This document shows, in pieces, positions 1-64,000 of a stretch of 64,000 nt of DNA. The notes beneath the pieces are model-generated. The model had not been told where the DNA came from, made no database searches, and was given only the letters and a program-made list of their open reading frames with translations. How positions within the stretch are numbered: position 1 is the stretch's first letter; the number at the start of each line of letters is the position of its first letter. The position numbers and the translations under genes were made by a program. The stretch is from Haloplanus sp. GDY1 (GTDB taxonomy: Archaea; Halobacteriota; Halobacteria; Halobacteriales; Haloferacaceae): the NCBI RefSeq assembly GCF_023703775.1, contig NZ_CP098514.1, positions 682,001 through 746,000 on the forward strand, in the 5' to 3' direction.

Positions 1-863
1 ACGCTCGCGACGATTTCGCCCGTCAGCCCGAACGAGCGGTAGTCCTCGTCGACGACGACCAGTCGCCCGGTCTTCCGCACCGACTCGATGACCGTCTCCC
101 GGTCCAGCGGCACGAGCGTCCGGAGGTCGATCACCTCGGCCTCGATGCCGTCCTCGGCGAGGGCGGCGGCGGCGTCGAGCGCCCGGTGGACGTGTAGGCC
201 GAGGGTCACGACGGTGGCGTCGGATCCCTCGCGTTTCACGTCGGCGCGGCCGAAGGGGATGGTGTAGTCCGTCTCGGGGACGGGCGTCTTCGGGCCGTCC
301 GGCGCGGGCAGCCACCCGAGGCCCATCAGGCGCTTGTGGTACATGTACACCACCGGGTCGTCGTCCCGGATGGCGTTGTGCATCAGTCCCTTGGCGTCGT
401 AGGCGGTGGCGGGGACGACCACCTTCATCCCCGGGAGGTGGGCGAAGGTGCCGTAGAGGGTCTGGGAGTGCTGGGCGGCGTCGTTGTACGTGCCGCCGAC
501 GGCGGTCGTCATGACCATCGGCACGTTCACCGCGCCGCCGCTCATGTACGTGTTCTTCGCCATGTTGTTGTAGATCTGATCCATCGCGACGCCGAAGAAG
601 TCGACGAACATGAGTTCCGCGATGGGGCGCATCCCCTGCTGGGCGGCGCCGACGGCCGCGCCGAGGTAGGCCGTCTCGCTGATCGGCACGTCCACGATCC
701 GGTCGTGGCCGAACTCCTCGAGGAGCCCCTGGGTGCTGTCGAAGATGCCGCCGTAGTCGGCCACGTCCTCGCCCATGTAGAACACCTCCTCGTTCTCGCG
801 CATCTCGGTCCCGATGGCCTCGACGATGGCGCGACTCATCGTCAGTTCGCGGTCGACGGTCAC
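1..863 (-). CDS. 2-oxoacid dehydrogenase E1 component, beta subunit (partial, 3' end off the left edge)
   Basis: This is the transketolase-like beta subunit of a thiamine-diphosphate 2-oxoacid dehydrogenase E1 (pyruvate/branched-chain/acetoin dehydrogenase class). The reverse-strand translation shows the family signatures GEDVADYGGIFDSTQGL near residue 30, then ISETAYLGAAVGAAQQGMRP and PDGPKTPVPETDYTIPFG. The start chosen is GTG at 863, which overlaps the TGA of the alpha-subunit gene (GTGA); an in-frame ATG at 839 is an alternative. The C-terminus and any E2/E3 genes lie outside the window. Haloarchaeal E1 pairs are often of uncertain substrate; nothing here fixes it. Confidence 0.93.
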   Translation of the reverse strand, partial: MTVDRELTMSRAIVEAIGTEMRENEEVFYMGEDVADYGGIFDSTQGLLEEFGHDRIVDVPISETAYLGAAVGAAQQGMRPIAELMFVDFFGVAMDQIYNNMAKNTYMSGGAVNVPMVMTTAVGGTYNDAAQHSQTLYGTFAHLPGMKVVVPATAYDAKGLMHNAIRDDDPVVYMYHKRLMGLGWLPAPDGPKTPVPETDYTIPFGRADVKREGSDATVVTLGLHVHRALDAAAALAEDGIEAEVIDLRTLVPLDRETVIESVRKTGRLVVVDEDYRSFGLTGEIVAS

Positions 864-1909
864 CGCTCCTCACCCCCCGTCTCCGCCAGGTCGAAGTCGG
901 GTTCCGTGTCGGTCACGCCCGAGGCGGGGTTGACGAAGGCGTCCTCGTAGGCGGCCTCGGGGTCGGGGTTCGGTTCCCCCTTCGCCCACTCGATGGCCTC
1001 GTCCACTCGGTCGTGGGCCTCCGCCCGGATGGCCGCGAGGGCCTCGTCGTCGACGCCCTCGGCCCGCAGGTCGGCCGCCAGTCGCTCGATGGAGTCGCGC
1101 TCGGTCGCCGCCTCGCGGTCCTCGTCGGGCCGGTAGCTCTCGGGGTCGCCCATGAAGTGACCCATCCGGCGGTGGACCTGGACCGAGAGGATCGTCGGAC
1201 CGTTCCCGTCGCGGGCGCGCCCGACAGCCTCCCGAGCGGCCTCGTAGACGGCGACGGCGTCGTCGTGGTCGACGGCGACGCCGGCCACCTCGAACCCGCC
1301 CGCCCGGGACGCGGCGCTCTCGACGTCCGTGACGCGCTCCTGGGGCATGCTGATCGCCCAGTCGTTGTCCTCGACGACGAAGACCACGGGCAGGTCGTGG
1401 ACGGCCGCGAAGTTCAGCGACTCCAGGAACCCGCCCTGATCGATCGCGCCCTCGCCGAGGTAGGCGACGGCGACGCTGTCGGTGTTGCGCTTCTTCGCCG
1501 CGAGACCGGCACCGGCCGCCGGCGGACACCCCTGCGCGATGATCCCGCTGCAGGCGAAGTTGACTTCGGGGTCGAAGAGGTGCATGTGGCCGCCCTTCCC
1601 CGAACCGAGCCCCGTCTCGCGGCCGAAGATCTCGGCCGTCATCCGCTTCAGGTCGACACCCTTCGCGATGGCGACGTGGTGGGGGCGGTGGGGGGCGGTG
1701 ACGGTGTCGTCGTCGCGCAGGTGCGCACAGACCCCCGCCGCGGCCGCCTCCTGTCCCGCCGCGAGGTGGAGTTCACCCGGTATCGGCCCGGCCGAGATGT
1801 CGAACTTCGGTTGCTTTCCCTCCAGATACTCCTCCTGAAGCCGCTCCTCGTAGTAGCGGGCGGTCACCATGTCCGCGTACATCTCCCGAAGCGTGCCTTG
1901 TGGTATCAT
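860..1909 (-). CDS. 2-oxoacid dehydrogenase E1 component, alpha subunit
   Basis: This is the thiamine-diphosphate-binding alpha subunit, about 349 residues, the usual family length. The ThDP/Mg motif is visible as GEGAIDQGGF followed about 20 residues later by VVEDN, and the phosphorylation-loop region of the family appears as a run of His/Arg around HRRMGHFMGDPESYR. It forms heterotetramers with the beta subunit encoded downstream (4-nt GTGA overlap), decarboxylating a 2-oxoacid before transfer to a lipoyl E2. I start it at ATG 1909 because a TATA-like element is centred 29 nt upstream; an in-frame GTG lies two codons earlier at 1915. Substrate (pyruvate, branched-chain oxoacid or acetoin) cannot be told from the sequence. 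Confidence 0.93.
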   Translation of the reverse strand: MIPQGTLREMYADMVTARYYEERLQEEYLEGKQPKFDISAGPIPGELHLAAGQEAAAAGVCAHLRDDDTVTAPHRPHHVAIAKGVDLKRMTAEIFGRETGLGSGKGGHMHLFDPEVNFACSGIIAQGCPPAAGAGLAAKKRNTDSVAVAYLGEGAIDQGGFLESLNFAAVHDLPVVFVVEDNDWAISMPQERVTDVESAASRAGGFEVAGVAVDHDDAVAVYEAAREAVGRARDGNGPTILSVQVHRRMGHFMGDPESYRPDEDREAATERDSIERLAADLRAEGVDDEALAAIRAEAHDRVDEAIEWAKGEPNPDPEAAYEDAFVNPASGVTDTEPDFDLAETGGEER

Positions 1910-1933
1910 ACCCACTACCCGTTCCGTCGTTCA

Positions 1934-1944
1934 GATATAATAAT
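1934..1944 (-). promoter_or_regulatory. TATA-like element for the E1 alpha-beta operon
   Basis: The minus strand reads TTATTATATCT here, in a GC-rich setting, centred about 29 nt before ATG 1909. That spacing fits a leaderless haloarchaeal transcript. Confidence 0.5.
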
Positions 1945-1987
1945 GTAGGTGGCGTCACACCTTCGGAGTGACACGCGGGGAGCGGGC

Positions 1988-2362
1988 TCACGGCGTCGTT
2001 CGCCCGGAATCGCTCCGCCGCGACACGGTGAGTTCGAAGCCGTCGTCGTCGACGTCGACCGCCACCCCTTCGACGCGGCGCACGTACTCGCTGGCGTGCT
2101 TCCCGTCGGGACAGAGCCGGGTTCGCTCCTCGAGCAACCCGACGTCGGTGAGCACGTCGAGTTTCCGATACGTCGTCGACAGCGGGAGGTCACAGACCTC
2201 GGAGAGTTCGCTCGCGGACAGGGACTCGGCGCCCGTCGCGTCGAGTACCGCACGGCAGTCCTGGTCCTGCAGGGCGTCGAGCAGCGACTGGACCGCCTCG
2301 GCGTCGCGGACGGTCGATTCCTCGGTCGAACGGTCTTGGGGATGTGGGGTGGCGATGGCCAT
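1988..2362 (-). CDS. ArsR-like winged-helix transcriptional regulator
   Basis: A 124-residue protein with a winged-helix fold. Residues about 20-45 form the first helices (VQSLLDALQDQDCRAVLDAT), 48-75 hold the helix-turn-helix (SLSASELSEVCDLPLSTTYR followed by KLDVLTDVGLLEE), and the rest a beta wing ending in a short disordered tail. This pattern is common in haloarchaeal regulators of the ArsR/HTH_20 type. No metal-binding Cys/His cluster is evident (single Cys residues at the helix ends), so the ligand is unknown. It is divergent from the Bat-type regulator at 2520, and a perfect 20-bp palindrome lies 43 nt upstream of its start between a TATA-like box and the ATG, suggesting autoregulation. 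Confidence 0.85.
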   Translation of the reverse strand: MAIATPHPQDRSTEESTVRDAEAVQSLLDALQDQDCRAVLDATGAESLSASELSEVCDLPLSTTYRKLDVLTDVGLLEERTRLCPDGKHASEYVRRVEGVAVDVDDDGFELTVSRRSDSGRTTP

Positions 2363-2404
2363 CGTCGGTCACGTCGACGTACCGTTCCCGGGACAACCAG
2401 TGTA

Positions 2405-2424
2405 CACCCACGATATCGTGGGTG
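2405..2424. promoter_or_regulatory. Perfect 20-bp palindrome, candidate operator between two divergent regulators
   Basis: CACCCACGATATCGTGGGTG is its own reverse complement over all 20 bases. It abuts a minus-strand TATA-like ATAAACC (about 2424-2431) and so would cover the segment between TATA and transcription start of the winged-helix gene at 2362, the usual place for a repressor site. Confidence 0.6.
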
Positions 2425-2519
2425 GTTTATGTGGGGTCGAACGTGTTGGCGCCGTCACTCATGACGCGAGGTGCAGGCGGAGAGTCAGCCTTAGGGTCCT
2501 GGCCCTCGAACGGGCGGTC

Positions 2520-3170
2520 ATGGGCTCGGGGATTCGGGCGGAACTGAAAGTCGACGCGGACGGCACCTGTCCCGTCGCGGGCGCCGCCGCGGACGCCGGT
2601 TCGCCCACCTTCTCCGTCTCGAAGGGACTCGATCCGGAGGCGTCGGGGCACGTGACCGAGGAGTTCATGCTCGAAGACGCGGACGTCGACTCGGTGCCCG
2701 ACGCGGACGTCGACCCCGTGTTCACCTACGGGTCGAAGACGGTCTACCGGTTCAGTCGGCCCCGTGGACAGGGGTGTCCCTGCGAGTGCGTCGAGGCGTT
2801 CGACTGTCCGGTCGTCGACGTCCACACCCGCGACGGCATGCTGTATCTGGTCTTTCACGCCGCCGACATGGACGAACTGCAGGGCGTCATCACGACGCTC
2901 CGCGAGGAGTTCCCGACGGTGGACATCCGCCGCCTCCTCCGGTCGCGGGGCGACCCGTCGGATCACGACCTGGTGTTCGTCGACCGGGGCCGACTCACGG
3001 CCAGACAGCGGGAGGTGCTCGAACGCGCCCACGAGATGGGCTACTTCGACCACCCGAAGGGGGCGAACGCGGGGGAGGTGGCCGACGCGCTCGACATCTC
3101 GCGGTCGACGTTCAGCGAACACCTCGGCGCCGCACAGACGAAGCTCCTGGACGCCGTCCTCGAGAAGTGA
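2520..3170 (+). CDS. Bat-type helix-turn-helix regulator (HTH_10)
   Basis: A 216-residue haloarchaeal regulator of the bacterio-opsin activator (Bat) type. The N-terminal half is the sensor-like domain usual in this family, with TCPVAGAAADAG near residue 17 and a Cys cluster GCPCECVEAFDCPVVDVH near residue 85. The C-terminal 60 residues are the HTH_10 DNA-binding domain: LTARQREVLERAHEMGYFD then EVADALDISRSTFSEHL. Start ATG 2520 is supported by TTAGGG centred 28 nt upstream. The Cys cluster could sense redox or bind metal, but that is inference. Its target is unknown; the divergent winged-helix gene shares its upstream region. Confidence 0.9.
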   Translation: MGSGIRAELKVDADGTCPVAGAAADAGSPTFSVSKGLDPEASGHVTEEFMLEDADVDSVPDADVDPVFTYGSKTVYRFSRPRGQGCPCECVEAFDCPVVDVHTRDGMLYLVFHAADMDELQGVITTLREEFPTVDIRRLLRSRGDPSDHDLVFVDRGRLTARQREVLERAHEMGYFDHPKGANAGEVADALDISRSTFSEHLGAAQTKLLDAVLEK

Positions 3171-3171
3171 G

Positions 3172-3618
3172 CTACGGGTCGATGTCGATCCGGCGACCGC
3201 TCAGCTCCTCCGGCGCGAGTTCGTAGAGGTGGATGTCCAGTTCCGCCTTCGGTTCGCCCCACATCTCGAACAGCGGGCGCTTGGCCGCCCCGTAGCGTTC
3301 GACGTGATCGGGCGTCAGCTCCGACTTGTGAAGGCGTTCGAGTCGACCGGCCGCGATGACGCTCCGATACGTCGTGCCGTCCTCCTCGTACACGACGAAC
3401 CGGACCTGCGGGGAGTCGGTGAGAAAGCGACTCTTCCCGCTCTCCGGCGTCGACACCAGCCGCATACAGAACTGGCGGCTGCCCGCGTCGTACCCGTACG
3501 ATATCGGCACCGCGTAGGGCTCGTCCTCGCGGGCGAGCGAGAGGACGCCGGTCTCGTGACGCCCCAGGAGGGCGTCGGTTTCGGCGCCCGTCATCACGGT
3601 CTGTTGCTCCACGGTCAT
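3172..3618 (-). CDS. Pyridoxamine 5'-phosphate oxidase family flavoprotein
   Basis: A 148-residue split-barrel protein of the PNPOx-like family, which bind FMN or F420. The typical strands are visible: HETGVLSLAREDEPYAVPIS, then SYGYDAGSRQFCMRLVST, SRFLTDSPQVRFVVYEE and SVIAAGRLERL. It is short, as are haloarchaeal members of unknown substrate. The start ATG 3618 was chosen over an upstream in-frame extension because a TATA-like AAATATAAAC lies about 35 nt upstream and the extension has no family similarity. It converges with the Bat-type regulator, whose stop is 1 nt away. Confidence 0.82.
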   Translation of the reverse strand: MTVEQQTVMTGAETDALLGRHETGVLSLAREDEPYAVPISYGYDAGSRQFCMRLVSTPESGKSRFLTDSPQVRFVVYEEDGTTYRSVIAAGRLERLHKSELTPDHVERYGAAKRPLFEMWGEPKAELDIHLYELAPEELSGRRIDIDP

Positions 3619-3651
3619 GCGTGTCGTCTGTCCGAGAAAGGAGTGGCGGCT

Positions 3652-3662
3652 GTTTATATTTA
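3652..3662 (-). promoter_or_regulatory. TATA-like element for the PNPOx-family gene
   Basis: The minus strand reads AAATATAAAC in an AT-rich island about 34-44 nt before ATG 3618, implying a 5-15 nt leader. Confidence 0.45.
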
Positions 3663-3700
3663 TGCAACTCGGCTTGGCGGCCGGTCGACCACGACGGGAC

Positions 3701-3874
3701 TCAGGCCTCGCCGTCGCCGCCGCTCTGGGGGGACGGGGAGAACGCGTTCCGCGAGACGGCGCTCCCACAGACCACACAGCCGTGTTCCAAGAGCGCCTCC
3801 CGCATCGGCGCGTTCACGGCCATGGACTCGCCACAGTCCGGGCAGTGGAACGTCAGGTCCGTACCCCCGTTCAT
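3701..3874 (-). CDS. Small zinc-ribbon protein
   Basis: A 57-residue protein with two CxxC knuckles, FHCPDCGESMAV and HGCVVCGSAV, a compact four-Cys zinc ribbon. Haloarchaea carry many such micro-proteins of unknown function. I start at ATG 3874 because the upstream in-frame extension is low-complexity and the Cys knuckles follow within ten residues. A TATCA/CATATG stretch about 25-30 nt upstream may be the promoter. It is monocistronic as far as can be seen. Confidence 0.72.
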   Translation of the reverse strand: MNGGTDLTFHCPDCGESMAVNAPMREALLEHGCVVCGSAVSRNAFSPSPQSGGDGEA

Positions 3875-3974
3875 CGTTGATCGAGTAGGGCGGCTGCCGA
3901 CATATGAACCCCCCTCTTTCCAGACGCGTGAGAATTCCGCCCTCTCGGTGGGGGACGGCCCGGAAACCCCCGTC

Positions 3975-4802
3975 TCATCCAAGCGAGATGTCGAGATAGA
4001 GCATCACGATCACGCCGGCGAGCGTCCCGAGGGTCGCGACGCGTTCGTGGCCGCGGGTGTGTGTCTCCGGGACGATTTCGTCGCTGATGACGAACAGCAT
4101 CGCCCCCGCGGCGAAGCCCATCGCGTACGGCAGGAGCGCCGACATCGCGCCGACGGCGTAGGCGCCGAGGATCGCCAGCGGGATCTCGACGACGCCGGAT
4201 CGCAGCCCCGCGAACACGGCGTAGACCCGGCGATCCAGTCCCGCGTTGATCGCCGCCACCGACACGGCCAGCCCCTCCGGCACGTTCTGGATGGCGATGG
4301 CGAGCATCAGCGGGATCGCCGTGCCGAGGTCACCGCTCCCGAACCCGACGCCGACGGCGAGCCCCTCCGGCATGTTGTGGAGCGTGATGGCGAGGACGAA
4401 CAGGACGACGCCGGCGAACCGCTCGTCGTCGATGGGCAGGGACCGACCCGGTCCCGCGGCGTCGCCCCGCCGCTGCCCCGAGACGAGGTAGTGGGCGTGC
4501 GGAACCAGCGCGTCCGACCGGTCCAGGAAGAGCGCCCCCAGAACCACCCCGAACAGGACCGGGAGCGGGTTCCCGTTCGAGTACGTCTCGATCCCCGGGA
4601 TGATGAGGCTCGTGAAACTGGCCGCGAGCATCACGCCGGCCGCGAACCCGAGGGCGGCGTCGAGCGCACGCTCCGAGGGGTCCCGCCAGACGAACACCAG
4701 CGACGCCCCAAGCAGGTTGAACGCCGCGATGACGACCCCGCCGACGACCCCGTGGAGCAGGGGATCGGTCCCGAACAGCCGCGTGAAGGTGTCGGCGATC
4801 AC
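3975..4802 (-). CDS. ZIP-family divalent metal transporter (ZupT-like)
   Basis: A 275-residue inner-membrane transporter with about eight hydrophobic helices. The two metal-site helices are clear: LHNMPEGLAVGVGFG (about residues 146-160) and IQNVPEGLAVSV (about 172-183), the HNxPEG signatures of ZIP/GufA proteins that import Zn, Fe or Mn. A cytosolic loop between helices 3 and 4 is Arg/Asp-rich rather than His-rich. The second motif has Gln-Asn in place of His-Asn, as in GufA-type members. Metal preference cannot be read from the sequence. It is alone on its strand, followed by the small zinc-ribbon gene. Confidence 0.9.
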   Translation of the reverse strand: MIADTFTRLFGTDPLLHGVVGGVVIAAFNLLGASLVFVWRDPSERALDAALGFAAGVMLAASFTSLIIPGIETYSNGNPLPVLFGVVLGALFLDRSDALVPHAHYLVSGQRRGDAAGPGRSLPIDDERFAGVVLFVLAITLHNMPEGLAVGVGFGSGDLGTAIPLMLAIAIQNVPEGLAVSVAAINAGLDRRVYAVFAGLRSGVVEIPLAILGAYAVGAMSALLPYAMGFAAGAMLFVISDEIVPETHTRGHERVATLGTLAGVIVMLYLDISLG

Positions 4803-4963
4803 GCCACGCCACCCGAACTGTCGGGAGCCATCGCGCCCGCCACCGGGTTCTCACCGGGGGGTATCGCACCCGCGGCCCGCGGCGACGGGCGTCGCCGTCG
4901 AGGGGGTCGTCCGCGTCGGGTCACCGCCGACCGCGGGCGTCGGATCGGGAGATGCACGGGCGT

Positions 4964-5845
4964 TCAGGCCTCCGGCGCCGCGCCCCGAACCGCCAGGACC
5001 GGTACCGGGGCCGTCCGCACCAGCTTTTCGGTGACGCTCCCGAGCACGTACCGGTCGAACCCCGTCCGACCGTGGGTGCCGACGACCACGAGGTCGACGT
5101 CCCGCTCCTCGACGTACGTCCGGATCGCACGGGCGATGGACGTGCCGAACTCGACGGTCGCCGCGGCCGGATCGACGCCCGCCGCCGTCGCCGTCCGCTC
5201 CGCGTCGTCGAGCACCTCGTTCGCGCTCGCCTCCAGCGAGTCGACGGCGATGTCCGCCCGGACGTCGACCCCGAGGCTCGCCACGTCCACCACCGAGAGG
5301 AGGTGGAGGGCCGCCGCCTCGGCGCTCACCACGCCGAGCGCCAGGTCGAGCGCCGCCCCCGCCGGATCGCTCCCGTCGGTCGGCACCAGCACGTTCCGGT
5401 AGGGGTGGCGGACGCGCACGTCCTCGTCCGGCCGGATCGTGAGGATCGGCACGTCCGACCGCCTGACGACCCGTTCGGTCGTACTCCCGAGGAGGAACCG
5501 TCCGAGCCCCCGGCGGCCGTGGGTGGGCATGACGATCAGGTCGGCGTCGCTCGCCGCGGCGTAGTCGACGATGGTGCTGTAGGGCTCGCCCTGCAACACC
5601 TCGGCCACCGTCGCGACGCCGCGGTCGCTCGCCCGCTCGGTCGCCTCGCTGACGATCTCCGTCCCTTCGAGTTCCAGCGCGTCGACCACCTGATCGCCGA
5701 TCCGCGTGACGCTGTCCCGCGTCGTGTCCGCGACGTAGAGGACGGACACCGTGGCGTCGTGGGCGTCGGCCAGGTCGAGGACGTGATCGAAGGCGGCGGC
5801 CGCCCCGTCGCTGCCGTCCGTGGGGAACAGGATCCTGTCGAACAT
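4964..5845 (-). CDS. Universal stress protein with two UspA domains
   Basis: A 293-residue tandem UspA protein. Domain 1 spans about 1-140 (starts FDRILFPTDGSD) and domain 2 about 148-290 (starts RNVLVPTDGSD). Each has an ATP-binding G-2x-G-9x-G(S/T) motif: GRRGLGRFLLGSTTE and GRTGFDRYVLGSVTE, so both look ATP-binding. Such proteins act in the cytosol in stress adaptation; the specific role is unknown. A TTTTTTACT element centred about 30 nt upstream of ATG 5845 fits a leaderless transcript. Confidence 0.9.
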   Translation of the reverse strand: MFDRILFPTDGSDGAAAAFDHVLDLADAHDATVSVLYVADTTRDSVTRIGDQVVDALELEGTEIVSEATERASDRGVATVAEVLQGEPYSTIVDYAAASDADLIVMPTHGRRGLGRFLLGSTTERVVRRSDVPILTIRPDEDVRVRHPYRNVLVPTDGSDPAGAALDLALGVVSAEAAALHLLSVVDVASLGVDVRADIAVDSLEASANEVLDDAERTATAAGVDPAAATVEFGTSIARAIRTYVEERDVDLVVVGTHGRTGFDRYVLGSVTEKLVRTAPVPVLAVRGAAPEA

Positions 5846-5887
5846 ACGACACGGGACGCGGTCCAGGAGTAAAAAACGGGGCGGCGC

Positions 5888-6655
5888 TCAGCCGTCCTCG
5901 TCCTCGAAGTACGCCAGCACCGCCCGCTTGACCTCGGTGAAGTCGTCGCCGGTTCGGTCGCGGGGCCGGGGGAGGTCGACCGTGACCACGTCGCGGACGG
6001 TCCCGGGGGCGCCCGAGAAGACGACGATCCGATCCGAGAGGTAGACCGCCTCCTCGATGTCGTGGGTGACGAAGCAGATGGTCTTCCGGGTCTGGGTCCA
6101 GATGTCGAGCAGTTCGCGGTGGAGCGACGCCTTCGTCCGGGCGTCGACGCTGCCGAACGGTTCGTCCATGAGCAGGATCGGCGGATCGACCGCGAGGGCG
6201 CGGGCGATGCCCACCCGCTGTCGCTGGCCGCCCGAGAGTTCCTTCGGATACGCCTCGGCCTTGTCGGTCAGGCCGACCAAGTCGAGACAGTCCTCGATCC
6301 GTTCCTCGACGGTGACTCCCTCGGGCGGACCGACCTCCTCCAGCCCGTACGCGACGTTCTTCGCCACCGTCCGCCAGGGGAACAGCGCGTCGTCCTGAAA
6401 CACCATGCCGCGGTCGGGGCCGGGACCGTCGACCGGGCGCCCGTCGACGCGAACCTCGCCCTCGGTGGCGTCCTCCAGGCCGGCGACGATGCGGAAGACC
6501 GTCGACTTGCCCGACCCCGACGGGCCGACGACGGAGACGAACTCCCCCCGCTCGACGCCGAAGGTCACGCCCTCGAGCGCCCGAACGGGTCCGCTCTCCC
6601 CGCTGTAGGTCTTCGAGACGCCGTCGACGACGATGTGTCGGTCGTCGGTACTCAT
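5888..6655 (-). CDS. ABC importer ATP-binding subunit (nitrate/sulfonate/taurine type)
   Basis: A 255-residue ATPase of the SsuB/TauB/NrtD class. Walker A is GPSGSGKST (about 43-51), the Q-loop VFQDDALFPWRTV, the signature LSGGQRQRVGIARAL, Walker B LLMDEPFGSVD, and the switch His is in FVTHDIEEAV. It energises import by the permease, whose stop codon overlaps its ATG (ATGA at 6652-6655). It is the third gene of the substrate-binding protein, permease, ATPase operon. Confidence 0.93.
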   Translation of the reverse strand: MSTDDRHIVVDGVSKTYSGESGPVRALEGVTFGVERGEFVSVVGPSGSGKSTVFRIVAGLEDATEGEVRVDGRPVDGPGPDRGMVFQDDALFPWRTVAKNVAYGLEEVGPPEGVTVEERIEDCLDLVGLTDKAEAYPKELSGGQRQRVGIARALAVDPPILLMDEPFGSVDARTKASLHRELLDIWTQTRKTICFVTHDIEEAVYLSDRIVVFSGAPGTVRDVVTVDLPRPRDRTGDDFTEVKRAVLAYFEDEDG

Positions 6656-7452
6656 CGCCACGTGAGCGTCCGTGCCTCGACGAGTTTGATCGCCCGATCC
6701 GAACAGAGGAAGAGGACGCCGATCACCAGCATGTAGGCGATGACGACCTGCATCTGGAGGAAGTTCGCGGCGTCCCACAGGTGTTTGCCGATGCCGGGCA
6801 CGCCCAGCAGTTCGGCCGCGACCATCACCATCCACGCCTGGCCGGCGGCGGTGCGGAACCCGGTGAACAGTTCCGGCGTCGCCGAGGGCAGGACGACCCG
6901 CCTGACGAGCCCCAGGTCGGTGTCCGTGCCGAGCGACTTCCCCACCTCCAGCAGCCGGGGATCCACGTCCTCGACCCCGCTCTCGGCGTTGTAGTAGTTG
7001 ATCCAGAACGCGACGATGGCGATGATGAAGGCCGCTCCCCGGTCGTTGAGGCCGAACCAGATGATCGCGAAGGGGATCCACGCGAGCGGCGGCACCGGGC
7101 GCAGGATGCCCGCGACGGTGCCGACGGTCCGGTCGGCGAACTCCGACCAACCGACCAGAATCCCGGTCGCCATGCCCAGCGCCGACCCGATCAGCAGGCC
7201 CGGGACGTAGTGTCGCAGGCTCTGGAGGACGAGGGCGAACAACTGCCCGGAGCGGAGGTCGGAAACGAGCACCGAGAGCACCGCGGGCGGGCGGGGCAGG
7301 AGGTTCCGCGGCGTCACGAGCGCCGTCCCCCACCACAGGGCGACGAAGGCGGCGAGCGCGCCGATCCGGAGCGCGAGGGCGCGCCCGCTCTCGATCCGGA
7401 CCCCGCCGCCGGTGGGATACTCCAGGGCGTCGGACTCGGTGCTACCCGCCAT
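6652..7452 (-). CDS. ABC importer permease (SsuC/TauC-like)
   Basis: A 266-residue BPD_transp_1 permease with about six membrane helices. The EAA loop that docks the ATPase is visible as DPRLLEVGKSLGTDTDLGLV RRV followed by PSATPELFTGFR. The family is used for nitrate, sulfonates, taurine, aliphatic sulfonates and pyrimidine precursors. Its start overlaps the end of the binding-protein gene by 11 nt, and its end overlaps the ATPase start by 4 nt, so the three are translated from one message. Confidence 0.92.
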   Translation of the reverse strand: MAGSTESDALEYPTGGGVRIESGRALALRIGALAAFVALWWGTALVTPRNLLPRPPAVLSVLVSDLRSGQLFALVLQSLRHYVPGLLIGSALGMATGILVGWSEFADRTVGTVAGILRPVPPLAWIPFAIIWFGLNDRGAAFIIAIVAFWINYYNAESGVEDVDPRLLEVGKSLGTDTDLGLVRRVVLPSATPELFTGFRTAAGQAWMVMVAAELLGVPGIGKHLWDAANFLQMQVVIAYMLVIGVLFLCSDRAIKLVEARTLTWR

Positions 7453-8497
7453 CGCTCACCTCGTCGTAGAAGCCGTGATCGAACACGTCCTCGGCGGCGA
7501 GGTCGGTGTCGACGGAGCCGAGTTGCTGGTGGAAGTCGTTGTAGACGAGCGTCTTGTCGACGATCCGGTGAGGGTCCGAGATGAAGTTCGAGGCCGGCGA
7601 TCGGATCGCCCGCTCGGCCACGTCCGCCGGGAGGATGTCCGATCCGATCACGTCGCTCGCCATTCCCGCGGCCGCCATCCGATTTTCCCGGATGAACTCC
7701 GTGGCGCGGACGTGAATCTCGACCAGGCGCCGGACCAGGTCGGGGTGGTCGTCGATCAGCGACTGCGATGGCTGGAGGACGGCCCCCGGCTGTCCCGGCA
7801 TGATCTCGCCGGCGTATCTGAACGGCTCCATGTCGCTGTCGGGGTTCGCCTGGAGCGCCGTCGGGATGGGTTCGATGGCACTGCCGGCGTCGGCGTTCCC
7901 CGAGGAGAGCGTCGACCGCAGGGCGCTCGGGCTCTGGCCGACGATTTCGACGACGTCCAGATCCAGCCCCAGCGTCTCCGTGATCCAGTACCGCAGGAAC
8001 ACGTCGGGGGTCGACCCCGCGGGAAGCGTCGCGAACCGCGGCTTGCGGCCCTCCGCCTCGCGGAACCGCTCGAACGCCGCCGCGCCGTGGTCCTCCCAGT
8101 ACGACCGGAACGTCGCGTCCCCGACCATCACGTTCGGTTCGAGGACGTTCGCCGCCACGACTTTCGAGGCGATGCCGTTGGCGATGGCGACCACCCCGGG
8201 GCTGATCCCCACGTACGCGAAGTCGATGTCTCCCGAGGCGTACGCCTGCACCAGCGGCGGGCCGCCGCCGAACGTCTTCACGTCGATGGTCGGCCCCAGG
8301 TCGTCGTACCAGCCCTGCTGGTCGATGACGAAATACTGCATCATCGGGAAGACGTTGAGGGTGCCGAGGGTGAGCGAGTCGGGGGTCGACCCGCCGCTAC
8401 CCCCGCCGCCGAGGCATCCGGCAGCGCCGACGGCGAGTCCGGTCGCGCCACCCACCCGTCCGAGAAATCCGCGTCGCGAGAGCCCGTCAGTGTGCAC
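7442..8497 (-). CDS. ABC importer substrate-binding lipoprotein, Tat-exported
   Basis: A 351-residue NMT1/SsuA-like binding protein. The N-terminus has a twin-arginine motif SRRGFLG at residues 6-12 and a lipobox AAGC about 20 residues later, followed by a Gly/Ser linker, so it is exported folded and lipid-anchored outside the membrane, as usual in haloarchaea. The mature part (LTLGTLNVFPMMQYFVIDQQ, then ASGDIDFAYVGISPGVVAIA) matches the nitrate/sulfonate/taurine-binding class; the ligand is not determinable. Start GTG 8497 gives a normal signal peptide; the upstream frame is open but without export features. Confidence 0.88.
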   Translation of the reverse strand: MHTDGLSRRGFLGRVGGATGLAVGAAGCLGGGGSGGSTPDSLTLGTLNVFPMMQYFVIDQQGWYDDLGPTIDVKTFGGGPPLVQAYASGDIDFAYVGISPGVVAIANGIASKVVAANVLEPNVMVGDATFRSYWEDHGAAAFERFREAEGRKPRFATLPAGSTPDVFLRYWITETLGLDLDVVEIVGQSPSALRSTLSSGNADAGSAIEPIPTALQANPDSDMEPFRYAGEIMPGQPGAVLQPSQSLIDDHPDLVRRLVEIHVRATEFIRENRMAAAGMASDVIGSDILPADVAERAIRSPASNFISDPHRIVDKTLVYNDFHQQLGSVDTDLAAEDVFDHGFYDEVSDGG

Positions 8498-8514
8498 ACC
8501 CGATCGAGGTGACC

Positions 8515-8540
8515 CCCGGTGAAAACCACACCACACCGGG
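8515..8540. promoter_or_regulatory. 7-bp inverted repeat upstream of the ABC importer operon
   Basis: CCCGGTG (8515-8521) and CACCGGG (8534-8540) are exact reverse complements with 12 nt between, 18-43 nt before GTG 8497. A dimeric regulator could bind it; no TATA box is clear here. Confidence 0.35.
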
Positions 8541-8692
8541 TGAGACTTGCCGGGGCCTATGACGCGTCCCCGACCGTTCGGGACGCCGACGCGACGGCCG
8601 CGTCGGCGACCGGTCGTCGAAACCCAACGCTCGTCCACTCGATCGATCCGCCGACAAGAGTTAACACGCTTCACGGAGTAGCTATCGGAGGT

Positions 8693-8848
8693 ATGCCAAC
8701 GTCGCCGGACCCAGCCCCGTGTGACCAGGACGAACAGCTGTACGAGTGTCAGGTGTGTGGCAAGCGACTGTGTAGCTCGGAGTCGCTGACGGCCTGCCCC
8801 GGGTGTGACGGCGTTTTGCGGAACCTCAGCCGGCCACGGCCCGAGTGA
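8693..8848 (+). CDS. Small rubrerythrin-like zinc-ribbon protein
   Basis: A 51-residue protein with two CxxC pairs, YECQVCGKRLCSSE and TACPGCDGVLRNLS. This pattern is that of the short haloarchaeal proteins annotated as rubrerythrin-like domain proteins, which keep the rubredoxin-type metal knuckles but no ferritin-like domain. Start ATG 8693 directly follows GGAGGT, an unusually close Shine-Dalgarno-like sequence. The upstream in-frame extension (from about 8519) has no similarity and is not included. Function unknown; electron transfer or zinc binding is possible. Confidence 0.75.
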   Translation: MPTSPDPAPCDQDEQLYECQVCGKRLCSSESLTACPGCDGVLRNLSRPRPE

Positions 8849-8969
8849 GCCGCGGTCGGCGAGCGACGTCGGTCCGCGCCCGCGCCGGCGGCCACCCGGC
8901 CGCGGTGCGTCCGCGCGGGAGTTCGACCGGGAGCCGGGTTTTAACTACGCCGTTCCACAACTATCGATC

Positions 8970-9203
8970 ATGACGAACGTGGAGATCGAGTACTGCGTGC
9001 CCTGTGGCTTCCTCGACCGCGCCGAAACCGTCCAGCACGCCCTGCTCACGACGCTCGGCGAAGACCTCGACGCCGTGGCGCTCGTGACCGGCGAGAGGGG
9101 CGTCTTCCGGGTCAGCGTCGACGGCGAGACCATCTACGACAAGGACGAGGACGGCGACTACGACGTCGACGACCTGGTGGCGGCGGTCCGGGAGCGGACC
9201 TAG
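8970..9203 (+). CDS. Rdx/SelW-type thioredoxin-like protein
   Basis: A 77-residue protein of the SelT/SelW/SelH (Rdx) family. The redox motif CVPC is at residues 9-12 of IEYCVPCGFLDRA, where selenoprotein W has CxxU; the family strand GVFRVSVDGETIYDK follows. It probably acts as a thiol oxidoreductase, but partners are unknown. TTTTAACTA centred about 28 nt before ATG 8970 supports this start. Upstream lies the rubrerythrin-like micro-protein, so two small redox/metal proteins are adjacent, though each seems to have its own promoter. Confidence 0.85.
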   Translation: MTNVEIEYCVPCGFLDRAETVQHALLTTLGEDLDAVALVTGERGVFRVSVDGETIYDKDEDGDYDVDDLVAAVRERT

Positions 9204-9248
9204 GCCGGAAGGGGAATCCTTACCTCGCCACCCCCGCGAGCCTCGGGC

Positions 9249-10196
9249 ATGGCCGAGGCAGAGGCACTCGTCGCCGACGACGTGCGCAAGCGATACGGCG
9301 ACGCCGTCGCGCTGGACGGCGTCTCGCTGTCGGTTCCGACGGGCGAGGTGTTCGGGCTGGTCGGCCCCAACGGCGCGGGCAAGACCACGCTCGTGCGCGC
9401 GCTCACCGGAACGACCCGGTGTGAGGGGACGGTCCGGGTGTTGGGCGTCCCGCCGGCGGACGTCGACGACGCCCGCGTCGGACTCCTCCCGCAGTCGTTT
9501 CACCCCGCGGACCGGCTCACCGCCCGCGAACTGATCGCCTACTACGCCGGCCTCTACGACGAGGCGCGGGCCGTCGAGGCCGTCCTCGACGACGTGGGGC
9601 TGGCGGACGACGCCGACACCTGGTACGAGCACCTCTCGGGCGGCCAGCGGCGCCGGGCCTGCGTCGGCACGGCGCTGGTGAACGACCCCGACGTGCTCTT
9701 CCTCGACGAGCCGACGACGGGCATCGATCCCACGGGCCGGCGGTCGCTGTGGGCGTTGATCGACGACCTGGCGGCCGGCGGCACGACCGTGTTGCTCACC
9801 AGCCACTCGATGGCGGAGGTCGAGCGCCTCGCCGACCGCGTGGGACTGCTCCGGGAGGGGCGCCTCGTCGCCGTCGGGGCGCCCGAGGAACTGATCGCGA
9901 CCCACGGCGGCGACAGCCACCTGCTCGTCGACGCGGGGCCGGGCGCCGACCCCGCGGCGCTCTCGGCGGCCCTCGACGCCGAGGTGACCGAGCGAGACGA
10001 CCGTCTCGTCGTCCGGGACGTCGCGCTGGCCGACGTCGGTGACGTCGTCGCGACGCTGGAGGCCGAGGGCGTCGACATCGGCTCGTTCACCTGGTCCGAA
10101 CCGGATCTGGAGGAGGTCTACCTCCGATTGACCGGCGAGCCGCTCGACTCGTCGGCCGCGGCGTCGGTCCCGGCCGACGAGGAGGGTGCGCGATGA
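9249..10196 (+). CDS. ABC-2 type transporter, ATP-binding subunit
   Basis: A 315-residue ATPase. Walker A is GPNGAGKTT near residue 38, the signature HLSGGQRRRACVGTAL, Walker B VLFLDEPTTGIDP, and the switch His in LLTSHSMAEVERLADRV. The C-terminal 90 residues are the DUF4162-like extension found in exporters of the CcmA/NatA class. It works with the ABC-2 permease encoded next, whose start overlaps its stop (ATGA, 10193-10196). Substrate unknown: drugs, lipids or polymers are typical of the class. Confidence 0.92.
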   Translation: MAEAEALVADDVRKRYGDAVALDGVSLSVPTGEVFGLVGPNGAGKTTLVRALTGTTRCEGTVRVLGVPPADVDDARVGLLPQSFHPADRLTARELIAYYAGLYDEARAVEAVLDDVGLADDADTWYEHLSGGQRRRACVGTALVNDPDVLFLDEPTTGIDPTGRRSLWALIDDLAAGGTTVLLTSHSMAEVERLADRVGLLREGRLVAVGAPEELIATHGGDSHLLVDAGPGADPAALSAALDAEVTERDDRLVVRDVALADVGDVVATLEAEGVDIGSFTWSEPDLEEVYLRLTGEPLDSSAAASVPADEEGAR

Positions 10197-10945
10197 GTCG
10201 CAGCCGGCGGATCGGCGCCACCTTCGTCGCCGCCTTCCGGGCGTTCCTCCGCCGACGGACGGCCGTCTTCTTCACCTTCTTCTTCCCGGTTCTCCTCATC
10301 CTGATCTTCGGAGCGCTGGTGGGGACCCGGCCGACTGGCGGCGGCCTGTTCGCCCGGGACCCCGCGTACTACCTCCCCGGCTACCTCGGCGTCGTCGTCG
10401 TGTTCACGCCGCTGTCGCGGGTCGGCAGCACCATCGCCCGCCACCGCGACGGCAACCGCTTCGAGAAACTGGCGACGACGCCGCTCCGTCGCTGGGAGTG
10501 GCTCCTCGCGCACACCCTCGTCAACGTCGTCCTCATCGGCCTCGCGGCGCTCCTCCTGTTCGCCCTCGTCCTCGTCGTCACGGGGGCGGCGGTGGTCGTG
10601 GGCCCGGCGCTCCTCTCGCTCGTACCCCTGGTGGTCCTCGGCGTCGCCCTCTTCTGTGGGCTGGGGTCGATCCTCGGCCGGATCGCCTCCTCGCAGGACG
10701 GCGTCATCGCCGCCAGCAACTCCGTCGCGCTCCCCGTCTGGATGCTCTCGGAGACGTTCGTCCCGCCGTCGATGCTGCCGGCGTGGTTCCGGCCAGTGAC
10801 GGCGTTCTCGCCGCTGACGTACTTCTCCCGCGGGGTGCGAACCGCGGCGGGGGGCGGCGACCCCACGGGGTCGCTCGCCGTCCTCGCCGTCCTGGCGGCG
10901 CTGTTCTTCCTCGTCGGCGCCGTCGCCGTCCCGAACACGGAGTGA
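10193..10945 (+). CDS. ABC-2 type transporter, permease subunit
   Basis: A 250-residue membrane protein with about six hydrophobic helices (the first at residues 23-43, FFTFFFPVLLILIFGALVG). The ABC-2 signature segment RHRDGNRFEKLATTPLRRWE precedes the second helix group, and the late motif LPVWMLSETFVPPSMLPAWF is typical of the exporter family. It pairs with the ATPase translated just upstream. No substrate hint is present. Confidence 0.9.
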   Translation: MSRSRRIGATFVAAFRAFLRRRTAVFFTFFFPVLLILIFGALVGTRPTGGGLFARDPAYYLPGYLGVVVVFTPLSRVGSTIARHRDGNRFEKLATTPLRRWEWLLAHTLVNVVLIGLAALLLFALVLVVTGAAVVVGPALLSLVPLVVLGVALFCGLGSILGRIASSQDGVIAASNSVALPVWMLSETFVPPSMLPAWFRPVTAFSPLTYFSRGVRTAAGGGDPTGSLAVLAVLAALFFLVGAVAVPNTE

Positions 10946-10953
10946 CGGGGACG

Positions 10954-12639
10954 TCAGGAGCCCTCCCCGGCCCCGCCCTCGGCCGCGGCGTCGCCGGCGT
11001 CGGCTCCCGTAACGTCGTCACGAGGGTCGGCGTCCGCTTCGTCGGCCGTCTCGCCGTCGACCGTCTCACCGTCGGCCGTCTCGCCGTCGGCCGTCTCGCC
11101 GTCGACCGTCTCACCGTCGGCCGTCTCGCCGTCGACCGTCTCGCCGTCACCCGTCTCGCCGTCGGCCGTCTCGTCACCCTCCCCGATCCACCCGCGTCGG
11201 GCCGCGAGCGACTCCCGGAGGCGGGCGTCGAGCGTGGTGCGTAGCTTCTCGGCCGTCGCCTCGTCGACGTCCACCGCCGCGGCGTCGTGGCCGATCAGCG
11301 AGAGCGACCCCGCGGTGTCGGCGGTGACGGTCGCCACGCCCCACCGCCGCTGGAACACGGTTCGCGTGTCGATCACCGTCTGGATCCGGTAGTACGGCAC
11401 GACCTTGATCCGCCGGCGGAGGACGCCGTTCCGGGTGACGAAGTGGTTCTCGCCGAGCCAGTAACCCCGATGGGTCCACTTGAGGTGGGCGGCGACCGGC
11501 GCGAGCAGCGCCAGCGGAACGGGTCCGTACCAGGGCAGCGCGTGGGGCGTCAGACGGGTCACGGCGTAGAGCAGTCCCACGAGCGCGCCGACGCCGAGGA
11601 GGTATCGGACGGCGTAGCGGCCCCGCACCTTCTTGGGCGGGCGCTGGAACGCCGGCGTGCCGAACGATTCGATGCGGTTCGCGAGGTCGAACACCCGGTC
11701 GCGGGTCGCGAGGGGGACGGCCGCCTCCGAGCCGCTCTCGCCCGATCCGGACCCGGGGGCGTAGCCCGCCGTCTCGATGCTGAGGGACGCGTACCCGAAG
11801 TACCGCTTCAGCGGGTCGTCCGCGACCGTCAGCGTCTGCACCTTGTCGAGGGGGATCGACCCGTCGTACCGGCGCAACAACCCCCGTTCGTACTGCAGTT
11901 CGTCCTCGACCCTGGCGAGCCGGAAGCCGTAGTAGTTGAGGACGGCCGCGGCGGCGCCGGCCGCCCAAGCAACGAGCAGCAGGGCGACCCCGAGGCCGAC
12001 GACGCCGGCCGCGAGCAGGAGCCCCGATCCGCCGGGGAGCACCGACGTCACGGCCGGGACGCTCCCGGAGAGGAGGACGAACAGCAGGCCCGGGATGCGG
12101 GCGTCGAAGGAGAGCGCGCCGACCAGGGCGAGTTCCCCCGGCGCGAGCGCGAACAGTTCCGTCTCCTCGGGGGGCGACCCCTCCGACCCCTCCGCCTCGA
12201 CGCCGCGTTTCAGCCGACCGATCTCCCGCTGGAGGCGCTTTGCCTCCTCGAACTCGACGAACCGGAGCGACGCCTCCGTCTCGCTCCCCCCGGCCGTCTC
12301 GAAGCCGACGACCGCGATGCCGAGGACCCGCTGGACGACGTTCCGGCTGATGTCGACGTTCTGCACCCGACGGAGGGGGATCTCGCGGTTCCGCCGGGAG
12401 ATCACCCCCGACCGGATGTCGAGCGTGTCGCCGCCGAGTTCGTACTCGAACCGCCGGTAGTAGGCGACCTCGTAGCCGATCAGGCCGAGCAGCGCCAGGC
12501 CGACCAGGGCGACGCCGACGAGGCCGCCCACGGGGCCGAACGCGGCCGACGCCCCCGAGAACAGGAAGACGGCGGCGAAGACGATGGAGCCGCCGCGTTC
12601 GACGACGCGGTACGGCACCGAGAGGGGGGCGAGTTTCAT
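10954..12639 (-). CDS. Bacterial-PH-domain membrane protein (YdbT-like) with a repeated acidic tail
   Basis: A 561-residue membrane protein with three bPH2 (DUF304) domains, each ending in a signature like IPLRRVQNVDISRNVVQRVLG (about 85-105), IPLDKVQTLTVADDPLKRYFG and VVPYYRIQTVIDTRTVFQRR. Hydrophobic helix pairs precede each domain. The last 75 residues are a hydrophilic, acidic tail built of about nine GETxD pentapeptides. It overlaps the smaller YdbS-like gene by 4 nt, the usual pairing in bacteria and haloarchaea; the function of these pairs is unknown, with a proposed role at the membrane. Confidence 0.88.
   Translation of the reverse strand: MKLAPLSVPYRVVERGGSIVFAAVFLFSGASAAFGPVGGLVGVALVGLALLGLIGYEVAYYRRFEYELGGDTLDIRSGVISRRNREIPLRRVQNVDISRNVVQRVLGIAVVGFETAGGSETEASLRFVEFEEAKRLQREIGRLKRGVEAEGSEGSPPEETELFALAPGELALVGALSFDARIPGLLFVLLSGSVPAVTSVLPGGSGLLLAAGVVGLGVALLLVAWAAGAAAAVLNYYGFRLARVEDELQYERGLLRRYDGSIPLDKVQTLTVADDPLKRYFGYASLSIETAGYAPGSGSGESGSEAAVPLATRDRVFDLANRIESFGTPAFQRPPKKVRGRYAVRYLLGVGALVGLLYAVTRLTPHALPWYGPVPLALLAPVAAHLKWTHRGYWLGENHFVTRNGVLRRRIKVVPYYRIQTVIDTRTVFQRRWGVATVTADTAGSLSLIGHDAAAVDVDEATAEKLRTTLDARLRESLAARRGWIGEGDETADGETGDGETVDGETADGETVDGETADGETADGETVDGETADEADADPRDDVTGADAGDAAAEGGAGEGS
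11041..11175 (-). repeat. Nine-copy 15-bp tandem repeat encoding GETxD pentapeptides
   Basis: Nine in-register copies of a 15-bp unit (plus-strand form GTCGGCCGTCTCGCC, with A/C and A/G variants) begin at 11041 and each 15 nt to 11161. They lie inside the coding region of the PH-domain protein and add Gly-Glu-Thr-(Ala/Val/Gly)-Asp units to its C-terminal tail. Confidence 0.93.
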
Positions 12640-13103
12640 ACCGCGTCTTCGCCCTCGGCCCGGATGGCGAGGCGCTTCAGTCGTTCGCGCAGGTCGTCGG
12701 CACCGGCGGGGGTCAGCCCCGGTATCGTCACGTCCGCGCCCCGCGATCCGGCGGTGTAGACGACGGTGCTGGCGAGGCCGACGAGGCGTTCGACCGGGCC
12801 GCGCGAGGAGTCGACGTGCTGGAGGCGGACGAACGGGACGACCGTCCGGACGCGTGTGAACACGCCGCGTTCGAGATAGAGGGCGTCGTCCCGGACCTCG
12901 TAGCGCCAGACGCGATACCGGGCCAGCGCGAGGCCGACGCCCAGCGCGAGGACGACGACGAAGGCGGCCGGCGGCAGCCAGAGCGGCAGGTCGACGGCCA
13001 GCAGATCGACGGCCAGGACGAGCGCGCCGACGACGGCGGCCGTGACGGCGGCCTGTCCGGCCCAGACGACGCGAACCCGCGGGTGGAGTCGATTCATCGG
13101 CAC
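12636..13103 (-). CDS. Bacterial-PH-domain membrane protein (YdbS-like)
   Basis: A 155-residue protein with two N-terminal hydrophobic helices (about 14-60) followed by one bPH2 domain with VRTVVPFVRLQHVDSSRGP and VERLVGLASTVVYTAG, the usual YdbS form. It is the first gene of the pair with the large YdbT-like protein (overlap ATGA). The role of these membrane-anchored PH domains is not known. Confidence 0.87.
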   Translation of the reverse strand: MPMNRLHPRVRVVWAGQAAVTAAVVGALVLAVDLLAVDLPLWLPPAAFVVVLALGVGLALARYRVWRYEVRDDALYLERGVFTRVRTVVPFVRLQHVDSSRGPVERLVGLASTVVYTAGSRGADVTIPGLTPAGADDLRERLKRLAIRAEGEDAV

Positions 13104-13197
13104 ACCCCGTGGCGGCGGACCATACTACCCGGTTCCGGCCCCCGCGGTAAATATCGTCGTGGTCGGGCCGGCCGTTCGGGGGCGGTCGACCGTGGGG

Positions 13198-14298
13198 TCA
13201 CAGCGCGTCGAGGAGGGCGTCGACGTCACCCGCGGTGTTGAAGACGTGGACCGACGCCCGGACCGCGTCGGGGTAGGGGAGCGACCGGACGTGGACGCCC
13301 TCCTCGGCGAGTCGCTCGACCAGTCCCTCGGGGTCCGCCGCGTCGAAGGTGACCAGTCCCGACTCGTACTCGCGGGGACCGAGCAGACGGTCGCCCAGCC
13401 CCTCCTTCAGACGGTCGGTCAGGCGCTCGATGCGCCCGGTGATCGTGTCGTAGCCCACGGCCTCCACCGTCTCGATGGCCGCGATCAGCCCGCGATACGG
13501 CGCCGGCGACGTGGTGCCCACCTCCAGGCGTGGCGCCCCGGCCTTCAGTTCCAGGTCGTCGGCGCCGGGGTCGGCGACGCTCCGGTAGCCCGCCACCCCG
13601 GGAGTGAGGCCGTCGGCGACCGACCGGTCGACGTACAGGAAGCCCGCGCCCCAGGGGCCGAGCAGCCACTTGTGCCCCGCGGCGGCGACGAAGTCGGCCC
13701 CCCACTCCCGTACGTCGACGGGGGTCTGACCCGGGGACTGGACGGCGTCGACCAGCACGAGGGTGTCGTGGTCGTGGGAGATCTCGACGACGTCGGCGAT
13801 CGGCAGTCGCGTCCCGTAGTTCCAGGTGATCGAGTTCAGACAGAGCAGGCGTGCGTCGGCCACGGCATCCGCGAGGGCGTCGAGGTCGATCCGTCCGGCC
13901 TCGGTGTCGAGGACGCGCACCTCGACGCCCCGGTCGCGGAGGTTCCACCACGGCACGACGCCAGCGGAGTGTTCGAGGTCGGTCCGGACGACGACGTCGC
14001 CCGGTTCCCAGTCGAGGGCCGCGGCGACGCGGGCGATGCCGTCGGCCGTGCTGTCGGTCAGGGCGATCTCGTCGGGGGCGGCGCCGAGGAAGTCGGCGAC
14101 CACCTCGCGGGTCTCCTCGAACGTCTCGTAGGCCGCGGGGTACGCCCCCTCCTCGACGGGGGCGACGTACTCGTGGTGTTCGAGGACGTCGCTCGCCGCG
14201 GAGACGACGCGCCGGGGGGACGGCCCGGACGCGCCGGTGTTGAAGTAGACGCCGCGTTCGAGGGCAGGGATCTCCGCACGCAGGTCTTCGGGTCGCAT
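13198..14298 (-). CDS. Class V aminotransferase (cysteine-desulfurase-like)
   Basis: A 366-residue PLP enzyme. The PLP lysine is in AAAGHKWLLGPWGAGF, with the preceding DAVQSPGQTPVD and the substrate-side loop LEVGTTSPAPYRGL. The N-terminus ERGVYFNTGASGPSPRRVV is typical of class V enzymes. The strongly conserved active-site Cys loop of true SufS/IscS desulfurases is not evident near the C-terminus (SLPYPDAVRASVHVFNTAGD), so it may be a general aminotransferase, lyase or kynureninase-like enzyme. Start ATG 14298 gives the normal N-terminus; the open frame upstream is not similar to the family. Confidence 0.87.
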   Translation of the reverse strand: MRPEDLRAEIPALERGVYFNTGASGPSPRRVVSAASDVLEHHEYVAPVEEGAYPAAYETFEETREVVADFLGAAPDEIALTDSTADGIARVAAALDWEPGDVVVRTDLEHSAGVVPWWNLRDRGVEVRVLDTEAGRIDLDALADAVADARLLCLNSITWNYGTRLPIADVVEISHDHDTLVLVDAVQSPGQTPVDVREWGADFVAAAGHKWLLGPWGAGFLYVDRSVADGLTPGVAGYRSVADPGADDLELKAGAPRLEVGTTSPAPYRGLIAAIETVEAVGYDTITGRIERLTDRLKEGLGDRLLGPREYESGLVTFDAADPEGLVERLAEEGVHVRSLPYPDAVRASVHVFNTAGDVDALLDAL

Positions 14299-14350
14299 AC
14301 CCCCACTGGGGCTGGCGGCCACCTCAACGTTTCCCGTCCGCGTCGCCCGG

Positions 14351-15094
14351 TCAGGGCGTCGAGGCGAGGCGACGTTCGATCCGGCGCCCCGCCCGGTCGA
14401 CCGCCGTCCCGAGGTCCGCGACGGACGAGAGCACCGGATACCGCACCGGCAGGTCGGCGTAGAGGTACTCGGCCAGATCGGTGGGGACGCCCGGGAGGTC
14501 CCCCCGGTGACCGCGGATCGTCTCCTGTCGGCGCATGGCGACCCCCTCGATGCGAGCCTCGACGTCCCCGACCGCCTCCCACAGGGAGCGCAGGTCGTCG
14601 AACGTGCGGTCCGAGAGCGGCCGGTCGTCGAGGGCGTCGAGGTCGGCACGAACCTCGGCCAGATCCGTCGCCGCCCGGGCGAGCGAGGCGTCCTCGCGAT
14701 CCAGCACGCCGAGGAACTCCTCGCGCTCCTGACGGGCGGCGTCGGCCGCCGCCCGAACCGCCTCGCGGAACTCGGGGGTCAGCGCCGTCCCGCCGACGAG
14801 GGCCGCCGCCAGGTCCTCGCCGAACTCCACGGCCAGGCTCTCGGCGACCGTGTCGCCGTACTCCGCCTGGTAGTGGGGGACGCTCATCACCGTCTCCTCG
14901 TACGCCGACCGGACGCGTTCGAGCGACCGGCCAGTGGGCTGCGGGTCCGTCAGCAGCGGCGGCGACGTCGAGGCGGCGACCGCCGAGAAGTCGGCCACGC
15001 GCCGCTCGAACGCCTCGAACGCGTCGTGCTCGGCGCGGACGCACGACCGCTCCTCGGCGACGGCCGCCCGTGCCGCCTCGATCCGATCCGTCAT
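14351..15094 (-). CDS. Conserved haloarchaeal protein with long helical segments (function unknown)
   Basis: A 247-residue soluble protein, mostly alpha-helical by its heptad-like pattern: an N-terminal segment RIEAARAAVAEERSCVRAEH, a central helix with VRADLDALDDRPL, and a C-terminal part around DLPGVPTDLAEYLYADLPVR. It resembles a haloarchaea-specific domain family of unknown function (I recall it as DUF7260). No catalytic motif, signal peptide or membrane helix is present. It may sit in one unit with the aminotransferase gene 52 nt downstream, but nothing ties their functions. Confidence 0.72.
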   Translation of the reverse strand: MTDRIEAARAAVAEERSCVRAEHDAFEAFERRVADFSAVAASTSPPLLTDPQPTGRSLERVRSAYEETVMSVPHYQAEYGDTVAESLAVEFGEDLAAALVGGTALTPEFREAVRAAADAARQEREEFLGVLDREDASLARAATDLAEVRADLDALDDRPLSDRTFDDLRSLWEAVGDVEARIEGVAMRRQETIRGHRGDLPGVPTDLAEYLYADLPVRYPVLSSVADLGTAVDRAGRRIERRLASTP

Positions 15095-15313
15095 CGGCGG
15101 TCACCGGCCGCCCGAGTCGCCGCCCGCCCACCGTCCGCCGTCGGTACGCGGTCGCCCGTCCTCGGTGGTGCCCGACGCCCGGAACTGCGGTGCGAATCCT
15201 CTCTCATGTCCCATGCACCTCGTTGTGTCACGATAAAAATGTCGTATATAGTATCAGTTCTCCTCGTGAGCGCTACTGTGTCGACCGTTCCCGTGGGTCG
15301 GCGGACCGAATGT

Positions 15314-15327
15314 CAAACGGGCGTTTG
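15314..15327. promoter_or_regulatory. 14-bp dyad upstream of the DUF4349 gene
   Basis: CAAACG-GG-CGTTTG has exact 6-bp arms and sits 13 nt upstream of a TATA-like TTTAGG (15342-15347), which itself is 28 nt before ATG 15371. This is an activator-type position. Confidence 0.4.
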
Positions 15328-15370
15328 TGTTTTGAGAGGGGTTTAGGGGCGAGGCGGAGAAGGGCCGTCC

Positions 15371-16291
15371 ATGGTACGACGAAGACGAGTCCTCACCGTG
15401 TTGCTGGTGACGCTGGTCGTCCTCGCGGGGTGTAACGGCGCGGCCGGCGGCGCGGAGGTCAGCGCCGGCGGCGGCGGTGACGGGGCCTCGCTCGCCGAGA
15501 CGGGGGCGGCACCCGAGGAGGCCCGCGCCGCCGATGGCGGCGGGAACGGTGGCGACGGCGGGAGCGCCGCCGCGGCGACGGGGCGGTCGATCATCCGCAC
15601 GGGACAGGTCCGGTTGCGCGTCGACGACTTCGAGACCAGTCGGTCGAACCTGACGGCTCTCGTCGAGGCTCGCGGTGGCTACGTCAGCGAGTCGTCGAGG
15701 CGAGTCAACGACCGCGACGACGCCTCGTGGACGACCGGCCGGGTCGTTCTCCGGGTGCCCGCGGAGAACTTCTCCGCGACGATGACCGCCGTCGAGGCGG
15801 AGGGCCGGGTACTCGAATCCCAGACGTCGACCCAGGACGTGACCGACCAGGTGGTCGACCTGCAGGCGCGCCTGGAGAACCTGCGGGCCGAACGCGAGCG
15901 ACTGCGGACGCTCTACCAGCGGGCCAACGACACCGAGGCCGTCCTCGCGGTCGAGGAGCGACTCTCGGAGGTGCAGACCGAGATCGAGCGCACCGAGGCC
16001 CAGTTGCAGAGCCTGCAGCGGCGGGTCGCCTACTCGACCATCACGGTCGAGATGTCCGAGCCCCGCCCCGACCGGCCGGTTCCGGATCAGTGGTACGACA
16101 CGCCCGTCGTCGCCGCCTTCCTCGAATCCGTCGAGGGCGTGGGCGTCGTCCTCCGGGCGCTGGTCGTCGCCGGAGCCTACGCCGCGCCGTACCTGCTGGT
16201 CTTCCTCACGCCCTTCGCGGTCGCCGGGGGACTGCTCTACCGGTACCGCCGGCGGATCCTCGGGGCGGTCGGCGGGAGCGACGCCTCTTGA
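15371..16291 (+). CDS. DUF4349 lipoprotein with coiled coil and C-terminal membrane anchor
   Basis: A 306-residue envelope protein. A signal peptide with lipobox VLAGC at residues 18-22 is followed by a Gly/Ala-rich disordered linker, then the DUF4349 domain (SIIRTGQVRLRVDDFETSRS to about 235). The domain contains a coiled coil around VVDLQARLENLRAERERLRT and ERTEAQLQSLQRRVAYSTIT. One or two C-terminal helices (about 255-285) end in YRYRRRI. In bacteria DUF4349 proteins are periplasmic or membrane-linked and poorly understood. A 14-bp dyad and a TATA box precede the start. Confidence 0.88.
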   Translation: MVRRRRVLTVLLVTLVVLAGCNGAAGGAEVSAGGGGDGASLAETGAAPEEARAADGGGNGGDGGSAAAATGRSIIRTGQVRLRVDDFETSRSNLTALVEARGGYVSESSRRVNDRDDASWTTGRVVLRVPAENFSATMTAVEAEGRVLESQTSTQDVTDQVVDLQARLENLRAERERLRTLYQRANDTEAVLAVEERLSEVQTEIERTEAQLQSLQRRVAYSTITVEMSEPRPDRPVPDQWYDTPVVAAFLESVEGVGVVLRALVVAGAYAAPYLLVFLTPFAVAGGLLYRYRRRILGAVGGSDAS

Positions 16292-16295
16292 GCCC

Positions 16296-18230
16296 CTAGA
16301 GCCGCGCCCGCAGGTCGCTAAAGGGGAGGTCGGCGTCGGCGTCGACGGCGCCCGCGACGGCGTCGGCCGCGCCGAGCAGCCACGCCGCCCGCTCGATCCG
16401 TGACTCCAGGTCGCCGGGGCCGATGCGGAACCGCTCGACCAGGTCCTCGACGCTCGCTCCTTCCGTCCACTCGTACAGCACCCGCGCCGTCTTCACGGCC
16501 GTGAGCCACCCCTCGAAGTCCTCGGCCTCGTTCATCCCCGTCGTGAACTCGTCGGCGTGCCGGCGCGCGAAGTCGTACATGTCCGCCCGCTCGCGGTTGC
16601 CGAGGTAGGTGTCCTGCATGTCCGGCGTGTCACAGACGATTTCGAGCGCCGTCAGCGCCGTCGGCCCGTCCATCCCGGCCGCCGTTTGCAGGCCCGCGAC
16701 GATGCGAGCGCCCGTCTCCGGAGTGACGTACTGCTTCGACACCCGGTCGCCGAGTTCGGTCGCCGACAGCTCCGGGCCGTCGGCGATCATCCCCATCTCC
16801 ACCAGGTCCGCGACGGCCGTGTCGACGACGCCGCCCAGCTCCCGCGTCGGCGTCCCGTGGGCGTAGAAGGTCGCGTCCAGCACGTCGAGGATGCCCTCCC
16901 GGGAGGCGGCGAACGCCGAGGCGACGACCGAGAGGACGTGCGTCCGGAGCGCGTTCGGATCCGCGAGCCGTGACTCGACGTGCTCCGGATCCGCCTCGAC
17001 GTAGCGCTCCCACAGTTCCTCGCGGGTCGTCGCGTCGCCGACCAGCACCGCCTCGCCGTAGGGGTCGAGCCCCGGTCGACCCGCCCGCCCGCACATCTGG
17101 TGGACCTCCAGCGTCGGCAGCCACTCCATCCCGGAGCCGGTGTACCGCTGCTGGTCGCGGATCACCACCCGCCGGGCGGGGACGTTGACGCCGGCCGCGA
17201 GCGTCGGCGTCGCGCAGATGACCCGCAGGTCCCGCTCGCGGAAGGCGCGCTCGACGGCGACCCGGTGGGCGCTCCGCAACCCCGCGTGGTGGAAGGCGAC
17301 GCCGTCCTCGACGCAGTCGGCGAGGCGGCGGCCCGTCTCGGTGCCGTCGAGGCCGCGAACCTCCGCGGCCACGTCTGGCGAGTCGCCCAGCCCCGACTCG
17401 GCGAGGCGTTCCGCGAGCGCCTCGGCCTCGCGCCGCGACCGGACGAACGCGAGGGCCTGCCCGCCGTCGTCGACGGCCCCCGAGACGAGGGCGTCCGTCG
17501 CGTCGGTGGCATCCGCGGGGTCGCCGTCCACCGGCACGTCGAGACTCGCGTCGTCACCGTCGTCGGCCGGCGCCCCCGCGGACGCTCCGGCGTCGAACGT
17601 GACCGACCCCTCGGCGTAGACCCCGGTTCGGAGGTCGACCGGCCGCCACGTCGACTGGACGAGGCGGGCGTCCAGCCAGTCGGCTATCTCGTCGGGGTTG
17701 GCCACCGTCGCCGAGAGCGCGACCACCTGGACGCCCGGCGCGCGTCGCTGGAGCGTCGCGAGCGTCACCTCCAGGGTGGGTCCGCGCCCCGCCGTCCCGA
17801 CGAGGTGTACCTCGTCGACGACGACGCAGGCGAGGTCGGCGATCCAGTCGGCGCCGTTGCGGATGGCCGAGTCCACCTTCTCGCTCGTCGCGACGACGAC
17901 GTCGTGCTCGCCGAGGTCCTCGGCGGACTGGTCGACGTCGCCGGTGGAGATACCGACGCTCACGTCCGGCAGTTCGGAGAACGTCTCGTACTTCTCGCGG
18001 GCGAGCGCCCGGAGCGGGACGATGTAGAGGCCGGGACCGTCCGCGGTCAGCATCGCGAGCGAGGCGACGAACGTCTTGCCGCTGGCGGTCGGCACGGCGG
18101 CGACGAGGCGTTCGCCCTCCGTCACGCCCGCCTCGACCGCCGCGGCCTGTGGCGGGTAGAGGTCGTCGATCCCCCGTGACTCGAAGTGCTCGATCACCGA
18201 CGACGACAGGGGGAGGTCCCGGACACGCAT
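16296..18230 (-). CDS. Ski2-family superfamily 2 helicase (Hel308-like)
   Basis: A 644-residue ATP-dependent helicase. Motif Q region LYPPQAAAVEAG, Walker A VPTASGKTF (about 45-53), Ia PLRALAREKYE, II VVDEVHLVG (DEVH), III ALSATVANPDEI, IV FVRSRREAEAL, V GVNVPARRVVIRD and VI HQMCGRAGRPG are all present. After the RecA domains come the winged helix and ratchet-like helical domains. A Gly/Asp-rich insert (about 215-250) interrupts the linker. It is shorter than canonical archaeal Hel308 (about 700-800 residues), like the second Hel308-type paralogue of haloarchaea. Role in replication-fork or repair processing is inferred from the family. Confidence 0.9.
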   Translation of the reverse strand: MRVRDLPLSSSVIEHFESRGIDDLYPPQAAAVEAGVTEGERLVAAVPTASGKTFVASLAMLTADGPGLYIVPLRALAREKYETFSELPDVSVGISTGDVDQSAEDLGEHDVVVATSEKVDSAIRNGADWIADLACVVVDEVHLVGTAGRGPTLEVTLATLQRRAPGVQVVALSATVANPDEIADWLDARLVQSTWRPVDLRTGVYAEGSVTFDAGASAGAPADDGDDASLDVPVDGDPADATDATDALVSGAVDDGGQALAFVRSRREAEALAERLAESGLGDSPDVAAEVRGLDGTETGRRLADCVEDGVAFHHAGLRSAHRVAVERAFRERDLRVICATPTLAAGVNVPARRVVIRDQQRYTGSGMEWLPTLEVHQMCGRAGRPGLDPYGEAVLVGDATTREELWERYVEADPEHVESRLADPNALRTHVLSVVASAFAASREGILDVLDATFYAHGTPTRELGGVVDTAVADLVEMGMIADGPELSATELGDRVSKQYVTPETGARIVAGLQTAAGMDGPTALTALEIVCDTPDMQDTYLGNRERADMYDFARRHADEFTTGMNEAEDFEGWLTAVKTARVLYEWTEGASVEDLVERFRIGPGDLESRIERAAWLLGAADAVAGAVDADADLPFSDLRARL

Positions 18231-18279
18231 CGGGTAGGTGTGGGTCGTCCCGCTACTTGACCCCTCGCCCGACCGGCGG

Positions 18280-19602
18280 TCAGCGTTCGGGGAGCGTTTC
18301 CGAGCCGTCGGCGCCGAGCAGGCGGTCCCTGAGCGTGCCGTCCTCGTCGTCCGGCTCGGCGAGGAGGCCGCGATCCCGGAGTTCCGGCACCAGGTAGGTC
18401 GCCACGTCGTCGAACGTCCGCGGCACGAACGGGGCCATGACGACGAACCCGTCGGCGCCCGCCGCCCCCCACCGTTCGAGTTCGTCGGCCACGGACGCCG
18501 GCGTCCCGACGAGTTCCGCGGTCGGATAGCGGGCGTACCGGACGGCCGCGTCGCGGACGGTCCACTCCCGGTCGTCGTCGAGGAAGGCCGACAACACGCC
18601 CCGGATCCCCTCGACGTCGACGTCGCGGAGCGGCGCGTCGAGGTCGTACTGCCCGTAGTCGTGGTTCAGGTGGTTCGAGAGCCGAACCAGCCCCGTCTCC
18701 GGTTCGATGGCGTCGAGTACCCGGTCGTGGAGCGCCCGGGCCTCCGCCTCGGTCGGCGCCACGTACGGCGTGACGGCCGGGTAGAGGTTGTACGGTGCCG
18801 TCCGGCCGACGGCCGAGGCGCGCTCCGCGACGTCGTCGACGTAGCGCTCGAACCCCGCCAGAGAGAGGTGAAAGGAGAACAGCGCCTCGGCGTGTCGCAC
18901 TCCGAACTCCCGCCCCCGGTCGGACTGGCCGGCCTGAAAGAGCACCGGCGTTCGCTGCGGCGTCGGCGCACACATGTGCGGACCGGGCACCTCGAAGTAC
19001 TCACCCTCGAAATCCACGAACGAAACCCCCGACGGGTCGGCGTACACGTCCGCGTCGGCGTCTTCGCGAACCGCGCCGTCGGCCCAACTGTCTTCCCAGA
19101 GCCGCCGGCAGACCGTCACGTGTTCGGCGGCCCGGTCGTAGCGCTCGTCGTGCGGGACGTACTCCCCGACCACGTTCTCGAACTCCAGCGACCCCGACGA
19201 GGTCACGACGTTCCACCCGAGGCGGCCGTCGGAGAGGGCGTCGACGGTCGAGAACTTCTTCGCCAGCAGATACGGCGGGTAGAACGACGTCGAGGCCGTC
19301 ACGACGAGGCCGAGGGAGTCCGTCGCCGCCGCGAGCGCCGACAGCAACGGGATCGGGTCGTTCTCCGGCACCTGTTCGCCCCGCCGAATCGTCGGATCGA
19401 TCCGCCCCCGGTACTGGTCGGCGACGTTGTACGCGTCAGCGAAAAACAGGGCGTCGAACCCGCCGCGTTCCAGCCGAGAGGCGAGGTCCGTCCAGAAGTC
19501 GAGGTCCGTGTACCCGCGTGACTGACCGTGGTCCGGCGCTCGCCACGCGTCCTCGACCGTCGGCGAGTGACTGCAGTTCGTGTATGCGATCAGGTCGAAC
19601 AT
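18280..19602 (-). CDS. LLM-class flavin-dependent monooxygenase (NtaA/SnaA/DszA/DmoA family)
   Basis: A 440-residue TIM-barrel monooxygenase using reduced flavin. Family features include FWTDLASRLERGGFDALFFA near residue 35, VVTASTSFYPPYLLAKKFST, LSDGRLGWNVVTSSGSLEFE, HVTVCRRLWEDSW and RTPVLFQAGQSDRGREF. Characterised relatives oxidise nitrilotriacetate, pristinamycin, dibenzothiophene sulfone or dimethyl sulfide. The start ATG 19602 has a TATA-like ACTATACT about 33-41 nt upstream. It is divergent from a BCCT transporter with a 21-bp dyad between them, suggesting that uptake and oxidation of one compound are coregulated (inference). Confidence 0.9.
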   Translation of the reverse strand: MFDLIAYTNCSHSPTVEDAWRAPDHGQSRGYTDLDFWTDLASRLERGGFDALFFADAYNVADQYRGRIDPTIRRGEQVPENDPIPLLSALAAATDSLGLVVTASTSFYPPYLLAKKFSTVDALSDGRLGWNVVTSSGSLEFENVVGEYVPHDERYDRAAEHVTVCRRLWEDSWADGAVREDADADVYADPSGVSFVDFEGEYFEVPGPHMCAPTPQRTPVLFQAGQSDRGREFGVRHAEALFSFHLSLAGFERYVDDVAERASAVGRTAPYNLYPAVTPYVAPTEAEARALHDRVLDAIEPETGLVRLSNHLNHDYGQYDLDAPLRDVDVEGIRGVLSAFLDDDREWTVRDAAVRYARYPTAELVGTPASVADELERWGAAGADGFVVMAPFVPRTFDDVATYLVPELRDRGLLAEPDDEDGTLRDRLLGADGSETLPER

Positions 19603-19658
19603 GAACCGACTGTCTCCCGTTCCGACTGAGAGCAGTATAGTCGTTTCGACACTCGATA

Positions 19659-19679
19659 TCGAAGAAAAATAATTTTCGA
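19659..19679. promoter_or_regulatory. 21-bp AT-rich dyad between the monooxygenase and BCCT genes
   Basis: Outer arms TCGAA (19659-19663) and TTCGA (19675-19679), with inner AAAA and TTTT, form a near-palindrome in an AT-rich island between divergent genes. It lies between the two candidate promoters and could serve both. Confidence 0.45.
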
Positions 19680-19738
19680 AAGAGCGAATTGGAAAGGATT
19701 ATTAGGTTATGGGGGCGTGTCGCGGTAACTCCGCTCAC

Positions 19739-21304
19739 ATGGCCCGACGCGACGCGTGGTTCGGCCTCGAAGACGCATCGACGCCGGAACGGGTGCTGTT
19801 CGTGACGACGGCGGCGTTCGCCGTGGCGCTCTCCGTCGCCGGCATCCGGTATCCGGACGCGGTCGGACGGACGCTCGACGCGAGTTTCTCGTTCGTGCTG
19901 GAACGCTTCGGCTGGTGGTTCATCCTGCTCAGTTTCCTGCTGAGCGTCGGCGTCACCGGCTTCTGTCTCTCGCGATACGGTCGCCGGCGCATCGGCGGCC
20001 CGGACGCCGACCCCGAGTTCGGACTCCTCGGTTGGCTCTCGATGGTGTTCACCGTCGGCTACTCGATTTCGGTGCTGTTCTGGGGCGTCGCCGAACCCGT
20101 CCTGATCGCCTCGGACCCGCCGTCGCCCGCCCCCGTGGCCGGCGCCCCGACCGAATCGCTAGCGCTCGCGTTCATGTTCATGCACGACATCCTCCCGGGA
20201 CTCGTCGCGTGGTACCTCCCCTTCGCCGTGGCGTTCGGCCTGATCGTCTGGCGCGAGGAGTCCTGGAAGGTGAGCGACGTCTTGACGCCGCTACTCGACC
20301 GCTCGCGCTACGGAGCGGTGTACTGGCTCGTCGACTTCGTGTCGCTGGTCGCCATCGTCGGCGGCCTCGCCACCTCGCTTGGCTTCATCGGCCGCCAGCT
20401 CTCGGCGGTCGCCGGCGTGATATACGGCGTCGAGTCCCGGGCGGTCACGCTCGGCCTCTTCGCCGTCGTCGCCGCCATCTTCGTCGCCGACGTGTGGGCC
20501 GGGCTCCGGCGCGGGATCCGCAACGCGGCGCTCGTCGCCGTCGCCGCGAACCTGCTGTTGACCGTCGCACTCCTGGTCGTCGGTCCGACGCTGTTCATCA
20601 CCGAACTCGGCCTGGACGCGATGGGCGTGTGGCTCGGCAACCTCCCCCGGTTGATGCTGTACACCGCTCCCGTGACCTCGGGGAGCTTCCCACAGCAGTG
20701 GACGAGCTTCTGGTGGGCGTGGTGGGCGGCGTGGGGCATCTTCGTCGGTAGCTTCGTCGCCCGGGTCTCCAAGGGCCGAACCGTCCGCCAGATGTTCGTC
20801 GGTCTCTGTGTCGCCCCCGTCTCCCTCCTCGTCTTCCAGCACAGCGTCCTCGGCGGCCTGGCGCTCGCTCCCGGGCACAGGGCGACCGTCGAGGCGGCGC
20901 TCCGGGACGGCGGCAACGCGGCCGCGCTGGGCGCGGCGCTCCGGACGGTGCCCTACACCGACGCGGTCGCCGCCCTCGCCGTCGTCGCGCTGGTCGGCTA
21001 CATCGTCACGTCGCTGGACTCGGCGGTGTACATGCTCGCCGCCATCAACCTCGGCGACCGGGAGCCCAACGCGCGAAACCGGGCCGCGTGGGGGCTGCTC
21101 ATGGTCGGCGTGGGCGTGATGACGACGTTCGTCGGCGGCGGGACGCGCGTCCTCGAATCCTTCTCCACGACGTTCGCGCTGCCCTTTACCCTCCTCTATC
21201 TCGTCGCCCTCCTCGCCCTCTTCGTCCACGTCCGCGAGACGAGCGCCCCGACCGACGACCCCCGCCGAGCCGGCGCCCCGAGCGCCGATCCGGGCGACGA
21301 CTGA
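19739..21304 (+). CDS. BCCT-family transporter (betaine/carnitine/choline type)
   Basis: A 521-residue secondary transporter with about 12 membrane helices. The BCCT signature is clear: WTSFWWAWWAAWGIFVGSFV followed by ARVSKGRTVRQMFVG, and the substrate-region helix GYSISVLFWGVAEPVLIAS. The family imports quaternary amines and sulfonium compounds (glycine betaine, choline, DMSP) with Na+ or H+. I prefer ATG 19739, since TTATTAGG lies about 35 nt upstream; an in-frame ATG at 19709 would add ten residues. C-terminal 25 residues are hydrophilic. Pairing with the LLM monooxygenase suggests catabolism rather than only osmoprotection. Confidence 0.9.
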   Translation: MARRDAWFGLEDASTPERVLFVTTAAFAVALSVAGIRYPDAVGRTLDASFSFVLERFGWWFILLSFLLSVGVTGFCLSRYGRRRIGGPDADPEFGLLGWLSMVFTVGYSISVLFWGVAEPVLIASDPPSPAPVAGAPTESLALAFMFMHDILPGLVAWYLPFAVAFGLIVWREESWKVSDVLTPLLDRSRYGAVYWLVDFVSLVAIVGGLATSLGFIGRQLSAVAGVIYGVESRAVTLGLFAVVAAIFVADVWAGLRRGIRNAALVAVAANLLLTVALLVVGPTLFITELGLDAMGVWLGNLPRLMLYTAPVTSGSFPQQWTSFWWAWWAAWGIFVGSFVARVSKGRTVRQMFVGLCVAPVSLLVFQHSVLGGLALAPGHRATVEAALRDGGNAAALGAALRTVPYTDAVAALAVVALVGYIVTSLDSAVYMLAAINLGDREPNARNRAAWGLLMVGVGVMTTFVGGGTRVLESFSTTFALPFTLLYLVALLALFVHVRETSAPTDDPRRAGAPSADPGDD

Positions 21305-22453
21305 CTACAGGTAGCCGCCCTCGGCCAGTCGCTCGACGCCCTCCTGCAGTCGCTCCTGGCTCGCGGCGTAGGAGAGGCGGGCGTAGCCGGGCGTGCCGAA
21401 GGCGCTGCCCGGAACCGTGGCGACGTGGGCGTCCTCGATGGCGCCCTCGCACCAGGCCTGATCGTCCGCGTCGACGGGGAGCATCATGTAGAAGGCGCCG
21501 TCGCCGACGGGGACGTCGACGCCGTGGTCCGCGAAGAGGTCGGCGAGCATGTCCCGGCGCTCGCGGAAGGCCTCGCGCATCTCGCCCACCGCCTCGTCGG
21601 TGTTGCGCAGCGCCTCGATCCCCGCGTTCTGGACGAAGTTGACCGCACACGACACCGAGTGAGACTGGATCTTCCCCGCCTGTGAGACGAACTCCTCGGG
21701 CGCACAGAAGTAGCCGAGCCGCCAGCCCGTCATCGCGTAGGCCTTCGAGAAGCCGTTGACCGTGATGGTTCGGTCGGCCATCCCGTCCAGGGAGCCGAGG
21801 CTGGTCTGCTCGACGCCGTACGTGATCTCGTCGTACATCTCGTCGGAGACGACGGTCAGGTCGTGTTCGACCGCCAGGTCGCGGACGCCCTCCAGCGCGG
21901 CGTCGGAGTAGACGGCGCCCGTCGGGTTCGACGGCGAGTTGACGACGAGGAGTTCGGTGTCGTCGGACACCGTCTCCGCGAGGTCGTCGAGCGCGGGTTC
22001 GAGCTGGAAGCCGTACGGCGAGAGGTCGACCCGCGAGAGGTCGGCGCCGGCCATCTTCGCCTGCGCCTCGTAGGAGACCCACGCGGGGTCGAGGAGGACC
22101 ACTTCGTCGCCCGCGTCGATCAGGGTGTGGAAGATCTCGTAGAGCGCCTGCTTGCCGCCCGGCGTGACGACCACGTTGCCGGCCGCACAGTCGATGCCGT
22201 CGGCGCGGAGTTTCTCCGCGATGGCCTCCCGGAGTTCCGCGATGCCGTTCGAGGAGGTGTAGCCCGTGTCGCCGACGTCGAGCGACGCCTTGGCGGCCCG
22301 CTTGATGTTGTCCGGCGTGTCGAAGTCGGGTTCGCCGACCGAGAGGTCGACCACGTCGATCCCGTCGGCCTCGAGTTCGTTCGCGAGGTTGCTGATCGCG
22401 AGTGTCGCGCTCGGTTCGACGCGCTCGACGCGCGACGCGAAGTCGAATGTCAT
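21305..22453 (-). CDS. Class I/II PLP-dependent aminotransferase (aspartate-aminotransferase-like)
   Basis: A 382-residue fold-type I aminotransferase. The PLP lysine is in VNGFSKAYAMTGWRLGYF, and the cofactor pocket motifs TPGGKQALYEIFHTLIDAGD and NSPSNPTGAVYSD are intact, as is the C-terminal Arg in PGYARLSYAAS. Substrate could be aspartate, alanine or aromatic amino acids. Its ATG overlaps the stop of ribH (ATGA 22450-22453), so the two are co-translated; no metabolic link between them is obvious. Confidence 0.9.
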   Translation of the reverse strand: MTFDFASRVERVEPSATLAISNLANELEADGIDVVDLSVGEPDFDTPDNIKRAAKASLDVGDTGYTSSNGIAELREAIAEKLRADGIDCAAGNVVVTPGGKQALYEIFHTLIDAGDEVVLLDPAWVSYEAQAKMAGADLSRVDLSPYGFQLEPALDDLAETVSDDTELLVVNSPSNPTGAVYSDAALEGVRDLAVEHDLTVVSDEMYDEITYGVEQTSLGSLDGMADRTITVNGFSKAYAMTGWRLGYFCAPEEFVSQAGKIQSHSVSCAVNFVQNAGIEALRNTDEAVGEMREAFRERRDMLADLFADHGVDVPVGDGAFYMMLPVDADDQAWCEGAIEDAHVATVPGSAFGTPGYARLSYAASQERLQEGVERLAEGGYL

Positions 22454-22854
22454 GGTAGCGTGCGTACCAACTCGACGGCCGCGTTTACCGCTTCCGCTCC
22501 CTTCTCGACGCGCTCTCGGGCCTCGGCTCCGCTCATTCCCGGCCCGCTCACGCCGAACGTGACGGGCGTGTCGCGGTCGAGGCTCACGCGCGTCAGCGCC
22601 TGCGCCGTCGCGTCGCCGATCACCCGGTCGTGGTCCGTATCGCCGGTGACGATGGCGCCGACGACCGCCACCGCGTCGACGTCGTCGCGCCGCGCGAGCC
22701 GGTCGGCCGCGAGGGGCGCGTCGTACGTCCCCGGCACGGTCAGTTCCGCGCCCACCTCGGCGCCGGCCGCCGCGGCCGCGTCCCGCGCTTCCTCCGCCAT
22801 CGACTCGGTGACCGACGCGTTGAACTGCGCCACCACCAGCCCCAGTGTGACCAT
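22450..22854 (-). CDS. ribH: 6,7-dimethyl-8-ribityllumazine synthase
   Basis: A 134-residue lumazine synthase, the penultimate step of riboflavin synthesis, joining 3,4-dihydroxybutanone 4-phosphate with the ribitylamino-pyrimidine. Visible motifs: LVVAQFNASVTE (substrate loop, residues 5-16), VPGTYDAPLAA, VVGAIVTGDTDHDRVI with the catalytic His, and TPVTFGVSGPG. It normally forms icosahedral or pentameric assemblies. Start ATG 22854 matches the family N-terminus; the open frame upstream is not homologous. Confidence 0.95.
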   Translation of the reverse strand: MVTLGLVVAQFNASVTESMAEEARDAAAAAGAEVGAELTVPGTYDAPLAADRLARRDDVDAVAVVGAIVTGDTDHDRVIGDATAQALTRVSLDRDTPVTFGVSGPGMSGAEARERVEKGAEAVNAAVELVRTLP

Positions 22855-22960
22855 GTGAGTCGCGTCGGTGTGCCGTCGCAAAGGCCTTGCCCTCGCCGCC
22901 CCGGCCGGCGCGTCCGCGAAACCAAAAGGGTTGTTACCGCCGAGACGACAGGGGTTAGCG

Positions 22961-24757
22961 ATGCGTACCGACGGCCGCCGCCGCCGCGCCCTCCAGGCGG
23001 TGCTCGCCATCACCGCCCTCGCCCTCGCCGTCAGGCTCGTCACCCTCGGTGTCCGGATCTTCCACTGGGACGAGGGCCGCGTCGGCTACTGGATCCTCCG
23101 CTATCACGAGACGGGCCAGTACGCCTACCGCCCCATCGTCCACGGTCCCTTCCTCTTTATCGTCAACGACTGGGTGTTCTCCGTCCCCGGCCTCGACGCG
23201 ACGGACTTCAGCGCCCGCCTGATCGTCGCCCTCGTCGGCGGCCTCCTCCCCCTGACCGCGTGGCTCCTGCGTGACCACCTGCGCGACGCCGAGGTGGTCG
23301 CCCTCGCCGTCGTCTTCGCGGTCAACCCGCTGCTCGTCTACTACTCGCGGTTCATGCGCAACGACGTCCTCGTCGGTGCGTTCGCCCTCGCCGCGCTCGC
23401 CCTGTTCGTCCGGGCGCTCGACCGGGGCGACGCCCGCCTCGTCTACCCGGCGGCAGCCGCCTTCGGCCTCGCCTTCACCACCAAGGAGAACGCCGTCGTC
23501 TACCTGCTTTGCTTTCTGGGCGCCGGCGCCCTGCTCGTCGACCACCGCCTCTTTCGGACCGCCCGCTCCGACCGGTCGGTGGTCGACCTCGTCCGCTCGG
23601 AGTGGTGGACGGCCCTCACCTACCGCCTCTCGTCCTGGGGCGGGTCGGTTCGGCGCGGGATCGGACTGACGCTCGCCCACACCGCCGGCGCGCTCGTCGT
23701 CTTCCTCGCCGTCGTCGCCTTCTTCTACGCGCCCCGTCCCGAACTCTGGGAGGCAGTCGCCGCCCCGAGTCGACTCCCCGCAGTCGTCGGAGAGGCCACC
23801 CTCGGCTCGTGGGAGGCCTTCTTCGACCTCTGGGTGGCCGGCAGTCACCAGAACCACGACTACCTGCCCTTCCTCTACGACTACCTCGAAACCCTCCTCT
23901 ACGGCGCGCCGTTCGTCCTCGTCTTCGCCGTCGTCGGGGTCGTCGCCGACGGCTACGGTGCGGTCGACACCGACGTCACCGGCTCGCGGGGGCTCGTCGC
24001 CTTCGCGACCTACTGGGGCGCGGTCAGCGTGATCGGCTACCCGATCGGGACGGACATCCGAGCGCCCTGGGCGGCGGTCCACGCCGTGATCCCGCTGGCC
24101 GTCCCCGCGGCGGTGGGCATCGCCGCCCTCGCCCGACGGGTCCGGGCGGCGGTCGAGCGGACACGCGACGACGCGACCGGCGACCGCCTCGCCGCGTGGA
24201 CGGCCCCGGCGGCGCTCGCGGCGCTCCTGCTCTGTGGAGCCGCGGTCGGCGCCGTCGCGGCCAACGCCACGTACGCCAACAGCGCCGACGACGACGAGGC
24301 CGGGGAGATCATCCAGTGGGCCCAGCCCGAGAACGACCTCAAGGACACGCTGGAACTGGTCCGCGGCGTCGCGCGCGTCAACGACGGCACCGACGTGCTG
24401 TTCGTCGGGACGCACACGCCGGGCGACCCGAGCGACGTGCGGTTCTACGTGCGAAACGAGAGTTCGCTCCGCCAGCCACGGGCCGGCGGGCCGTCCTGGC
24501 ACACCCGCCTCCCGCTGCCCTGGTATCTCGAACGCTACGACGCCGACGTCACGAGCACGCCCCCCGACGACAGGACGCTCGGGGCGAACCCCCCACCGGT
24601 GATCGTCGCCGCGAGCTGGGACGCCGACCGGGTGGGACGACAGCTCTCGGGGTACACCCGCCACCGCCACGACTTCCGGCTCTGGAGCGACGAAATCGTC
24701 GTGTTCGTCGACGAGTCGGCGCTCGAACGGGCGCGCGAGCGGGGGTACGTCGAGTAG
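22961..24757 (+). CDS. Agl23-like multispanning membrane protein (TIGR03663 type)
   Basis: A 598-residue membrane protein with about 10-12 helices and a C-terminal soluble part of about 130 residues. The N-terminal extracellular loop HWDEGRVGYWILRYHETGQY with VHGPFLFIVNDW is the ArnT/PMT-like signature of the TIGR03663 family, called flippase-activity-associated protein Agl23 in archaea. A role in moving or modifying a lipid-linked sugar for N-glycosylation is inferred from the family name and the glycosyltransferase-C-like fold. Start ATG 22961; it is divergent from ribH with no glycosylation genes nearby. Confidence 0.85.
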   Translation: MRTDGRRRRALQAVLAITALALAVRLVTLGVRIFHWDEGRVGYWILRYHETGQYAYRPIVHGPFLFIVNDWVFSVPGLDATDFSARLIVALVGGLLPLTAWLLRDHLRDAEVVALAVVFAVNPLLVYYSRFMRNDVLVGAFALAALALFVRALDRGDARLVYPAAAAFGLAFTTKENAVVYLLCFLGAGALLVDHRLFRTARSDRSVVDLVRSEWWTALTYRLSSWGGSVRRGIGLTLAHTAGALVVFLAVVAFFYAPRPELWEAVAAPSRLPAVVGEATLGSWEAFFDLWVAGSHQNHDYLPFLYDYLETLLYGAPFVLVFAVVGVVADGYGAVDTDVTGSRGLVAFATYWGAVSVIGYPIGTDIRAPWAAVHAVIPLAVPAAVGIAALARRVRAAVERTRDDATGDRLAAWTAPAALAALLLCGAAVGAVAANATYANSADDDEAGEIIQWAQPENDLKDTLELVRGVARVNDGTDVLFVGTHTPGDPSDVRFYVRNESSLRQPRAGGPSWHTRLPLPWYLERYDADVTSTPPDDRTLGANPPPVIVAASWDADRVGRQLSGYTRHRHDFRLWSDEIVVFVDESALERARERGYVE

Positions 24758-24854
24758 TCGGCCGCCGTGCCCCTCCGGGAGGGTCGGCCACCCCACCGGT
24801 CGACGCCGGCCACGACCGTGGGACTAAAACCCTCGCCCCACCGAACCGTGAGAC

Positions 24855-27305
24855 ATGGATTATCACGCTGCGGCGGACTTTCTCTCCGACCTCCGCCGGT
24901 TCGCCCTCGATCCGGGGACGGAGTCGATCCGTTCCCTGCTGGCACACCTCGACGACCCCCACGAGGGCGTCGAGTTCGTCCAGATCGCCGGCTCGAACGG
25001 GAAGGGAAGCACGGCCCGGATGACCGAATCGATCCTCCGCGAGGCGGGCTACCGCGTCGGCCTGTACACCTCGCCGCACTTCGACGACGTGCGCGAGCGG
25101 ATCCGCGTCGGCGGGCGAAAGATCCCCGAATCCGCCGTCGTCGAGTTCGTCGAGCGCGTGCGCCCGTTCCTCGTCGAGCGGGCGGTCGAGGGCGACCCGC
25201 TCACCTCCTTCGAGACGCTGACGGCGATGAGCCTCTGGTACTTCGGGCGCTCGGACGTCGACGTGGCGGTGCTGGAGGTGGGGATGGGCGGCCGACTCGA
25301 CGCGACGAGCGTCGTCGACCCCGTCGCCGCCGCGGTGACGGCGGTGAGCCTCGAACACACCGACATTCTGGGCGACACGCTCGACGACATCGCGGCCGAG
25401 AAGGTGACCGTCGCCCCCGCGGACGCGCCGCTGGTGACGGGCGCGACGGGCGAGGCCCGGGACGCCGTGTGCCGTCACGCGCCCGACGCCCTGACCGTCG
25501 GGGTCGCCGACGAGTCCCCCGACGTGACCGTCCGCTACGGCGGCCTCGTCAACCACACGGAGGCGAGGGTGGATATCGCGGGCGCCGACTGGCGCGTCGA
25601 GACGCGGGTCCCGATGCCCGGGTCGTACCAGGCGCGGAACGCGGGCGTCGCGGCCGTGCTCGCCCGGCAGGCCGGCGGCGACCGAGTCACCGACGCGGCC
25701 GTCGCGACGGGGCTCCGGGGCGCCCACTGGCCCGGCCGGTTCGAGGTGATGGAGCGCGACCCGCTGACCGTCCTCGACGGCGCGCACAACCCCGGGGCCT
25801 GTCGGGCCGTGGCCGACACCCTCGACGACTGCGACTACGCCGACCTCCACCTCGTCTTCGGCGCGATGCACGACAAGGACCACCGGGAGATGGTGGCCGC
25901 CCTCCCCGAGGCCGCGTCCGTCCAGGCCTGTGCGCCCGACCACGAACGCGCCGCGGACCCCGCCGTCCTCGCGGCGGCCTTCGAGGCGGCGAGCGGGAGC
26001 GACGTGTCGACCGCCCCGACGGTCGCGGCCGGCCTCGACCGCGCCCGGGCGGCCGCCGATCCCGACGACTGCGTCCTCGTCGTCGGATCGCTGTTCGCCG
26101 TCGCCGAGGCCAGACGGATCTGGTCGCGGCTCGCGGTCTCCCACCGGGTCGACACCGTCGACGACGCGGCGGCCCTGTTCGACCGGTCGAACGCGGACGC
26201 GAACGCCGACGTGACCGAGGAGGGCGTCCACCGCGTCGTGACGATCCGTCTCGACCGCCGGGAGGCGAGGGCGGTCGAGCTCGCGGCCGGCCGCGCGGGC
26301 GCGACGGCCGTCACCTCCGAGTACCGCACGGGTCGCGAACTCCGGGAGACGGTGATCGCCGGGACGCGCGCCGAACTCCGGGGGGTCGTCGACGGACTCG
26401 CCGGGGACGGACGACTGGCCGGCCTCGCCGACCGCCTGCGCGACCGGATCGGCCTCGGCGACGGCGCCCCCGAACACGGCTACCCCTGGGAGGAGCGCCC
26501 GTCCGTGATGGGCATCCTCAACGTGACGCCCGACAGCTTCCACGACGGCGGCGAGTACTTCGACCCCACGGCCGCCGTCGAGCGTGCCGAGGCGATGGTC
26601 GCGGCGGGCGCGGACGTGATCGACGTGGGCGGCGAGAGCACTCGCCCGGGCGCCGATCCGGTCCCCGTCGACGAGGAGATCGAGCGGGTGCGCCCGGTGA
26701 TCGAGGCGCTCGACGACCTGGACGCGCTGGTCTCCATCGACACCCGCAAGGCCGCGGTGGGGCGGGCGGCCCTGGAGGCCGGAGCGGACGTCCTCAACGA
26801 CGTGACGGGGCTGGCCGACCCCGAGATGCGCTTCCTGGCCGCCGAGTACGACGTGCCGGTCGTCGTGATGCACAGCATCGACGCGCCGGTCGTCCCCGAC
26901 AGGGCCGTCCCGTACGACGACGTGGTGGGGGACGTGATCGACGAACTCGCCGAACGGGTGGCGCTGGCCGAGCGCGCCGGCCTCGACCGCGAGAAGGTGA
27001 TCGTCGATCCCGGTCTCGGCTTCGGGAAGTCGGCGGTCCAGAACTTCGAACTCCTCGACCGCCTCGACGAGTTCCGTGCGCTCGGCTGTCCGATCCTCCT
27101 CGGTCACTCCCACAAGTCCATGTTCGGCCACGTGGGGCGGGCGGCGGGCGAGCGTCTGCCGGCCACGGTGGCCGCGACGGCGCTCGCGGTCGACCGCGGC
27201 GCCGACGTCGTCCGCGTCCACGACGTCGCGGAGAACGTCGCCGCCGTCCGCACCGCGGTGGCGACGGCTGACGCAGCGGGAACGCCCGACGCGTGGCGGG
27301 AATGA
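24855..27305 (+). CDS. folCP: Bifunctional folylpolyglutamate synthase / dihydropteroate synthase
   Basis: An 816-residue fusion known from haloarchaea. Residues about 1-425 are FolC (Mur ligase fold): ATP motif IAGSNGKGSTARM near residue 40, metal-site GMGGRLDATSV, and LDGAHNPGACRA. Residues about 545-810 are FolP: MGILNVTPDSFHDGGEYFD, GGESTRPGADPV, SIDTRKAAV, DPGLGFGKS and GHSHKS. A linker of about 110 residues between them (VTIRLDRREARAVELAAGRA region) matches neither enzyme and is unassigned. The protein makes dihydropteroate and adds glutamate tails to folates. It is followed 33 nt later by the NRDE gene. Confidence 0.94.
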   Translation: MDYHAAADFLSDLRRFALDPGTESIRSLLAHLDDPHEGVEFVQIAGSNGKGSTARMTESILREAGYRVGLYTSPHFDDVRERIRVGGRKIPESAVVEFVERVRPFLVERAVEGDPLTSFETLTAMSLWYFGRSDVDVAVLEVGMGGRLDATSVVDPVAAAVTAVSLEHTDILGDTLDDIAAEKVTVAPADAPLVTGATGEARDAVCRHAPDALTVGVADESPDVTVRYGGLVNHTEARVDIAGADWRVETRVPMPGSYQARNAGVAAVLARQAGGDRVTDAAVATGLRGAHWPGRFEVMERDPLTVLDGAHNPGACRAVADTLDDCDYADLHLVFGAMHDKDHREMVAALPEAASVQACAPDHERAADPAVLAAAFEAASGSDVSTAPTVAAGLDRARAAADPDDCVLVVGSLFAVAEARRIWSRLAVSHRVDTVDDAAALFDRSNADANADVTEEGVHRVVTIRLDRREARAVELAAGRAGATAVTSEYRTGRELRETVIAGTRAELRGVVDGLAGDGRLAGLADRLRDRIGLGDGAPEHGYPWEERPSVMGILNVTPDSFHDGGEYFDPTAAVERAEAMVAAGADVIDVGGESTRPGADPVPVDEEIERVRPVIEALDDLDALVSIDTRKAAVGRAALEAGADVLNDVTGLADPEMRFLAAEYDVPVVVMHSIDAPVVPDRAVPYDDVVGDVIDELAERVALAERAGLDREKVIVDPGLGFGKSAVQNFELLDRLDEFRALGCPILLGHSHKSMFGHVGRAAGERLPATVAATALAVDRGADVVRVHDVAENVAAVRTAVATADAAGTPDAWRE

Positions 27306-27317
27306 CCCCTTAAGGGG
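27306..27317 (+). promoter_or_regulatory. Palindromic promoter element before the NRDE gene
   Basis: CCCCTTAAGGGG is a perfect 12-bp palindrome whose TTAA core is centred 28 nt before GTG 27339, directly after the folCP stop. It likely acts as the TATA/BRE of a leaderless gene. Confidence 0.45.
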
Positions 27318-27338
27318 CCGGCCCGCCTACACCGACCC

Positions 27339-28118
27339 GTGTGCACGCTCACCCTCGCCTGGCAGGTGTTCCCCGACGCCCCCGTCCTCGTCGCCGCTAA
27401 CCGCGACGAGCGGCGGGACCGGCCCTCGGAACCACCGTCGCGAACCGAGGCCGATCCGGCGGTCGTCGCGCCGCGGGACGCCGAGGCCGGCGGCACGTGG
27501 ATCGGCTACAACGACGCCGGCGTGTTCGTCGGCATCACGAACCGCTGGCTGGCCGACCCGGCGGCTGAGCGCTCCCGGGGGCTGCTCGTCGCGGACGCCC
27601 TCCGGGAGCCCGACGCGCGGTCCGCGGCGCGACTCGTCGAGCGATCGGTCGACGCCCACGACTACGACGGGTTCAACCTCGTCGTCGCCGACCGCACGGC
27701 CGCCTACCTCTTCGAGTGGGACGGCCGCCTCCGGACCCACCAACTGGATCCGGGCGTCCACGTCGTCGTCAACAGCGGTGCGGCGCTCGGCGGCGGCGGC
27801 GCCCTCGTCGACGCCTTCGGGACGCCCGACGGGCCGACCGAGCGCGTCGAGCGCGCGACCGAACAGGCGGAGAACGCCCGCGCGGTGCGGACGGCGCTGA
27901 CGCCCGAACCCGGCGAGGCGGCCGACGCGTGGCTCGACCGGGCGGCGGCGGTCCTCGCGGACCACGAGTACGGCGTCTGCATCCACGAGAACGGCTACGG
28001 CACCCGGTCGTCCTCACTGATCCGCCTCGACGACGACGGCGGAAGCTACCGGTTCGCGGACGGCCCGCCCTGCGAGACGCCGTACCGCCCCGTCGGTACC
28101 GACGAAAGTCAAGTTTAA
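27339..28118 (+). CDS. NRDE/TANGO2-family protein
   Basis: A 259-residue protein with the N-terminal nucleophile-hydrolase-like NRDE signature: Cys at residue 2 (MCTLTLAWQ), VLVAANRDERRDRPS giving the family its name, and GGTWIGYNDAGVFVGITNRW. TANGO2 relatives have been linked to heme or lipid handling in eukaryotes; the archaeal role is unknown. The start is GTG 27339 so that Cys2 would become exposed after Met removal. Its stop codon overlaps the TTTAAA box of the next transcript. Confidence 0.88.
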   Translation: MCTLTLAWQVFPDAPVLVAANRDERRDRPSEPPSRTEADPAVVAPRDAEAGGTWIGYNDAGVFVGITNRWLADPAAERSRGLLVADALREPDARSAARLVERSVDAHDYDGFNLVVADRTAAYLFEWDGRLRTHQLDPGVHVVVNSGAALGGGGALVDAFGTPDGPTERVERATEQAENARAVRTALTPEPGEAADAWLDRAAAVLADHEYGVCIHENGYGTRSSSLIRLDDDGGSYRFADGPPCETPYRPVGTDESQV

Positions 28119-28119
28119 A
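28114..28119 (+). promoter_or_regulatory. TATA box for the upstream ORF and small regulator
   Basis: TTTAAA centred 27-28 nt before ATG 28144 and shared with the end of the NRDE gene. The spacing makes ATG 28144, not ATG 28176, the likely 5' end of the mRNA. Confidence 0.6.
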
Positions 28120-28143
28120 CCCGCCGCACCGGTTTGTGCGTGT

Positions 28144-28179
28144 ATGAACGGACTCGCCGACCCGGAGGTGTGCCGATGA
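28144..28179 (+). CDS. Putative 11-codon leaderless upstream ORF
   Basis: The frame ATG to TGA encodes MNGLADPEVCR. Its stop TGA overlaps the start of the regulator gene as ATGA at 28176-28179. The TATA box places the transcript start at this ATG, so ribosomes would first read this mini-ORF and then reinitiate on the regulator. A GGAGGTG inside it (28164-28170) can serve as ribosome binding site for the downstream start. It may be only a coupling device or a sensing leader peptide. Confidence 0.45.
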   Translation: MNGLADPEVCR

Positions 28180-28532
28180 GCGCGGCCGAGGACCCGGACG
28201 CCGACCTCTCGGACGACGAGCGAGCGGCGCTCGACCTGGTGCTCGAGACGCGGGGCATCCACCAGAGCGAACTCTGGAAGGAACTCGACATCTCCTCGCG
28301 GAAGGGGAGCCGCATCGCCGAATCGCTGGTCGAAGCGGGGCTCATCCGGCGGGCGGAGACGGTCTATCAGGGACACAACACGTACTTCCTGATGCCGACG
28401 ACCGGGGACCTCGACTTCTCGCTGTTGATGGCGGGGGACATGCTCTCGCCGTTCATCGGCGAGGAGGAGGTCGATCCTCGGAGCGACGCCTTCTCGCAGT
28501 GGCTGATGAACTTGGCCTACGAGGAGTACTGA
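28176..28532 (+). CDS. Winged-helix transcriptional regulator
   Basis: A 118-residue protein. Residues about 12-80 form a winged helix: LSDDERAALDLVLETRGIHQ, then the recognition region WKELDISSRKGSRIAESLVE and the wing LIRRAETVYQGHNTYFLMP. The C-terminal 40 residues (DLDFSLLMAGDMLSPFIGEE) may mediate dimerisation. It looks like a haloarchaea-conserved Lrp/MarR-like regulator; no ligand is indicated. Start ATG 28176 has GGAGGTG 6-12 nt upstream and is coupled to an 11-codon ORF by ATGA. Confidence 0.8.
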   Translation: MSAAEDPDADLSDDERAALDLVLETRGIHQSELWKELDISSRKGSRIAESLVEAGLIRRAETVYQGHNTYFLMPTTGDLDFSLLMAGDMLSPFIGEEEVDPRSDAFSQWLMNLAYEEY

Positions 28533-28621
28533 ACGCGCGGCGTCGCGGTCGCGAATCCGTCCCCTCGAATCGGAGACACACCGACCGGAGAGAAGACGGT
28601 TGGTCGGTGGCGTCGAGGGCG

Positions 28622-29461
28622 TTACTCCTCGTCGCCGTCGGCGTCCGTGCCGTCGGCATCCGTGCCGTCGGCGTCCGTGCCGTCGGCATCCGTGCCGTCG
28701 GCGTCCGTGCCGTCCGCGTCCTCGTCGTCGCCCGGCAGGAGGTCGAAGCCGTCGAGGTGAGACTCGATCTCGTCGTTGTCGAGTTCGTGGAACGCCTCGG
28801 TGTCGACGCTGACGGTCGCCACGTCGACGCCCGAGGGTTCGAGGCTCCCGTCGTTGCTGGTCGCGAGCGCCCGGAGCGCGAGTTCGATCCCGCCGTCCAG
28901 GTCGAGGCCGTCCTCGTAGTTCTCCTCGAGATACTCCTGGAGGTCGCCGCGGTTCGCGCCGATGGAGACCGCCTTCCACTCGTAGGGCGTCCCCGAGGGG
29001 TCGGTCTCGTAGAGGCGGGGTTCACCGTCCTCGATGCCGCCGATGAGGAGGGCGACGCCGAAGGGGCGGGCGCCACCGACCTGCGTGTACTGTTGGATGT
29101 GGTCGGTGACTTCCTTCGTGAGCGCCTCGATGCCGATGGGCTCGCTGTACCGGAGGCGGTTGATCTGAGCCTGCCGGCGGGCGAAGTCGATGAGCTGGCG
29201 CGCGTCGGCGACGTGACCGGCCGACGCGATGCCAGCGTGGTCGTCCGCCTTGTGGATCTTCTCGACGCTCGTCGGCTCCATCAGCGGCGACCGGGAGCGC
29301 TTGTCCGCGGCCAGTACCACGCCGTCCTCGGTTCGGATGCCGATGCTCGCTGTCCCTCGCTTGACGGCCTCTCGGGCGTATTCGACCTGATAGAGGCGGC
29401 CATCGGGCGAGAAGATCGTTATCCCGCGGTCGTAGGCCTGCTGTTGGGCTTGTCCCTGCAT
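28622..29461 (-). CDS. psmA: Proteasome subunit alpha
   Basis: A 279-residue 20S proteasome alpha subunit forming the outer rings that gate the protease. The N-terminal gate helix YDRGITIFSPDGRLYQVEYA and the family segment VLAADKRSRSPLMEPTSVEK are clear, with YTQVGGARPFGVALLIGGIE later. The last 35 residues are an acidic repeat of DGTDA units, an unusual tail that would extend on the outer ring surface where PAN-type ATPases bind. The start at ATG 29461 gives the standard N-terminus; a TATA box at 29608-29615 implies an unusually long leader of about 125 nt. Confidence 0.95.
   Translation of the reverse strand: MQGQAQQQAYDRGITIFSPDGRLYQVEYAREAVKRGTASIGIRTEDGVVLAADKRSRSPLMEPTSVEKIHKADDHAGIASAGHVADARQLIDFARRQAQINRLRYSEPIGIEALTKEVTDHIQQYTQVGGARPFGVALLIGGIEDGEPRLYETDPSGTPYEWKAVSIGANRGDLQEYLEENYEDGLDLDGGIELALRALATSNDGSLEPSGVDVATVSVDTEAFHELDNDEIESHLDGFDLLPGDDEDADGTDADGTDADGTDADGTDADGTDADGDEE
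28641..28715 (-). repeat. Five-copy 15-bp tandem repeat encoding DGTDA units in PsmA
   Basis: Five 15-bp units starting at 28641, 28656, 28671, 28686 and 28701 alternate GCGTCC and GCATCC starts, giving a 30-bp higher-order period. They encode Asp-Gly-Thr-Asp-Ala repeats at the PsmA C-terminus. Confidence 0.93.
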
Positions 29462-29607
29462 TGTATCACGTTGACTCTGACTCGAAATCGAGTTCGGTCG
29501 CGTCCGAGCGCCGCCGACCCGGTCCCGTCCACACCGTGGACGACGCCCTGCCGGCGGCCGGTCTCGAACACGACGCGTCTCTCGCGTCGCCACTCCGGCC
29601 CGGCGTC

Positions 29608-29615
29608 CTAAATAC
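29608..29615 (-). promoter_or_regulatory. TATA-like element upstream of psmA with a long leader
   Basis: The minus strand reads GTATTTAGG, the only good TATA match in the 279-nt gap. It lies about 150 nt before ATG 29461, so the psmA transcript would carry about 125 nt of leader, including a dyad ACTCGA-AA-TCGAGT at 29480-29493 just before the start. Confidence 0.45.
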
Positions 29616-29740
29616 CTTTCTTACTCGGGCGGTCGGGCGGGCGAATACGCGCCGGACGGCGCTCGCGCCGGCGGGCGACGCCTCTCCCCACCCGCGACCG
29701 TGGAGTGGGTTTTTTGTGTCGTCGGTGTGACGCTCCGTCG

Positions 29741-30190
29741 ATGGCCCCCCGCAAGCCCCTCCCGCTCTCCGAGACGTGGACGTACGCCCTCGTCGGCGGC
29801 GGCGCCTCGATTCCCCTGACCGTGGGCGCCTACTGGCTCTCCGGCATGGGCAGTCACTTCTCGCTCAACATGGTCGCCGTCGGCGGCCTGATCGCCGGCT
29901 ATCTCGCCGCCCGGTCGCGGTCGGCCGACGCCACCGCCGCGGGCGTGCGTGCCGGCCTCGTCGGCTCGATCCCCGCAGTCGCGTGGGCTCTGTCCGAGTC
30001 GATCCCGGCGGCCCTCGGCGCCGCGGGGCCGACGCCCTTCACCGTCGGGGCGGTCGTCCTCGCCCTCGGCCTCGGACTCGCCGCCGTCGTCATCGGCGTC
30101 GTCGCCGGCCTGATCGGCGGGAAGGTCGGCGGCTGGCTGGCCGGCAAGGTCGGCCGACGGCCGGATCCCCCGTCCGCCGGAAGCGCTTAA
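29741..30190 (+). CDS. DUF5518-like small membrane protein
   Basis: A 149-residue integral membrane protein with four hydrophobic helices and glycine-rich segments (NMVAVGGLIAGYLAARSR, GVRAGLVGSIPAVAW, VVIGVVAGLIGGKVGGWLAG), matching the haloarchaeal DUF5518 type. Function unknown. A T-run centred about 28 nt before ATG 29741 fits a leaderless promoter. It sits on the opposite strand between rnp2 and psmA, and its TAA and the rnp2 TAA share one TTAA. Confidence 0.8.
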   Translation: MAPRKPLPLSETWTYALVGGGASIPLTVGAYWLSGMGSHFSLNMVAVGGLIAGYLAARSRSADATAAGVRAGLVGSIPAVAWALSESIPAALGAAGPTPFTVGAVVLALGLGLAAVVIGVVAGLIGGKVGGWLAGKVGRRPDPPSAGSA

Positions 30191-30531
30191 AGGTACTTCT
30201 CCGTACAGCCCCGGAGCGTCCCGGAGACGCCGCGGACGTGGACGCCGACCGGCTCGCCGTCCACCTCGGCCACGCAGGCGAGCGCCGCCCGGGCCGGCCC
30301 CACCTCGCCGCGGCGTGCCCGCACCACCGCCTCGCCCTCGCCATCGCCGAAGGAGAACCGCAACACCCGCAGGTCGGCGTCCGCGCTCCCGGGGTCGCCG
30401 AGCAGGTTGCCCGCGGCGTACCACACCGCCCGCTGGAACGCCCCCCGCGAGACGGCGGCGTCGGGCGACGTCTCCAGCCCCACCGCGAGGTATCGCCACC
30501 GCGGGCGGAGGTGTTTGGGCAGGTGCTTCAT
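30187..30531 (-). CDS. rnp2: Ribonuclease P protein component 2 (Pop5)
   Basis: A 114-residue Rpp14/Pop5-family protein that binds the catalytic domain of RNase P RNA for tRNA 5' maturation. The start MKHLPKHLRPRWRYLAVGLE and the strand DLRVLRFSFGDGEGEAVVRA are characteristic. It forms a pair with Rpp30, encoded two genes upstream in the same operon. Its ATG overlaps the methyltransferase stop (ATGA 30528-30531). Confidence 0.93.
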   Translation of the reverse strand: MKHLPKHLRPRWRYLAVGLETSPDAAVSRGAFQRAVWYAAGNLLGDPGSADADLRVLRFSFGDGEGEAVVRARRGEVGPARAALACVAEVDGEPVGVHVRGVSGTLRGCTEKYL

Positions 30532-31130
30532 CGGCGCTCGGCGGCGACGACGCCGACCGCCGCCGACACCCGATCCACCGCCGTCAGGACGAACCCCGCG
30601 TCGGTCAGGGCGTCCGCGAGAACGCCCGCCCGCGCCGGGTCGTCGACCTCGGGGTCGTAGACGCCCGACTCGGGGTCGACCGCCTCGAAGAGCATCACGT
30701 CGCCGAGGACGAACCGGCGGGGGTCGAGCGCGGCGACGACGTCGATCGCCTCGCGTTTCTCCGCGTCGCTCAGGTGGTGCATGGCGAAGTTCGAGACCAC
30801 GACGTCGGCGGGGCCGTCGTAGTCGGGGTCGCGGAACCGCCCCTCGCCGAACGCGACGTTGTCCAGGCCGCGCTCGTCGGCCTTCCGGCGGGCCTCGTCG
30901 AGCATTCCCGCGCTGATGTCGCGGCCCACCACCCGGTCGGCGTCGGACGCCAGGGCGAGTGCGATGGCGCCGGTGCCGGTCCCCAGGTCCAGCACCACGT
31001 CCTCGGGCGACGGGTCGGCGTAGGACACGACGAGGTCCACACAGGCGCGGTACTCGGGGGACGCCTCCTCGTCGTACTCCGGCGCCAGTTCGGAGAAGCG
31101 CTCGGCGTGTTCCTCAAGCGTCTTCTTCAT
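30528..31130 (-). CDS. Class I SAM-dependent methyltransferase
   Basis: A 200-residue Rossmann methyltransferase. Motif I VVLDLGTGTGAIALALASD (about 56-74), motif II RVVGRDISAGMLDEAR and motif IV ADVVVSNFAMHHLS are intact. It lies between the two RNase P protein genes with overlaps on both sides (17 nt with rnp3, 4 nt with rnp2), an arrangement that suggests a role in RNA or protein-synthesis machinery, but the substrate is unknown. Confidence 0.9.
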   Translation of the reverse strand: MKKTLEEHAERFSELAPEYDEEASPEYRACVDLVVSYADPSPEDVVLDLGTGTGAIALALASDADRVVGRDISAGMLDEARRKADERGLDNVAFGEGRFRDPDYDGPADVVVSNFAMHHLSDAEKREAIDVVAALDPRRFVLGDVMLFEAVDPESGVYDPEVDDPARAGVLADALTDAGFVLTAVDRVSAAVGVVAAERR

Positions 31131-31809
31131 ACGGCCCCCGTTCGACCCCCGGCTCTATGAACGACTCGGACTGCCGGTGGCGGTTGCGCGCCGCGAGGTC
31201 GCCCCACTCGCGGAGCCCCGCACGGACGGTGTCGGGGTCGAACCCGACCGCCTCGCCGACGGCGACGAGTTCCCGCGGCGCGCGCAACTGGAGGTGGGAG
31301 GCCGGGTTCGCGCTGACGACGAACGGCGCCCCGGCGTCGGCGACGAGTTCCCGGAGTTTCCGCAGGTCCTGCAGCGCCTGCACCCGCGGCCCGCCGGTCG
31401 ACCGGAGGACCGGCCCGAAGTCGAACTCGATCCGGACGCCGTTCTCCGCGGCGCGATTGCAGAGGACGTGGTTCACGTCGCCGTCGTCAGCCATCGGCCG
31501 CGAGAGCACGTCGACCCGCTCGTTCTCGACGGCGAACCGGTTGAGGCGGTCGGTGCCGCCGCGGACCACGAGGACCGTCCGCTTCGGGCGGAGGCCGCCG
31601 ACGGCGCCGCTCGCGCCCTCCGGATCGGCGGCGGTCACCTCGGCCCCGTCGACGACGTCGATGTCCGTCTCCGCCCGGAGCGCGTCGAGGTCGGGCGACG
31701 CCTCCCGCGCCCGGATCACGACGCCGTCGAACCCGAGCCGCGCCGCCGTCTCGGCGACGCGGGTCGCCGGCGAGTCGCCGTCCGGCGCGACGTGGACCGC
31801 CTCGTACAT
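31114..31809 (-). CDS. rnp3: Ribonuclease P protein component 3 (Rpp30)
   Basis: A 231-residue TIM-barrel-like Rpp30 protein. Family features: VAETAARLGFDGVVIRAREA, RTVLVVRGGTDRLNRFAVEN, VDVLSRPMADDGDVNHVLCN and VRIEFDFGPVLRS, PFVVSANPASHLQLRAPREL. It stimulates RNase P RNA together with Pop5. First gene of the rnp3-methyltransferase-rnp2 operon, which in many haloarchaea continues directly to psmA. Confidence 0.93.
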   Translation of the reverse strand: MYEAVHVAPDGDSPATRVAETAARLGFDGVVIRAREASPDLDALRAETDIDVVDGAEVTAADPEGASGAVGGLRPKRTVLVVRGGTDRLNRFAVENERVDVLSRPMADDGDVNHVLCNRAAENGVRIEFDFGPVLRSTGGPRVQALQDLRKLRELVADAGAPFVVSANPASHLQLRAPRELVAVGEAVGFDPDTVRAGLREWGDLAARNRHRQSESFIEPGVERGPYEEDA

Positions 31810-31848
31810 GGTGGCGTCCAGACGCCCCGGGCGCTTGGGGGTTGCGCT

Positions 31849-32961
31849 TCAGTCCACCAGCGCCGCGAGCGCCTCGGTCAGCGCATCGGCCGCCCGCTCC
31901 ACCTCGGCGACCCGGACGTACTCCCGGTCGGCGTGGGCGACGGGACCGGTCCCGTCGGCGAGGACGCCGGGTCCGAACACGACGGTCGGCGCCGGCGAGA
32001 AGTAGGACGCCTCGGTGGCGGCCGTGAAGGGCCGGACCTCGCCGGCCGCGCCGTCGGTGACGCGCTCTGCCGCCGCCGAGAGGTGACGGACGACCGGTTC
32101 GTCGGCGTCGGTCGCGAAGGCCTCGAGGAAGGGGGTGGGGCGCTCGGTCAGCGCGACGTCCACGCCGACGGCGTCGGGGGTGGCGTCGTCGACGGCCGCC
32201 GCCAGCGCCTCGCGGAACCCGTCGGCGGACTCCGGCGGGACGCTCCGTCGGTCGACCGTGATCGCGCAGTCCGCGGGCACCTGATTCGTCGCCTCGCCGC
32301 CTTCGACGACGGTGGGCGTCAGCGTCGCCGGGCCGAGCGAGGGGTGGGGGTCGCGGTCGGCATCGAAGGCGCGGATCGCCGACAGCGCGCCCTCCGCGGC
32401 GGCGACGGCGTTGACGCCCGTCTCCGGTTCGGCCGCGTGGGCGGTGACCCCCGAGAGGGCGACCGTCCCCTCGAACCGCCCCTTGGCGGCCGTACACACG
32501 TCGAGGCCGGTCGGTTCGCCGACGACGTAGGCGTCGCCGTCCGGCGCGTCGACGCCCGGCAGGACCGAGAGGTCGAGCGCCGCCGCGCCGGTGGAGTACA
32601 CCTCCTCGTCGGGCGTCACCGCGAGCGTCAGCCGTCCCGCCGCGGGGTCGGTCCGGAAGAACGCCGCGAGGATGGCCGCGAGCGGCCCCTTCGCGTCGCA
32701 GGAGCCGCGGCCGTGGATGCGCCCGTCGTCGCGGTCGTAGGGAACGTGCGGCGACACCGTGTCGACGTGGGTGTTCAGGACGACGTGTGGCGATCCCGAC
32801 CCCGTCGTGGCGAGCGTGTTGCCCGCGTCGTCGACGATGGGATCGGCGCCGTGGTTCCGGAGCGTGTCGACGAGGAACGCCCGCATCTCGCTCACGTCCT
32901 CGTGGGACTCGATGCGGACGGCCGCGTCGAGGAAGGAGACGGGGTCGAAAGCGTCGGTCAC
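31849..32961 (-). CDS. dapE: Succinyl-diaminopimelate desuccinylase-like M20 peptidase
   Basis: A 370-residue M20 metallohydrolase, last gene of the dap/lys operon, expected to remove succinate from N-succinyl-LL-diaminopimelate. Metal and catalytic motifs: NTHVDTVSPHVPYDRDDGRI, GRGSCDAKGPLAAIL, TPDEEVYSTGA and VVGEPTGLDVCTA; the dimerisation insert with GVTAHAAEPETGVNAV follows. GTG 32961 overlaps the dapF stop (GTGA). Acetylornithine deacetylase is the main alternative, but the operon supports DapE. Confidence 0.9.
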   Translation of the reverse strand: MTDAFDPVSFLDAAVRIESHEDVSEMRAFLVDTLRNHGADPIVDDAGNTLATTGSGSPHVVLNTHVDTVSPHVPYDRDDGRIHGRGSCDAKGPLAAILAAFFRTDPAAGRLTLAVTPDEEVYSTGAAALDLSVLPGVDAPDGDAYVVGEPTGLDVCTAAKGRFEGTVALSGVTAHAAEPETGVNAVAAAEGALSAIRAFDADRDPHPSLGPATLTPTVVEGGEATNQVPADCAITVDRRSVPPESADGFREALAAAVDDATPDAVGVDVALTERPTPFLEAFATDADEPVVRHLSAAAERVTDGAAGEVRPFTAATEASYFSPAPTVVFGPGVLADGTGPVAHADREYVRVAEVERAADALTEALAALVD

Positions 32962-33839
32962 GCGGGGACCTCCAGGTCGACGTCGAACTCGCGCTCGACG
33001 GGGCCGGTCAGCGTCGCCGGGCCGTCGTCGGGCACGACGATGACGAGGTCGCCCCCCGGGGGCGACACCCGGATCGGCCCCTCGGCGTCGAGGCGGCCGG
33101 TGCGCTTCGCCGCGGCGACGACGGCCACCGCACCCGTCCCGCAGGCGAGCGTCTCGCCCTCGACGCCCCGCTCGTAGGTCCGCTGGCGGTAGGCCTCGGG
33201 GGCGCCCGGCGCGCCCGCCGTCGCGCCGTCGTCGAGGTCGACCCGCGAGGCGAGCGTGACGTTCGTCCCCTCGGGGAAGACGTCGGCGTGGCGAACCGGA
33301 GGGGCGAGGGTTTCGAGGTCGACGGCGTCCACGTCCTCGACGAACGCGACGGCGTGCGGGACGCCCGTGTTCACCGCGGTGACGGTCAGGCCCTCGACGT
33401 CCGCCTCGATCAGCGGCCCGGCGTGGTCGTGGGTCAGCGGCACGTCGGCCGGGTCGAACGATGGCCGACCCATCTCGACGGTGACGCCCCCGCTCCGGAC
33501 GACGGCGCGACGGTCGCCGGCGGGCGTCTCGACGACCACCTCGCGGGCGCCCGTCTCGCGGGCCGCCCACGTCGCCGTCACGCGCGCGCCGTTGCCGCAC
33601 ATCTCGGCGATCGACCCGTCCGGCTGGACGAGCGTCATCGTCACCCGGACGGGCGAGGCGGTCGGGTCCAGCGAGCAGAAGAGCACGCCGTCGGCGCCGG
33701 TTCGCTCGCCACCGACGCCCGTCTCCCGGTCGCAGTGGGTCGCCGCGAACGCCGCCCGGTCCACGACCGGCGCGTCGGCGTCCACGACCAGGAAGTCGTT
33801 CTCCGTGCCGTGGTACTTCTCGGCGGCGACGGTCGTCAT
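32958..33839 (-). CDS. dapF: Diaminopimelate epimerase
   Basis: A 293-residue PLP-independent epimerase converting LL- to meso-diaminopimelate. The two catalytic cysteines are in IAEMCGNGARVTATW and GETLACGTGAVAVV. The N-terminus KYHGTENDFLVVDADAP is the family start. Overlaps lysA (ATGA 33836-33839) and dapE (GTGA). Confidence 0.95.
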   Translation of the reverse strand: MTTVAAEKYHGTENDFLVVDADAPVVDRAAFAATHCDRETGVGGERTGADGVLFCSLDPTASPVRVTMTLVQPDGSIAEMCGNGARVTATWAARETGAREVVVETPAGDRRAVVRSGGVTVEMGRPSFDPADVPLTHDHAGPLIEADVEGLTVTAVNTGVPHAVAFVEDVDAVDLETLAPPVRHADVFPEGTNVTLASRVDLDDGATAGAPGAPEAYRQRTYERGVEGETLACGTGAVAVVAAAKRTGRLDAEGPIRVSPPGGDLVIVVPDDGPATLTGPVEREFDVDLEVPA

Positions 33840-35092
33840 CGGTCACCCTCCAGCGCGGTCAGGTCGTCGAGCGTCTCGCGCTCGCGGGCGAGTCGCGGGT
33901 CGCCGTCGATCACGACCTCCGCGGGTCGGGGACGGGAGTTGTAGGTGTTCGCCATCTCGTAGCCGTAGGCGCCGGCCGAACCGACGGCGAGCAGGTCGCC
34001 CCGACGCGGCGTCGGCAGCCGGCGCTCCTCGCAGAACAGGTCGGCCGTCTCGCAGACGGGGCCGGCGACGGTGACCGGGCGCTCGGGGCGCTCCTCGGTC
34101 AGGTTCCGGATGGCGTGGTAGGCGTCGTACATCGCCGGGCGGAGCAGGTCCGTCATGCCGGCGTCGACCCCGGCGACGACGGGAACCGCGCCCGTCGACC
34201 CCGCGTCGTCGACGGGCTTGACCGTGTTGACGCGGGTCAGCAGGACGCCGGCGTCGGCGACGACGTAGCGCCCGGGTTCGACGGCGAGGGCGGCGTCCAC
34301 GTCGCCCAGCGCCTCCCGGGTCGCCGCGGCGACGGCGGGCAGATCCAGGGGTGGTTCGTCCTCGCGGTAGGGGACGCCGAAGCCGCCGCCCACGTCGACG
34401 AACTCCAGGTCGCCGACCTCGCGGGCCAGGTCGCCCATCCGGGCGACGAGTTCGCGGTGAGCCGAGAGGTCGTCGCCGCTGATGCCGCTGCCGGCGTGGG
34501 CGTGGATCCCGACCACGTCGAAGTCCGCGCGGGCGTCGGCCACCACGTCGGCGGCGCGGTCGTAGGGCACGCCGAACTTGGCGTGCCCGCCCGTCGTCAC
34601 CTTCTCGTGGTGGCCGGCGCCGACGCCCGGGTTCACGCGGATCGCCAGCCGGCCGTCGAACCCCCGGTCGCGGAGTCGGGTGAGGGTGTCGCGGGCGCCG
34701 GCCACGACGGTCAGGTCGGCGCCGTCCGCCCACCGCGAGACGACGGTGTCGAGGTCCGCAGCCGGCGGGTTGACCGCCGTGTACTGCACCGCCTCGTAGC
34801 CGGCGTCGAGGGCGCGGACCACCTCGCCCGCCGAGGCGCACTCGGCCCCGAGGCCGGCCTCGCGGACGGTTTCGAGGACGGCCCGGCCGGTGTGGGCCTT
34901 CACGGCGTAGCGGACGTCCGCGTCGGGGAACGCCGCCCGCAGGCGCCGTGCGTTCTCCCGCACCCGGTCGAGGTCGGTGACGTAGAGCGGCGTGTCGTAC
35001 TCGGCGGCCAAGTCCCGCAGGTCGGCGGCCGACCAGTCGGCGAGGCGCCGCACGTCGGGGCCGGCGTCGCCGGCGGCCGCCTCCTCGCTCAT
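33836..35092 (-). CDS. lysA: Diaminopimelate decarboxylase
   Basis: A 418-residue PLP enzyme, final step of lysine synthesis. The PLP lysine is in ADVRYAVKAHTGRAVL, the His-Gly-Ser phosphate site GIHAHAGSGIS, the EPGRYVVADAG motif, and the partner-subunit active-site Cys in AGPVCETADLFCEE. Start ATG 35092 overlaps the dapD stop (ATGA). The long open frame upstream is within dapD and not part of this protein. Confidence 0.95.
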   Translation of the reverse strand: MSEEAAAGDAGPDVRRLADWSAADLRDLAAEYDTPLYVTDLDRVRENARRLRAAFPDADVRYAVKAHTGRAVLETVREAGLGAECASAGEVVRALDAGYEAVQYTAVNPPAADLDTVVSRWADGADLTVVAGARDTLTRLRDRGFDGRLAIRVNPGVGAGHHEKVTTGGHAKFGVPYDRAADVVADARADFDVVGIHAHAGSGISGDDLSAHRELVARMGDLAREVGDLEFVDVGGGFGVPYREDEPPLDLPAVAAATREALGDVDAALAVEPGRYVVADAGVLLTRVNTVKPVDDAGSTGAVPVVAGVDAGMTDLLRPAMYDAYHAIRNLTEERPERPVTVAGPVCETADLFCEERRLPTPRRGDLLAVGSAGAYGYEMANTYNSRPRPAEVVIDGDPRLARERETLDDLTALEGDR

Positions 35093-35922
35093 TCCCGGAG
35101 CGCCTCCTCCCGCCGCGTGGCGTCGCGCGTCTCGGCCTCGATGTCCGTCGCGACGACGGCGGGCTTGTACGCGCCGCCCGCGAAGATGTCGTGGTCGCCG
35201 ATGGAGGATTCGACCATCCGGGTGAAGGCCCGGCGCTCGGGGGGCAGGTGGCCGTAGATCACCTCCTCCTCGACGAGGTCGTAGACGGGGATGCGCGGCG
35301 AGAGCAGCGTGTTCTCGCCGACGACCGTGTTCTCGCCGACGACGAAGCCGGAGGTGACCCGGCAGCCGGCACCGAGCGAGGCGCCGTCCTCGACGATCAC
35401 CGGCGCGTCCTCGACGGGTTCGAGGACGCCGCCGATGAGCGTGTTCGCGCCCAGTTTGACGTTCTCGCCGATCTGCGCACACGAGCCGACGGTGTCACAG
35501 GAGTCGACGAGCGTGCCGTCGCCGACGTGGGCGCCCACGTTGACGAAGGAGGGGCTCATCATGATGCAGTCGCTGCCCAGATAGGCGCCGCGACGGATCG
35601 TCGTGCCGTCGGGCGTGTTGCGGGTTCCGCGCTCGCCGAGGTCGGCCGTCTCGCGGAGCGGGAGGACGTCGTGGTAGTCGACGCCGCCGTAGGCGCGTGC
35701 CTCGGTGGGGCGGAGCCCGAAGTTGAGCAGGATGCCGCGCTTGACCCACTCGTTTGCCTCCCACTCCCCGCCCCGCTTCTCGGCGGCACGAACCTCGCCC
35801 GCCTCTAGCCCGTCGAGGAAGGCATCGAGCGTGTCGCGGTCGTCGGGGGAGGCCGTCTCGGCGTCGACCTCGTCGTCGTCGTAGCGCTGCCACAGATCGG
35901 AGACGTCGGATTCCAGTGTCAT
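35089..35922 (-). CDS. dapD: Tetrahydrodipicolinate N-succinyltransferase
   Basis: A 277-residue left-handed beta-helix transferase that succinylates tetrahydrodipicolinate. The hexapeptide repeats run from about residue 115 (VNVGAHVGDGTLVDSCDTV, IGENVKLGANTLIGGVLEP) to 215 (GENTVVGENTLLSPRI). The N-terminal helical domain is typical of the long DapD form. It commits the pathway to the succinylase branch, agreeing with dapE in the same operon. Confidence 0.94.
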   Translation of the reverse strand: MTLESDVSDLWQRYDDDEVDAETASPDDRDTLDAFLDGLEAGEVRAAEKRGGEWEANEWVKRGILLNFGLRPTEARAYGGVDYHDVLPLRETADLGERGTRNTPDGTTIRRGAYLGSDCIMMSPSFVNVGAHVGDGTLVDSCDTVGSCAQIGENVKLGANTLIGGVLEPVEDAPVIVEDGASLGAGCRVTSGFVVGENTVVGENTLLSPRIPVYDLVEEEVIYGHLPPERRAFTRMVESSIGDHDIFAGGAYKPAVVATDIEAETRDATRREEALRE

Positions 35923-36677
35923 AGTACGTCCTCGAAGTCGTACTCGCCGGCCGGGCGGCCGACGAGCCAGTCGGCGGCATCGAGCGCACCCTCGGCGAAG
36001 ACGCCGCGGGATTCGGCGCGATGCGTGAGCGTCAGTACCTCGTGGTTCCCCGCAAGTAGTAGTTCGTGTTCGCCCGTGACGTCGCCCGCCCGGCGCGCGT
36101 GGACGCCGACCTCGCCCTCCTCGCGGGGCTGTTCGCCCTCGCGGCCGTGGACGCGGTCGGCGGTCCCGTCCCGTGTCCGGTCGACGTCGTCCAGAATCGT
36201 CAGCGCCGTCCCCGAGGGTGCGTCCCGCTTGCGGTTGTGGTGGGTCTCGGTGAGTTCGGCGTCGTAGTCGGGGACGGCGGCGACGGCCTCGCGGATCGCC
36301 CGCCGGAGCGCCGCCACGCCGCGGGCGAAGTTCGCGGCCCGGAGGACCGGGACCGCCTCGGCGGCGTCGGCGATCACCGCGAGTTGCGACTCGGAGAAGC
36401 CCGTCGTGCCGACGACGGCGGCGACGCCCGCGTCGGCGCAGGCCTCGACGTACCGGGCGCTCGGGTCGGGGACGGTGAAGTCCACCAGCACGTCGGGGTC
36501 GCGCTCGTCGAGGAGGCGCGGCAGGTCGGCCTCGTCCTCGATTTCGATCCCCTCGACGGGGCCGACCGCCGTGCGGTTGACGGCGAGGGTGACGTCCATC
36601 CCCTCGCGGTCGGTCGCCGCGGCGAGGACCTCCCGGCCCATGTGGCCGCCGGCGCCGGTGACGGCCACCTCGATCAC
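35919..36677 (-). CDS. dapB: 4-hydroxy-tetrahydrodipicolinate reductase
   Basis: A 252-residue NAD(P)H-dependent reductase. The dinucleotide motif is VAVTGAGGHMGREVLAA at the N-terminus; the catalytic segment ELTETHHNRKRDAPSGTAL holds the His-His pair and the Lys. The dimerisation part LTLTHRAESRGVFAEGAL follows. Overlaps dapA and dapD by 4 nt. Confidence 0.95.
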   Translation of the reverse strand: MIEVAVTGAGGHMGREVLAAATDREGMDVTLAVNRTAVGPVEGIEIEDEADLPRLLDERDPDVLVDFTVPDPSARYVEACADAGVAAVVGTTGFSESQLAVIADAAEAVPVLRAANFARGVAALRRAIREAVAAVPDYDAELTETHHNRKRDAPSGTALTILDDVDRTRDGTADRVHGREGEQPREEGEVGVHARRAGDVTGEHELLLAGNHEVLTLTHRAESRGVFAEGALDAADWLVGRPAGEYDFEDVL

Positions 36678-37570
36678 GCTTCGGCCTCCACCGGATCGAG
36701 GTCGGCGAGGACGGCCTCGAGGTCGGCGCGGAGGTCCTCGGAGAGGCGGGTGAGCGGCGACCGGACCCTCCCGGGGCCGTAGCCGCGGATGGCCATCGCC
36801 TCGTTGACCGGGATGGGGTTGGTCTCCCAGAACAGGGCGCGCATCAGCGGCCCGAGTTCGTGGTGTCGCTCGCGGGCGTGTTCGTAGTCGCCGTCGAGCG
36901 CCGACTGCACGAGGTCGACCGTCCGCTCGGGTTCGACGTTGGCGACGACGCTGATCGTTCCCGCCCCGCCGACCGAGAGCGTGGGGAGGATGAGGCCGTC
37001 GTCGCCCGCGAGCACCGAGAACTCCTCGTCGCGGGTGCGCTCGACGATTTCGGACACCCGATTCAGGTCGCCGCTCGCCGCCTTGTAGCCGCGGACGTTG
37101 GGGTGGGCGGCGAGGTCGACCGTCGTGTCCACATCGACGTTCCGGCCCGTCCGTCCGGGGACGTTGTAGACGATCTGTGGCAGGTCCACCTCGTCGGCGA
37201 TGGTTCGGTAATGCTCGTACATCCCCGCCGGTTCGGGCTTGTTGTAGTACGGCGAGATGAGGAGGAGGCCGTCGGCGCCGGCCTCGGCGGAGCGCCGGGA
37301 GAGCGAGAGCGCCTCGGCGGTGTTGTTCGATCCGGCGCCGGCGATCACGGGCACGTCGACGGCGTCGACGACGGCCTCGACGACCTCGACGTGCTCGTCG
37401 TGGCTGAGCGTCGCGCTCTCGCCGGTCGAGCCGACGGGGACGAGGCCGTCGACGCCGGCGTCGGCGAGCCGCTGGGCGTCGTCGCGGAGCAGTTCGAAGT
37501 CGATACTGCCGTCCTCGTGGAACGGCGTGGTCATGGCGGGGTAGACCCCGCGGAACTCGGATAGCGTCAT
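36674..37570 (-). CDS. dapA: 4-hydroxy-tetrahydrodipicolinate synthase
   Basis: A 298-residue TIM-barrel aldolase condensing pyruvate with aspartate semialdehyde, first gene of dapA-dapB-dapD-lysA-dapF-dapE. Signatures: VPVGSTGESATLSHDEHVEV, VIAGAGSNNTAEALSLSR, the Tyr in IVYNVPGRTGRN and the Schiff-base Lys in VRGYKAASGDLNRV. No dapC, aspartokinase or asd gene is near. No Shine-Dalgarno precedes ATG 37570; a weak TATA-like CTAACA lies about 25 nt upstream and a much stronger TATA about 214 nt upstream. Confidence 0.95.
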   Translation of the reverse strand: MTLSEFRGVYPAMTTPFHEDGSIDFELLRDDAQRLADAGVDGLVPVGSTGESATLSHDEHVEVVEAVVDAVDVPVIAGAGSNNTAEALSLSRRSAEAGADGLLLISPYYNKPEPAGMYEHYRTIADEVDLPQIVYNVPGRTGRNVDVDTTVDLAAHPNVRGYKAASGDLNRVSEIVERTRDEEFSVLAGDDGLILPTLSVGGAGTISVVANVEPERTVDLVQSALDGDYEHARERHHELGPLMRALFWETNPIPVNEAMAIRGYGPGRVRSPLTRLSEDLRADLEAVLADLDPVEAEA

Positions 37571-37630
37571 TGTTGGGTGGGTGTCGTCTGCGCTGTTAGT
37601 CGTGTCGGAACGGATCGGCCGAAAGACGCC

Positions 37631-37748
37631 CGGGACGGGGTCGCCACTCCCGCCGCGAGCGGTGTCACCGGTCCCGTTTTTTCAGAAGAGCCGCGAGGCC
37701 ACCCGTCGCTGTCCGAACGTCGTCGGACGCGAGCGCGGAAACGGGTGG
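37631..37748 (-). ncRNA. Candidate structured leader of the dap/lys operon (two stem-loops)
   Basis: On the minus strand, stem P1 pairs CCACCCGT (37748-37741), CGCT (37735-37732) and GTCCGA (37728-37723) with the continuous strand TCGGAC-AGCG-ACGGGTGG (37716-37699): 18 base pairs, a 6-nt loop and bulges only on the 5' side. Stem P2 pairs CGGGAC (37676-37671) with GTCCCG (37636-37631). The pairings are exact in the sequence; that they form in RNA and control dapA is inference. P1 could instead be a terminator of the gene ending at 37795. Confidence 0.5.
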
Positions 37749-37757
37749 CGGGGTCAC
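37665..37757 (-). CDS. Putative 30-residue leader peptide ending with tandem lysine codons
   Basis: A GTG-initiated frame of 30 codons plus TGA begins 27 nt downstream of the best TATA box of the region, so it would be leaderless. It ends ALLKKRDR, with Lys-Lys encoded AAA-AAA, a rare codon choice here. The codons lie immediately before the 5' arm of stem P2, and stem P1 is inside the frame. Position before the lysine operon suggests sensing of charged tRNA-Lys by ribosome progress. It may be a chance frame; it is short and has no known homologue that I recognise. Confidence 0.4.
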   Translation of the reverse strand: MTPPPVSALASDDVRTATGGLAALLKKRDR

Positions 37758-37779
37758 ACGTACAATGGCGGTGGCACCG

Positions 37780-37788
37780 AATTTATAC
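37780..37788 (-). promoter_or_regulatory. Strong TATA box, likely promoter of the dap/lys leader
   Basis: The minus strand reads GTATAAATT, one of the best TATA matches in the window, just after the stop of the gene at 37795. It is centred 27 nt before GTG 37757. Because the core is nearly symmetric, a plus-strand transcript antisense to the gene at 37795 is also conceivable. Confidence 0.55.
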
Positions 37789-37794
37789 TTTGTG

Positions 37795-38319
37795 TCACGG
37801 GGACGACCGCTCTCCTCGCTCCGTCCGGTCCACCGTCAGGAGGACGCCGCCGAACAGGAGGAGGAAGACGACGCCGAGCGGAATGGGGAGGCCGGGGAAC
37901 CCCCGCGACAGGAGGAGGGACGTCGCCGCCGCGAAGACGACGCCGGTGCCGAGGAGGAGCGCGCCGAGGAGGCGCACGGGGTCGACCGGCCACGATTCGG
38001 CCCACGACTCGCGGCGGTAGTAGACGACGGAGACGGCGAGCGCCGCCAGGAAGAGCGCCGCACCGACCCCCCAGACCTGATAGGCGAGTTCGAGCCCCCG
38101 TCCGCGCTGGAAGGCGGCCGCCGAGAGCGGGTCGGCGACGGCGACCCCGGCGGCCAGCGGGACGCCGAAGTTGTACCGCACCTGCAGGAGCGGGAAGCGG
38201 ACGAACAGGAACGCACCGCCCGCGACCCCCGAGACGTACGTCAGATTCCACGGGATCAGCGCCGAGAGCCACGTCGTCAGGACCGCCAGTTCGCCAGCGT
38301 ACTCCGACCGGACCCACAT
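37795..38319 (-). CDS. Haloarchaeal membrane protein of unknown function (about five helices)
   Basis: A 174-residue membrane protein. Hydrophobic helices are at about 10-32 (ELAVLTTWLSALIPWNLTYV), 33-45, 52-64, 80-100 and two close helices at 118-160 (LLLGTGVVFAAATSLLLS, IPLGVVFLLLFGGVLLTV). The N-terminus MWVRSEYAGELAVL is a pattern I associate with conserved haloarchaeal proteins, but I cannot name a function. A TTTTATT box 25-32 nt upstream of ATG 38319 supports a leaderless start. Confidence 0.75.
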   Translation of the reverse strand: MWVRSEYAGELAVLTTWLSALIPWNLTYVSGVAGGAFLFVRFPLLQVRYNFGVPLAAGVAVADPLSAAAFQRGRGLELAYQVWGVGAALFLAALAVSVVYYRRESWAESWPVDPVRLLGALLLGTGVVFAAATSLLLSRGFPGLPIPLGVVFLLLFGGVLLTVDRTERGERSSP

Positions 38320-38575
38320 ACGCGTGGTCGACGACCGGCCGCGGAATAAAACCCATCGGCGTCGTCCCCCGTCGGCCGACCGAGGGGTTCCGTGGGCATC
38401 GCCGACCGGAACGGACCCCCCGCGGGTCCCGTCACCGAGCGCGTCGGCGCGCCCGTCCGGCCCCCGCGTTCCCGGTCCACGGGAGACTCGGAGCGGACGG
38501 TTCGTCGGGGTGTCGGACGCGTCAGACGCGGGGCGTTACGTTCATACCCTCTGAACCCAAAGGCTGCAGTACGGA

Positions 38576-39049
38576 ATGCGCCGCGACCACTTCGAGTTGG
38601 AAGCACACAACGTCGACTGGGTGGAGACGGGGGAGCCGCCGGCCGAGCCCCGCGTCGTTATCGACTTCCACGGGCCGAAGGAGACGCTGACGGATCGACT
38701 GACCGACGCGGAAGGTGACCTCCTGGAGGCCGGGGAGACGGACGTCACCTTCCGACTGCAGGACTCCCTCGACTCGCCGGACGCGACGGGGGTCGTCAGC
38801 GTCACCGACCGGATCACCGGCGACTTCCTCCTCGAACTCAACGAGGACGCCGACGACGTGTTGCGGTTCGTTCGCGCCGCCCGCGAGTACGGTCAGTCGA
38901 CGGACGACGACGCCGGCCGCTACAGCGTCGTCCTCCGGATCGACGGCGAGACGGTCGCCACCTACTCCAAGAGTACCTTCCTCGTCTACGACGCCAACGG
39001 GAGCCTCCTCCGGTCGAAGAGCCTCATCCCCTCCGGCGTCGAACTGTGA
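38576..39049 (+). CDS. DUF5793-like haloarchaeal protein
   Basis: A 157-residue soluble, acidic protein beginning MRRDHFELEAHNVDWVETGE, resembling the haloarchaeal DUF5793 family. Beta-rich segments (PRVVIDFHGPKETL, VTFRLQDSLDSPDATGVVSV, YSVVLRIDGETVATYSKST) suggest a compact beta domain followed by a short helix. No catalytic motif is visible. Start ATG 38576 is about 30 nt after a weak TTCATA element. Function unknown. Confidence 0.75.
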   Translation: MRRDHFELEAHNVDWVETGEPPAEPRVVIDFHGPKETLTDRLTDAEGDLLEAGETDVTFRLQDSLDSPDATGVVSVTDRITGDFLLELNEDADDVLRFVRAAREYGQSTDDDAGRYSVVLRIDGETVATYSKSTFLVYDANGSLLRSKSLIPSGVEL

Positions 39050-39126
39050 CCGCCTCGGGGCCGAGCCCCGAGGCACTCGCCGTGTCTCTTCTATAGATTT
39101 AGGTTCCTGGACGCGTAGCGGTACCC

Positions 39127-39753
39127 GTGCGAAACGTCACCGACCGCGTCAGCAACCCCTTCGGCATGGATCCGCCCTGTGAGCGGTTCGTCCCGGGCTA
39201 CGGCGACGCCAACGCCCACTTCCACGTCGTCGGCGACCACCCCGGCGTCCACGGCGGCGCCGAGACGGGCGTTCCCTTCACCGGCCACCCCGCCGGGCGG
39301 CGCCTCCAGCGGGCGCTCCACGACGCGGGTCTGCTCCGGACCACGGGCGACGAACCGACCGTCGAGAACACGTTCCTCTCCTATCTCCACACCTGCGTTC
39401 CGGAGGGGACGCCGACCGAGGAGGAGTACGCCGCCATGGAGCCCTTCTTCGACGCCGAACTCCGCGCTATCGCCGCGCACGTCCTCCTCCCGGTGGGCGA
39501 GCGGGCGACCCGACACGTCCTCGAAACGTGTACCGCTCACGACGCCACCGACCTCGACCTCTCGGCGCTCCACGCCACGGAACTCCTCGGGAGCGGGTGG
39601 CTCGTGATGCCCGTCCGGGACCCCACGGCGTGGGAGTCCGACGACGCCGGCCGACTCGTCGACGCCATCGACCGCCTCCGGTCGACCGACTATCGCCGCG
39701 AGACCGACCTCGGACGCTTCATCGCCGGCAACGAGCCGTACCTCGTCCGCTGA
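39127..39753 (+). CDS. Uracil-DNA glycosylase superfamily protein
   Basis: A 208-residue protein of the UDG fold. HFHVVGDHPGVHGGAETGVP near residue 32 is the water-activating/uracil-binding motif region of family 4-like enzymes, and FLSYLHTCVPEGTPTEEEYA resembles the following Asn/Cys segment; VLLPVGERATRHVL matches a core strand-helix. Only one or two of the four Fe-S cysteines of family 4 UDGs can be found, so the cluster may be absent and activity is uncertain. GTG 39127 is supported by ATTTAGG 28 nt upstream. Confidence 0.75.
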   Translation: MRNVTDRVSNPFGMDPPCERFVPGYGDANAHFHVVGDHPGVHGGAETGVPFTGHPAGRRLQRALHDAGLLRTTGDEPTVENTFLSYLHTCVPEGTPTEEEYAAMEPFFDAELRAIAAHVLLPVGERATRHVLETCTAHDATDLDLSALHATELLGSGWLVMPVRDPTAWESDDAGRLVDAIDRLRSTDYRRETDLGRFIAGNEPYLVR

Positions 39754-39790
39754 CCGGACCGATCCCGCCGCTCCGCGACCGCATCTACTG

Positions 39791-39826
39791 CGAATGTCAC
39801 CCTAACACCACAAACGCGGACATTCG
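39791..39826. repeat. 8-bp inverted repeat downstream of the UDG gene
   Basis: CGAATGTC (39791-39798) and GACATTCG (39819-39826) are exact reverse complements with a 20-nt spacer. It may be a protein-binding site or 3'-end hairpin of the UDG transcript. Confidence 0.5.
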
Positions 39827-39949
39827 AACACTTCGATTTCTATTTGTGGAAGATATTGGTCTAGCCAACAGCTTTTTCACTACATACGTAAATCTAGGAA
39901 CCGACGCGAACGGCCTCCGGCCCGACGCGTCACGTATCGCATAGCACAT

Positions 39950-40049
39950 TGCGAGTCAGGTGCTCCTCGCAGTGGCTTGGTCAGTCGGACGACCACCATG
40001 TGTGGTCCCGTACGTTCTCCGTGCGGGGGACGCCACTCCGGCGTCGCCC
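39950..40049 (+). ncRNA. Candidate structured RNA: four consecutive stem-loops upstream of rpoL
   Basis: TGCGAG/CTCGCA (39950-39955, 39966-39971; 10-nt loop), GACCAC/GTGGTC (39991-39996, 40002-40007; loop CATGT), CCGTACG/CGTGCGG (40008-40014, 40020-40026; one G-U pair; loop TTCTC) and GACGCC/GGCGTC (40029-40034, 40040-40045; loop ACTCC) with three further G-C pairs outside. The last three hairpins follow each other without spacers and all have 5-nt loops. It is not a tRNA and lacks recognisable SRP or RNase P RNA signatures. A TATA-like element about 50-60 nt upstream could drive it. Confidence 0.45.
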
Positions 40050-40119
40050 GTTCGTTCGGAGAGCAAATCATTCGGTGCTTTACGAAACCTTGAAACGCGA
40101 ACCGCCGGTATCGGTTGGT

Positions 40120-40404
40120 ATGGAACTGCGGGTCATCGAGAAGACCGACGAGGAACTTCGCATGGAGATCGCGGGGGAGGATCACACGTTCATGAACGTC
40201 CTCAAGGGGGCGTTGCTGGAGACGCCGGGGGTCATGGCCGCGACGTACGACATGAACCCCGAACAGTCGGGCGGCCAGACCGACCCGATCCTCTCGGTCA
40301 AGACCGAGGACGGCACCGATCCCCTCGACGCCGTGGGCGACGCCACCCGTCGCGTGCAGGAACTCACCGACGACTTCGTGGCCGCGTTCGACGCGGCGGC
40401 CTAG
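40120..40404 (+). CDS. rpoL: DNA-directed RNA polymerase subunit L
   Basis: A 94-residue archaeal RNA polymerase subunit L, homologue of eukaryotic Rpb11/AC19 and of the bacterial alpha N-terminal domain. [20 protein letters not shown] is the family signature; the C-terminal helix [20 protein letters not shown] packs against subunit D. Start ATG 40120. Its stop TAG and the hisF stop TAG on the other strand share one CTAG. Confidence 0.96.
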
Positions 40405-41216
40405 AGCCGAACCGGAACGTCCCGTTCGTCTAGGTACTCCTTGACCTCGCGGATCGTGTACTCGTCGAAGTGGAAGATGGAGGCCGCGAGGGCGGCGTCG
40501 GCCCCGGCCTCGGTGAACACCTCGTGGGCGTCCTCGGGACCGCCACACCCCGACGAGGCGATGACGGGCGTCGAGACGCTCTCACAGACCGCGCGCGTGA
40601 GGGGGATGTCGTAGCCGTCCTTGGTGCCGTCGGCGTCGATCGAGTTGACGAACAGTTCGCCCGCGCCCCGCGACTCGACTTCGCGTGCCCACTCCACCAC
40701 GTCGACGCCGGTGCCCTCGCGGCCGCCCTTGATCGTACACTCGAACCAGCAGGACTCGCCGTCGATCCGCTCGTAATGCTCGCCCGCCTCGTCGTAGCGG
40801 CGGCGGGCGTCGACGCTGATGACGATGCACTGACTGCCGAAGGCGGCCGCGCCGGCGTCGACCAGGTCGGGGTTCTCGATGGCCGCGGTGTTGATCGACA
40901 CCTTGTCCGCCCCGGCCCGCAGCGTCTCCTTGATGTCCTCGCGGGTGCGGATGCCGCCGCCGACGGTGAGGGGGATGAACACCTCGTCGGCCACCCGTTC
41001 GACGACGTGGAGCATCGTCTCCCGGCCCTCGGCGCTGGCCGTGATGTCGAGGAAGACGAACTCGTCGGCGCCGGCCTCGTTGTACTCGCGGGCCATCTCG
41101 ACCGGATCGCCCGTGTGCTTCAGATCCTCGAAGTTGACGCCGGTGTACACCGCCGGGTCGCCGTCCTCGTCGAGGTCCACGTCGATACAGGGGATGATGC
41201 GCTTGGTTACGGCCAT
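40401..41216 (-). CDS. hisF: Imidazole glycerol phosphate synthase subunit HisF
   Basis: A 271-residue TIM-barrel cyclase of histidine synthesis, slightly longer than usual. The catalytic Asp is in [12 protein letters not shown] and the second in [13 protein letters not shown]; the phosphate sites [20 protein letters not shown] and [17 protein letters not shown] are intact. It works with the HisH glutaminase, which is not in the window. Converges with rpoL. Confidence 0.96.
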
Positions 41217-41282
41217 TACTCGTGGCGGTGTATCCGTCGGCGGCCGACAAAAGCCGTCTGGTGTCGGCGCCCGCCCGATAGC

Positions 41283-41322
41283 AACGTATATATGTTAATA
41301 AATTAATCTATTATCGGTGATA
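41283..41322 (+). promoter_or_regulatory. Extremely AT-rich promoter of the Cys-rich protein gene
   Basis: A 40-nt stretch of nearly pure A/T in a GC-rich genome contains TATATA and a 12-bp palindrome TTAATAAATTAA (41295-41306), centred 28-30 nt before the starts at 41322/41330. It is probably a strong promoter. Confidence 0.6.
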
Positions 41323-41329
41323 TGAACCC

Positions 41330-42004
41330 ATGAGCTGCTGTTGCTGCTGTGGACCGATGGACCGGGAGGAGACCGCCCCGGAGCCGCCGGCCGGCGAACC
41401 GGAGCCGCCACGGCGCTGTACGAAGTATCGGCTGACCGTCGAGAGCATGGAAGTGTCACAGATCGACGACGGGTTCCTCGGCGGGGCGCTGGAGACGACG
41501 TGGACGTTCACCGTCAACGGGCAGGTGCAGACCTACGTCAACGACAGCCTGGAGGTGGGGACCCACTCCATCGGGAAGACCTTCTTCGTCGACGTGCCCG
41601 CCGAGACGTCGACGATCAAACTCGTCGTCTCGGGGGTCGAGGACGACCCCGTCTTCGACGACCCGCTCCCGGGCTTTACGCACGTGTGGGGCGAGCCGGA
41701 CAACTGGGGGGCCGGCGCGCAGTCCGGATCGGGCAACGACTCCAACATCACGTACACCCTCAACTACTCCATCTCCTGTGCCGAGGACCGGGCGACGTTC
41801 GCCCTCTCCCGGGACGTGTTGATGGAGTACGGCGAGGCGAAGGCCGAACAGCGCGGCGTCAAGACCGGCCGCGAGACGATGCTCTCGTGGGCCATCTCCC
41901 GCGTCGAGCGCGACGGGTGGGAACTCGTCGACTCGACCGACGACCGGTACGTGTTCCGGGGGAACGGGACGCTCCCGCGGAAGCTGGCGGAGCAGTTCGA
42001 CTGA
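41330..42004 (+). CDS. Unknown protein with five consecutive N-terminal cysteines
   Basis: A 224-residue protein starting MSCCCCCGPMDREE, then a Pro/Glu-rich linker, a predicted beta-sandwich of about 125 residues (KYRLTVESMEVSQIDDGFLG, TTWTFTVNGQVQTYV, TFFVDVPAETSTIKLVVSGV, NITYTLNYSIS) and a C-terminal alpha/beta tail (GRETMLSWAISRVERDGWEL). The sandwich resembles C2- or jelly-roll-like domains, but I cannot place it in a family. The Cys run could bind metal or be acylated. It has no signal peptide. A three-codon ORF (ATG AAC CCA TGA) at 41322-41333 overlaps its ATG. Confidence 0.7.
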   Translation: MSCCCCCGPMDREETAPEPPAGEPEPPRRCTKYRLTVESMEVSQIDDGFLGGALETTWTFTVNGQVQTYVNDSLEVGTHSIGKTFFVDVPAETSTIKLVVSGVEDDPVFDDPLPGFTHVWGEPDNWGAGAQSGSGNDSNITYTLNYSISCAEDRATFALSRDVLMEYGEAKAEQRGVKTGRETMLSWAISRVERDGWELVDSTDDRYVFRGNGTLPRKLAEQFD

Positions 42005-42078
42005 ACGGCGCGAGGCGCCCCCGCGGCGTCCCGCGCCGTTCAGGTGTCTTTTTGTAACGTGCCGTCCGAGTGGCTCGT

Positions 42079-42237
42079 ATGGACGACCACGCCCACGAGG
42101 ATCACGACTCGCACAGCGACGACGAGGGGCGCGTCACCTCGCCCATGCAGGAGTTCACGACCGGCCAGGTCGGCGTCGGCTTCGTCGTCCTGCTGGTCGG
42201 CCTCGCGGTGACGTTCGGCCTGCCGCTGCTGTTCTGA
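42079..42237 (+). CDS. DUF7550-like single-span small membrane protein
   Basis: A 52-residue protein: His/Asp-rich cytosolic head (DDHAHEDHDSHSDDEGRV), then SPMQEFTTGQVGVGFVVLLV and a single helix to the end. This pattern recurs in haloarchaea next to many genes. The His-rich head could bind metal. A T-run at 42049-42053 is centred 28 nt before ATG 42079. Function unknown. Confidence 0.72.
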   Translation: MDDHAHEDHDSHSDDEGRVTSPMQEFTTGQVGVGFVVLLVGLAVTFGLPLLF

Positions 42238-42297
42238 CCGATCGAGCGGTGCGAAGTGGAAGGACTACGTTACTCGACGACAGTACTAGTCACACAC

Positions 42298-43170
42298 ATG
42301 GGGTACGATTACACCGGCGACGCCGACCGAGAACTCGTCGACGCCTATCGAGCGGACGAATCGCCCTTCCCGACGGACTCCTCGCGGGAGTATCCCCGCC
42401 GCGACTTTCTGCGCGACGAGCCGCTCCTCCTCAAACAGCTCCTGTTCCCCCAGTGCTGGAACGCGACGGAACTGCTGGACGATCCGGACGAAACGCGTCG
42501 CCGCCTGACCCGGCTCGGGACGTGCATCCACAAAGGCATCACGGCCTACGCGGATCGAGATGGGGATTCCCTGACCGGGGTCGTGGACGAGACGCTCGAC
42601 CGACTGCCGGAGATCCGAGACACGCTCAAGCGGGACGTCGAGGCCGCGTACAAGGGCGACCCCGCGGCCAGAAGCTACTGTGAGATCATCCGGTCGTATC
42701 CCGGGTTTCACGCCACCCTGACCCACCGAGTTGCACACGTCCTCTACGAGGCCGAGCACTTCCAGTACGCACGCGAACTCGCCGAGTACGCGAAAAGCGA
42801 GACGGGCATCGACATCCACCCGGGTGCGGAGATCGGCGACTACTTCTTCGTCGATCACGGGACCGGGGTCGTCATCGGCGAGACGGCCACGGTCGGTGAC
42901 TGGGTCCGGATCTACCAGAACGTGACGCTCGGCGCGCTCCACTTCGAGGAAGAGGAGGGCGAGGAACACATGCTGGCGAAGGGATACAAGCGCCATCCCG
43001 ACATCGGCGATCACGTCGTCATCGGCGCCGGGAGCAACGTCCTCGGGCCAGTGGAGATCGGCGATCACGTGAGCATCGGCGCGAACTCCTGGGTGACCGA
43101 CGACGTCCCGGACGACACGAGCGTCTTCATCTCCGATCACCCCGAGCAAGAGCGGAAGCCGAACGGATAG
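42298..43170 (+). CDS. epsC: Serine O-acetyltransferase (EpsC/CysE type)
   Basis: A 290-residue acetyltransferase making O-acetylserine for cysteine synthesis. The N-terminal about 150 residues are the helical EpsC domain; the C-terminal part is a left-handed beta-helix with IDIHPGAEIGDYFFVDHGTG, VVIGETATVGDWVRIYQNVT and HVVIGAGSNVLGPVEIGDHV. Catalytic Asp/His are in FVDHGTGVVIGE and IRSYPGFHATLTHRVAH. It is longer at the N-terminus than typical bacterial CysE, as EpsC proteins are. Start ATG 42298 was chosen over an upstream in-frame ATG since it follows a plausible TATA-like ACTACGTTAC by 28 nt. Confidence 0.92.
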   Translation: MGYDYTGDADRELVDAYRADESPFPTDSSREYPRRDFLRDEPLLLKQLLFPQCWNATELLDDPDETRRRLTRLGTCIHKGITAYADRDGDSLTGVVDETLDRLPEIRDTLKRDVEAAYKGDPAARSYCEIIRSYPGFHATLTHRVAHVLYEAEHFQYARELAEYAKSETGIDIHPGAEIGDYFFVDHGTGVVIGETATVGDWVRIYQNVTLGALHFEEEEGEEHMLAKGYKRHPDIGDHVVIGAGSNVLGPVEIGDHVSIGANSWVTDDVPDDTSVFISDHPEQERKPNG

Positions 43171-43232
43171 GTGGCGCCGAAACGGGGCCGGAGCCCGGAC
43201 GACGGGATCACTCGACGGTGGCCCCGCCCGAG

Positions 43233-45356
43233 TCACTCCAGTTCGCGCTCGATCACGGCCCGCAGGTCGCCGATGTCGGCCGCGTCCCGCATCAGTCGCT
43301 CGCCGCCGACCGACAGCGTCAGCCGCGCGTCGGCCGTCGCCGCACCGATATCCCGGACGGGCAGGTCGCCCGCCGCCGCCTCCACCGCGGGCACGTCCGT
43401 CGTCTCGACGACCACCCGTCCCGGCGTCTCGTCGAACAGCGCCTCGGCGTCCGCGACGGTGGCCGAGACGCCGACGTCGTCGGTCACCATCTCCGCGAGC
43501 GTCACCGCGAGGCCGCCGTGGCTCACGTCGTGGGTCGCGAGCGTCGAGTCGAGGTCGGCGACGGTCGCGAGGGCGTCGACGGTCGACCCGGCGTCGTCGG
43601 GCAGGTCGGGGAAGCGGTCGGTCCCGCCAACCTGGGCGAGGTACTCCGACCCACCGAGCGCGCCGCCGCGCGCGCCGACTTCGAGGAGCGTGCCCTCGCC
43701 CGTCGCGCCCATCGGCGGCGCGTCGTAGCCGTCGCGAACCCCGATCATCGCCACCGTCGGCGTCGGCGGGATGGGTCCCGCCGCGGAGTCGTTGTACAGC
43801 GAGACGTTGCCCCCGACGACCGGCACCGAGAGGTCGCGACACATGTCCGCGAGGCCGTCGACGATGGCGCCGAAGCCGCCGTAGACGTCCGGCTTCTCCG
43901 GGTTGCCGCCGTTGAGACAGTCGACCGCGGCGTGGGGGATCGCCCCCTTGGCCGCGAGGTTGGTCGCGTTCTCCAGGGCGACGGCCCGGGCGCCCTCGTA
44001 GGGGTTCGCGTCCGTCCACGCCGGAATCGCGCCGGCCGAGAGCGCCAGTCCCGTGCCGGCCTCGCGGATCGCCATCACCGCGGCGTCGTCGCCCGGCCGT
44101 CGGGCGGTCCGGGTCCCCACCTCGTGGTCGTACTGCCGGTAGACCCACTCCTTGCTCGCCGTGTTGGGGCTGGCGACGACGGCGTCGAAGGCGTCGGCCG
44201 GGTCGACGTCGGGCAGGTCCCGGGGCGCCTCCTCGGGGTCCTCCATCGGCAGGTCGTTCGTCGGCGCGCCGTCGGCGAGGAACTCGGCGGGCACGTCGAC
44301 GACCGTCTCCCCCTCGAACGTGCAGACGTAGTTGCCGTCGGTCACCTCGCCGATGACCGAACAGCCGAGGTCGTAGCGGTCCGCGATCGCCGCGACCCGG
44401 TCGACGTCCTCGGGGCGCACCTCGTAGCACATCCGCTCCTGTGACTCCGCGAGCAGGATCTCCAGGGCCGACATGTTCGGCTCGCGCTGGTGGACGCGGT
44501 CGAGTTCGATCTCGGCGCCCAACCCGCCTTTGGCGACGAGTTCGCTGGAGGCGCCGCCGAGGCCCGCGGCGCCCAGGTCGCGGGCCGCCCGGATCAGCCC
44601 CTCGTCGATCAGCGCCTCGTTGGCCTCGATCAACAGTTTCTCCGTGTAGGGGTCACCCACCTGGACGGCGGGTCGGTCCTCGGTCTCCGCGTCCTCGCTC
44701 AGGTCCTCGCTGGCGAAGGAGGCGCCGCCGAGGCCGTCGCGGCCGGTGGCGTTGCCGACGAGGACGAGTTTGTTGCCCGGCGACTTCGCCTCGGCGGTGA
44801 CGAGGCGATCCTCGTCCACCAGGCCGACGCAGGCGACGTTGACCAGGGGGTTGCCCTCGTAGTCGTCGTGGAACTCGACGCTGCCGCCGACGGTGGGGAC
44901 GCCGATGGCGTTGCCGTAGTCGGCGATGCCCTCGACGACCCCCTCGAAGAGGTAGCGGGAGTGTTCGCGGTCGAAACCGCCGAAGTAGAGGGAGTCGGTC
45001 AGCGCGATGGGGTAGGCGCCCATCGAGAGGATGTCGCGGACGATGCCGCCGACGCCCGTCGCCGCGCCGTCGTACGGGTCGACGTAGGATGGGTGGTTGT
45101 GGCTCTCGATCCCCATGGCGACGTAGGTCTCCTCGCCGTCGGCGGCGTGGGTGGGCAGGGAGACGACCGCGGCGTCGTCGCCCGGGCCGACGACGACCTG
45201 TTCCGCCTCGCTGTCGAACGCCGACAGCAGCGGCCGGGACGACCGGTAGGCGCAGTGTTCGCTCCAGAGGTTCTCGAAGAGCGCCGCCTCGGCGGGCGTG
45301 GGGTCCCGCCCGAGTTCGGCGGCGACGAGGTCGTGATCCGGGTCGGACAGGCTCAT
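43233..45356 (-). CDS. purL: Phosphoribosylformylglycinamidine synthase subunit PurL
   Basis: A 707-residue PurL of the small (PurS/PurQ-dependent) type, fourth step of purine synthesis. Signatures: [20 protein letters not shown] near residue 30, [20 protein letters not shown], the ATP site [20 protein letters not shown], and [16 protein letters not shown]-like region; the second AIRS-like half has [20 protein letters not shown] and [14 protein letters not shown]. Length agrees with archaeal PurL. purQ and purS are not in the window. A short symmetric GTGTG-C-CACAC lies in the divergent gap with the PHP gene. Confidence 0.96.
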
Positions 45357-45479
45357 TCACTCCCGTCTTTCGCGCTCCGGAGGTAATGTCTTTCCATGTG
45401 TGCCACACCTCGGCCTCCGGCTCCCCGCCGGGGCCGCGGACCGGCGGCCTTTTTACTGCCGGCATCCCACTGTACGACC

Positions 45480-46163
45480 GTGTTATCGGTCGAGTTGCAC
45501 ACGCACTCGTCGCTCTCCCACGACGGCCGCGATCCGGTCGACCACCTGCTCGAACAGGCGGCGTCGGTCGGTCTGGACGCCCTCGCCGTCACCGATCACG
45601 ACGAGATCGACGCCAGCCTCGACGCCGTCGAGAAGGCCCCCGACTACGGCCTGATCGGCATCCCGGGGATGGAGATCACCTCCGCCGCCGGCCACGTCCT
45701 CGCGTTCGGGATCCGGGACCTGATCCCCGCCGGCCTCCCCTTCGAGGCGACCCTCGACCGCATCCACGAACAGGGCGGCATCGCCGTGATCCCCCACCCC
45801 TTCCAGGCGTCCCGCCACGGCGTCGCGCCACACGTCACCGGGCCGGCGCTCGCGAGCGCGGACGCCATCGAGGTGTACAACTCCCGCCTCCTGACCGGGC
45901 GAGCCAACCGGAAGGCCGAGCGCTTCGCCGCCACTCACGACCTCCCGATGACCGCCGGGAGCGACGCCCACATCGCCGAGATGGTCGGGCAAGCGATCAC
46001 CGAGGTCGACGCCGACGAGCGCACGGCCGAGAGCATCCTCGACGCCATCGCGGCCGGTCGAACGAGCGTCGTGGGCCGGCGCACGCCGTGGCGGATCAGC
46101 TTCCGGCAGGCCGCCGGCGGGGCGAAACGCCGGCTGATGCGCGCGCTCGGTAACCTGCTGTGA
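45480..46163 (+). CDS. PHP-domain phosphoesterase
   Basis: A 227-residue PHP protein with the metal motif VELHTHSSLSHDGRDP at the N-terminus, VTDHDEIDASLDAVEK, IPHPFQAS and TAGSDAHIAEMVG at the end; the nine-residue trinuclear metal set looks complete. Members hydrolyse phosphoesters such as nucleoside 3',5'-bisphosphates. GTG 45480 is supported by TTTTTACTG centred 28 nt upstream. Its TGA overlaps the GTG of the asparagine-synthetase-like gene (GTGA 46160-46163), so the two are coupled. Confidence 0.9.
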   Translation: MLSVELHTHSSLSHDGRDPVDHLLEQAASVGLDALAVTDHDEIDASLDAVEKAPDYGLIGIPGMEITSAAGHVLAFGIRDLIPAGLPFEATLDRIHEQGGIAVIPHPFQASRHGVAPHVTGPALASADAIEVYNSRLLTGRANRKAERFAATHDLPMTAGSDAHIAEMVGQAITEVDADERTAESILDAIAAGRTSVVGRRTPWRISFRQAAGGAKRRLMRALGNLL

Positions 46164-47251
46164 TCCGCGGCGCCGACCCCGCGACCGTCCGCCGCGCCCT
46201 CGATGCCGGCGATCCGCTCCCCGGCACCGGCGGCTTCGCCGGCCGCCTCGACGGCCGCCTCGTCCGCGACGTCCTCGGCCGCCGACCCCTGTTCGGGACG
46301 CCCGCCGACTGGGGGTTCGCGCCCGACGACGTGACCGGCCCCGACTCCTCGCCCGTCCCGGCGGGCCACGTCCGCGAACGCGTCGACGGCCACCTCGTCG
46401 ACCGCCGCGTCTGGTCGCTCCCCGACCCGCCGACCGAAACGGACGACGACGCGGCCGTCGGGGCCGTCTCCCGGGCCGTCCGCGGGGCCGTCTCGGCCGT
46501 CGACGGGAGCGACCTCGCCGTCGCCTTCTCCGGCGGCGTCGACTCCGCCCTCGTCGCCGCCGGCGTCCCCGACGCCCCCTGCTACGTCGCCGGCTTCCCC
46601 GACGCCCACGACGTGACCGCCGCGCGGGACGCGGCCGCGGCGATGGATCGCGACCTCCGGGTCGTCGAACTCGACCACGACGCCCTCGAACGCGCCGTCC
46701 CCGAGGTGGTCGCGGCGACGGGGCGGACCGACGCCATGACCGTCAGCATCGCCCTCCCGCTCTATCTCGTCGCCGAGCGCGCCGCCGCGGACGGCTTCGA
46801 CCGCCTCGCCGTCGGACAGGGCGCCGACGAACTGTTCGGCGGGTACGCGAAGGTCGTCGATCCGGGGAACGACGACCGGGTCGCGGCCACGACGGTCCGC
46901 GGCGCGACCCGCGAGGTGATCCGGTCGCTCCCCGACCAGTTGGAGCGCGACACCCTGACCCTCCGGGCCGCGGGCGTCGCGCCCGTGACGCCGCTCCTGA
47001 CCGACCGGGTCGTCGCGTCGGCGCTCCCCCTGCCCGGCCGCCTCCTCGCGACGCCCGACGAGCGAAAGGTGGCGCTCCGGCGGGCGGCCGCGGGCTGGCT
47101 CCCCGACTCCGTCGTCGCCACCGACAAGAAGGCCGTCCAGTACGGGAGCCTCGTCTCGCGCGAACTCGACCGTCTCGCCCGGCAGGCCGGATTCAAGCGA
47201 CGGATGGACCGCCACGTCGACCGGTACGTCGAGTCGCTGGTCGGCGGCTAG
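46160..47251 (+). CDS. Asparagine-synthetase-like PP-loop protein without glutaminase domain
   Basis: A 363-residue protein whose residues about 105-360 are the ATP-pyrophosphatase domain of AsnB: LAVAFSGGVDSALVAAGVPD (PP-loop), TVSIALPLYLVAERAAADGF, AVGQGADELFGGYAKVVDPG and the late Lys in PDSVVATDKKAVQYGSL. The N-terminal 100 residues lack the Cys2 nucleophile and the fold motifs of class II glutaminases, so ammonia or another amine/thiol donor would be needed. It may adenylate a carboxylate or RNA base. Coupled to the PHP gene; its TAG shares CTAG with the Nudix gene. Confidence 0.87.
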   Translation: MIRGADPATVRRALDAGDPLPGTGGFAGRLDGRLVRDVLGRRPLFGTPADWGFAPDDVTGPDSSPVPAGHVRERVDGHLVDRRVWSLPDPPTETDDDAAVGAVSRAVRGAVSAVDGSDLAVAFSGGVDSALVAAGVPDAPCYVAGFPDAHDVTAARDAAAAMDRDLRVVELDHDALERAVPEVVAATGRTDAMTVSIALPLYLVAERAAADGFDRLAVGQGADELFGGYAKVVDPGNDDRVAATTVRGATREVIRSLPDQLERDTLTLRAAGVAPVTPLLTDRVVASALPLPGRLLATPDERKVALRRAAAGWLPDSVVATDKKAVQYGSLVSRELDRLARQAGFKRRMDRHVDRYVESLVGG

Positions 47252-47721
47252 GCGTCCGCCGCCGCGGCCACCTCGATGGCCTCCAGTCCCAGTTCCCGCA
47301 CGTCCGGGTCGACGTCCGCCGTCCGGAGGTCCGCGGGGTCGTACCACGCCCACGCCTCGGGGCCGGGTTCGTCCGGGTCGGGGTCGATGTCCCGCGATCC
47401 GGCTGTCGCGTAGTAGACGTGATCGACGTGCTGGTGGCCCACCTCGCCGTCACAGACGTTCACGTCCGCCAGCATCAGGTGTCGCGGCCGGGGGATGGCC
47501 CGTGCCGTCGGCGAGGAGACGTCGGCGGTGTCGGCCAGCAGCGTCGGATCGAGCCCCGTCTCCTCGCGGGCCTCGCGGAGCGCCGCCTCGTGGGGGAGTT
47601 CCCCCCGGTCGACGTGGCCGCCGGGCGGCAGTCGCAGGCCCAGGCCCGGATGTTCGTGAAGCGCCGTCGCCCCGTCCGCGACCAGATAGATCGACGCGGT
47701 GAAATGTCGGGTCGTCTCCAT
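47248..47721 (-). CDS. Nudix hydrolase
   Basis: A 157-residue Nudix protein. The Nudix box reads GGHVDRGELPHEAALREARE followed by ETGL, matching GX5EX7REUXEEXGU. Substrate unknown; the 8-oxo-dGTP, ADP-ribose and nucleotide-sugar classes all have this look. Start ATG 47721 (METTRHFTASIYLVAD) fits the family; the frame is open upstream but overlaps the divergent small gene at 47809. Confidence 0.88.
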   Translation of the reverse strand: METTRHFTASIYLVADGATALHEHPGLGLRLPPGGHVDRGELPHEAALREAREETGLDPTLLADTADVSSPTARAIPRPRHLMLADVNVCDGEVGHQHVDHVYYATAGSRDIDPDPDEPGPEAWAWYDPADLRTADVDPDVRELGLEAIEVAAAADA

Positions 47722-47808
47722 GGGGGTGACAGGATCGGGCGACGTATCGTCCTTCCGACCGCGTAGCTTTTTCACAGATGACACGGATACTCCCGTCAGG
47801 TGCCCTCC

Positions 47809-47955
47809 ATGAGTCACGTCAGCATCAAGGACGACCGCCTGAACCGCACCGTCCCCGTCGAATCGACGATAGGCACTATCGAGATCGACCTGTCCGGCGA
47901 GGAGAACACCGTCGTGTTGCCGGCGGACGCATCGGTGACGGTCGAGTACCGGTGA
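47809..47955 (+). CDS. 48-residue hypothetical protein
   Basis: A short protein MSHVSIKDDRLNRTVPVEST followed by two beta-like segments (IGTIEIDLSG, NTVVLPADASVTVEYR). Codon use is GC3-rich like its neighbours, and AGGTG stands 6 nt before the ATG, so it is likely expressed. It is tail-to-tail with the TFB gene. I do not recognise a family. Confidence 0.6.
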   Translation: MSHVSIKDDRLNRTVPVESTIGTIEIDLSGEENTVVLPADASVTVEYR

Positions 47956-47974
47956 CGCACCGCGCGAAAGGAGC

Positions 47975-48961
47975 CTACGGGACCTGAATCTGCTCCTCGG
48001 CTTCGAGCAGTTCGTGGTATCGGTTGCGGATGGTGACCTCGCTGATGTTGGCCACCTCGCTGACCTCGCTCTGGGTCACCTTCTCGTTGGTGAGGAGCGC
48101 GGCGGCGTAGATGGCGGCGGCCGCGAGGCCTACCGGGCTCTTGCCGCTGTGGACGCCCTGCTCTTTCGCCGTCTTCAGCAGGTCGCGGGCGCGGCGCTCG
48201 GACTCGTCCGAGAGGTCGAGTTCGGAGGCGAATCGGGGGACGTACTGCTCGGGATCGGCCGGCTGGATCTCGAGGCCGAGTTCCCGGACCACGTAGCGGT
48301 ACGTGCGGGCGATTTCGTCCTTGTCGACGCGGGAGACGGTGGCGATTTCGTCGAGGGAGCGGGGGGTGCCGGCCTGTCGGGCGGCGGCGTAGAGGGCGCT
48401 GGTGGCGACGCCCTCGATGGAGCGGCCGGGCAGCAGGTCGTCCGAGAGGGCGCGCCGGTAGATGACCGAGGCGGTCTCGCGGACGTTCTCGGGGAGGCCC
48501 AGCGCCGAGGCCATGCGGTCGATCTCGCCGAGGGCCTGCTTGAGGTTGCGCTCCTTGGAGTCGCGGGTGCGGAACCGCTCGTTCCAGGTGCGCAGGCGCT
48601 GCATCTTCTCGCGCTGGCGCGAGGAGAGGGTCTTCCCGTAGGCGTCCTTGTCCTGCCAGCCGATGTTCGTCGACAGCCCCTTGTCGTGCATCATCTGGGT
48701 CGTCGGTGCGCCGACCCGGGATTTCTGGTCTTTCTCCTTGGAGTCGAAGGCGCGCCACTCGGGGCCGTGGTCGATCTCGTCCTCCTCGACCACGAGCCCG
48801 CAGTCCGCACACACCGTCTCCCCGTGTTCCGTGTCCGTGGCGAGCTGGCCGCCACACTCCGGACAGCGCAGCTGTTCGCTGTCGTCGGTACTCTCCGTCT
48901 CGTCCTCGCTTTCGCGCGCGCGTGCGCGTTCGGTCGTGTAACCGCGTACGCTATCGGTCAT
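47975..48961 (-). CDS. tfb: Transcription initiation factor IIB
   Basis: A 328-residue TFB that recruits RNA polymerase to TBP-bound promoters. The zinc ribbon is LRCPECGGQ and TVCADCGLVV (residues about 32-56), the B-reader ARFDSK-like EWRAFDSKEKDQKSRVGAP, and two cyclin repeats follow (RMASALGLPENVRETASVIY; LIQPADPEQYVPRFASELDL region), with the BRE-recognition helix near the C-terminus (VANISEVTIRNRYHELLE). Haloarchaea encode several TFBs; which one this is cannot be told. TTTAAATAT about 54 nt upstream implies a 25-30 nt leader. Confidence 0.96.
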   Translation of the reverse strand: MTDSVRGYTTERARARESEDETESTDDSEQLRCPECGGQLATDTEHGETVCADCGLVVEEDEIDHGPEWRAFDSKEKDQKSRVGAPTTQMMHDKGLSTNIGWQDKDAYGKTLSSRQREKMQRLRTWNERFRTRDSKERNLKQALGEIDRMASALGLPENVRETASVIYRRALSDDLLPGRSIEGVATSALYAAARQAGTPRSLDEIATVSRVDKDEIARTYRYVVRELGLEIQPADPEQYVPRFASELDLSDESERRARDLLKTAKEQGVHSGKSPVGLAAAAIYAAALLTNEKVTQSEVSEVANISEVTIRNRYHELLEAEEQIQVP

Positions 48962-49145
48962 TGGTTGTTATCGTGAGCAAAACGGCTCTATACAGACAGT
49001 TCCGAGCGAAGATATTTAAACCTGACGGACTTTGGACTACGTTCGATACCTGTCGAGAGTCAATTCGCCGACCGCCGATCCGACGGTGCGCGGGACGCGA
49101 CGGGACTGCGGGGGTTGATGACGGTCGGTCACGTGGACGCGAACG

Positions 49146-50243
49146 ATGGCAGACACGACGGAGATTCCGACGACGGTGGTCAGCGGCCCGCTCGGGGCCG
49201 GGAAGACGACGCTGGTCAACCGCCTCCTGCACGATCCGGGGGACAGACGCATCGCCGTCGTCGTCAACGACATGGGCGAGGTGAACGTCGACGCCGAACT
49301 GCTGGAGAGCGAGGCCGACGACGGGGTGATCGATCTCTCGAACGGGTGTATCTGCTGTCGCCTCGGCGACGACCTCGTGACCGAGGTGACTCGGCTGGCC
49401 GAGGAACGGTCGTTCGATCACCTCGTGATCGAGGCCTCGGGCATCAGCGAACCCATCCCCATCGCCCGGACGCTGACGACGGGGACCGACGAGGCCGGAC
49501 CACCGGCGGGGATCCGCCTCGACACCACCGTCTCGGTGATCGACGCCTACGGGTTCTGGAAGGCGTTCGATCCCGCCGAGTCGCTCCCCGACGCGGCGCC
49601 GTCCCCCGAGCGCCCGCTGACGGAGGTGCTCGTCGACCAGATCGAGTTCTGTGACGTGCTCCTGTTGAACAAATGCGACATGGTTCCGGACGACGAACTC
49701 GACGCGGTCGAGGCGTCGATCCGCGAACTCCAGCCCCGGGCGGCGATCCACCGAACGACCTACTCCGAGGTCGATCCGGGCACCGTCCTCGGGACGGGCC
49801 TGTTCGACTTCGAGGACGCCCGGCGCCAGCAGGGCTGGAAGCGGGCGCTCGCCGCGGCCGAGGAGGACCGGCACGACCACGCGGATCGGCCCGCGGCCGC
49901 CGCCCACGGGGTCGAGTCGTTCGTCTACCGCCGGGAGCGACCGTTCGACGCCGAACGATTCGACGCCTGGCTCGACGACTGGGAGGGCGACGTGGTCCGC
50001 CTGAAGGGGTTCGCGTGGGTCGCCAGCCGTCCCGAAACCGTGCTCGGTGTGAGTCAGGCCGGACCGGCCGTCCAGGCCGGCCCTATCGGCGAGTGGGGCG
50101 ATGACGACCCGACGACGCGGCTCGTCATCATCGGCCGTCACCTCGATGCCGACGCCGTCACGGCCGCCTTGGACGACTGTCTGGCCGAGGATGCGGAGAC
50201 GGCGGGATCGCCCGGGGCCGACCCGTTCCCCCGCGAGGCCTAG
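49146..50243 (+). CDS. CobW/COG0523-family GTPase (metal chaperone-like)
   Basis: A 365-residue G3E GTPase. Walker A GPLGAGKTTLVNRLL near residue 15, the Zn-binding LSNGCICCRLGDDL (CxCC), LVIEASGISEPIPIA, and the G4 motif LLNKCDM are present. The C-terminal CobW domain starts near ESFVYRRERPFDAERFD, and a His/Asp linker EEDRHDHADRP precedes it. COG0523 proteins insert or traffic Zn or Co; no target gene is adjacent. Its TAG shares CTAG with the 50-residue CxxC protein. Confidence 0.92.
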   Translation: MADTTEIPTTVVSGPLGAGKTTLVNRLLHDPGDRRIAVVVNDMGEVNVDAELLESEADDGVIDLSNGCICCRLGDDLVTEVTRLAEERSFDHLVIEASGISEPIPIARTLTTGTDEAGPPAGIRLDTTVSVIDAYGFWKAFDPAESLPDAAPSPERPLTEVLVDQIEFCDVLLLNKCDMVPDDELDAVEASIRELQPRAAIHRTTYSEVDPGTVLGTGLFDFEDARRQQGWKRALAAAEEDRHDHADRPAAAAHGVESFVYRRERPFDAERFDAWLDDWEGDVVRLKGFAWVASRPETVLGVSQAGPAVQAGPIGEWGDDDPTTRLVIIGRHLDADAVTAALDDCLAEDAETAGSPGADPFPREA

Positions 50244-50392
50244 ATGCCCACGTCCTCGCGGAGGTCGTCCCAGGAGTCGTGGAAGCCGTAGGTCGACTGT
50301 GAGCTTCCACCGCTCACCGACTGGTAGGTCTCGTCGTAGGACAGGAGTTGCGTCCAGCCGTCGTGGTAGCGATAACTACAGTACTGACACAT
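50240..50392 (-). CDS. 50-residue CxxC protein
   Basis: A small protein starting MCQYCSYRYHDGWTQLLSYD, with a single CxxC and a Ser/Tyr/Gly-rich remainder ending SWDDLREDVGI. One CxxC per chain suggests a dimeric zinc site or no metal. It follows the formaldehyde-dehydrogenase-like gene by 62 nt, with a T6 tract between, so it may be separately transcribed. Unknown family. Confidence 0.62.
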   Translation of the reverse strand: MCQYCSYRYHDGWTQLLSYDETYQSVSGGSSQSTYGFHDSWDDLREDVGI

Positions 50393-50432
50393 GAGTGGGG
50401 ATATTCGCGGCGTCGTGTTAGCTCTGTCGTCG

Positions 50433-50438
50433 AAAAAA
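50433..50438 (-). terminator. U-tract terminator after the formaldehyde-dehydrogenase-like gene
   Basis: Minus-strand TTTTTT 16 nt after the stop at 50455. Archaeal termination uses such U-rich tracts; a partial TATA role for the next gene cannot be excluded. Confidence 0.45.
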
Positions 50439-50454
50439 TCGGAGCGCCGTCGCC

Positions 50455-51618
50455 CTACGGCTCCAGCAGGACCTTCGTCACGCCCTCCTCGCGGTTGTCG
50501 AAGGCCTCGTACATCTCCGGCGCTTCTTCGAGGTCGACGCGGTGCGAGACGACCCAACTGGGGTCGGCACGGCCCGAGACGATCATATCGCGGAGTTCGC
50601 GGTTGTAGGACTTGACGTTACACTGGCCGGTGCCGAGCGCCTGTCCCTTCTCGAAGAGGAGACCGAAGTCGATGCCGAGACGGCCCTGTGCGGCCATGTC
50701 GTCGGGCGCGCCGGGGTCCTCCGGGACGTAGAGCCCGGGGATGCCGAGCTCGCCCGTCGGCTTGACCGTTCTGATCAGGTTGTTGATGACGACCGCCGGA
50801 TTCTCGCGGGCCGGGTCGTACGCGGAGTCGGCCTCCTTCTCGGGGTCGACGGCCTGGTAGCCGACCGCGTCGACGCCCTTGTCGACGCCGCCGCCGTGGA
50901 GGTCCTTGATCTGCTCGACCGGGTCGCCCTCCTCGAAGTTGATCGGCGTCGCGTCGCAGTGCTCCGCGGCGAGATCGAGGCGGCTCGGCACGCGGTCGAC
51001 GACGTAGATGTCGGACGCGCCCTTGAGCTTCGCGCTGTAGGCGGCCATCAGGCCGACCGGACCGGCGCCGTAGACGGCCACCGAGTCGCCGGCCTCGAGG
51101 TTGGCGAGTTCGGTGCCGTGCCAGCCCGTCGGGAAGATGTCCGCGAGGAGCGCGAACGAGTCCTCGTGTTCGTCGCCCTCGGGCAGTTTCAGCGCGTTGA
51201 AGTCGGCGTAGGGGATGCGGAGCTTCTCGGCCTGCCCGCCCTTGTACGGCCCCATGGCGACGTAGCCGTACGCGCCGCCGGCGAAGCCGGGGTTGACGTT
51301 CGTACAGAAGCCGGTGTACCCCTTCTCGCAGTTCTCACAGTGCCCGCAGGCGACGTTGAAGGGGGCGACCACCCGGTCGCCGACCTCGAGGCTCGACACG
51401 GCCTCGCCGACCTCGCTGACGATGCCCATGTTCTCGTGCCCGAAGACGATACCCGGCTCCGCGGCCGTCCGCCCCTCGTACATGTGGAGGTCGGACCCGC
51501 AGATACACGTCGTCGTGATGTCGATGACGACGTCGTTGGGGTGTTCGATCTCCGGTTCGTCGACCTCTTCGACTGCGACTTCGTGTGGTCCCTTGTAGAC
51601 CACGGCGTTCATTGACAT
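50455..51618 (-). CDS. Zinc-dependent alcohol dehydrogenase, glutathione-independent formaldehyde dehydrogenase type
   Basis: A 387-residue medium-chain dehydrogenase. Catalytic Zn ligands in CICGSDLHMYEGR and FGHENMGIV; structural Zn cluster ACGHCENCEKGYTGFC; NAD site VAVYGAGPVGLMAAYSAKL. The long central insert and DAVGYQAVDPEKEADS are typical of Pseudomonas-type formaldehyde dehydrogenase (formaldehyde dismutase group), which oxidise aldehydes without glutathione. ATG 51618 overlaps the HbpS-like stop (ATGA), so the two are translated together. Confidence 0.9.
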   Translation of the reverse strand: MSMNAVVYKGPHEVAVEEVDEPEIEHPNDVVIDITTTCICGSDLHMYEGRTAAEPGIVFGHENMGIVSEVGEAVSSLEVGDRVVAPFNVACGHCENCEKGYTGFCTNVNPGFAGGAYGYVAMGPYKGGQAEKLRIPYADFNALKLPEGDEHEDSFALLADIFPTGWHGTELANLEAGDSVAVYGAGPVGLMAAYSAKLKGASDIYVVDRVPSRLDLAAEHCDATPINFEEGDPVEQIKDLHGGGVDKGVDAVGYQAVDPEKEADSAYDPARENPAVVINNLIRTVKPTGELGIPGLYVPEDPGAPDDMAAQGRLGIDFGLLFEKGQALGTGQCNVKSYNRELRDMIVSGRADPSWVVSHRVDLEEAPEMYEAFDNREEGVTKVLLEP

Positions 51619-52067
51619 CAGTGACTCACCTCGGACCGTTGCCCGCCGTCCCGGATCGCTTCCCACTCCTCGACGCCCGCCTGCGCGACGTCCATGTCCT
51701 GTTCGACCGCACCGCCGGAGACGCCGAACGCGCCGACCACGTCCCCCTCCTCGTCGAACAGCGGATACCCCCCGCCGAAGATGACCATACGACCCTCGTC
51801 GGTCGACTGGAGTCCGTACAGGGAGTTGCCGGGTTCGGAGGGTTCGGCGAGTTCGTGGGTCGGCATATCGAGCGCGGCCGACGTGTACGCTTTGTTCCGC
51901 GAGATGGAGACCGAGGCCAGCCAGGCGTCGTCCATCCGGTGCTGTGCGATGAGGTTCCCCTCGGAGTTCGCCACCGTGATAACCATCGGGTTGTCGATCT
52001 CTTCGGCTCGCTCTTCGGCCGCATCGATCAATTCTGTCGCCGTGTCAAGAGGGATGGAGTGTACCAT
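51618..52067 (-). CDS. GlcG/HbpS-family heme-binding protein
   Basis: A 149-residue protein of the GlcG/HbpS (DUF336) family. MVITVANSEGNLIAQHRMDD, AWLASVSISRNKAYTSAALD, GRMVIFGGGYPLFDEEGDVV and GAFGVSGGAVEQDMDVA are family segments. In Streptomyces, extracellular HbpS binds heme and iron; other members are cytosolic. No signal peptide is present, so this one is probably cytosolic. Start ATG 52067 is supported by GTTTATCC centred 28 nt upstream; an in-frame ATG at 52145 is possible. It leads the two-gene unit with the aldehyde dehydrogenase. Confidence 0.87.
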   Translation of the reverse strand: MVHSIPLDTATELIDAAEERAEEIDNPMVITVANSEGNLIAQHRMDDAWLASVSISRNKAYTSAALDMPTHELAEPSEPGNSLYGLQSTDEGRMVIFGGGYPLFDEEGDVVGAFGVSGGAVEQDMDVAQAGVEEWEAIRDGGQRSEVSH

Positions 52068-52636
52068 CGGGCCGATAGTTTCGGAGACAGTCGGATAAAC
52101 ATTTGCCTTTACATTCTCGATTCTCTCGACACGCCTAGTCGACATCGGTTTCGTCGAGCGTGGATGGCGAAAGAATCGAATTTGAGGCTCATCATCCCAC
52201 TGAGTCGGCGTTCGTCGTCTCAAGGGTCGGCAAATCGGAACGCGTTCGTGCCGAGAAGCGAGTAACTGAAACTACTTACTAATTGTGTGAGCGAAATCCG
52301 TGGACTTACGTCCGCTACGCCCGTTTTAGGCAGACCTAAACAAACTGCATAGAAGTTGTCTTTCCACAGCACGTGATCGGCGGTGGCGGTGGACGGTGCG
52401 CCGGCGACCCGGGGCGTTCGGGCCGGAACGGACCGTTCGACGCTCCGTCGGCACCGCCACCGTACCAGTGCGTCGAGCGGGGAGGATGTAACGTCTCGAA
52501 GTTACGAATTCGCGAACCGTCGGCGCACGTGACGGACGCGACGAATCGTTTTTGGTTGCGTTTCTCCAACGGGAGAGCGGAATCGATGCGCCACAGTCTT
52601 TCGGAGTATCCGACGGGCGGGAGAGTGAACTGACCG
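52068..52636. other. 569-nt gap between divergent HbpS-like and molybdoenzyme genes
   Basis: Contains the HbpS promoter (52091-52099), an iron-box-like dyad at 52325-52340, a GTAAC/GTTAC pair (52488-52505) and an EcoRI-containing palindrome CGAATTCG. Some short frames are open but have no start, codon or motif support. No clear TATA box precedes the molybdoenzyme gene closely. Confidence 0.6.
52325..52340. promoter_or_regulatory. DtxR/IdeR-like iron-box dyad
   Basis: TTTAGGCAGACCTAAA has 6-bp arms around CAGA and contains the TTAGG/CCTAA half-sites typical of DtxR-family operators. It is 258 nt from the HbpS-like start and 297 nt from the molybdoenzyme start. Confidence 0.4.
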
Positions 52637-55006
52637 ATGGCCTTCGAAACGGTCGACGCCGACGACGTGGACCCGGCCGAGCTGCTCGGCTCCGCGGTGC
52701 AGCGTCGGGAGGACCCACACCTCCTCACCGGCGACGCGGAGTACACCGACGACCTCGGGTATCCCGACGAGACACACCTCGCCTTGCTCGGGAGCCAGTA
52801 CGGAAACGCCACCGTCGAGTCCGTCGACACGAGCGAGGCGGCGGCGATGGACGGCGTCCTCGCCGTCCTCACGTGGTCGGACATCGACGCCTCGGACGCG
52901 CCGGGGTACGTCCGAACCGACGACCCCGAAGGTGGCTCGACCGAGTCGGACGCCGAGACGGGCGCGACGTCGCCGGACCAGCCCCTGCTGGCCGACGGCC
53001 GGGTCGTGTATCAGGGGCAGCCGGTCGCCGCCGTCGTCGCCGAGGACCGCTACCGCGCCCACGACGCGCTCGACGGCATCGACGTGACCTACGACCGCCA
53101 CGACGCGGTGGTCGATCCCCGAGAGGCGACGGCCGAGGACGCGCCGACGGTCCACGACGACGCGCCGGGGAACGTCGCGTTCACGTGGGAGACGGGCGAC
53201 GAGGCGGCCGCCGACGCGGCGCTCGACGCCGCGGACAACGTGGTCGAACTGGACCTCGAAATCAACCGAGTGATCCCGACCGCGATGGAACCGCGAGCCG
53301 CGGTGGCGCGGTACCGACCGTCCGACGACGCCCTCGACGTCGCGCTCTCGACGCAGAAACCCCACGGGATGCAGGGCGACCTCTCGTCCACCCTCGGCGT
53401 CCCCGACCACCGCATCCGGGTTCGCGCCCCGGACGTGGGCGGCGGCTTCGGCGCCAAACTCTTCCCGTACACCGGCTACCTGCTCGCCGGGTGGTGTGCC
53501 ATGCACGTCGAGCGGCCGGTGAAGTGGGTCGCGCCCCGCACCGAGGACTTCCTGTCGATGATCCACGCCCGTAACCACCTCGTCCACGCCGAGGCGGGGG
53601 TCGATGACGACGGCCGACTGCGGGGGTTCCGCGCCGAGACGACGGCTCCGGTCGGCGGCTTCCTCGTCCCCGCCGGCTCCGGCGTCCCGACCAACCTCGG
53701 GCTGATGGCCAACGGGCAGTACGACGTGCCTGGCGCCTACGTCCACACGACGGGCGTGTTCACCAACACGGCGCCGCTCTCGGCCTACCGCGGCGCCGGC
53801 CGCCCGGAGGCAACCTACTTCATCGAGCGACTCGTCCACGAGGCGGCGCGGAGACTCGACTTGGACCCCGTGGCCATCCGCCGTCGGAACTTCATCCCCG
53901 TCGACGCCTTCCCCTTCGAGACCGGCCTGGGGCGCACCTACGACTCCGGGGACTACGACGCGACGCTCACGCGCGCCCTGGAGACCGTCGGCTACGAGGA
54001 CGTCCGGGAGCGACAGGCCGCGGCCCGCGAGGAGGGTCGGTATCTCGGCATCGGCCTGTCGTGTTACGTCGAGGCCTGTGGTAACGCCCCCGGGATGTAC
54101 GAGAACGGTGCGGTCCACGTCAAACCCTCCGGCCGGGTGATCGTCAAAACCGGGACCGCCGAAATCGGGACGGGCCACCACACCGGCTACGCTCAGATCG
54201 TCGCGCACGAACTGGGCGTCCCGGCCGCCGACGTGGCGGTGCGCGAAGGCGACACGGCAGACATCGACGAGGGCAACGGCACCGGTGGGAGTCGCGCGAT
54301 GGCCGTCGGGGGAAGCGCGATCAAGCGAAGCGCCGAGAAGGTGGTCGAGAAGGCCCGCCGGATAGCGAGCCACCGCCTCGAAGTCGCCGACGCGGACCTC
54401 AGGTTCGAGGACGGCGACTTCTTCGTCGCCGGCGCACCGGAGCGGTCGATGAGCTTTCGGGAGGTCGCGAGCGTCGCCTACGAGGGCGTCGACGCCCTCC
54501 CCGAGGGGATGGAACCGGGACTCGACGAGACGACGTTTTTCGACCCCTCGAACTACACCTTCCCGTTCGGCACCCACGTCGCCGTCGTGGAAGTGGAGCC
54601 ATCGACCGGCGAAATCGACATCGAGCGGTACGTCGCCGTCGACGACGTTGGCGAGCAGATCAACCCCAAGATCGTCGAGGGACAGATCCACGGCGGCGTC
54701 GCCCAGGGCGTCGGCCAGGCGCTTCAGGAGGAGGCCGTCTACGACGACAACGGCAACCTGTTGACCGGGTCCCTGCAGGATTACGCGATGCCGAAGGCGG
54801 CTGACGTGCCGGAGATCGAGTGGGACTCGACGGTGACGCCGTGTCCGCACAACCCGCTGGGGGTGAAAGGCGTCGGCGAGGCGGGCGCCATCGCCGCCCC
54901 GCCGGCCGTCGTCAACGCCGTCCACGACGCCCTCGACCCACTCGACGTCGGCACCATCGACATGCCGCTGACCGCCGAGCGCGTCTGGTCGGCTGTCGGG
55001 AAGTGA
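52637..55006 (+). CDS. Xanthine-dehydrogenase-family molybdopterin-binding subunit (CoxL form-II-like)
   Basis: A 789-residue large subunit of the Mo-hydroxylase family. Domains: Ald_Xan_dh_C (about 20-135) and MoCoBD (about 150-780). Key sites: Mo-cofactor segments VRAPDVGGGFGAKLFPYTGY, TAEIGTGHHTGYAQI, NGTGGSRAMAVGGSAI and the catalytic Glu in GVKGVGEAGAIAAPP. The active-site loop is SAYRGAGRPE, i.e. not the AYxCSFR of true CO dehydrogenase (form I), so an aldehyde, heterocycle or other hydroxylase is likely. The FAD (CoxM) and [2Fe-2S] (CoxS) partners, normally adjacent, are absent here. Confidence 0.9.
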   Translation: MAFETVDADDVDPAELLGSAVQRREDPHLLTGDAEYTDDLGYPDETHLALLGSQYGNATVESVDTSEAAAMDGVLAVLTWSDIDASDAPGYVRTDDPEGGSTESDAETGATSPDQPLLADGRVVYQGQPVAAVVAEDRYRAHDALDGIDVTYDRHDAVVDPREATAEDAPTVHDDAPGNVAFTWETGDEAAADAALDAADNVVELDLEINRVIPTAMEPRAAVARYRPSDDALDVALSTQKPHGMQGDLSSTLGVPDHRIRVRAPDVGGGFGAKLFPYTGYLLAGWCAMHVERPVKWVAPRTEDFLSMIHARNHLVHAEAGVDDDGRLRGFRAETTAPVGGFLVPAGSGVPTNLGLMANGQYDVPGAYVHTTGVFTNTAPLSAYRGAGRPEATYFIERLVHEAARRLDLDPVAIRRRNFIPVDAFPFETGLGRTYDSGDYDATLTRALETVGYEDVRERQAAAREEGRYLGIGLSCYVEACGNAPGMYENGAVHVKPSGRVIVKTGTAEIGTGHHTGYAQIVAHELGVPAADVAVREGDTADIDEGNGTGGSRAMAVGGSAIKRSAEKVVEKARRIASHRLEVADADLRFEDGDFFVAGAPERSMSFREVASVAYEGVDALPEGMEPGLDETTFFDPSNYTFPFGTHVAVVEVEPSTGEIDIERYVAVDDVGEQINPKIVEGQIHGGVAQGVGQALQEEAVYDDNGNLLTGSLQDYAMPKAADVPEIEWDSTVTPCPHNPLGVKGVGEAGAIAAPPAVVNAVHDALDPLDVGTIDMPLTAERVWSAVGK

Positions 55007-55009
55007 GCC

Positions 55010-56161
55010 CTACAGGTCGAAGTGCGCCGCCGCCGTCTCCATGTCCTTGTCCCCGCGCCCCGAGAGGTTCACGAGGATGCTGTCGTGGTCGCCCGCCTCG
55101 GCCAACTCGATGGCGAGCGCCACGCCGTGGCTCGATTCGAGCGCCGGGATGATCCCCTCCGTCTCCGAGAGTTCGCGGAAGGCCGCGAGCGCCTCGTCGT
55201 CGGTGACGGCGGTGTACTCGGCGCGACCGACGGCCCGGAACATGGCGTGTTCGGGGCCGACGCCCGGATAGTCCAGCCCCGCGGAGACGGAGTGAACCTC
55301 GGTGTCCTCGTCGATCACCCGGGTCTTCATCCCGTGGATCACCTCGTCCTCGCCGTCGGCGAGCGGGGCGGCGTGGCGGCCGGACCCCTCGCCCTCGCCG
55401 CCCCCTTCGGCGCCGTAGAAGGCGACGTCGTCGTCGCGGAAGGCGTGAAAGAGGCCGATGGCGTTCGACCCGCCGCCGACGCAGGCGACCGCCGCGTCGG
55501 GCAGGGAGCCGATCCGGTCGAGGGCCTGCTGGCGCGCCTCCTCGCCGATGACCGACTGGAAGTCACGCACCATGCGCGGGAACGGGTCGGGACCGACGAC
55601 GCTCCCGACGAGGTAGTGGGTGTCCTCGATGTTCGCGGCCATGTCCTCCAGGGCGGCGTCGACGGCGTCGGCGAGGCCCGCCCCGCCGCGGGTCACCTCG
55701 TTGACCGTCGCCCCCATCAGCCGCATCCGGAAGACGTTCATCTTCTGACGCTCGACGTCCTTCGTCCCCATGTAGATCTCGGTGTCGAGGTCGAGGAGGG
55801 CGCCGGCCATCGCCGTCGCCGTGCCGTGCTGTCCCGCGCCGGTCTCGGCGATCAGTCGCTCCTTGCCCGCTCGCTTCGCGAGGAGCGCCTGCCCGAGCGT
55901 GTTGTTGATCTTGTGGGCGCCGCCGTGGAGGAGGTCCTCCCGCTTCAGGTAGATGTCGGCGCCGTACCGCTCGCTGAGGTTGCGGGCGTGGTACAGCGGC
56001 GTCGGACGCCCGGCGAACGTCTCCAGCAGGTCGCGCAGGTCCGACTGGAACGCCTCGGTGCCCGCCACCTCGTCGTACGCGTTCGCGAGGTGTTCGAGGG
56101 GCTCTTCCAGCGCGTCGGGGACGTGACGGCCGCCGTAGCCGTCGAAGGTACCGTCTGCCAT
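55010..56161 (-). CDS. trpB: Tryptophan synthase beta chain
   Basis: A 383-residue TrpB of the TrpB1 type, condensing indole with serine. The PLP Lys is in [17 protein letters not shown], the loop [14 protein letters not shown] and the phosphate site [15 protein letters not shown] are intact, and the Glu of catalysis is in AETGAG. trpA and other trp genes are not beside it. A GTTTATG box is centred 29 nt before ATG 56161. It converges with the molybdoenzyme gene. Confidence 0.95.
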
Positions 56162-56275
56162 GGGGACTGGATGCTCGCCGGGGACACATAAACGCTACTG
56201 GCCGTCGCCGGTCGGCAGCGGATCCGGGGCGGGTGGACCGAAACCCTTAGTGCCGGGCCGGAAGTCCCCACACAC

Positions 56276-56554
56276 ATGAGCGAGACGCCCGTCGATCCCG
56301 AGGAGGTCCGTCACGTGGCGGATCTGGCCCGGATCGACTTGGACGAGGACGAGGTGGACCGCTTCGCCGTGCAGTTCGCCGACATCCTCTCCTACTTCGA
56401 CGCGCTGGACGACGTGCCCGAGGTGGACGCCGAGGCCGACCTGGTGAACGTCATGCGCGCCGACGAGGTGCGCGAGGGGCTCTCCCAGGAGGAGGCGCTG
56501 CAGAACGCCCCGGAGACGGAGGACGGCTACTTCAAGGGGCCGAACGTCTCATGA
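56276..56554 (+). CDS. gatC: Glu-tRNA(Gln)/Asp-tRNA(Asn) amidotransferase subunit C
   Basis: A 92-residue GatC that bridges GatA and GatB in the transamidation of misacylated tRNA. VDPEEVRHVADLARIDLDED and FADILSYFDALDDVPEVDAE are the family core; DGYFKGPNVS ends it. CCCTTAG is centred 29 nt before ATG 56276. Overlaps gatA (ATGA 56551-56554). gatB is not in the window. Confidence 0.95.
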   Translation: MSETPVDPEEVRHVADLARIDLDEDEVDRFAVQFADILSYFDALDDVPEVDAEADLVNVMRADEVREGLSQEEALQNAPETEDGYFKGPNVS

Positions 56555-57822
56555 GCGTCGACGCGTTCATCACGGAGACGACCATCGAGGGCGCGGACGA
56601 CGGCCCGCTCTCGGGGCGCACCGTCGCCGTCAAGGACAACATCTCGACGGAGGGCGTCCGGACTACCTGTGGCTCCGAGATGCTCGCGGAGTACGTCCCG
56701 CCGTACGACGCGACGGTGGTCGAGCGCTTGAAGGCGGCCGGTACGACGGTCGTCGGCAAGACCAACATGGACGAGTTCGGAATGGGGACGACCACCGAGA
56801 CGTCGGCGTTCGGCCCGACGAAGAACCCGGTCGACGAGTCCCGGGTGCCCGGCGGGTCCTCCGGCGGCAGCGCCGCGGCCGTCGCCGCCGGCGAGGCGGA
56901 CGTCGCCCTCGGCAGCGACACCGGCGGCTCCATCCGCTGTCCCGCCGCCTTCTGTGGCGTCGTCGGCATCAAGCCCACCTACGGGCTGGTCTCGCGGTAC
57001 GGCCTCGTCGCCTACGCCAACTCGCTGGAACAGATCGGGCCGCTGGCGCCCACCGTCGAGGCGGCCGCCGAACTCCTCGAGGTCATCGCTGGCCCCGACG
57101 AGCGCGACGCGACGACCCGCGAGGAGGGGGCCGACGCCGACTACGCGAGCGCCGCCGACGGCGACGTCGAGGGGCTCTCGATCGGCGTCCCGACCGAACT
57201 GATCGAGGGCGCCGACGACCGCGTCGTCGAGCAGTTCCGCGCCGCGCTCGACGACCTAGAGGCACGGGGTGCGGAGACCCACGAGGTGAGCCTCCCGTCG
57301 GTCGAACGCGCCGTCCAGGCCTACTACGTCATCGCCATGTCCGAGGCGTCCTCGAACCTCGCGCGGTTCGACGGGGTGCGCTACGGCCCCGACGCCGACG
57401 TCGAGGGCAACTGGAACGAGTCGTTCGCCCGGGTCCGCGAGGAGGGGTTCGGCGACGAGGTGAAACGGCGGATCCTGCTCGGCACGTACGCCCTCTCCGC
57501 CGGCTACCACGACAAGTACTACGCGAAGGCCCAGGACGCCCGCGCGTGGCTGAAGCGGGACTTCGACGAGGCGCTCGCCGAGGCCGACGTGCTGGCGTCG
57601 CCGACGATGCCCGTCCTCCCCTTCGAACTCGGCGAGAGCCTCGACGACCCGCTCCAGATGTACCTCGCCGACGCCAACACGGTGCCCGTCAACCTCGCGA
57701 ACCTCCCCGCCATCTCCGTCCCCGCCGGCCGGGCCGACGGCCTCCCCGTCGGCCTGCAGTTGATCGGACCGACGTTCGGCGAGCGGGACATCATCCGGGC
57801 CGCGAGCGCCGTCGAGAACTGA
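56551..57822 (+). CDS. gatA: Glu-tRNA(Gln)/Asp-tRNA(Asn) amidotransferase subunit A
   Basis: A 423-residue amidase that frees ammonia from glutamine. The Ser-cisSer-Lys triad is visible: Lys in TVAVKDNISTEG, and the signature PGGSSGGSAAAVAAGEADVA with ALGSDTGGSIRCPAAFCGVV. It is somewhat shorter than bacterial GatA (about 480), as usual in haloarchaea. Translated with gatC. Confidence 0.95.
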   Translation: MSVDAFITETTIEGADDGPLSGRTVAVKDNISTEGVRTTCGSEMLAEYVPPYDATVVERLKAAGTTVVGKTNMDEFGMGTTTETSAFGPTKNPVDESRVPGGSSGGSAAAVAAGEADVALGSDTGGSIRCPAAFCGVVGIKPTYGLVSRYGLVAYANSLEQIGPLAPTVEAAAELLEVIAGPDERDATTREEGADADYASAADGDVEGLSIGVPTELIEGADDRVVEQFRAALDDLEARGAETHEVSLPSVERAVQAYYVIAMSEASSNLARFDGVRYGPDADVEGNWNESFARVREEGFGDEVKRRILLGTYALSAGYHDKYYAKAQDARAWLKRDFDEALAEADVLASPTMPVLPFELGESLDDPLQMYLADANTVPVNLANLPAISVPAGRADGLPVGLQLIGPTFGERDIIRAASAVEN

Positions 57823-57868
57823 CCGCGGACGGTACTTTTTCGGCGTCACCCCTCGCAGCCCTCCACGA

Positions 57869-58549
57869 ATGTACATCGTCATCGTCGGCGCGGGCGACAT
57901 CGGAACCCCACTGATCGAAGTCGCGACGAAGGGGGGCAACGAGGTGGTCGTCGTCGAACGTGACGAGGAGCGGGCCGAACGTGCCGCAGCCTACGACTGT
58001 CTGGTCATCAACGACGACGCGACGGTGAAGGAGACGCTCGAAGACGCCGGCGCCGACCGGGCCGACGCACTCATCTCGACGACGGATCGCGACGCCGTCA
58101 ACGTCATGGTCTGTCTGCTCAGCCAGGAACTCGAGGTGCCGAACGTCGTCTCCGTCGTCCACGACCCGGATCACATGAGCCTCTTCGAGCGGATCGGCGT
58201 CAACACGATGCAGAACCCCCAGCGCCTCATCGCCGAGTACCTCTACCGGGCCGTGGAGCGCCCCTCCATCGTCGATTACATGCGCGTCGGCGAGCGGGCG
58301 GAGGTGGTCGAAATCGACGTGACGGACGACGCACCAATCGTCGGCACCACCATCGCCGAGGCGGTCGACTCGGGCATCCTCGCCGAGGACGCGTTCGTCG
58401 TCGCCATCGAACGCGAGGGGTCGGACGGACCCGTCGTCCCGCGGGGGTCGACGACGATCCACGCGGGCGACCGAGTCACCGTCTACGCCGCCGACGGGGC
58501 GACCGGGGCCGTCACCGAGGCGTTCGGCGGCGAGGGCGAGTCGGACTGA
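57869..58549 (+). CDS. trkA1: TrkA-family potassium channel/transport regulator (single RCK unit)
   Basis: A 226-residue cytosolic protein with one TrkA_N (1-130) and one TrkA_C (140-215) domain. The nucleotide-binding motif is VIVGAGDIGTPLIEVATKGG, followed by acidic VVVERDEERAE; the C-domain has RAEVVEIDVTDDAPIVGTTI. It gates the TrkH pore encoded next in response to NAD(H)/ATP. ACTTTTTC is centred about 30 nt before ATG 57869. Stop and next start overlap as TGATG. The number in the symbol is only for this window. Confidence 0.9.
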   Translation: MYIVIVGAGDIGTPLIEVATKGGNEVVVVERDEERAERAAAYDCLVINDDATVKETLEDAGADRADALISTTDRDAVNVMVCLLSQELEVPNVVSVVHDPDHMSLFERIGVNTMQNPQRLIAEYLYRAVERPSIVDYMRVGERAEVVEIDVTDDAPIVGTTIAEAVDSGILAEDAFVVAIEREGSDGPVVPRGSTTIHAGDRVTVYAADGATGAVTEAFGGEGESD

Positions 58550-60201
58550 TGCCCCGCCGTCGAACGGTCGCCGGCGTCCCGGCCGACCTCGCGACCATCG
58601 CCCGGGACGTGGGGTCGCTGCTCGCCATGCAGGGCGGCCTCATGGCGCTCTCGGTGACCGTGGCGGTCCTCGCCCGCGAACCGTACGCGGCGGCCGCGTT
58701 CCTGCTCGCGGCCGCGCTGACCGCCGCCGTCGGCCTCGGGACCCGACGGCGGTTCGCCGAGGCCCCGGAGCCCCGAATGAAACACGGGATGGTCGTGGCG
58801 GCGGCGGGGTGGTTCGCGACGGCGACCTTCGGCGCTCTCCCGTTCCTCCTCACCGCCCACCTGACTCCGCCGGCCGTCGCCGCGGGGTTCGTCCCCGCGG
58901 GCGCCGACTACGCCGCCTCCAGCCTCGGAGTGTTCCGCAACCCTCTCCACGCCCTCTTCGAGAGCATGAGCGGGTGGACCGGTAGCGGACTGACGATGGC
59001 CCCCCACGAGCCCTCGTTGCCGCGGGCGATCCAGTGGTGGCGGTCGCTCATCCAGTACGTCGGCGGCGTGGGCGTCATCGTCCTGACCGTCTCCATCCTC
59101 TCGCGGCCAGGGAGCGGAAGCTACGCCCTCTATCGCAGCGAAACCCGGGAGGAGCGCATCCACCCGAGCGTCGTCTCGACGGTGCGAACGGTCTGGAAGA
59201 TCTTCCTCCTCTACACCCTGCTCTCGGTCGTCGTGCTCTTTCTCGCCATCCGCGCCAGCGAGTACGGCTCGACTCTCCCGCTCCGACAGGCCGGCTGGCA
59301 GGCCCTCAATCACGCCATGACGGCGCTTTCGACGGGCGGGTTCAGCGTCACCGACAACTCGGTCGCCACCTACGGCTCGCCGCTCATCGAGACGGTGTTG
59401 CTGCCGGTGATGACCCTCGGTGCCATCGCCTTCCCGGTTCACTACGGCGTCCTCGCGAACCGCAACCCGAGGCGGCTCCTGACCGACCTCCAGACCCGGT
59501 GGCTGTTCGTCCTCCTGCTGGTCGGTGCGCTCGCACTGTCGGCACAGAACCTCCTCACCCTGCCCGCCGGGGCGTTCTCGGGCAGCGCGAGCGACGCCGG
59601 CCTCCCGTTCCTCGGCCTCTCGGCGGCCGGCACCGACGCCGTCCGGGACTCGACGTTCCAGTTCGTCAGCGCCCTCACGTGTACGGGGTTCCAGTCCGCG
59701 CCGATCCGGGAGTGGGCGGCGGGCGGGAAACTCCTGTTGGCCGGCGCGATGACCCTCGGGGGCGCCGCCGGGTCGACCGTCGGAGGCCTGAAAATCGTCC
59801 GGGGGTACACCATCGTCCGCGGCATCGAGTGGCAGTTCTCGCGCGTCTTCCTGCCCGCCAACGCCGTCGTCAACGCCCGCATCGACGGCCGCCTGTTGGA
59901 TCGCGAGACCATGGAACGCGAGTTCAGCGAGGCGGCCATCGTCTCCCTGCTCTGGCTCATCCTCCTGGCCGCGAGCAGCCTCCTCCTCGTGAACCTCGCC
60001 GGACCGGAGTTCACCTACGCCGACGCCCTCTTCGAGGTGGCGAGCGCGCAGGGGAACGTCGGCCTCTCGACGGGCATCACCGGCCCCACGATGTCGCCAC
60101 TCGCGAAAGGCGCCTTCGTCCTCAACATGTGGATCGGCCGACTGGAGATCATCCCCGTCCTCGTGTTCGTCCGGTCGGCGCTCTACGGCCTCGACCCGTA
60201 G
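58549..60201 (+). CDS. trkH1: TrkH-family potassium uptake protein
   Basis: A 550-residue membrane protein with about ten helices in four M1-P-M2 repeats. Selectivity-filter segments include MSGWTGSGLTM (after HALFESM), TALSTGGFSVTDNS, ALTCTGFQSAPIRE and ASAQGNVGLSTGITGPT, each with the conserved Gly. The second repeat is followed by GSTVGGLKIVR, the typical intramembrane loop. It imports K+ for the salt-in strategy, gated by the TrkA protein just upstream. Confidence 0.93.
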   Translation: MPRRRTVAGVPADLATIARDVGSLLAMQGGLMALSVTVAVLAREPYAAAAFLLAAALTAAVGLGTRRRFAEAPEPRMKHGMVVAAAGWFATATFGALPFLLTAHLTPPAVAAGFVPAGADYAASSLGVFRNPLHALFESMSGWTGSGLTMAPHEPSLPRAIQWWRSLIQYVGGVGVIVLTVSILSRPGSGSYALYRSETREERIHPSVVSTVRTVWKIFLLYTLLSVVVLFLAIRASEYGSTLPLRQAGWQALNHAMTALSTGGFSVTDNSVATYGSPLIETVLLPVMTLGAIAFPVHYGVLANRNPRRLLTDLQTRWLFVLLLVGALALSAQNLLTLPAGAFSGSASDAGLPFLGLSAAGTDAVRDSTFQFVSALTCTGFQSAPIREWAAGGKLLLAGAMTLGGAAGSTVGGLKIVRGYTIVRGIEWQFSRVFLPANAVVNARIDGRLLDRETMEREFSEAAIVSLLWLILLAASSLLLVNLAGPEFTYADALFEVASAQGNVGLSTGITGPTMSPLAKGAFVLNMWIGRLEIIPVLVFVRSALYGLDP

Positions 60202-60567
60202 CGAACGCAGAGTCACACGCGATAGGGCACCCGATCCGACGGGCGACGCGTTCCCCCCGGAGCCGCGTCGTGTCCAGCACCGACCGCGAAAGGGCGGGTC
60301 GGTGTCGGATCGGAATGCCCACCCGGAACCCGACCCTCGATTCACATAACGTTACGGCCTGAATTCTCAGTACTGATACTTCAAAATCGGACGACGGCAG
60401 GCCAACTATCGGATATTATTTCCGGATATTGAGTGTCGCTCGCCGTCGCCGCCGACGCCCGGATCGGTCCTCCGGGGCGACGCGGCCGGGGTCGTTCGTG
60501 CCCTCGGTTCGGGCTCCCTCGGAACTCCCGGTGACCACGTCGAGGTGGTGTCCACCAGTCGAGGGCG
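60202..60567. other. 366-nt gap between convergent trkH genes
   Basis: Holds an 8-bp hairpin CACCGACC (60278-60285) / GGTCGGTG (60297-60304) with an 11-nt loop, a 10-bp palindrome TCAGTACTGA (60367-60376) and two direct copies of CGGATATT (60410-60417, 60423-60430) in an AT-rich patch. These may be terminators or DNA-bending sites of the converging genes. No gene is seen. Confidence 0.55.
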
Positions 60568-62172
60568 TCACTGCTGCCAGTATTCGGGCGTCAGCAGCAC
60601 CAGCACGGGGAGGATCTCCAGCCGGCCGAGCCACATCAGCGCGATCATGAACAGCTTCGACGCCGCCGAGAAGTCGAGGTAACTCCCCATCGGGCCGACG
60701 AGGCCGAACCCCGGACCGACGTTGCCGAGGGTGGCGGCCACGGCGCTCATCGCCTCCAGCACCGACAGCGAGAGGCCGGTTCGACTGGCGTCGAGGAAGA
60801 CCAGGATCGTCGCGACGAAGAAGATCACGAGATAGAGGAGCGTGAACCCGTAGATGCCACGGATCGCCCGCTCGTCGACCGTCCGGCCGCCGAGGCGAAC
60901 CGGCCGAACGGCGTCGGGGTGGGCCGTGGTGAACAGCTCCCGGCGAAGCGACTTCAGGATCACGTACCACCGGACGATCTTGATCCCGCCGCCGGTCGAT
61001 CCGGCGGAGCCGCCGACGAACATGGCAAAGAGGAGCAGGTACTGCGCCGGCCCGCTCCACGTGTTGAAGTCGATACTGGCGTAGCCGGTGGTGGTCACGA
61101 TGGAGACGACCTGGAAGGTCGCGTGTCTGAGCGCCGGTTCGACCTCGCCGATCAGCGTCGCGCGGACGCCGGCGAGGTACGCGGAGTCGAACGAGGCGCC
61201 CGTGCCGACGAACTCGACCAGCCCCTCGCCGACGAACAGCAGGGCGGCGACGAGCCCCGTCAGGACCGCGACGACGCCCACGTAGAACCGGAACTCCGTG
61301 TCGCCGGGGAGGCGCTTCGGATCGCCGGTGAGCGCGTGCCAGAACAGCGCGAAGTTGGTCCCCGCGGCGATCATGAAGGGGATGACGAGCCACTGGACCG
61401 CCGCGGAGAAGGCCTCGATGCTCCGGGCCGCGGGCGAGAAACCACCGGTCGGCATCGTCGTCAGTGCGTGCGAGACGGCGTTGTACGCGGTCATCGCGTC
61501 CGCCATCCCGCCGAGGTGGAGGGCGTAGAGCAGGATCGCTTCGAGGACGGTGAATCCGAGGTACGCCCCCCAGAGCGCCCGCGCCGTCTCCGCGATGCGG
61601 GGCGTCAGCTTCTCGATGCCCGGCCCCGGCGCCTCCGCGTCCATCAACTGCGCCCCACCGACCGAGAGCTCCGGGAGGATGGCCACCGCGAGGACGACGA
61701 TGCCCATGCCGCCGAGCCACTGGGTGAGCTGTCGCCACAGCATGATCCCGTGGCCGTGGGCGTCCAGCGAGATCCGTCCGAGGACGGTCGCGCCGGTGGT
61801 CGTGAAGCCGCTCATGCTCTCGAACAGGGCGTTCGCGGGGTTCGCGAGCGTCGACGCCGGGGCGGCCGCGGGGACCACGGGGGGCAGTCCGTGGGCCTCG
61901 ACCAGGTACGGCACGGCGCCGACGACCGACACCGCCAGCCACGTCGCCGCGACCATCAGGAACCCCTCGCGGGCGCCGATGTCGGGATCGGGGCGCAGGC
62001 GTTCGAGCCCCCAACCGACCGCGACGGTCACCAGCATGGTGACGAGAAACGGCGCGACCGACTCGCCGTAGGCGAGCCCCACGACCAGCGGGATCGCCAG
62101 CGGCACCGACAGGTACTTGAGGACGCTCCCGACGAGGCTCAGACTCGCCCGGTAGTCGACACGGAGGGGCAA
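60568..62172 (-). CDS. trkH2: TrkH-family potassium uptake protein, second copy
   Basis: A 534-residue TrkH with the same four-repeat architecture: MSGFTTTGATVLG, LTTMPTGGFSPAARS, VTTTGYASIDFN and LGNVGPGFGLVGP, and the loop GGSAGSTGGGIKIVRW. It is only distantly like the first TrkH. The apparent start is TTG 62172, since the frame has no upstream start and the next (GTG, residue 23) would cut the first helix; TTG starts are uncommon, so the N-terminus is uncertain. It follows trkA2 by 49 nt. Confidence 0.92.
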   Translation of the reverse strand: MPLRVDYRASLSLVGSVLKYLSVPLAIPLVVGLAYGESVAPFLVTMLVTVAVGWGLERLRPDPDIGAREGFLMVAATWLAVSVVGAVPYLVEAHGLPPVVPAAAPASTLANPANALFESMSGFTTTGATVLGRISLDAHGHGIMLWRQLTQWLGGMGIVVLAVAILPELSVGGAQLMDAEAPGPGIEKLTPRIAETARALWGAYLGFTVLEAILLYALHLGGMADAMTAYNAVSHALTTMPTGGFSPAARSIEAFSAAVQWLVIPFMIAAGTNFALFWHALTGDPKRLPGDTEFRFYVGVVAVLTGLVAALLFVGEGLVEFVGTGASFDSAYLAGVRATLIGEVEPALRHATFQVVSIVTTTGYASIDFNTWSGPAQYLLLFAMFVGGSAGSTGGGIKIVRWYVILKSLRRELFTTAHPDAVRPVRLGGRTVDERAIRGIYGFTLLYLVIFFVATILVFLDASRTGLSLSVLEAMSAVAATLGNVGPGFGLVGPMGSYLDFSAASKLFMIALMWLGRLEILPVLVLLTPEYWQQ

Positions 62173-62221
62173 GGTTCGTACGTCGCTGTCCGGCGGAGGG
62201 GGCTTGAAACTGCTGACATCG

Positions 62222-63559
62222 TCACAGCGCCGGCGTCACCTCGTCGGCGACGCAGGCGTCGAGGAAGACGACGACGTGGTCGCCGGGCTGGATCACCGTG
62301 TCCCCGCGCGGCGTGATGAGGGACTCCTCGCGGGTGATGGCGCCGATGACGACCCCGTCCGGCAGGTCGGCCACCGACTCGTGGATCGGCCGCCCCGCGA
62401 GGACGCTCTCCTCGCCCACCTCGACTTCGAGCACCTCGGCCCGGTCGCTCTCGATGATGGCGACGTTCTCGGCGCCGCCGTCGCGGGTGAAACGCGTGAT
62501 CTCCTCGGCGACCACCTCCCGCGGGTTGACGCCCACGTCGACGCCGACCGTCTCGAACAGTTCGACGTACTCCGACGCGTCGATGACGGCCACCGTCCGG
62601 TCGACGCCGAGCCGTCGGGCCAGAAGCGACACCAGCAGGTTCTTCTCGTCGGAGTCGAGCGCCGCGACGACGAAGTCGGCGTCGCCGACGTGTTCGCGCT
62701 CCAGGAAGTCCATGTCCGTCGCGTCGCTCTCCATCACCACCGCGTTCGGGAGTTCCTCGGCGAGGCGTCGGGCGCGCTCGGGGTCCCGTTCGATCAGTCG
62801 CGGCGTGAACCCCCGGTCGCCCAGCAGGCGGGCGACCTGGTAGCCGATCTCGCTGCCGCCGACGACGACCACCTCCTCGGCCCGTCCGGGGCGCTCCTCC
62901 GGAGCGATGGTCGTCGCGAACTCCCGGACTGCCTCGGGGTTGCCGATCACGACCACCCGGTCGTGCGTCTTGAGCAACGAGTCGCCGCGGGCGAGTTCCA
63001 CCTCCCCGTTCCGGAGGATGGCGGCGAAGGTGAGGTCGTCGAAGCGGTCGGCCTCGGCGACGGACTGGTCGGTCACCGGGCTCCCCGGTGGGATCTCGAA
63101 CTCCGCCATCTGGACGCGCCCGTCCGCGAAGGAGTCGACGTCGCGGGCGGCCGGGATGCCGACCACTCGGACGATGGACTCCGCCGCGAGCAGGTTCGTA
63201 CAGACGACGAAGTCGATGCCGAAGGCGCGCTCGGAGCGCTCCCACGTCCGCAGATACTCGGTGTTCTTCACGCGGGCGACGGTGAAGGCGTCGCTCACCG
63301 CACGGGCCGTCCCGCAGATGACGATGTTCGTCTCGTCGTCGTCGGTGCTGGCGATGACCATGTCGGCCTCGTCGATGCCGGCCTCCTCCAGCGTCGAGAG
63401 CGAGGTGCCGTCGCCCTGCACTGTCAGCACGTCGAGCGAGTACGTCAGTTCCTCGACCCGGTCGCCGTCCCGGTCCACGACGACGATGTCGTGCGACCCG
63501 GCGAGGTCGGCGGCGATGCTCGATCCGACCTGTCCGGCGCCGACGATGATTATGCGCAC
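62222..63559 (-). CDS. trkA2: TrkA potassium transport regulator with two RCK units
   Basis: A 445-residue duplicated TrkA: TrkA_N1 with IIIVGAGQVGSSIAADLAGS at the start, TrkA_C1 about 140-215, TrkA_N2 with EVVVVGGSEIGYQVARLLGD near 227, and TrkA_C2 to the end. It regulates the TrkH encoded downstream. The start is GTG 63559. Its double architecture differs from the single-unit TrkA of the convergent system. Confidence 0.92.
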   Translation of the reverse strand: MRIIIVGAGQVGSSIAADLAGSHDIVVVDRDGDRVEELTYSLDVLTVQGDGTSLSTLEEAGIDEADMVIASTDDDETNIVICGTARAVSDAFTVARVKNTEYLRTWERSERAFGIDFVVCTNLLAAESIVRVVGIPAARDVDSFADGRVQMAEFEIPPGSPVTDQSVAEADRFDDLTFAAILRNGEVELARGDSLLKTHDRVVVIGNPEAVREFATTIAPEERPGRAEEVVVVGGSEIGYQVARLLGDRGFTPRLIERDPERARRLAEELPNAVVMESDATDMDFLEREHVGDADFVVAALDSDEKNLLVSLLARRLGVDRTVAVIDASEYVELFETVGVDVGVNPREVVAEEITRFTRDGGAENVAIIESDRAEVLEVEVGEESVLAGRPIHESVADLPDGVVIGAITREESLITPRGDTVIQPGDHVVVFLDACVADEVTPAL

Positions 63560-63629
63560 GCTCGACCGCTCCCGGTGTGCATGCGCCCGAATCGTCGCGC
63601 CCGCGGTTTCACGATTTCGCTTCGCGGGC

Positions 63630-64000
63630 TCAGCCCACGCCGCTCGGCTCCTCGTGAACGACGAGTTCGACCTCCCGGCGTCGCCCTTCGAGGTCCGCGA
63701 CGATGCGCTCGACGACCCGTTCGGCCTCCTCGACCAGGACCGGTTTCACCTTCTCGACCACCCAGTCGAGGGAGACGAACCGCGGCAGGTCGAGGGCGTC
63801 CCCACCCACGGAGTCGGGGTCGAACTCGACCTCCAGGTGGACGCGACAGGCCGGCCCCGTCGCGTCCGGCAGCGTCGCGGGCACGGCGTCGAGCGGTTCG
63901 ACCCGCCACCGCCCCCGGGCGTCGACGTCCTCGGTCACCCGCCAGTCCAGTCGCTCCGGCGGGTCGGCCTCGGTCACCGTCGTGTGGGCGGTGTACGAGA
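63630..64000 (-). CDS. SRPBCC-fold protein (partial, 5' end off the right edge)
   Basis: The visible 123 residues are the C-terminal part of a START/SRPBCC lipid- or ligand-binding protein: DPPERLDWRVTEDVDARGRW, then RVHLEVEFDPDSV and the C-terminal helix FVSLDWVVEKVKPVLVEEAE. Frame is open to the window edge (YTAHTTVTEADPP), so the N-terminus is missing; a GTG at 63977 is internal in this view. Haloarchaeal members of this type are common; function unknown. Confidence 0.8.
   Translation of the reverse strand, partial: SYTAHTTVTEADPPERLDWRVTEDVDARGRWRVEPLDAVPATLPDATGPACRVHLEVEFDPDSVGGDALDLPRFVSLDWVVEKVKPVLVEEAERVVERIVADLEGRRREVELVVHEEPSGVG

Follow-up and report, generated by a model that had tools for sequence, protein, structure and literature searches.

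The window analysed is a 64,000-nt stretch of the Haloplanus sp. GDY1 genome, in which the lysine (diaminopimelate) operon lies on the minus strand in the order dapA-dapB-dapD-lysA-dapF and is preceded by a short open reading frame (mini-ORF) and two RNA stems (Table 1). The TATA element CACAAAGTATAAATT is centred 27 nt 5′ of a GTG start codon at 37757, and the frame that opens there translates as VTPPPVSALASDDVRTATGGLAALLKKRDR*, with the C-terminus LLKKRDR. A first-pass annotation made from the DNA alone had described this arrangement, and its promoter, its leaderless 30-codon frame with tandem AAA-AAA codons, the bulged stem inside that frame and the dapA start lacking a Shine-Dalgarno sequence were all recovered. 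The second stem was also present, but it starts 3 nt past the stop codon and not, as had been stated, directly after the Lys codons. Neither a Shine-Dalgarno sequence nor a second TATA element was found ahead of dapA in the window. The DUF7549 gene occupies the position upstream of the leader in close relatives only.

Table 1. Features of the dapA leader region and operon in the Haloplanus sp. GDY1 window.
Feature	Position	Strand	Support
DUF7549 / TIGR04206-like (near_ArtA) gene, upstream neighbour of the leader	37795-38319	-	
BRE/TATA promoter CACAAAGTATAAATT of the predicted leader-dapA transcript	37780..37794	-	sequence and alignment of 166 loci
Leaderless leader-peptide ORF, GTG start, 30 codons, TGA stop	37665..37757	-	counterparts in 166/166 distinct loci
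Stem 1 within the ORF, 9+4+6 bp, one-sided bulges, ends 5′ of the Lys codons	37698..37749	-	
Tandem Lys codons AAA-AAA, proposed stall site	37677..37682	-	
Hairpin 2: 6-bp basal helix, mismatch, 6-bp apical helix, URGC loop	37627..37661	-	models R1, A6
Hairpin 2 apical helix (loop 37640-37648)	37649-37654 with 37634-37639	-	
Hairpin 2-dapA spacer, C/A-rich before the start, without TATA or Shine-Dalgarno	37571..37626	-	
dapA, ATG at 37570, first gene of the lysine (diaminopimelate) operon	36674..37570	-	TIGR00674, 320.9 bits
dapB, dapD, lysA, dapF, end-to-start overlaps	32958..36677	-	TIGR00036, NF008808, TIGR01048, TIGR00652, all above cut-off

Folded alone, the leader region was no more stable than its shuffles (z +0.6, single sequence), and Rfam scans returned no family match for it; the lysine riboswitch model RF00168 gave no gathering match, and the only weak Rfam match was Atu_At1 (E 5.7). 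Since the single-sequence fold was uninformative and no Rfam family was found, comparison among genomes had to decide. When the intergenic region was compared with 79 relatives by BLASTN, the part of it that proved conserved was the end of the mini-ORF together with hairpin 2, adjoining dapA. A covariance model of hairpin 2, built from 29 sequences and used with a threshold of E up to 0.01, matched 342 of 391 class Halobacteria genomes in 81 of 86 genera, mostly once per genome, and in a 295-genome sample of the phylum none of the 43 matches lay outside the order. The window genome has one strong match, the next-best scoring 22.9 bits. Second matches occurred in 26 genomes, and most were weak, at about 35 bits or below, with the exception of one tandem duplicate, at G324:C1:444882-444960, whose copies score 36.6 and 37.3 bits.

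When dapA loci were fetched blind to the leader (from Haloplanus, Haloarcula, Natrinema, Halorubrum, Natrialba and others), all 80 had the hairpin shortly upstream on the same strand. Both the mini-ORF and the hairpin were present in all 166 distinct dapA upstream regions examined, with 37–217 nt between hairpin and dapA; the sequences are related, so these locus counts are not independent events. Eighteen further genomes of the order, either missed by the model or outside its sample, carry a close dapA: 17 of them gave a hairpin match at the right place with E of about 0.08 or better, the remaining one (L225) gave a weak match (E 1.6), and a Lys-ending mini-ORF was seen by eye in most. No leader element was seen by eye in four deep lineages with more divergent dapA (f2, f9, f11 and f15). 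In genome G087 the only dapA homologue is 40% identical and lacks the hairpin, consistent with the lysine pathway reported missing in Halobacterium salinarum (PMC8305020). The alignment of relatives that the first-pass annotation had proposed thus showed the frame, the Lys codons and covarying stems to be kept in close relatives and in nearly the whole class, and on this sequence evidence almost every member of class Halobacteria carries the element.

An ORF ending at the hairpin was found at once in 163 of the 166 loci, and an ORF meeting both the start and the stop windows in 160, compared with 0.9% of dinucleotide shuffles. Together with a hairpin covariation score above all 500 shuffles, this disposes of chance, which had been listed as an alternative. 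Lys makes up 20.8% of the last ten leader residues and 0.2% of the rest, while the corresponding values for Arg are 18.8% and 14.4%. The leader Lys codons are AAA or AAG in a ratio of 313:39 (89% AAA), in contrast to 22:426 (5% AAA) in the downstream dapA genes. They cluster 5 to 9 codons before the hairpin 2 stem, the first nucleotide of the last Lys codon lying 14–19 nt before it (5–95%) and the stop codon about 5 nt before it. Five loci (L132, L136, L083, L076 and L110) have lost the stop ahead of the hairpin, and their ORF continues to a UAG in the loop; the Lys spacing is kept in these, suggesting that the position of Lys matters more than that of the stop. The body of the peptide varies, with 808 non-synonymous against 492 synonymous single-change codons, and its conserved part is the basic tail (KKR, KRKR) beside the stop. 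The low-GC genomes (loci L223-L225; G016, G337 and G340) keep the hairpin in very different sequence and have no clear leader start codon. L223 and L224 use AAA in dapA and AAG for the apparent Lys codons of the leader, as counted on few codons and from a candidate start only; L225 has no clear Lys tail.

Hairpin 2 was paired in 96.6% of cells among 99 distinct sequences, eight of its 12 pairs showed two-sided compensatory changes, and its covariation score also exceeded that of all slid controls. One G.U and one C-G pair of the apical helix were invariant, and the loop keeps a U followed by a purine, a G (99 of 100 sequences) and a C, reading UGGC in about 65% and UAGC in 35% of 100 sequences. 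The invariant loop and pairs indicate that something probably recognises the hairpin 2 loop. Stem 1 recurs at the same position in other clades, in sequence that is unrelated (mean z −1.54, 90 loci), and 87% of its cells were paired in 33 same-length leaders vs. no more than 48% when slid. The folds inspected around stem 1 and hairpin 2 revealed no conserved pairing that would compete. Three further roles for the hairpin were tried and rejected. For a loop pseudoknot, complements of the loop were not clearly enriched upstream and were depleted in the spacer (21 vs. 54 expected loci with a 5-mer). If the loop paired with the NCCA end of a tRNA as in a T-box, it would have to read UGGN, which the 35% of loops reading UAGC rule out; a −1 frameshift site (A AAA AAC before the hairpin) was ruled out by other clades having AAACGCAAACGC.

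Across the 166 aligned loci, a common BRE/TATA element lies at about −37 to −25 from the mini-ORF start, and it was the only conserved promoter signal. The promoter weight matrix gave a median score of 17.6 at the mini-ORF vs. −0.6 in the spacer between hairpin and dapA (shuffled spacer, −1.3), and 35 of the 166 spacers scored above the 5th percentile of the mini-ORF promoter scores. The last 30 nt before dapA are rich in C (44%) and A (33%), and a Shine-Dalgarno-like motif was found before dapA in only five of the 166 loci. The single promoter signal points to transcription of dapA from the leader promoter and to translation of the leader beginning right at the 5′ end of the transcript; in Haloferax volcanii, 72% of protein-coding transcripts are leaderless (PMC4983044). 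A U-tract terminator was not conserved, four or more T following the hairpin in 14 of the 166 loci, so that a bacterial-type intrinsic terminator is unlikely.

The ORF, the position and codon bias of its Lys codons, the hairpin, the spacing and the single promoter were thus demonstrated by sequence comparison, and it is probable that this layout serves ribosome-mediated sensing of lysyl-tRNA, with control of the dap/lys operon as its outcome. The transcript would begin at the start codon of the leader, and translation would proceed without a 5′ UTR. When lysyl-tRNA is plentiful, the ribosome would pass the Lys codons and finish at the foot of hairpin 2 or within it, its front at the stop occupying the basal helix's 5′ arm, so that this helix is held open. 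When lysyl-tRNA is scarce, the ribosome would stall with a Lys codon, usually the rare AAA, in the A site, its front would halt a few nucleotides before the stem, and hairpin 2 would stay folded. The front of a bacterial ribosome reaches about 12 nt past the first base of the codon in the A site, and from such bacterial footprints we infer that the spacing may let the position of the ribosome decide whether hairpin 2 folds. Because starvation should raise dap expression, the folded hairpin would be the ON state, a 'lysine short' signal permitting dapA expression, and lysine itself would presumably be what regulates the operon. The output could be factor-dependent termination or dapA translation. 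A Phe-ending leader ahead of pheS (below) speaks in favour of the sensing of lysyl-tRNA. Counting against it, only about two Lys codons are used per leader; moreover, the conserved loop and the invariant G.U suggest a binding partner, which plain attenuation does not need. On the same side stand the missing U-tract terminator and competing structure, the unclear start codons of the three low-GC genomes with the unclear Lys tail of one of them, and a published table of Haloferax volcanii upstream ORFs from which dapA is absent.

The same features bear on several other explanations. What is conserved of the peptide is the basic tail adjoining the stop, and ribosomes are reportedly slowed by nascent chains with positive charge (PMC3595205). 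Inside the exit tunnel the tail itself could slow or arrest the ribosome, with free lysine perhaps acting as the ligand, and not through a lack of charged tRNA. We regard such nascent-peptide control as unlikely: Arg does not substitute for Lys though both are basic, Lys is nearly absent elsewhere in the leader, the AAA bias is a signal at the codon level, and the stop can shift into the hairpin loop. Arrest-peptide switches such as TnaC and SpeFL likewise control a downstream gene through the ribosome by means of a leader peptide, but the rest of the dap peptide varies freely, unlike known arrest peptides, and only its Lys codons and spacing are conserved. Assignment as an arrest peptide was accordingly rejected, as the N-terminal part varies where conserved tunnel residues would be expected and the stop is not fixed, lying in the loop in five loci.

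Recognition of hairpin 2 by a ligand or protein, as in a riboswitch, with the mini-ORF merely keeping the hairpin accessible, would account for the invariant loop U and C with a purine between and for an invariant G.U in an otherwise covarying stem. It is very unlikely, since the hairpin is only about 35 nt long and has no Rfam match, and the Lys enrichment, the codon bias and the fixed spacing would be left unexplained. The first-pass annotation had also considered a separate small RNA and a terminator of the gene at 37795. Stable hairpins with their own promoter would suit a non-coding RNA such as an H/ACA guide, and the Haloferax volcanii H/ACA hairpins (HP1/HP2) are separated by a spacer (PMC2584109). 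This origin is highly improbable, as the frame and the Lys codons are conserved, the hairpin precedes dapA by 37–217 nt throughout, and no Rfam family matched; the guide RNA in particular was set aside because of the codon-level conservation, and no H/ACA-type guide pocket was seen by eye in the conserved hairpin. A terminator of the upstream gene falls under the same low estimate, as that gene is divergent in 80 of the 166 loci and leaves nothing there to terminate.

In bacteria, it is textbook knowledge that a ribosome translating a leader peptide can control amino-acid genes. Similar to the bacterial attenuators (trp, his, thr, ilv, leu and E. coli pheM-pheST), the dap leader has a short ORF with cognate codons near its end, immediately followed by a hairpin and placed before a biosynthetic operon, or before the PheRS gene in the case of pheM-pheST, with the promoter upstream of this product-codon-rich ORF and the first structural gene downstream of it. 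It differs from them in being archaeal, in its leaderless start at the first bases of the transcript and in its strongly conserved hairpin loop. The layout of ribosome-mediated attenuation proposed at first pass stands, but a trp-type transcription attenuator was not borne out: neither a U-tract terminator nor a conserved competing hairpin was found, and for this reason the leader is not a textbook attenuator. The AAA bias of the dap leader is a possible use of a rare codon for sensitivity, shared with the bacterial attenuators (compare the theory in PMC1183508). The Corynebacterium ilvBNC leader (PMC10272879) likewise combines a conserved upstream ORF and RNA structure before an amino-acid operon, but it is bacterial and concerns branched-chain amino acids. 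The lysine riboswitch (L box, RF00168) also precedes lysine genes, while the dap leader is far smaller, encodes a peptide and has no Rfam match. No archaeal ribosome-mediated leader-peptide control was found in the open literature searched, nor any earlier description of a haloarchaeal lysine version, so its novelty, as first claimed, holds there; a study of haloarchaeal transcript starts found control by structured leaders not to be typical (PMC4983044). If the sensing of lysyl-tRNA is true, transcription and translation of archaeal leaders would be coupled enough for regulatory use.

Other amino-acid genes of haloarchaea were also scanned for such leaders. Upstream of pheS, a mini-ORF ending in a run of Phe was found in 20 of 30 haloarchaeal loci (L272-L297); in the window genome it reads MAPEPATTDSLAREATALGFGFFFDA* (L297, ending GFGFFF) and lies upstream of pheS at G000:C1:2132621-2133532 on the minus strand. 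Phe makes up 31% of the last 12 residues of these leaders vs. 1.6% elsewhere, fractions inflated by selection because only frames with three or more Phe among these 12 residues had been accepted as candidates. The hairpin behind the pheS leader differs from that of dapA and was poorly resolved by alignment. In the list of upstream ORFs for long 5′ UTRs of Haloferax volcanii, pheS is present and dapA is absent (PMC4983044). The Phe-rich ORF is likely a second amino-acid-specific leader. The chances are about even that the two represent a haloarchaeal class of leaderless amino-acid leaders (Lys/dap and Phe/pheS), each with a hairpin, in which a starved ribosome would preserve the folded hairpin as a positive signal and no intrinsic terminator would be prevented; ribosome-mediated attenuation would then exist in Archaea with a mechanism different from that of bacteria. 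Scans of LEU1 (leuA-type), lysS and trpS revealed no conserved cognate leader, and no Trp leader was recognised when the sequences upstream of trpD were read by eye. A conserved element of the type tgtatagatttgttcatcgtaacccgaactaatacactggtgttcat, probably an operator, lies just before trpD in loci L239-L265.
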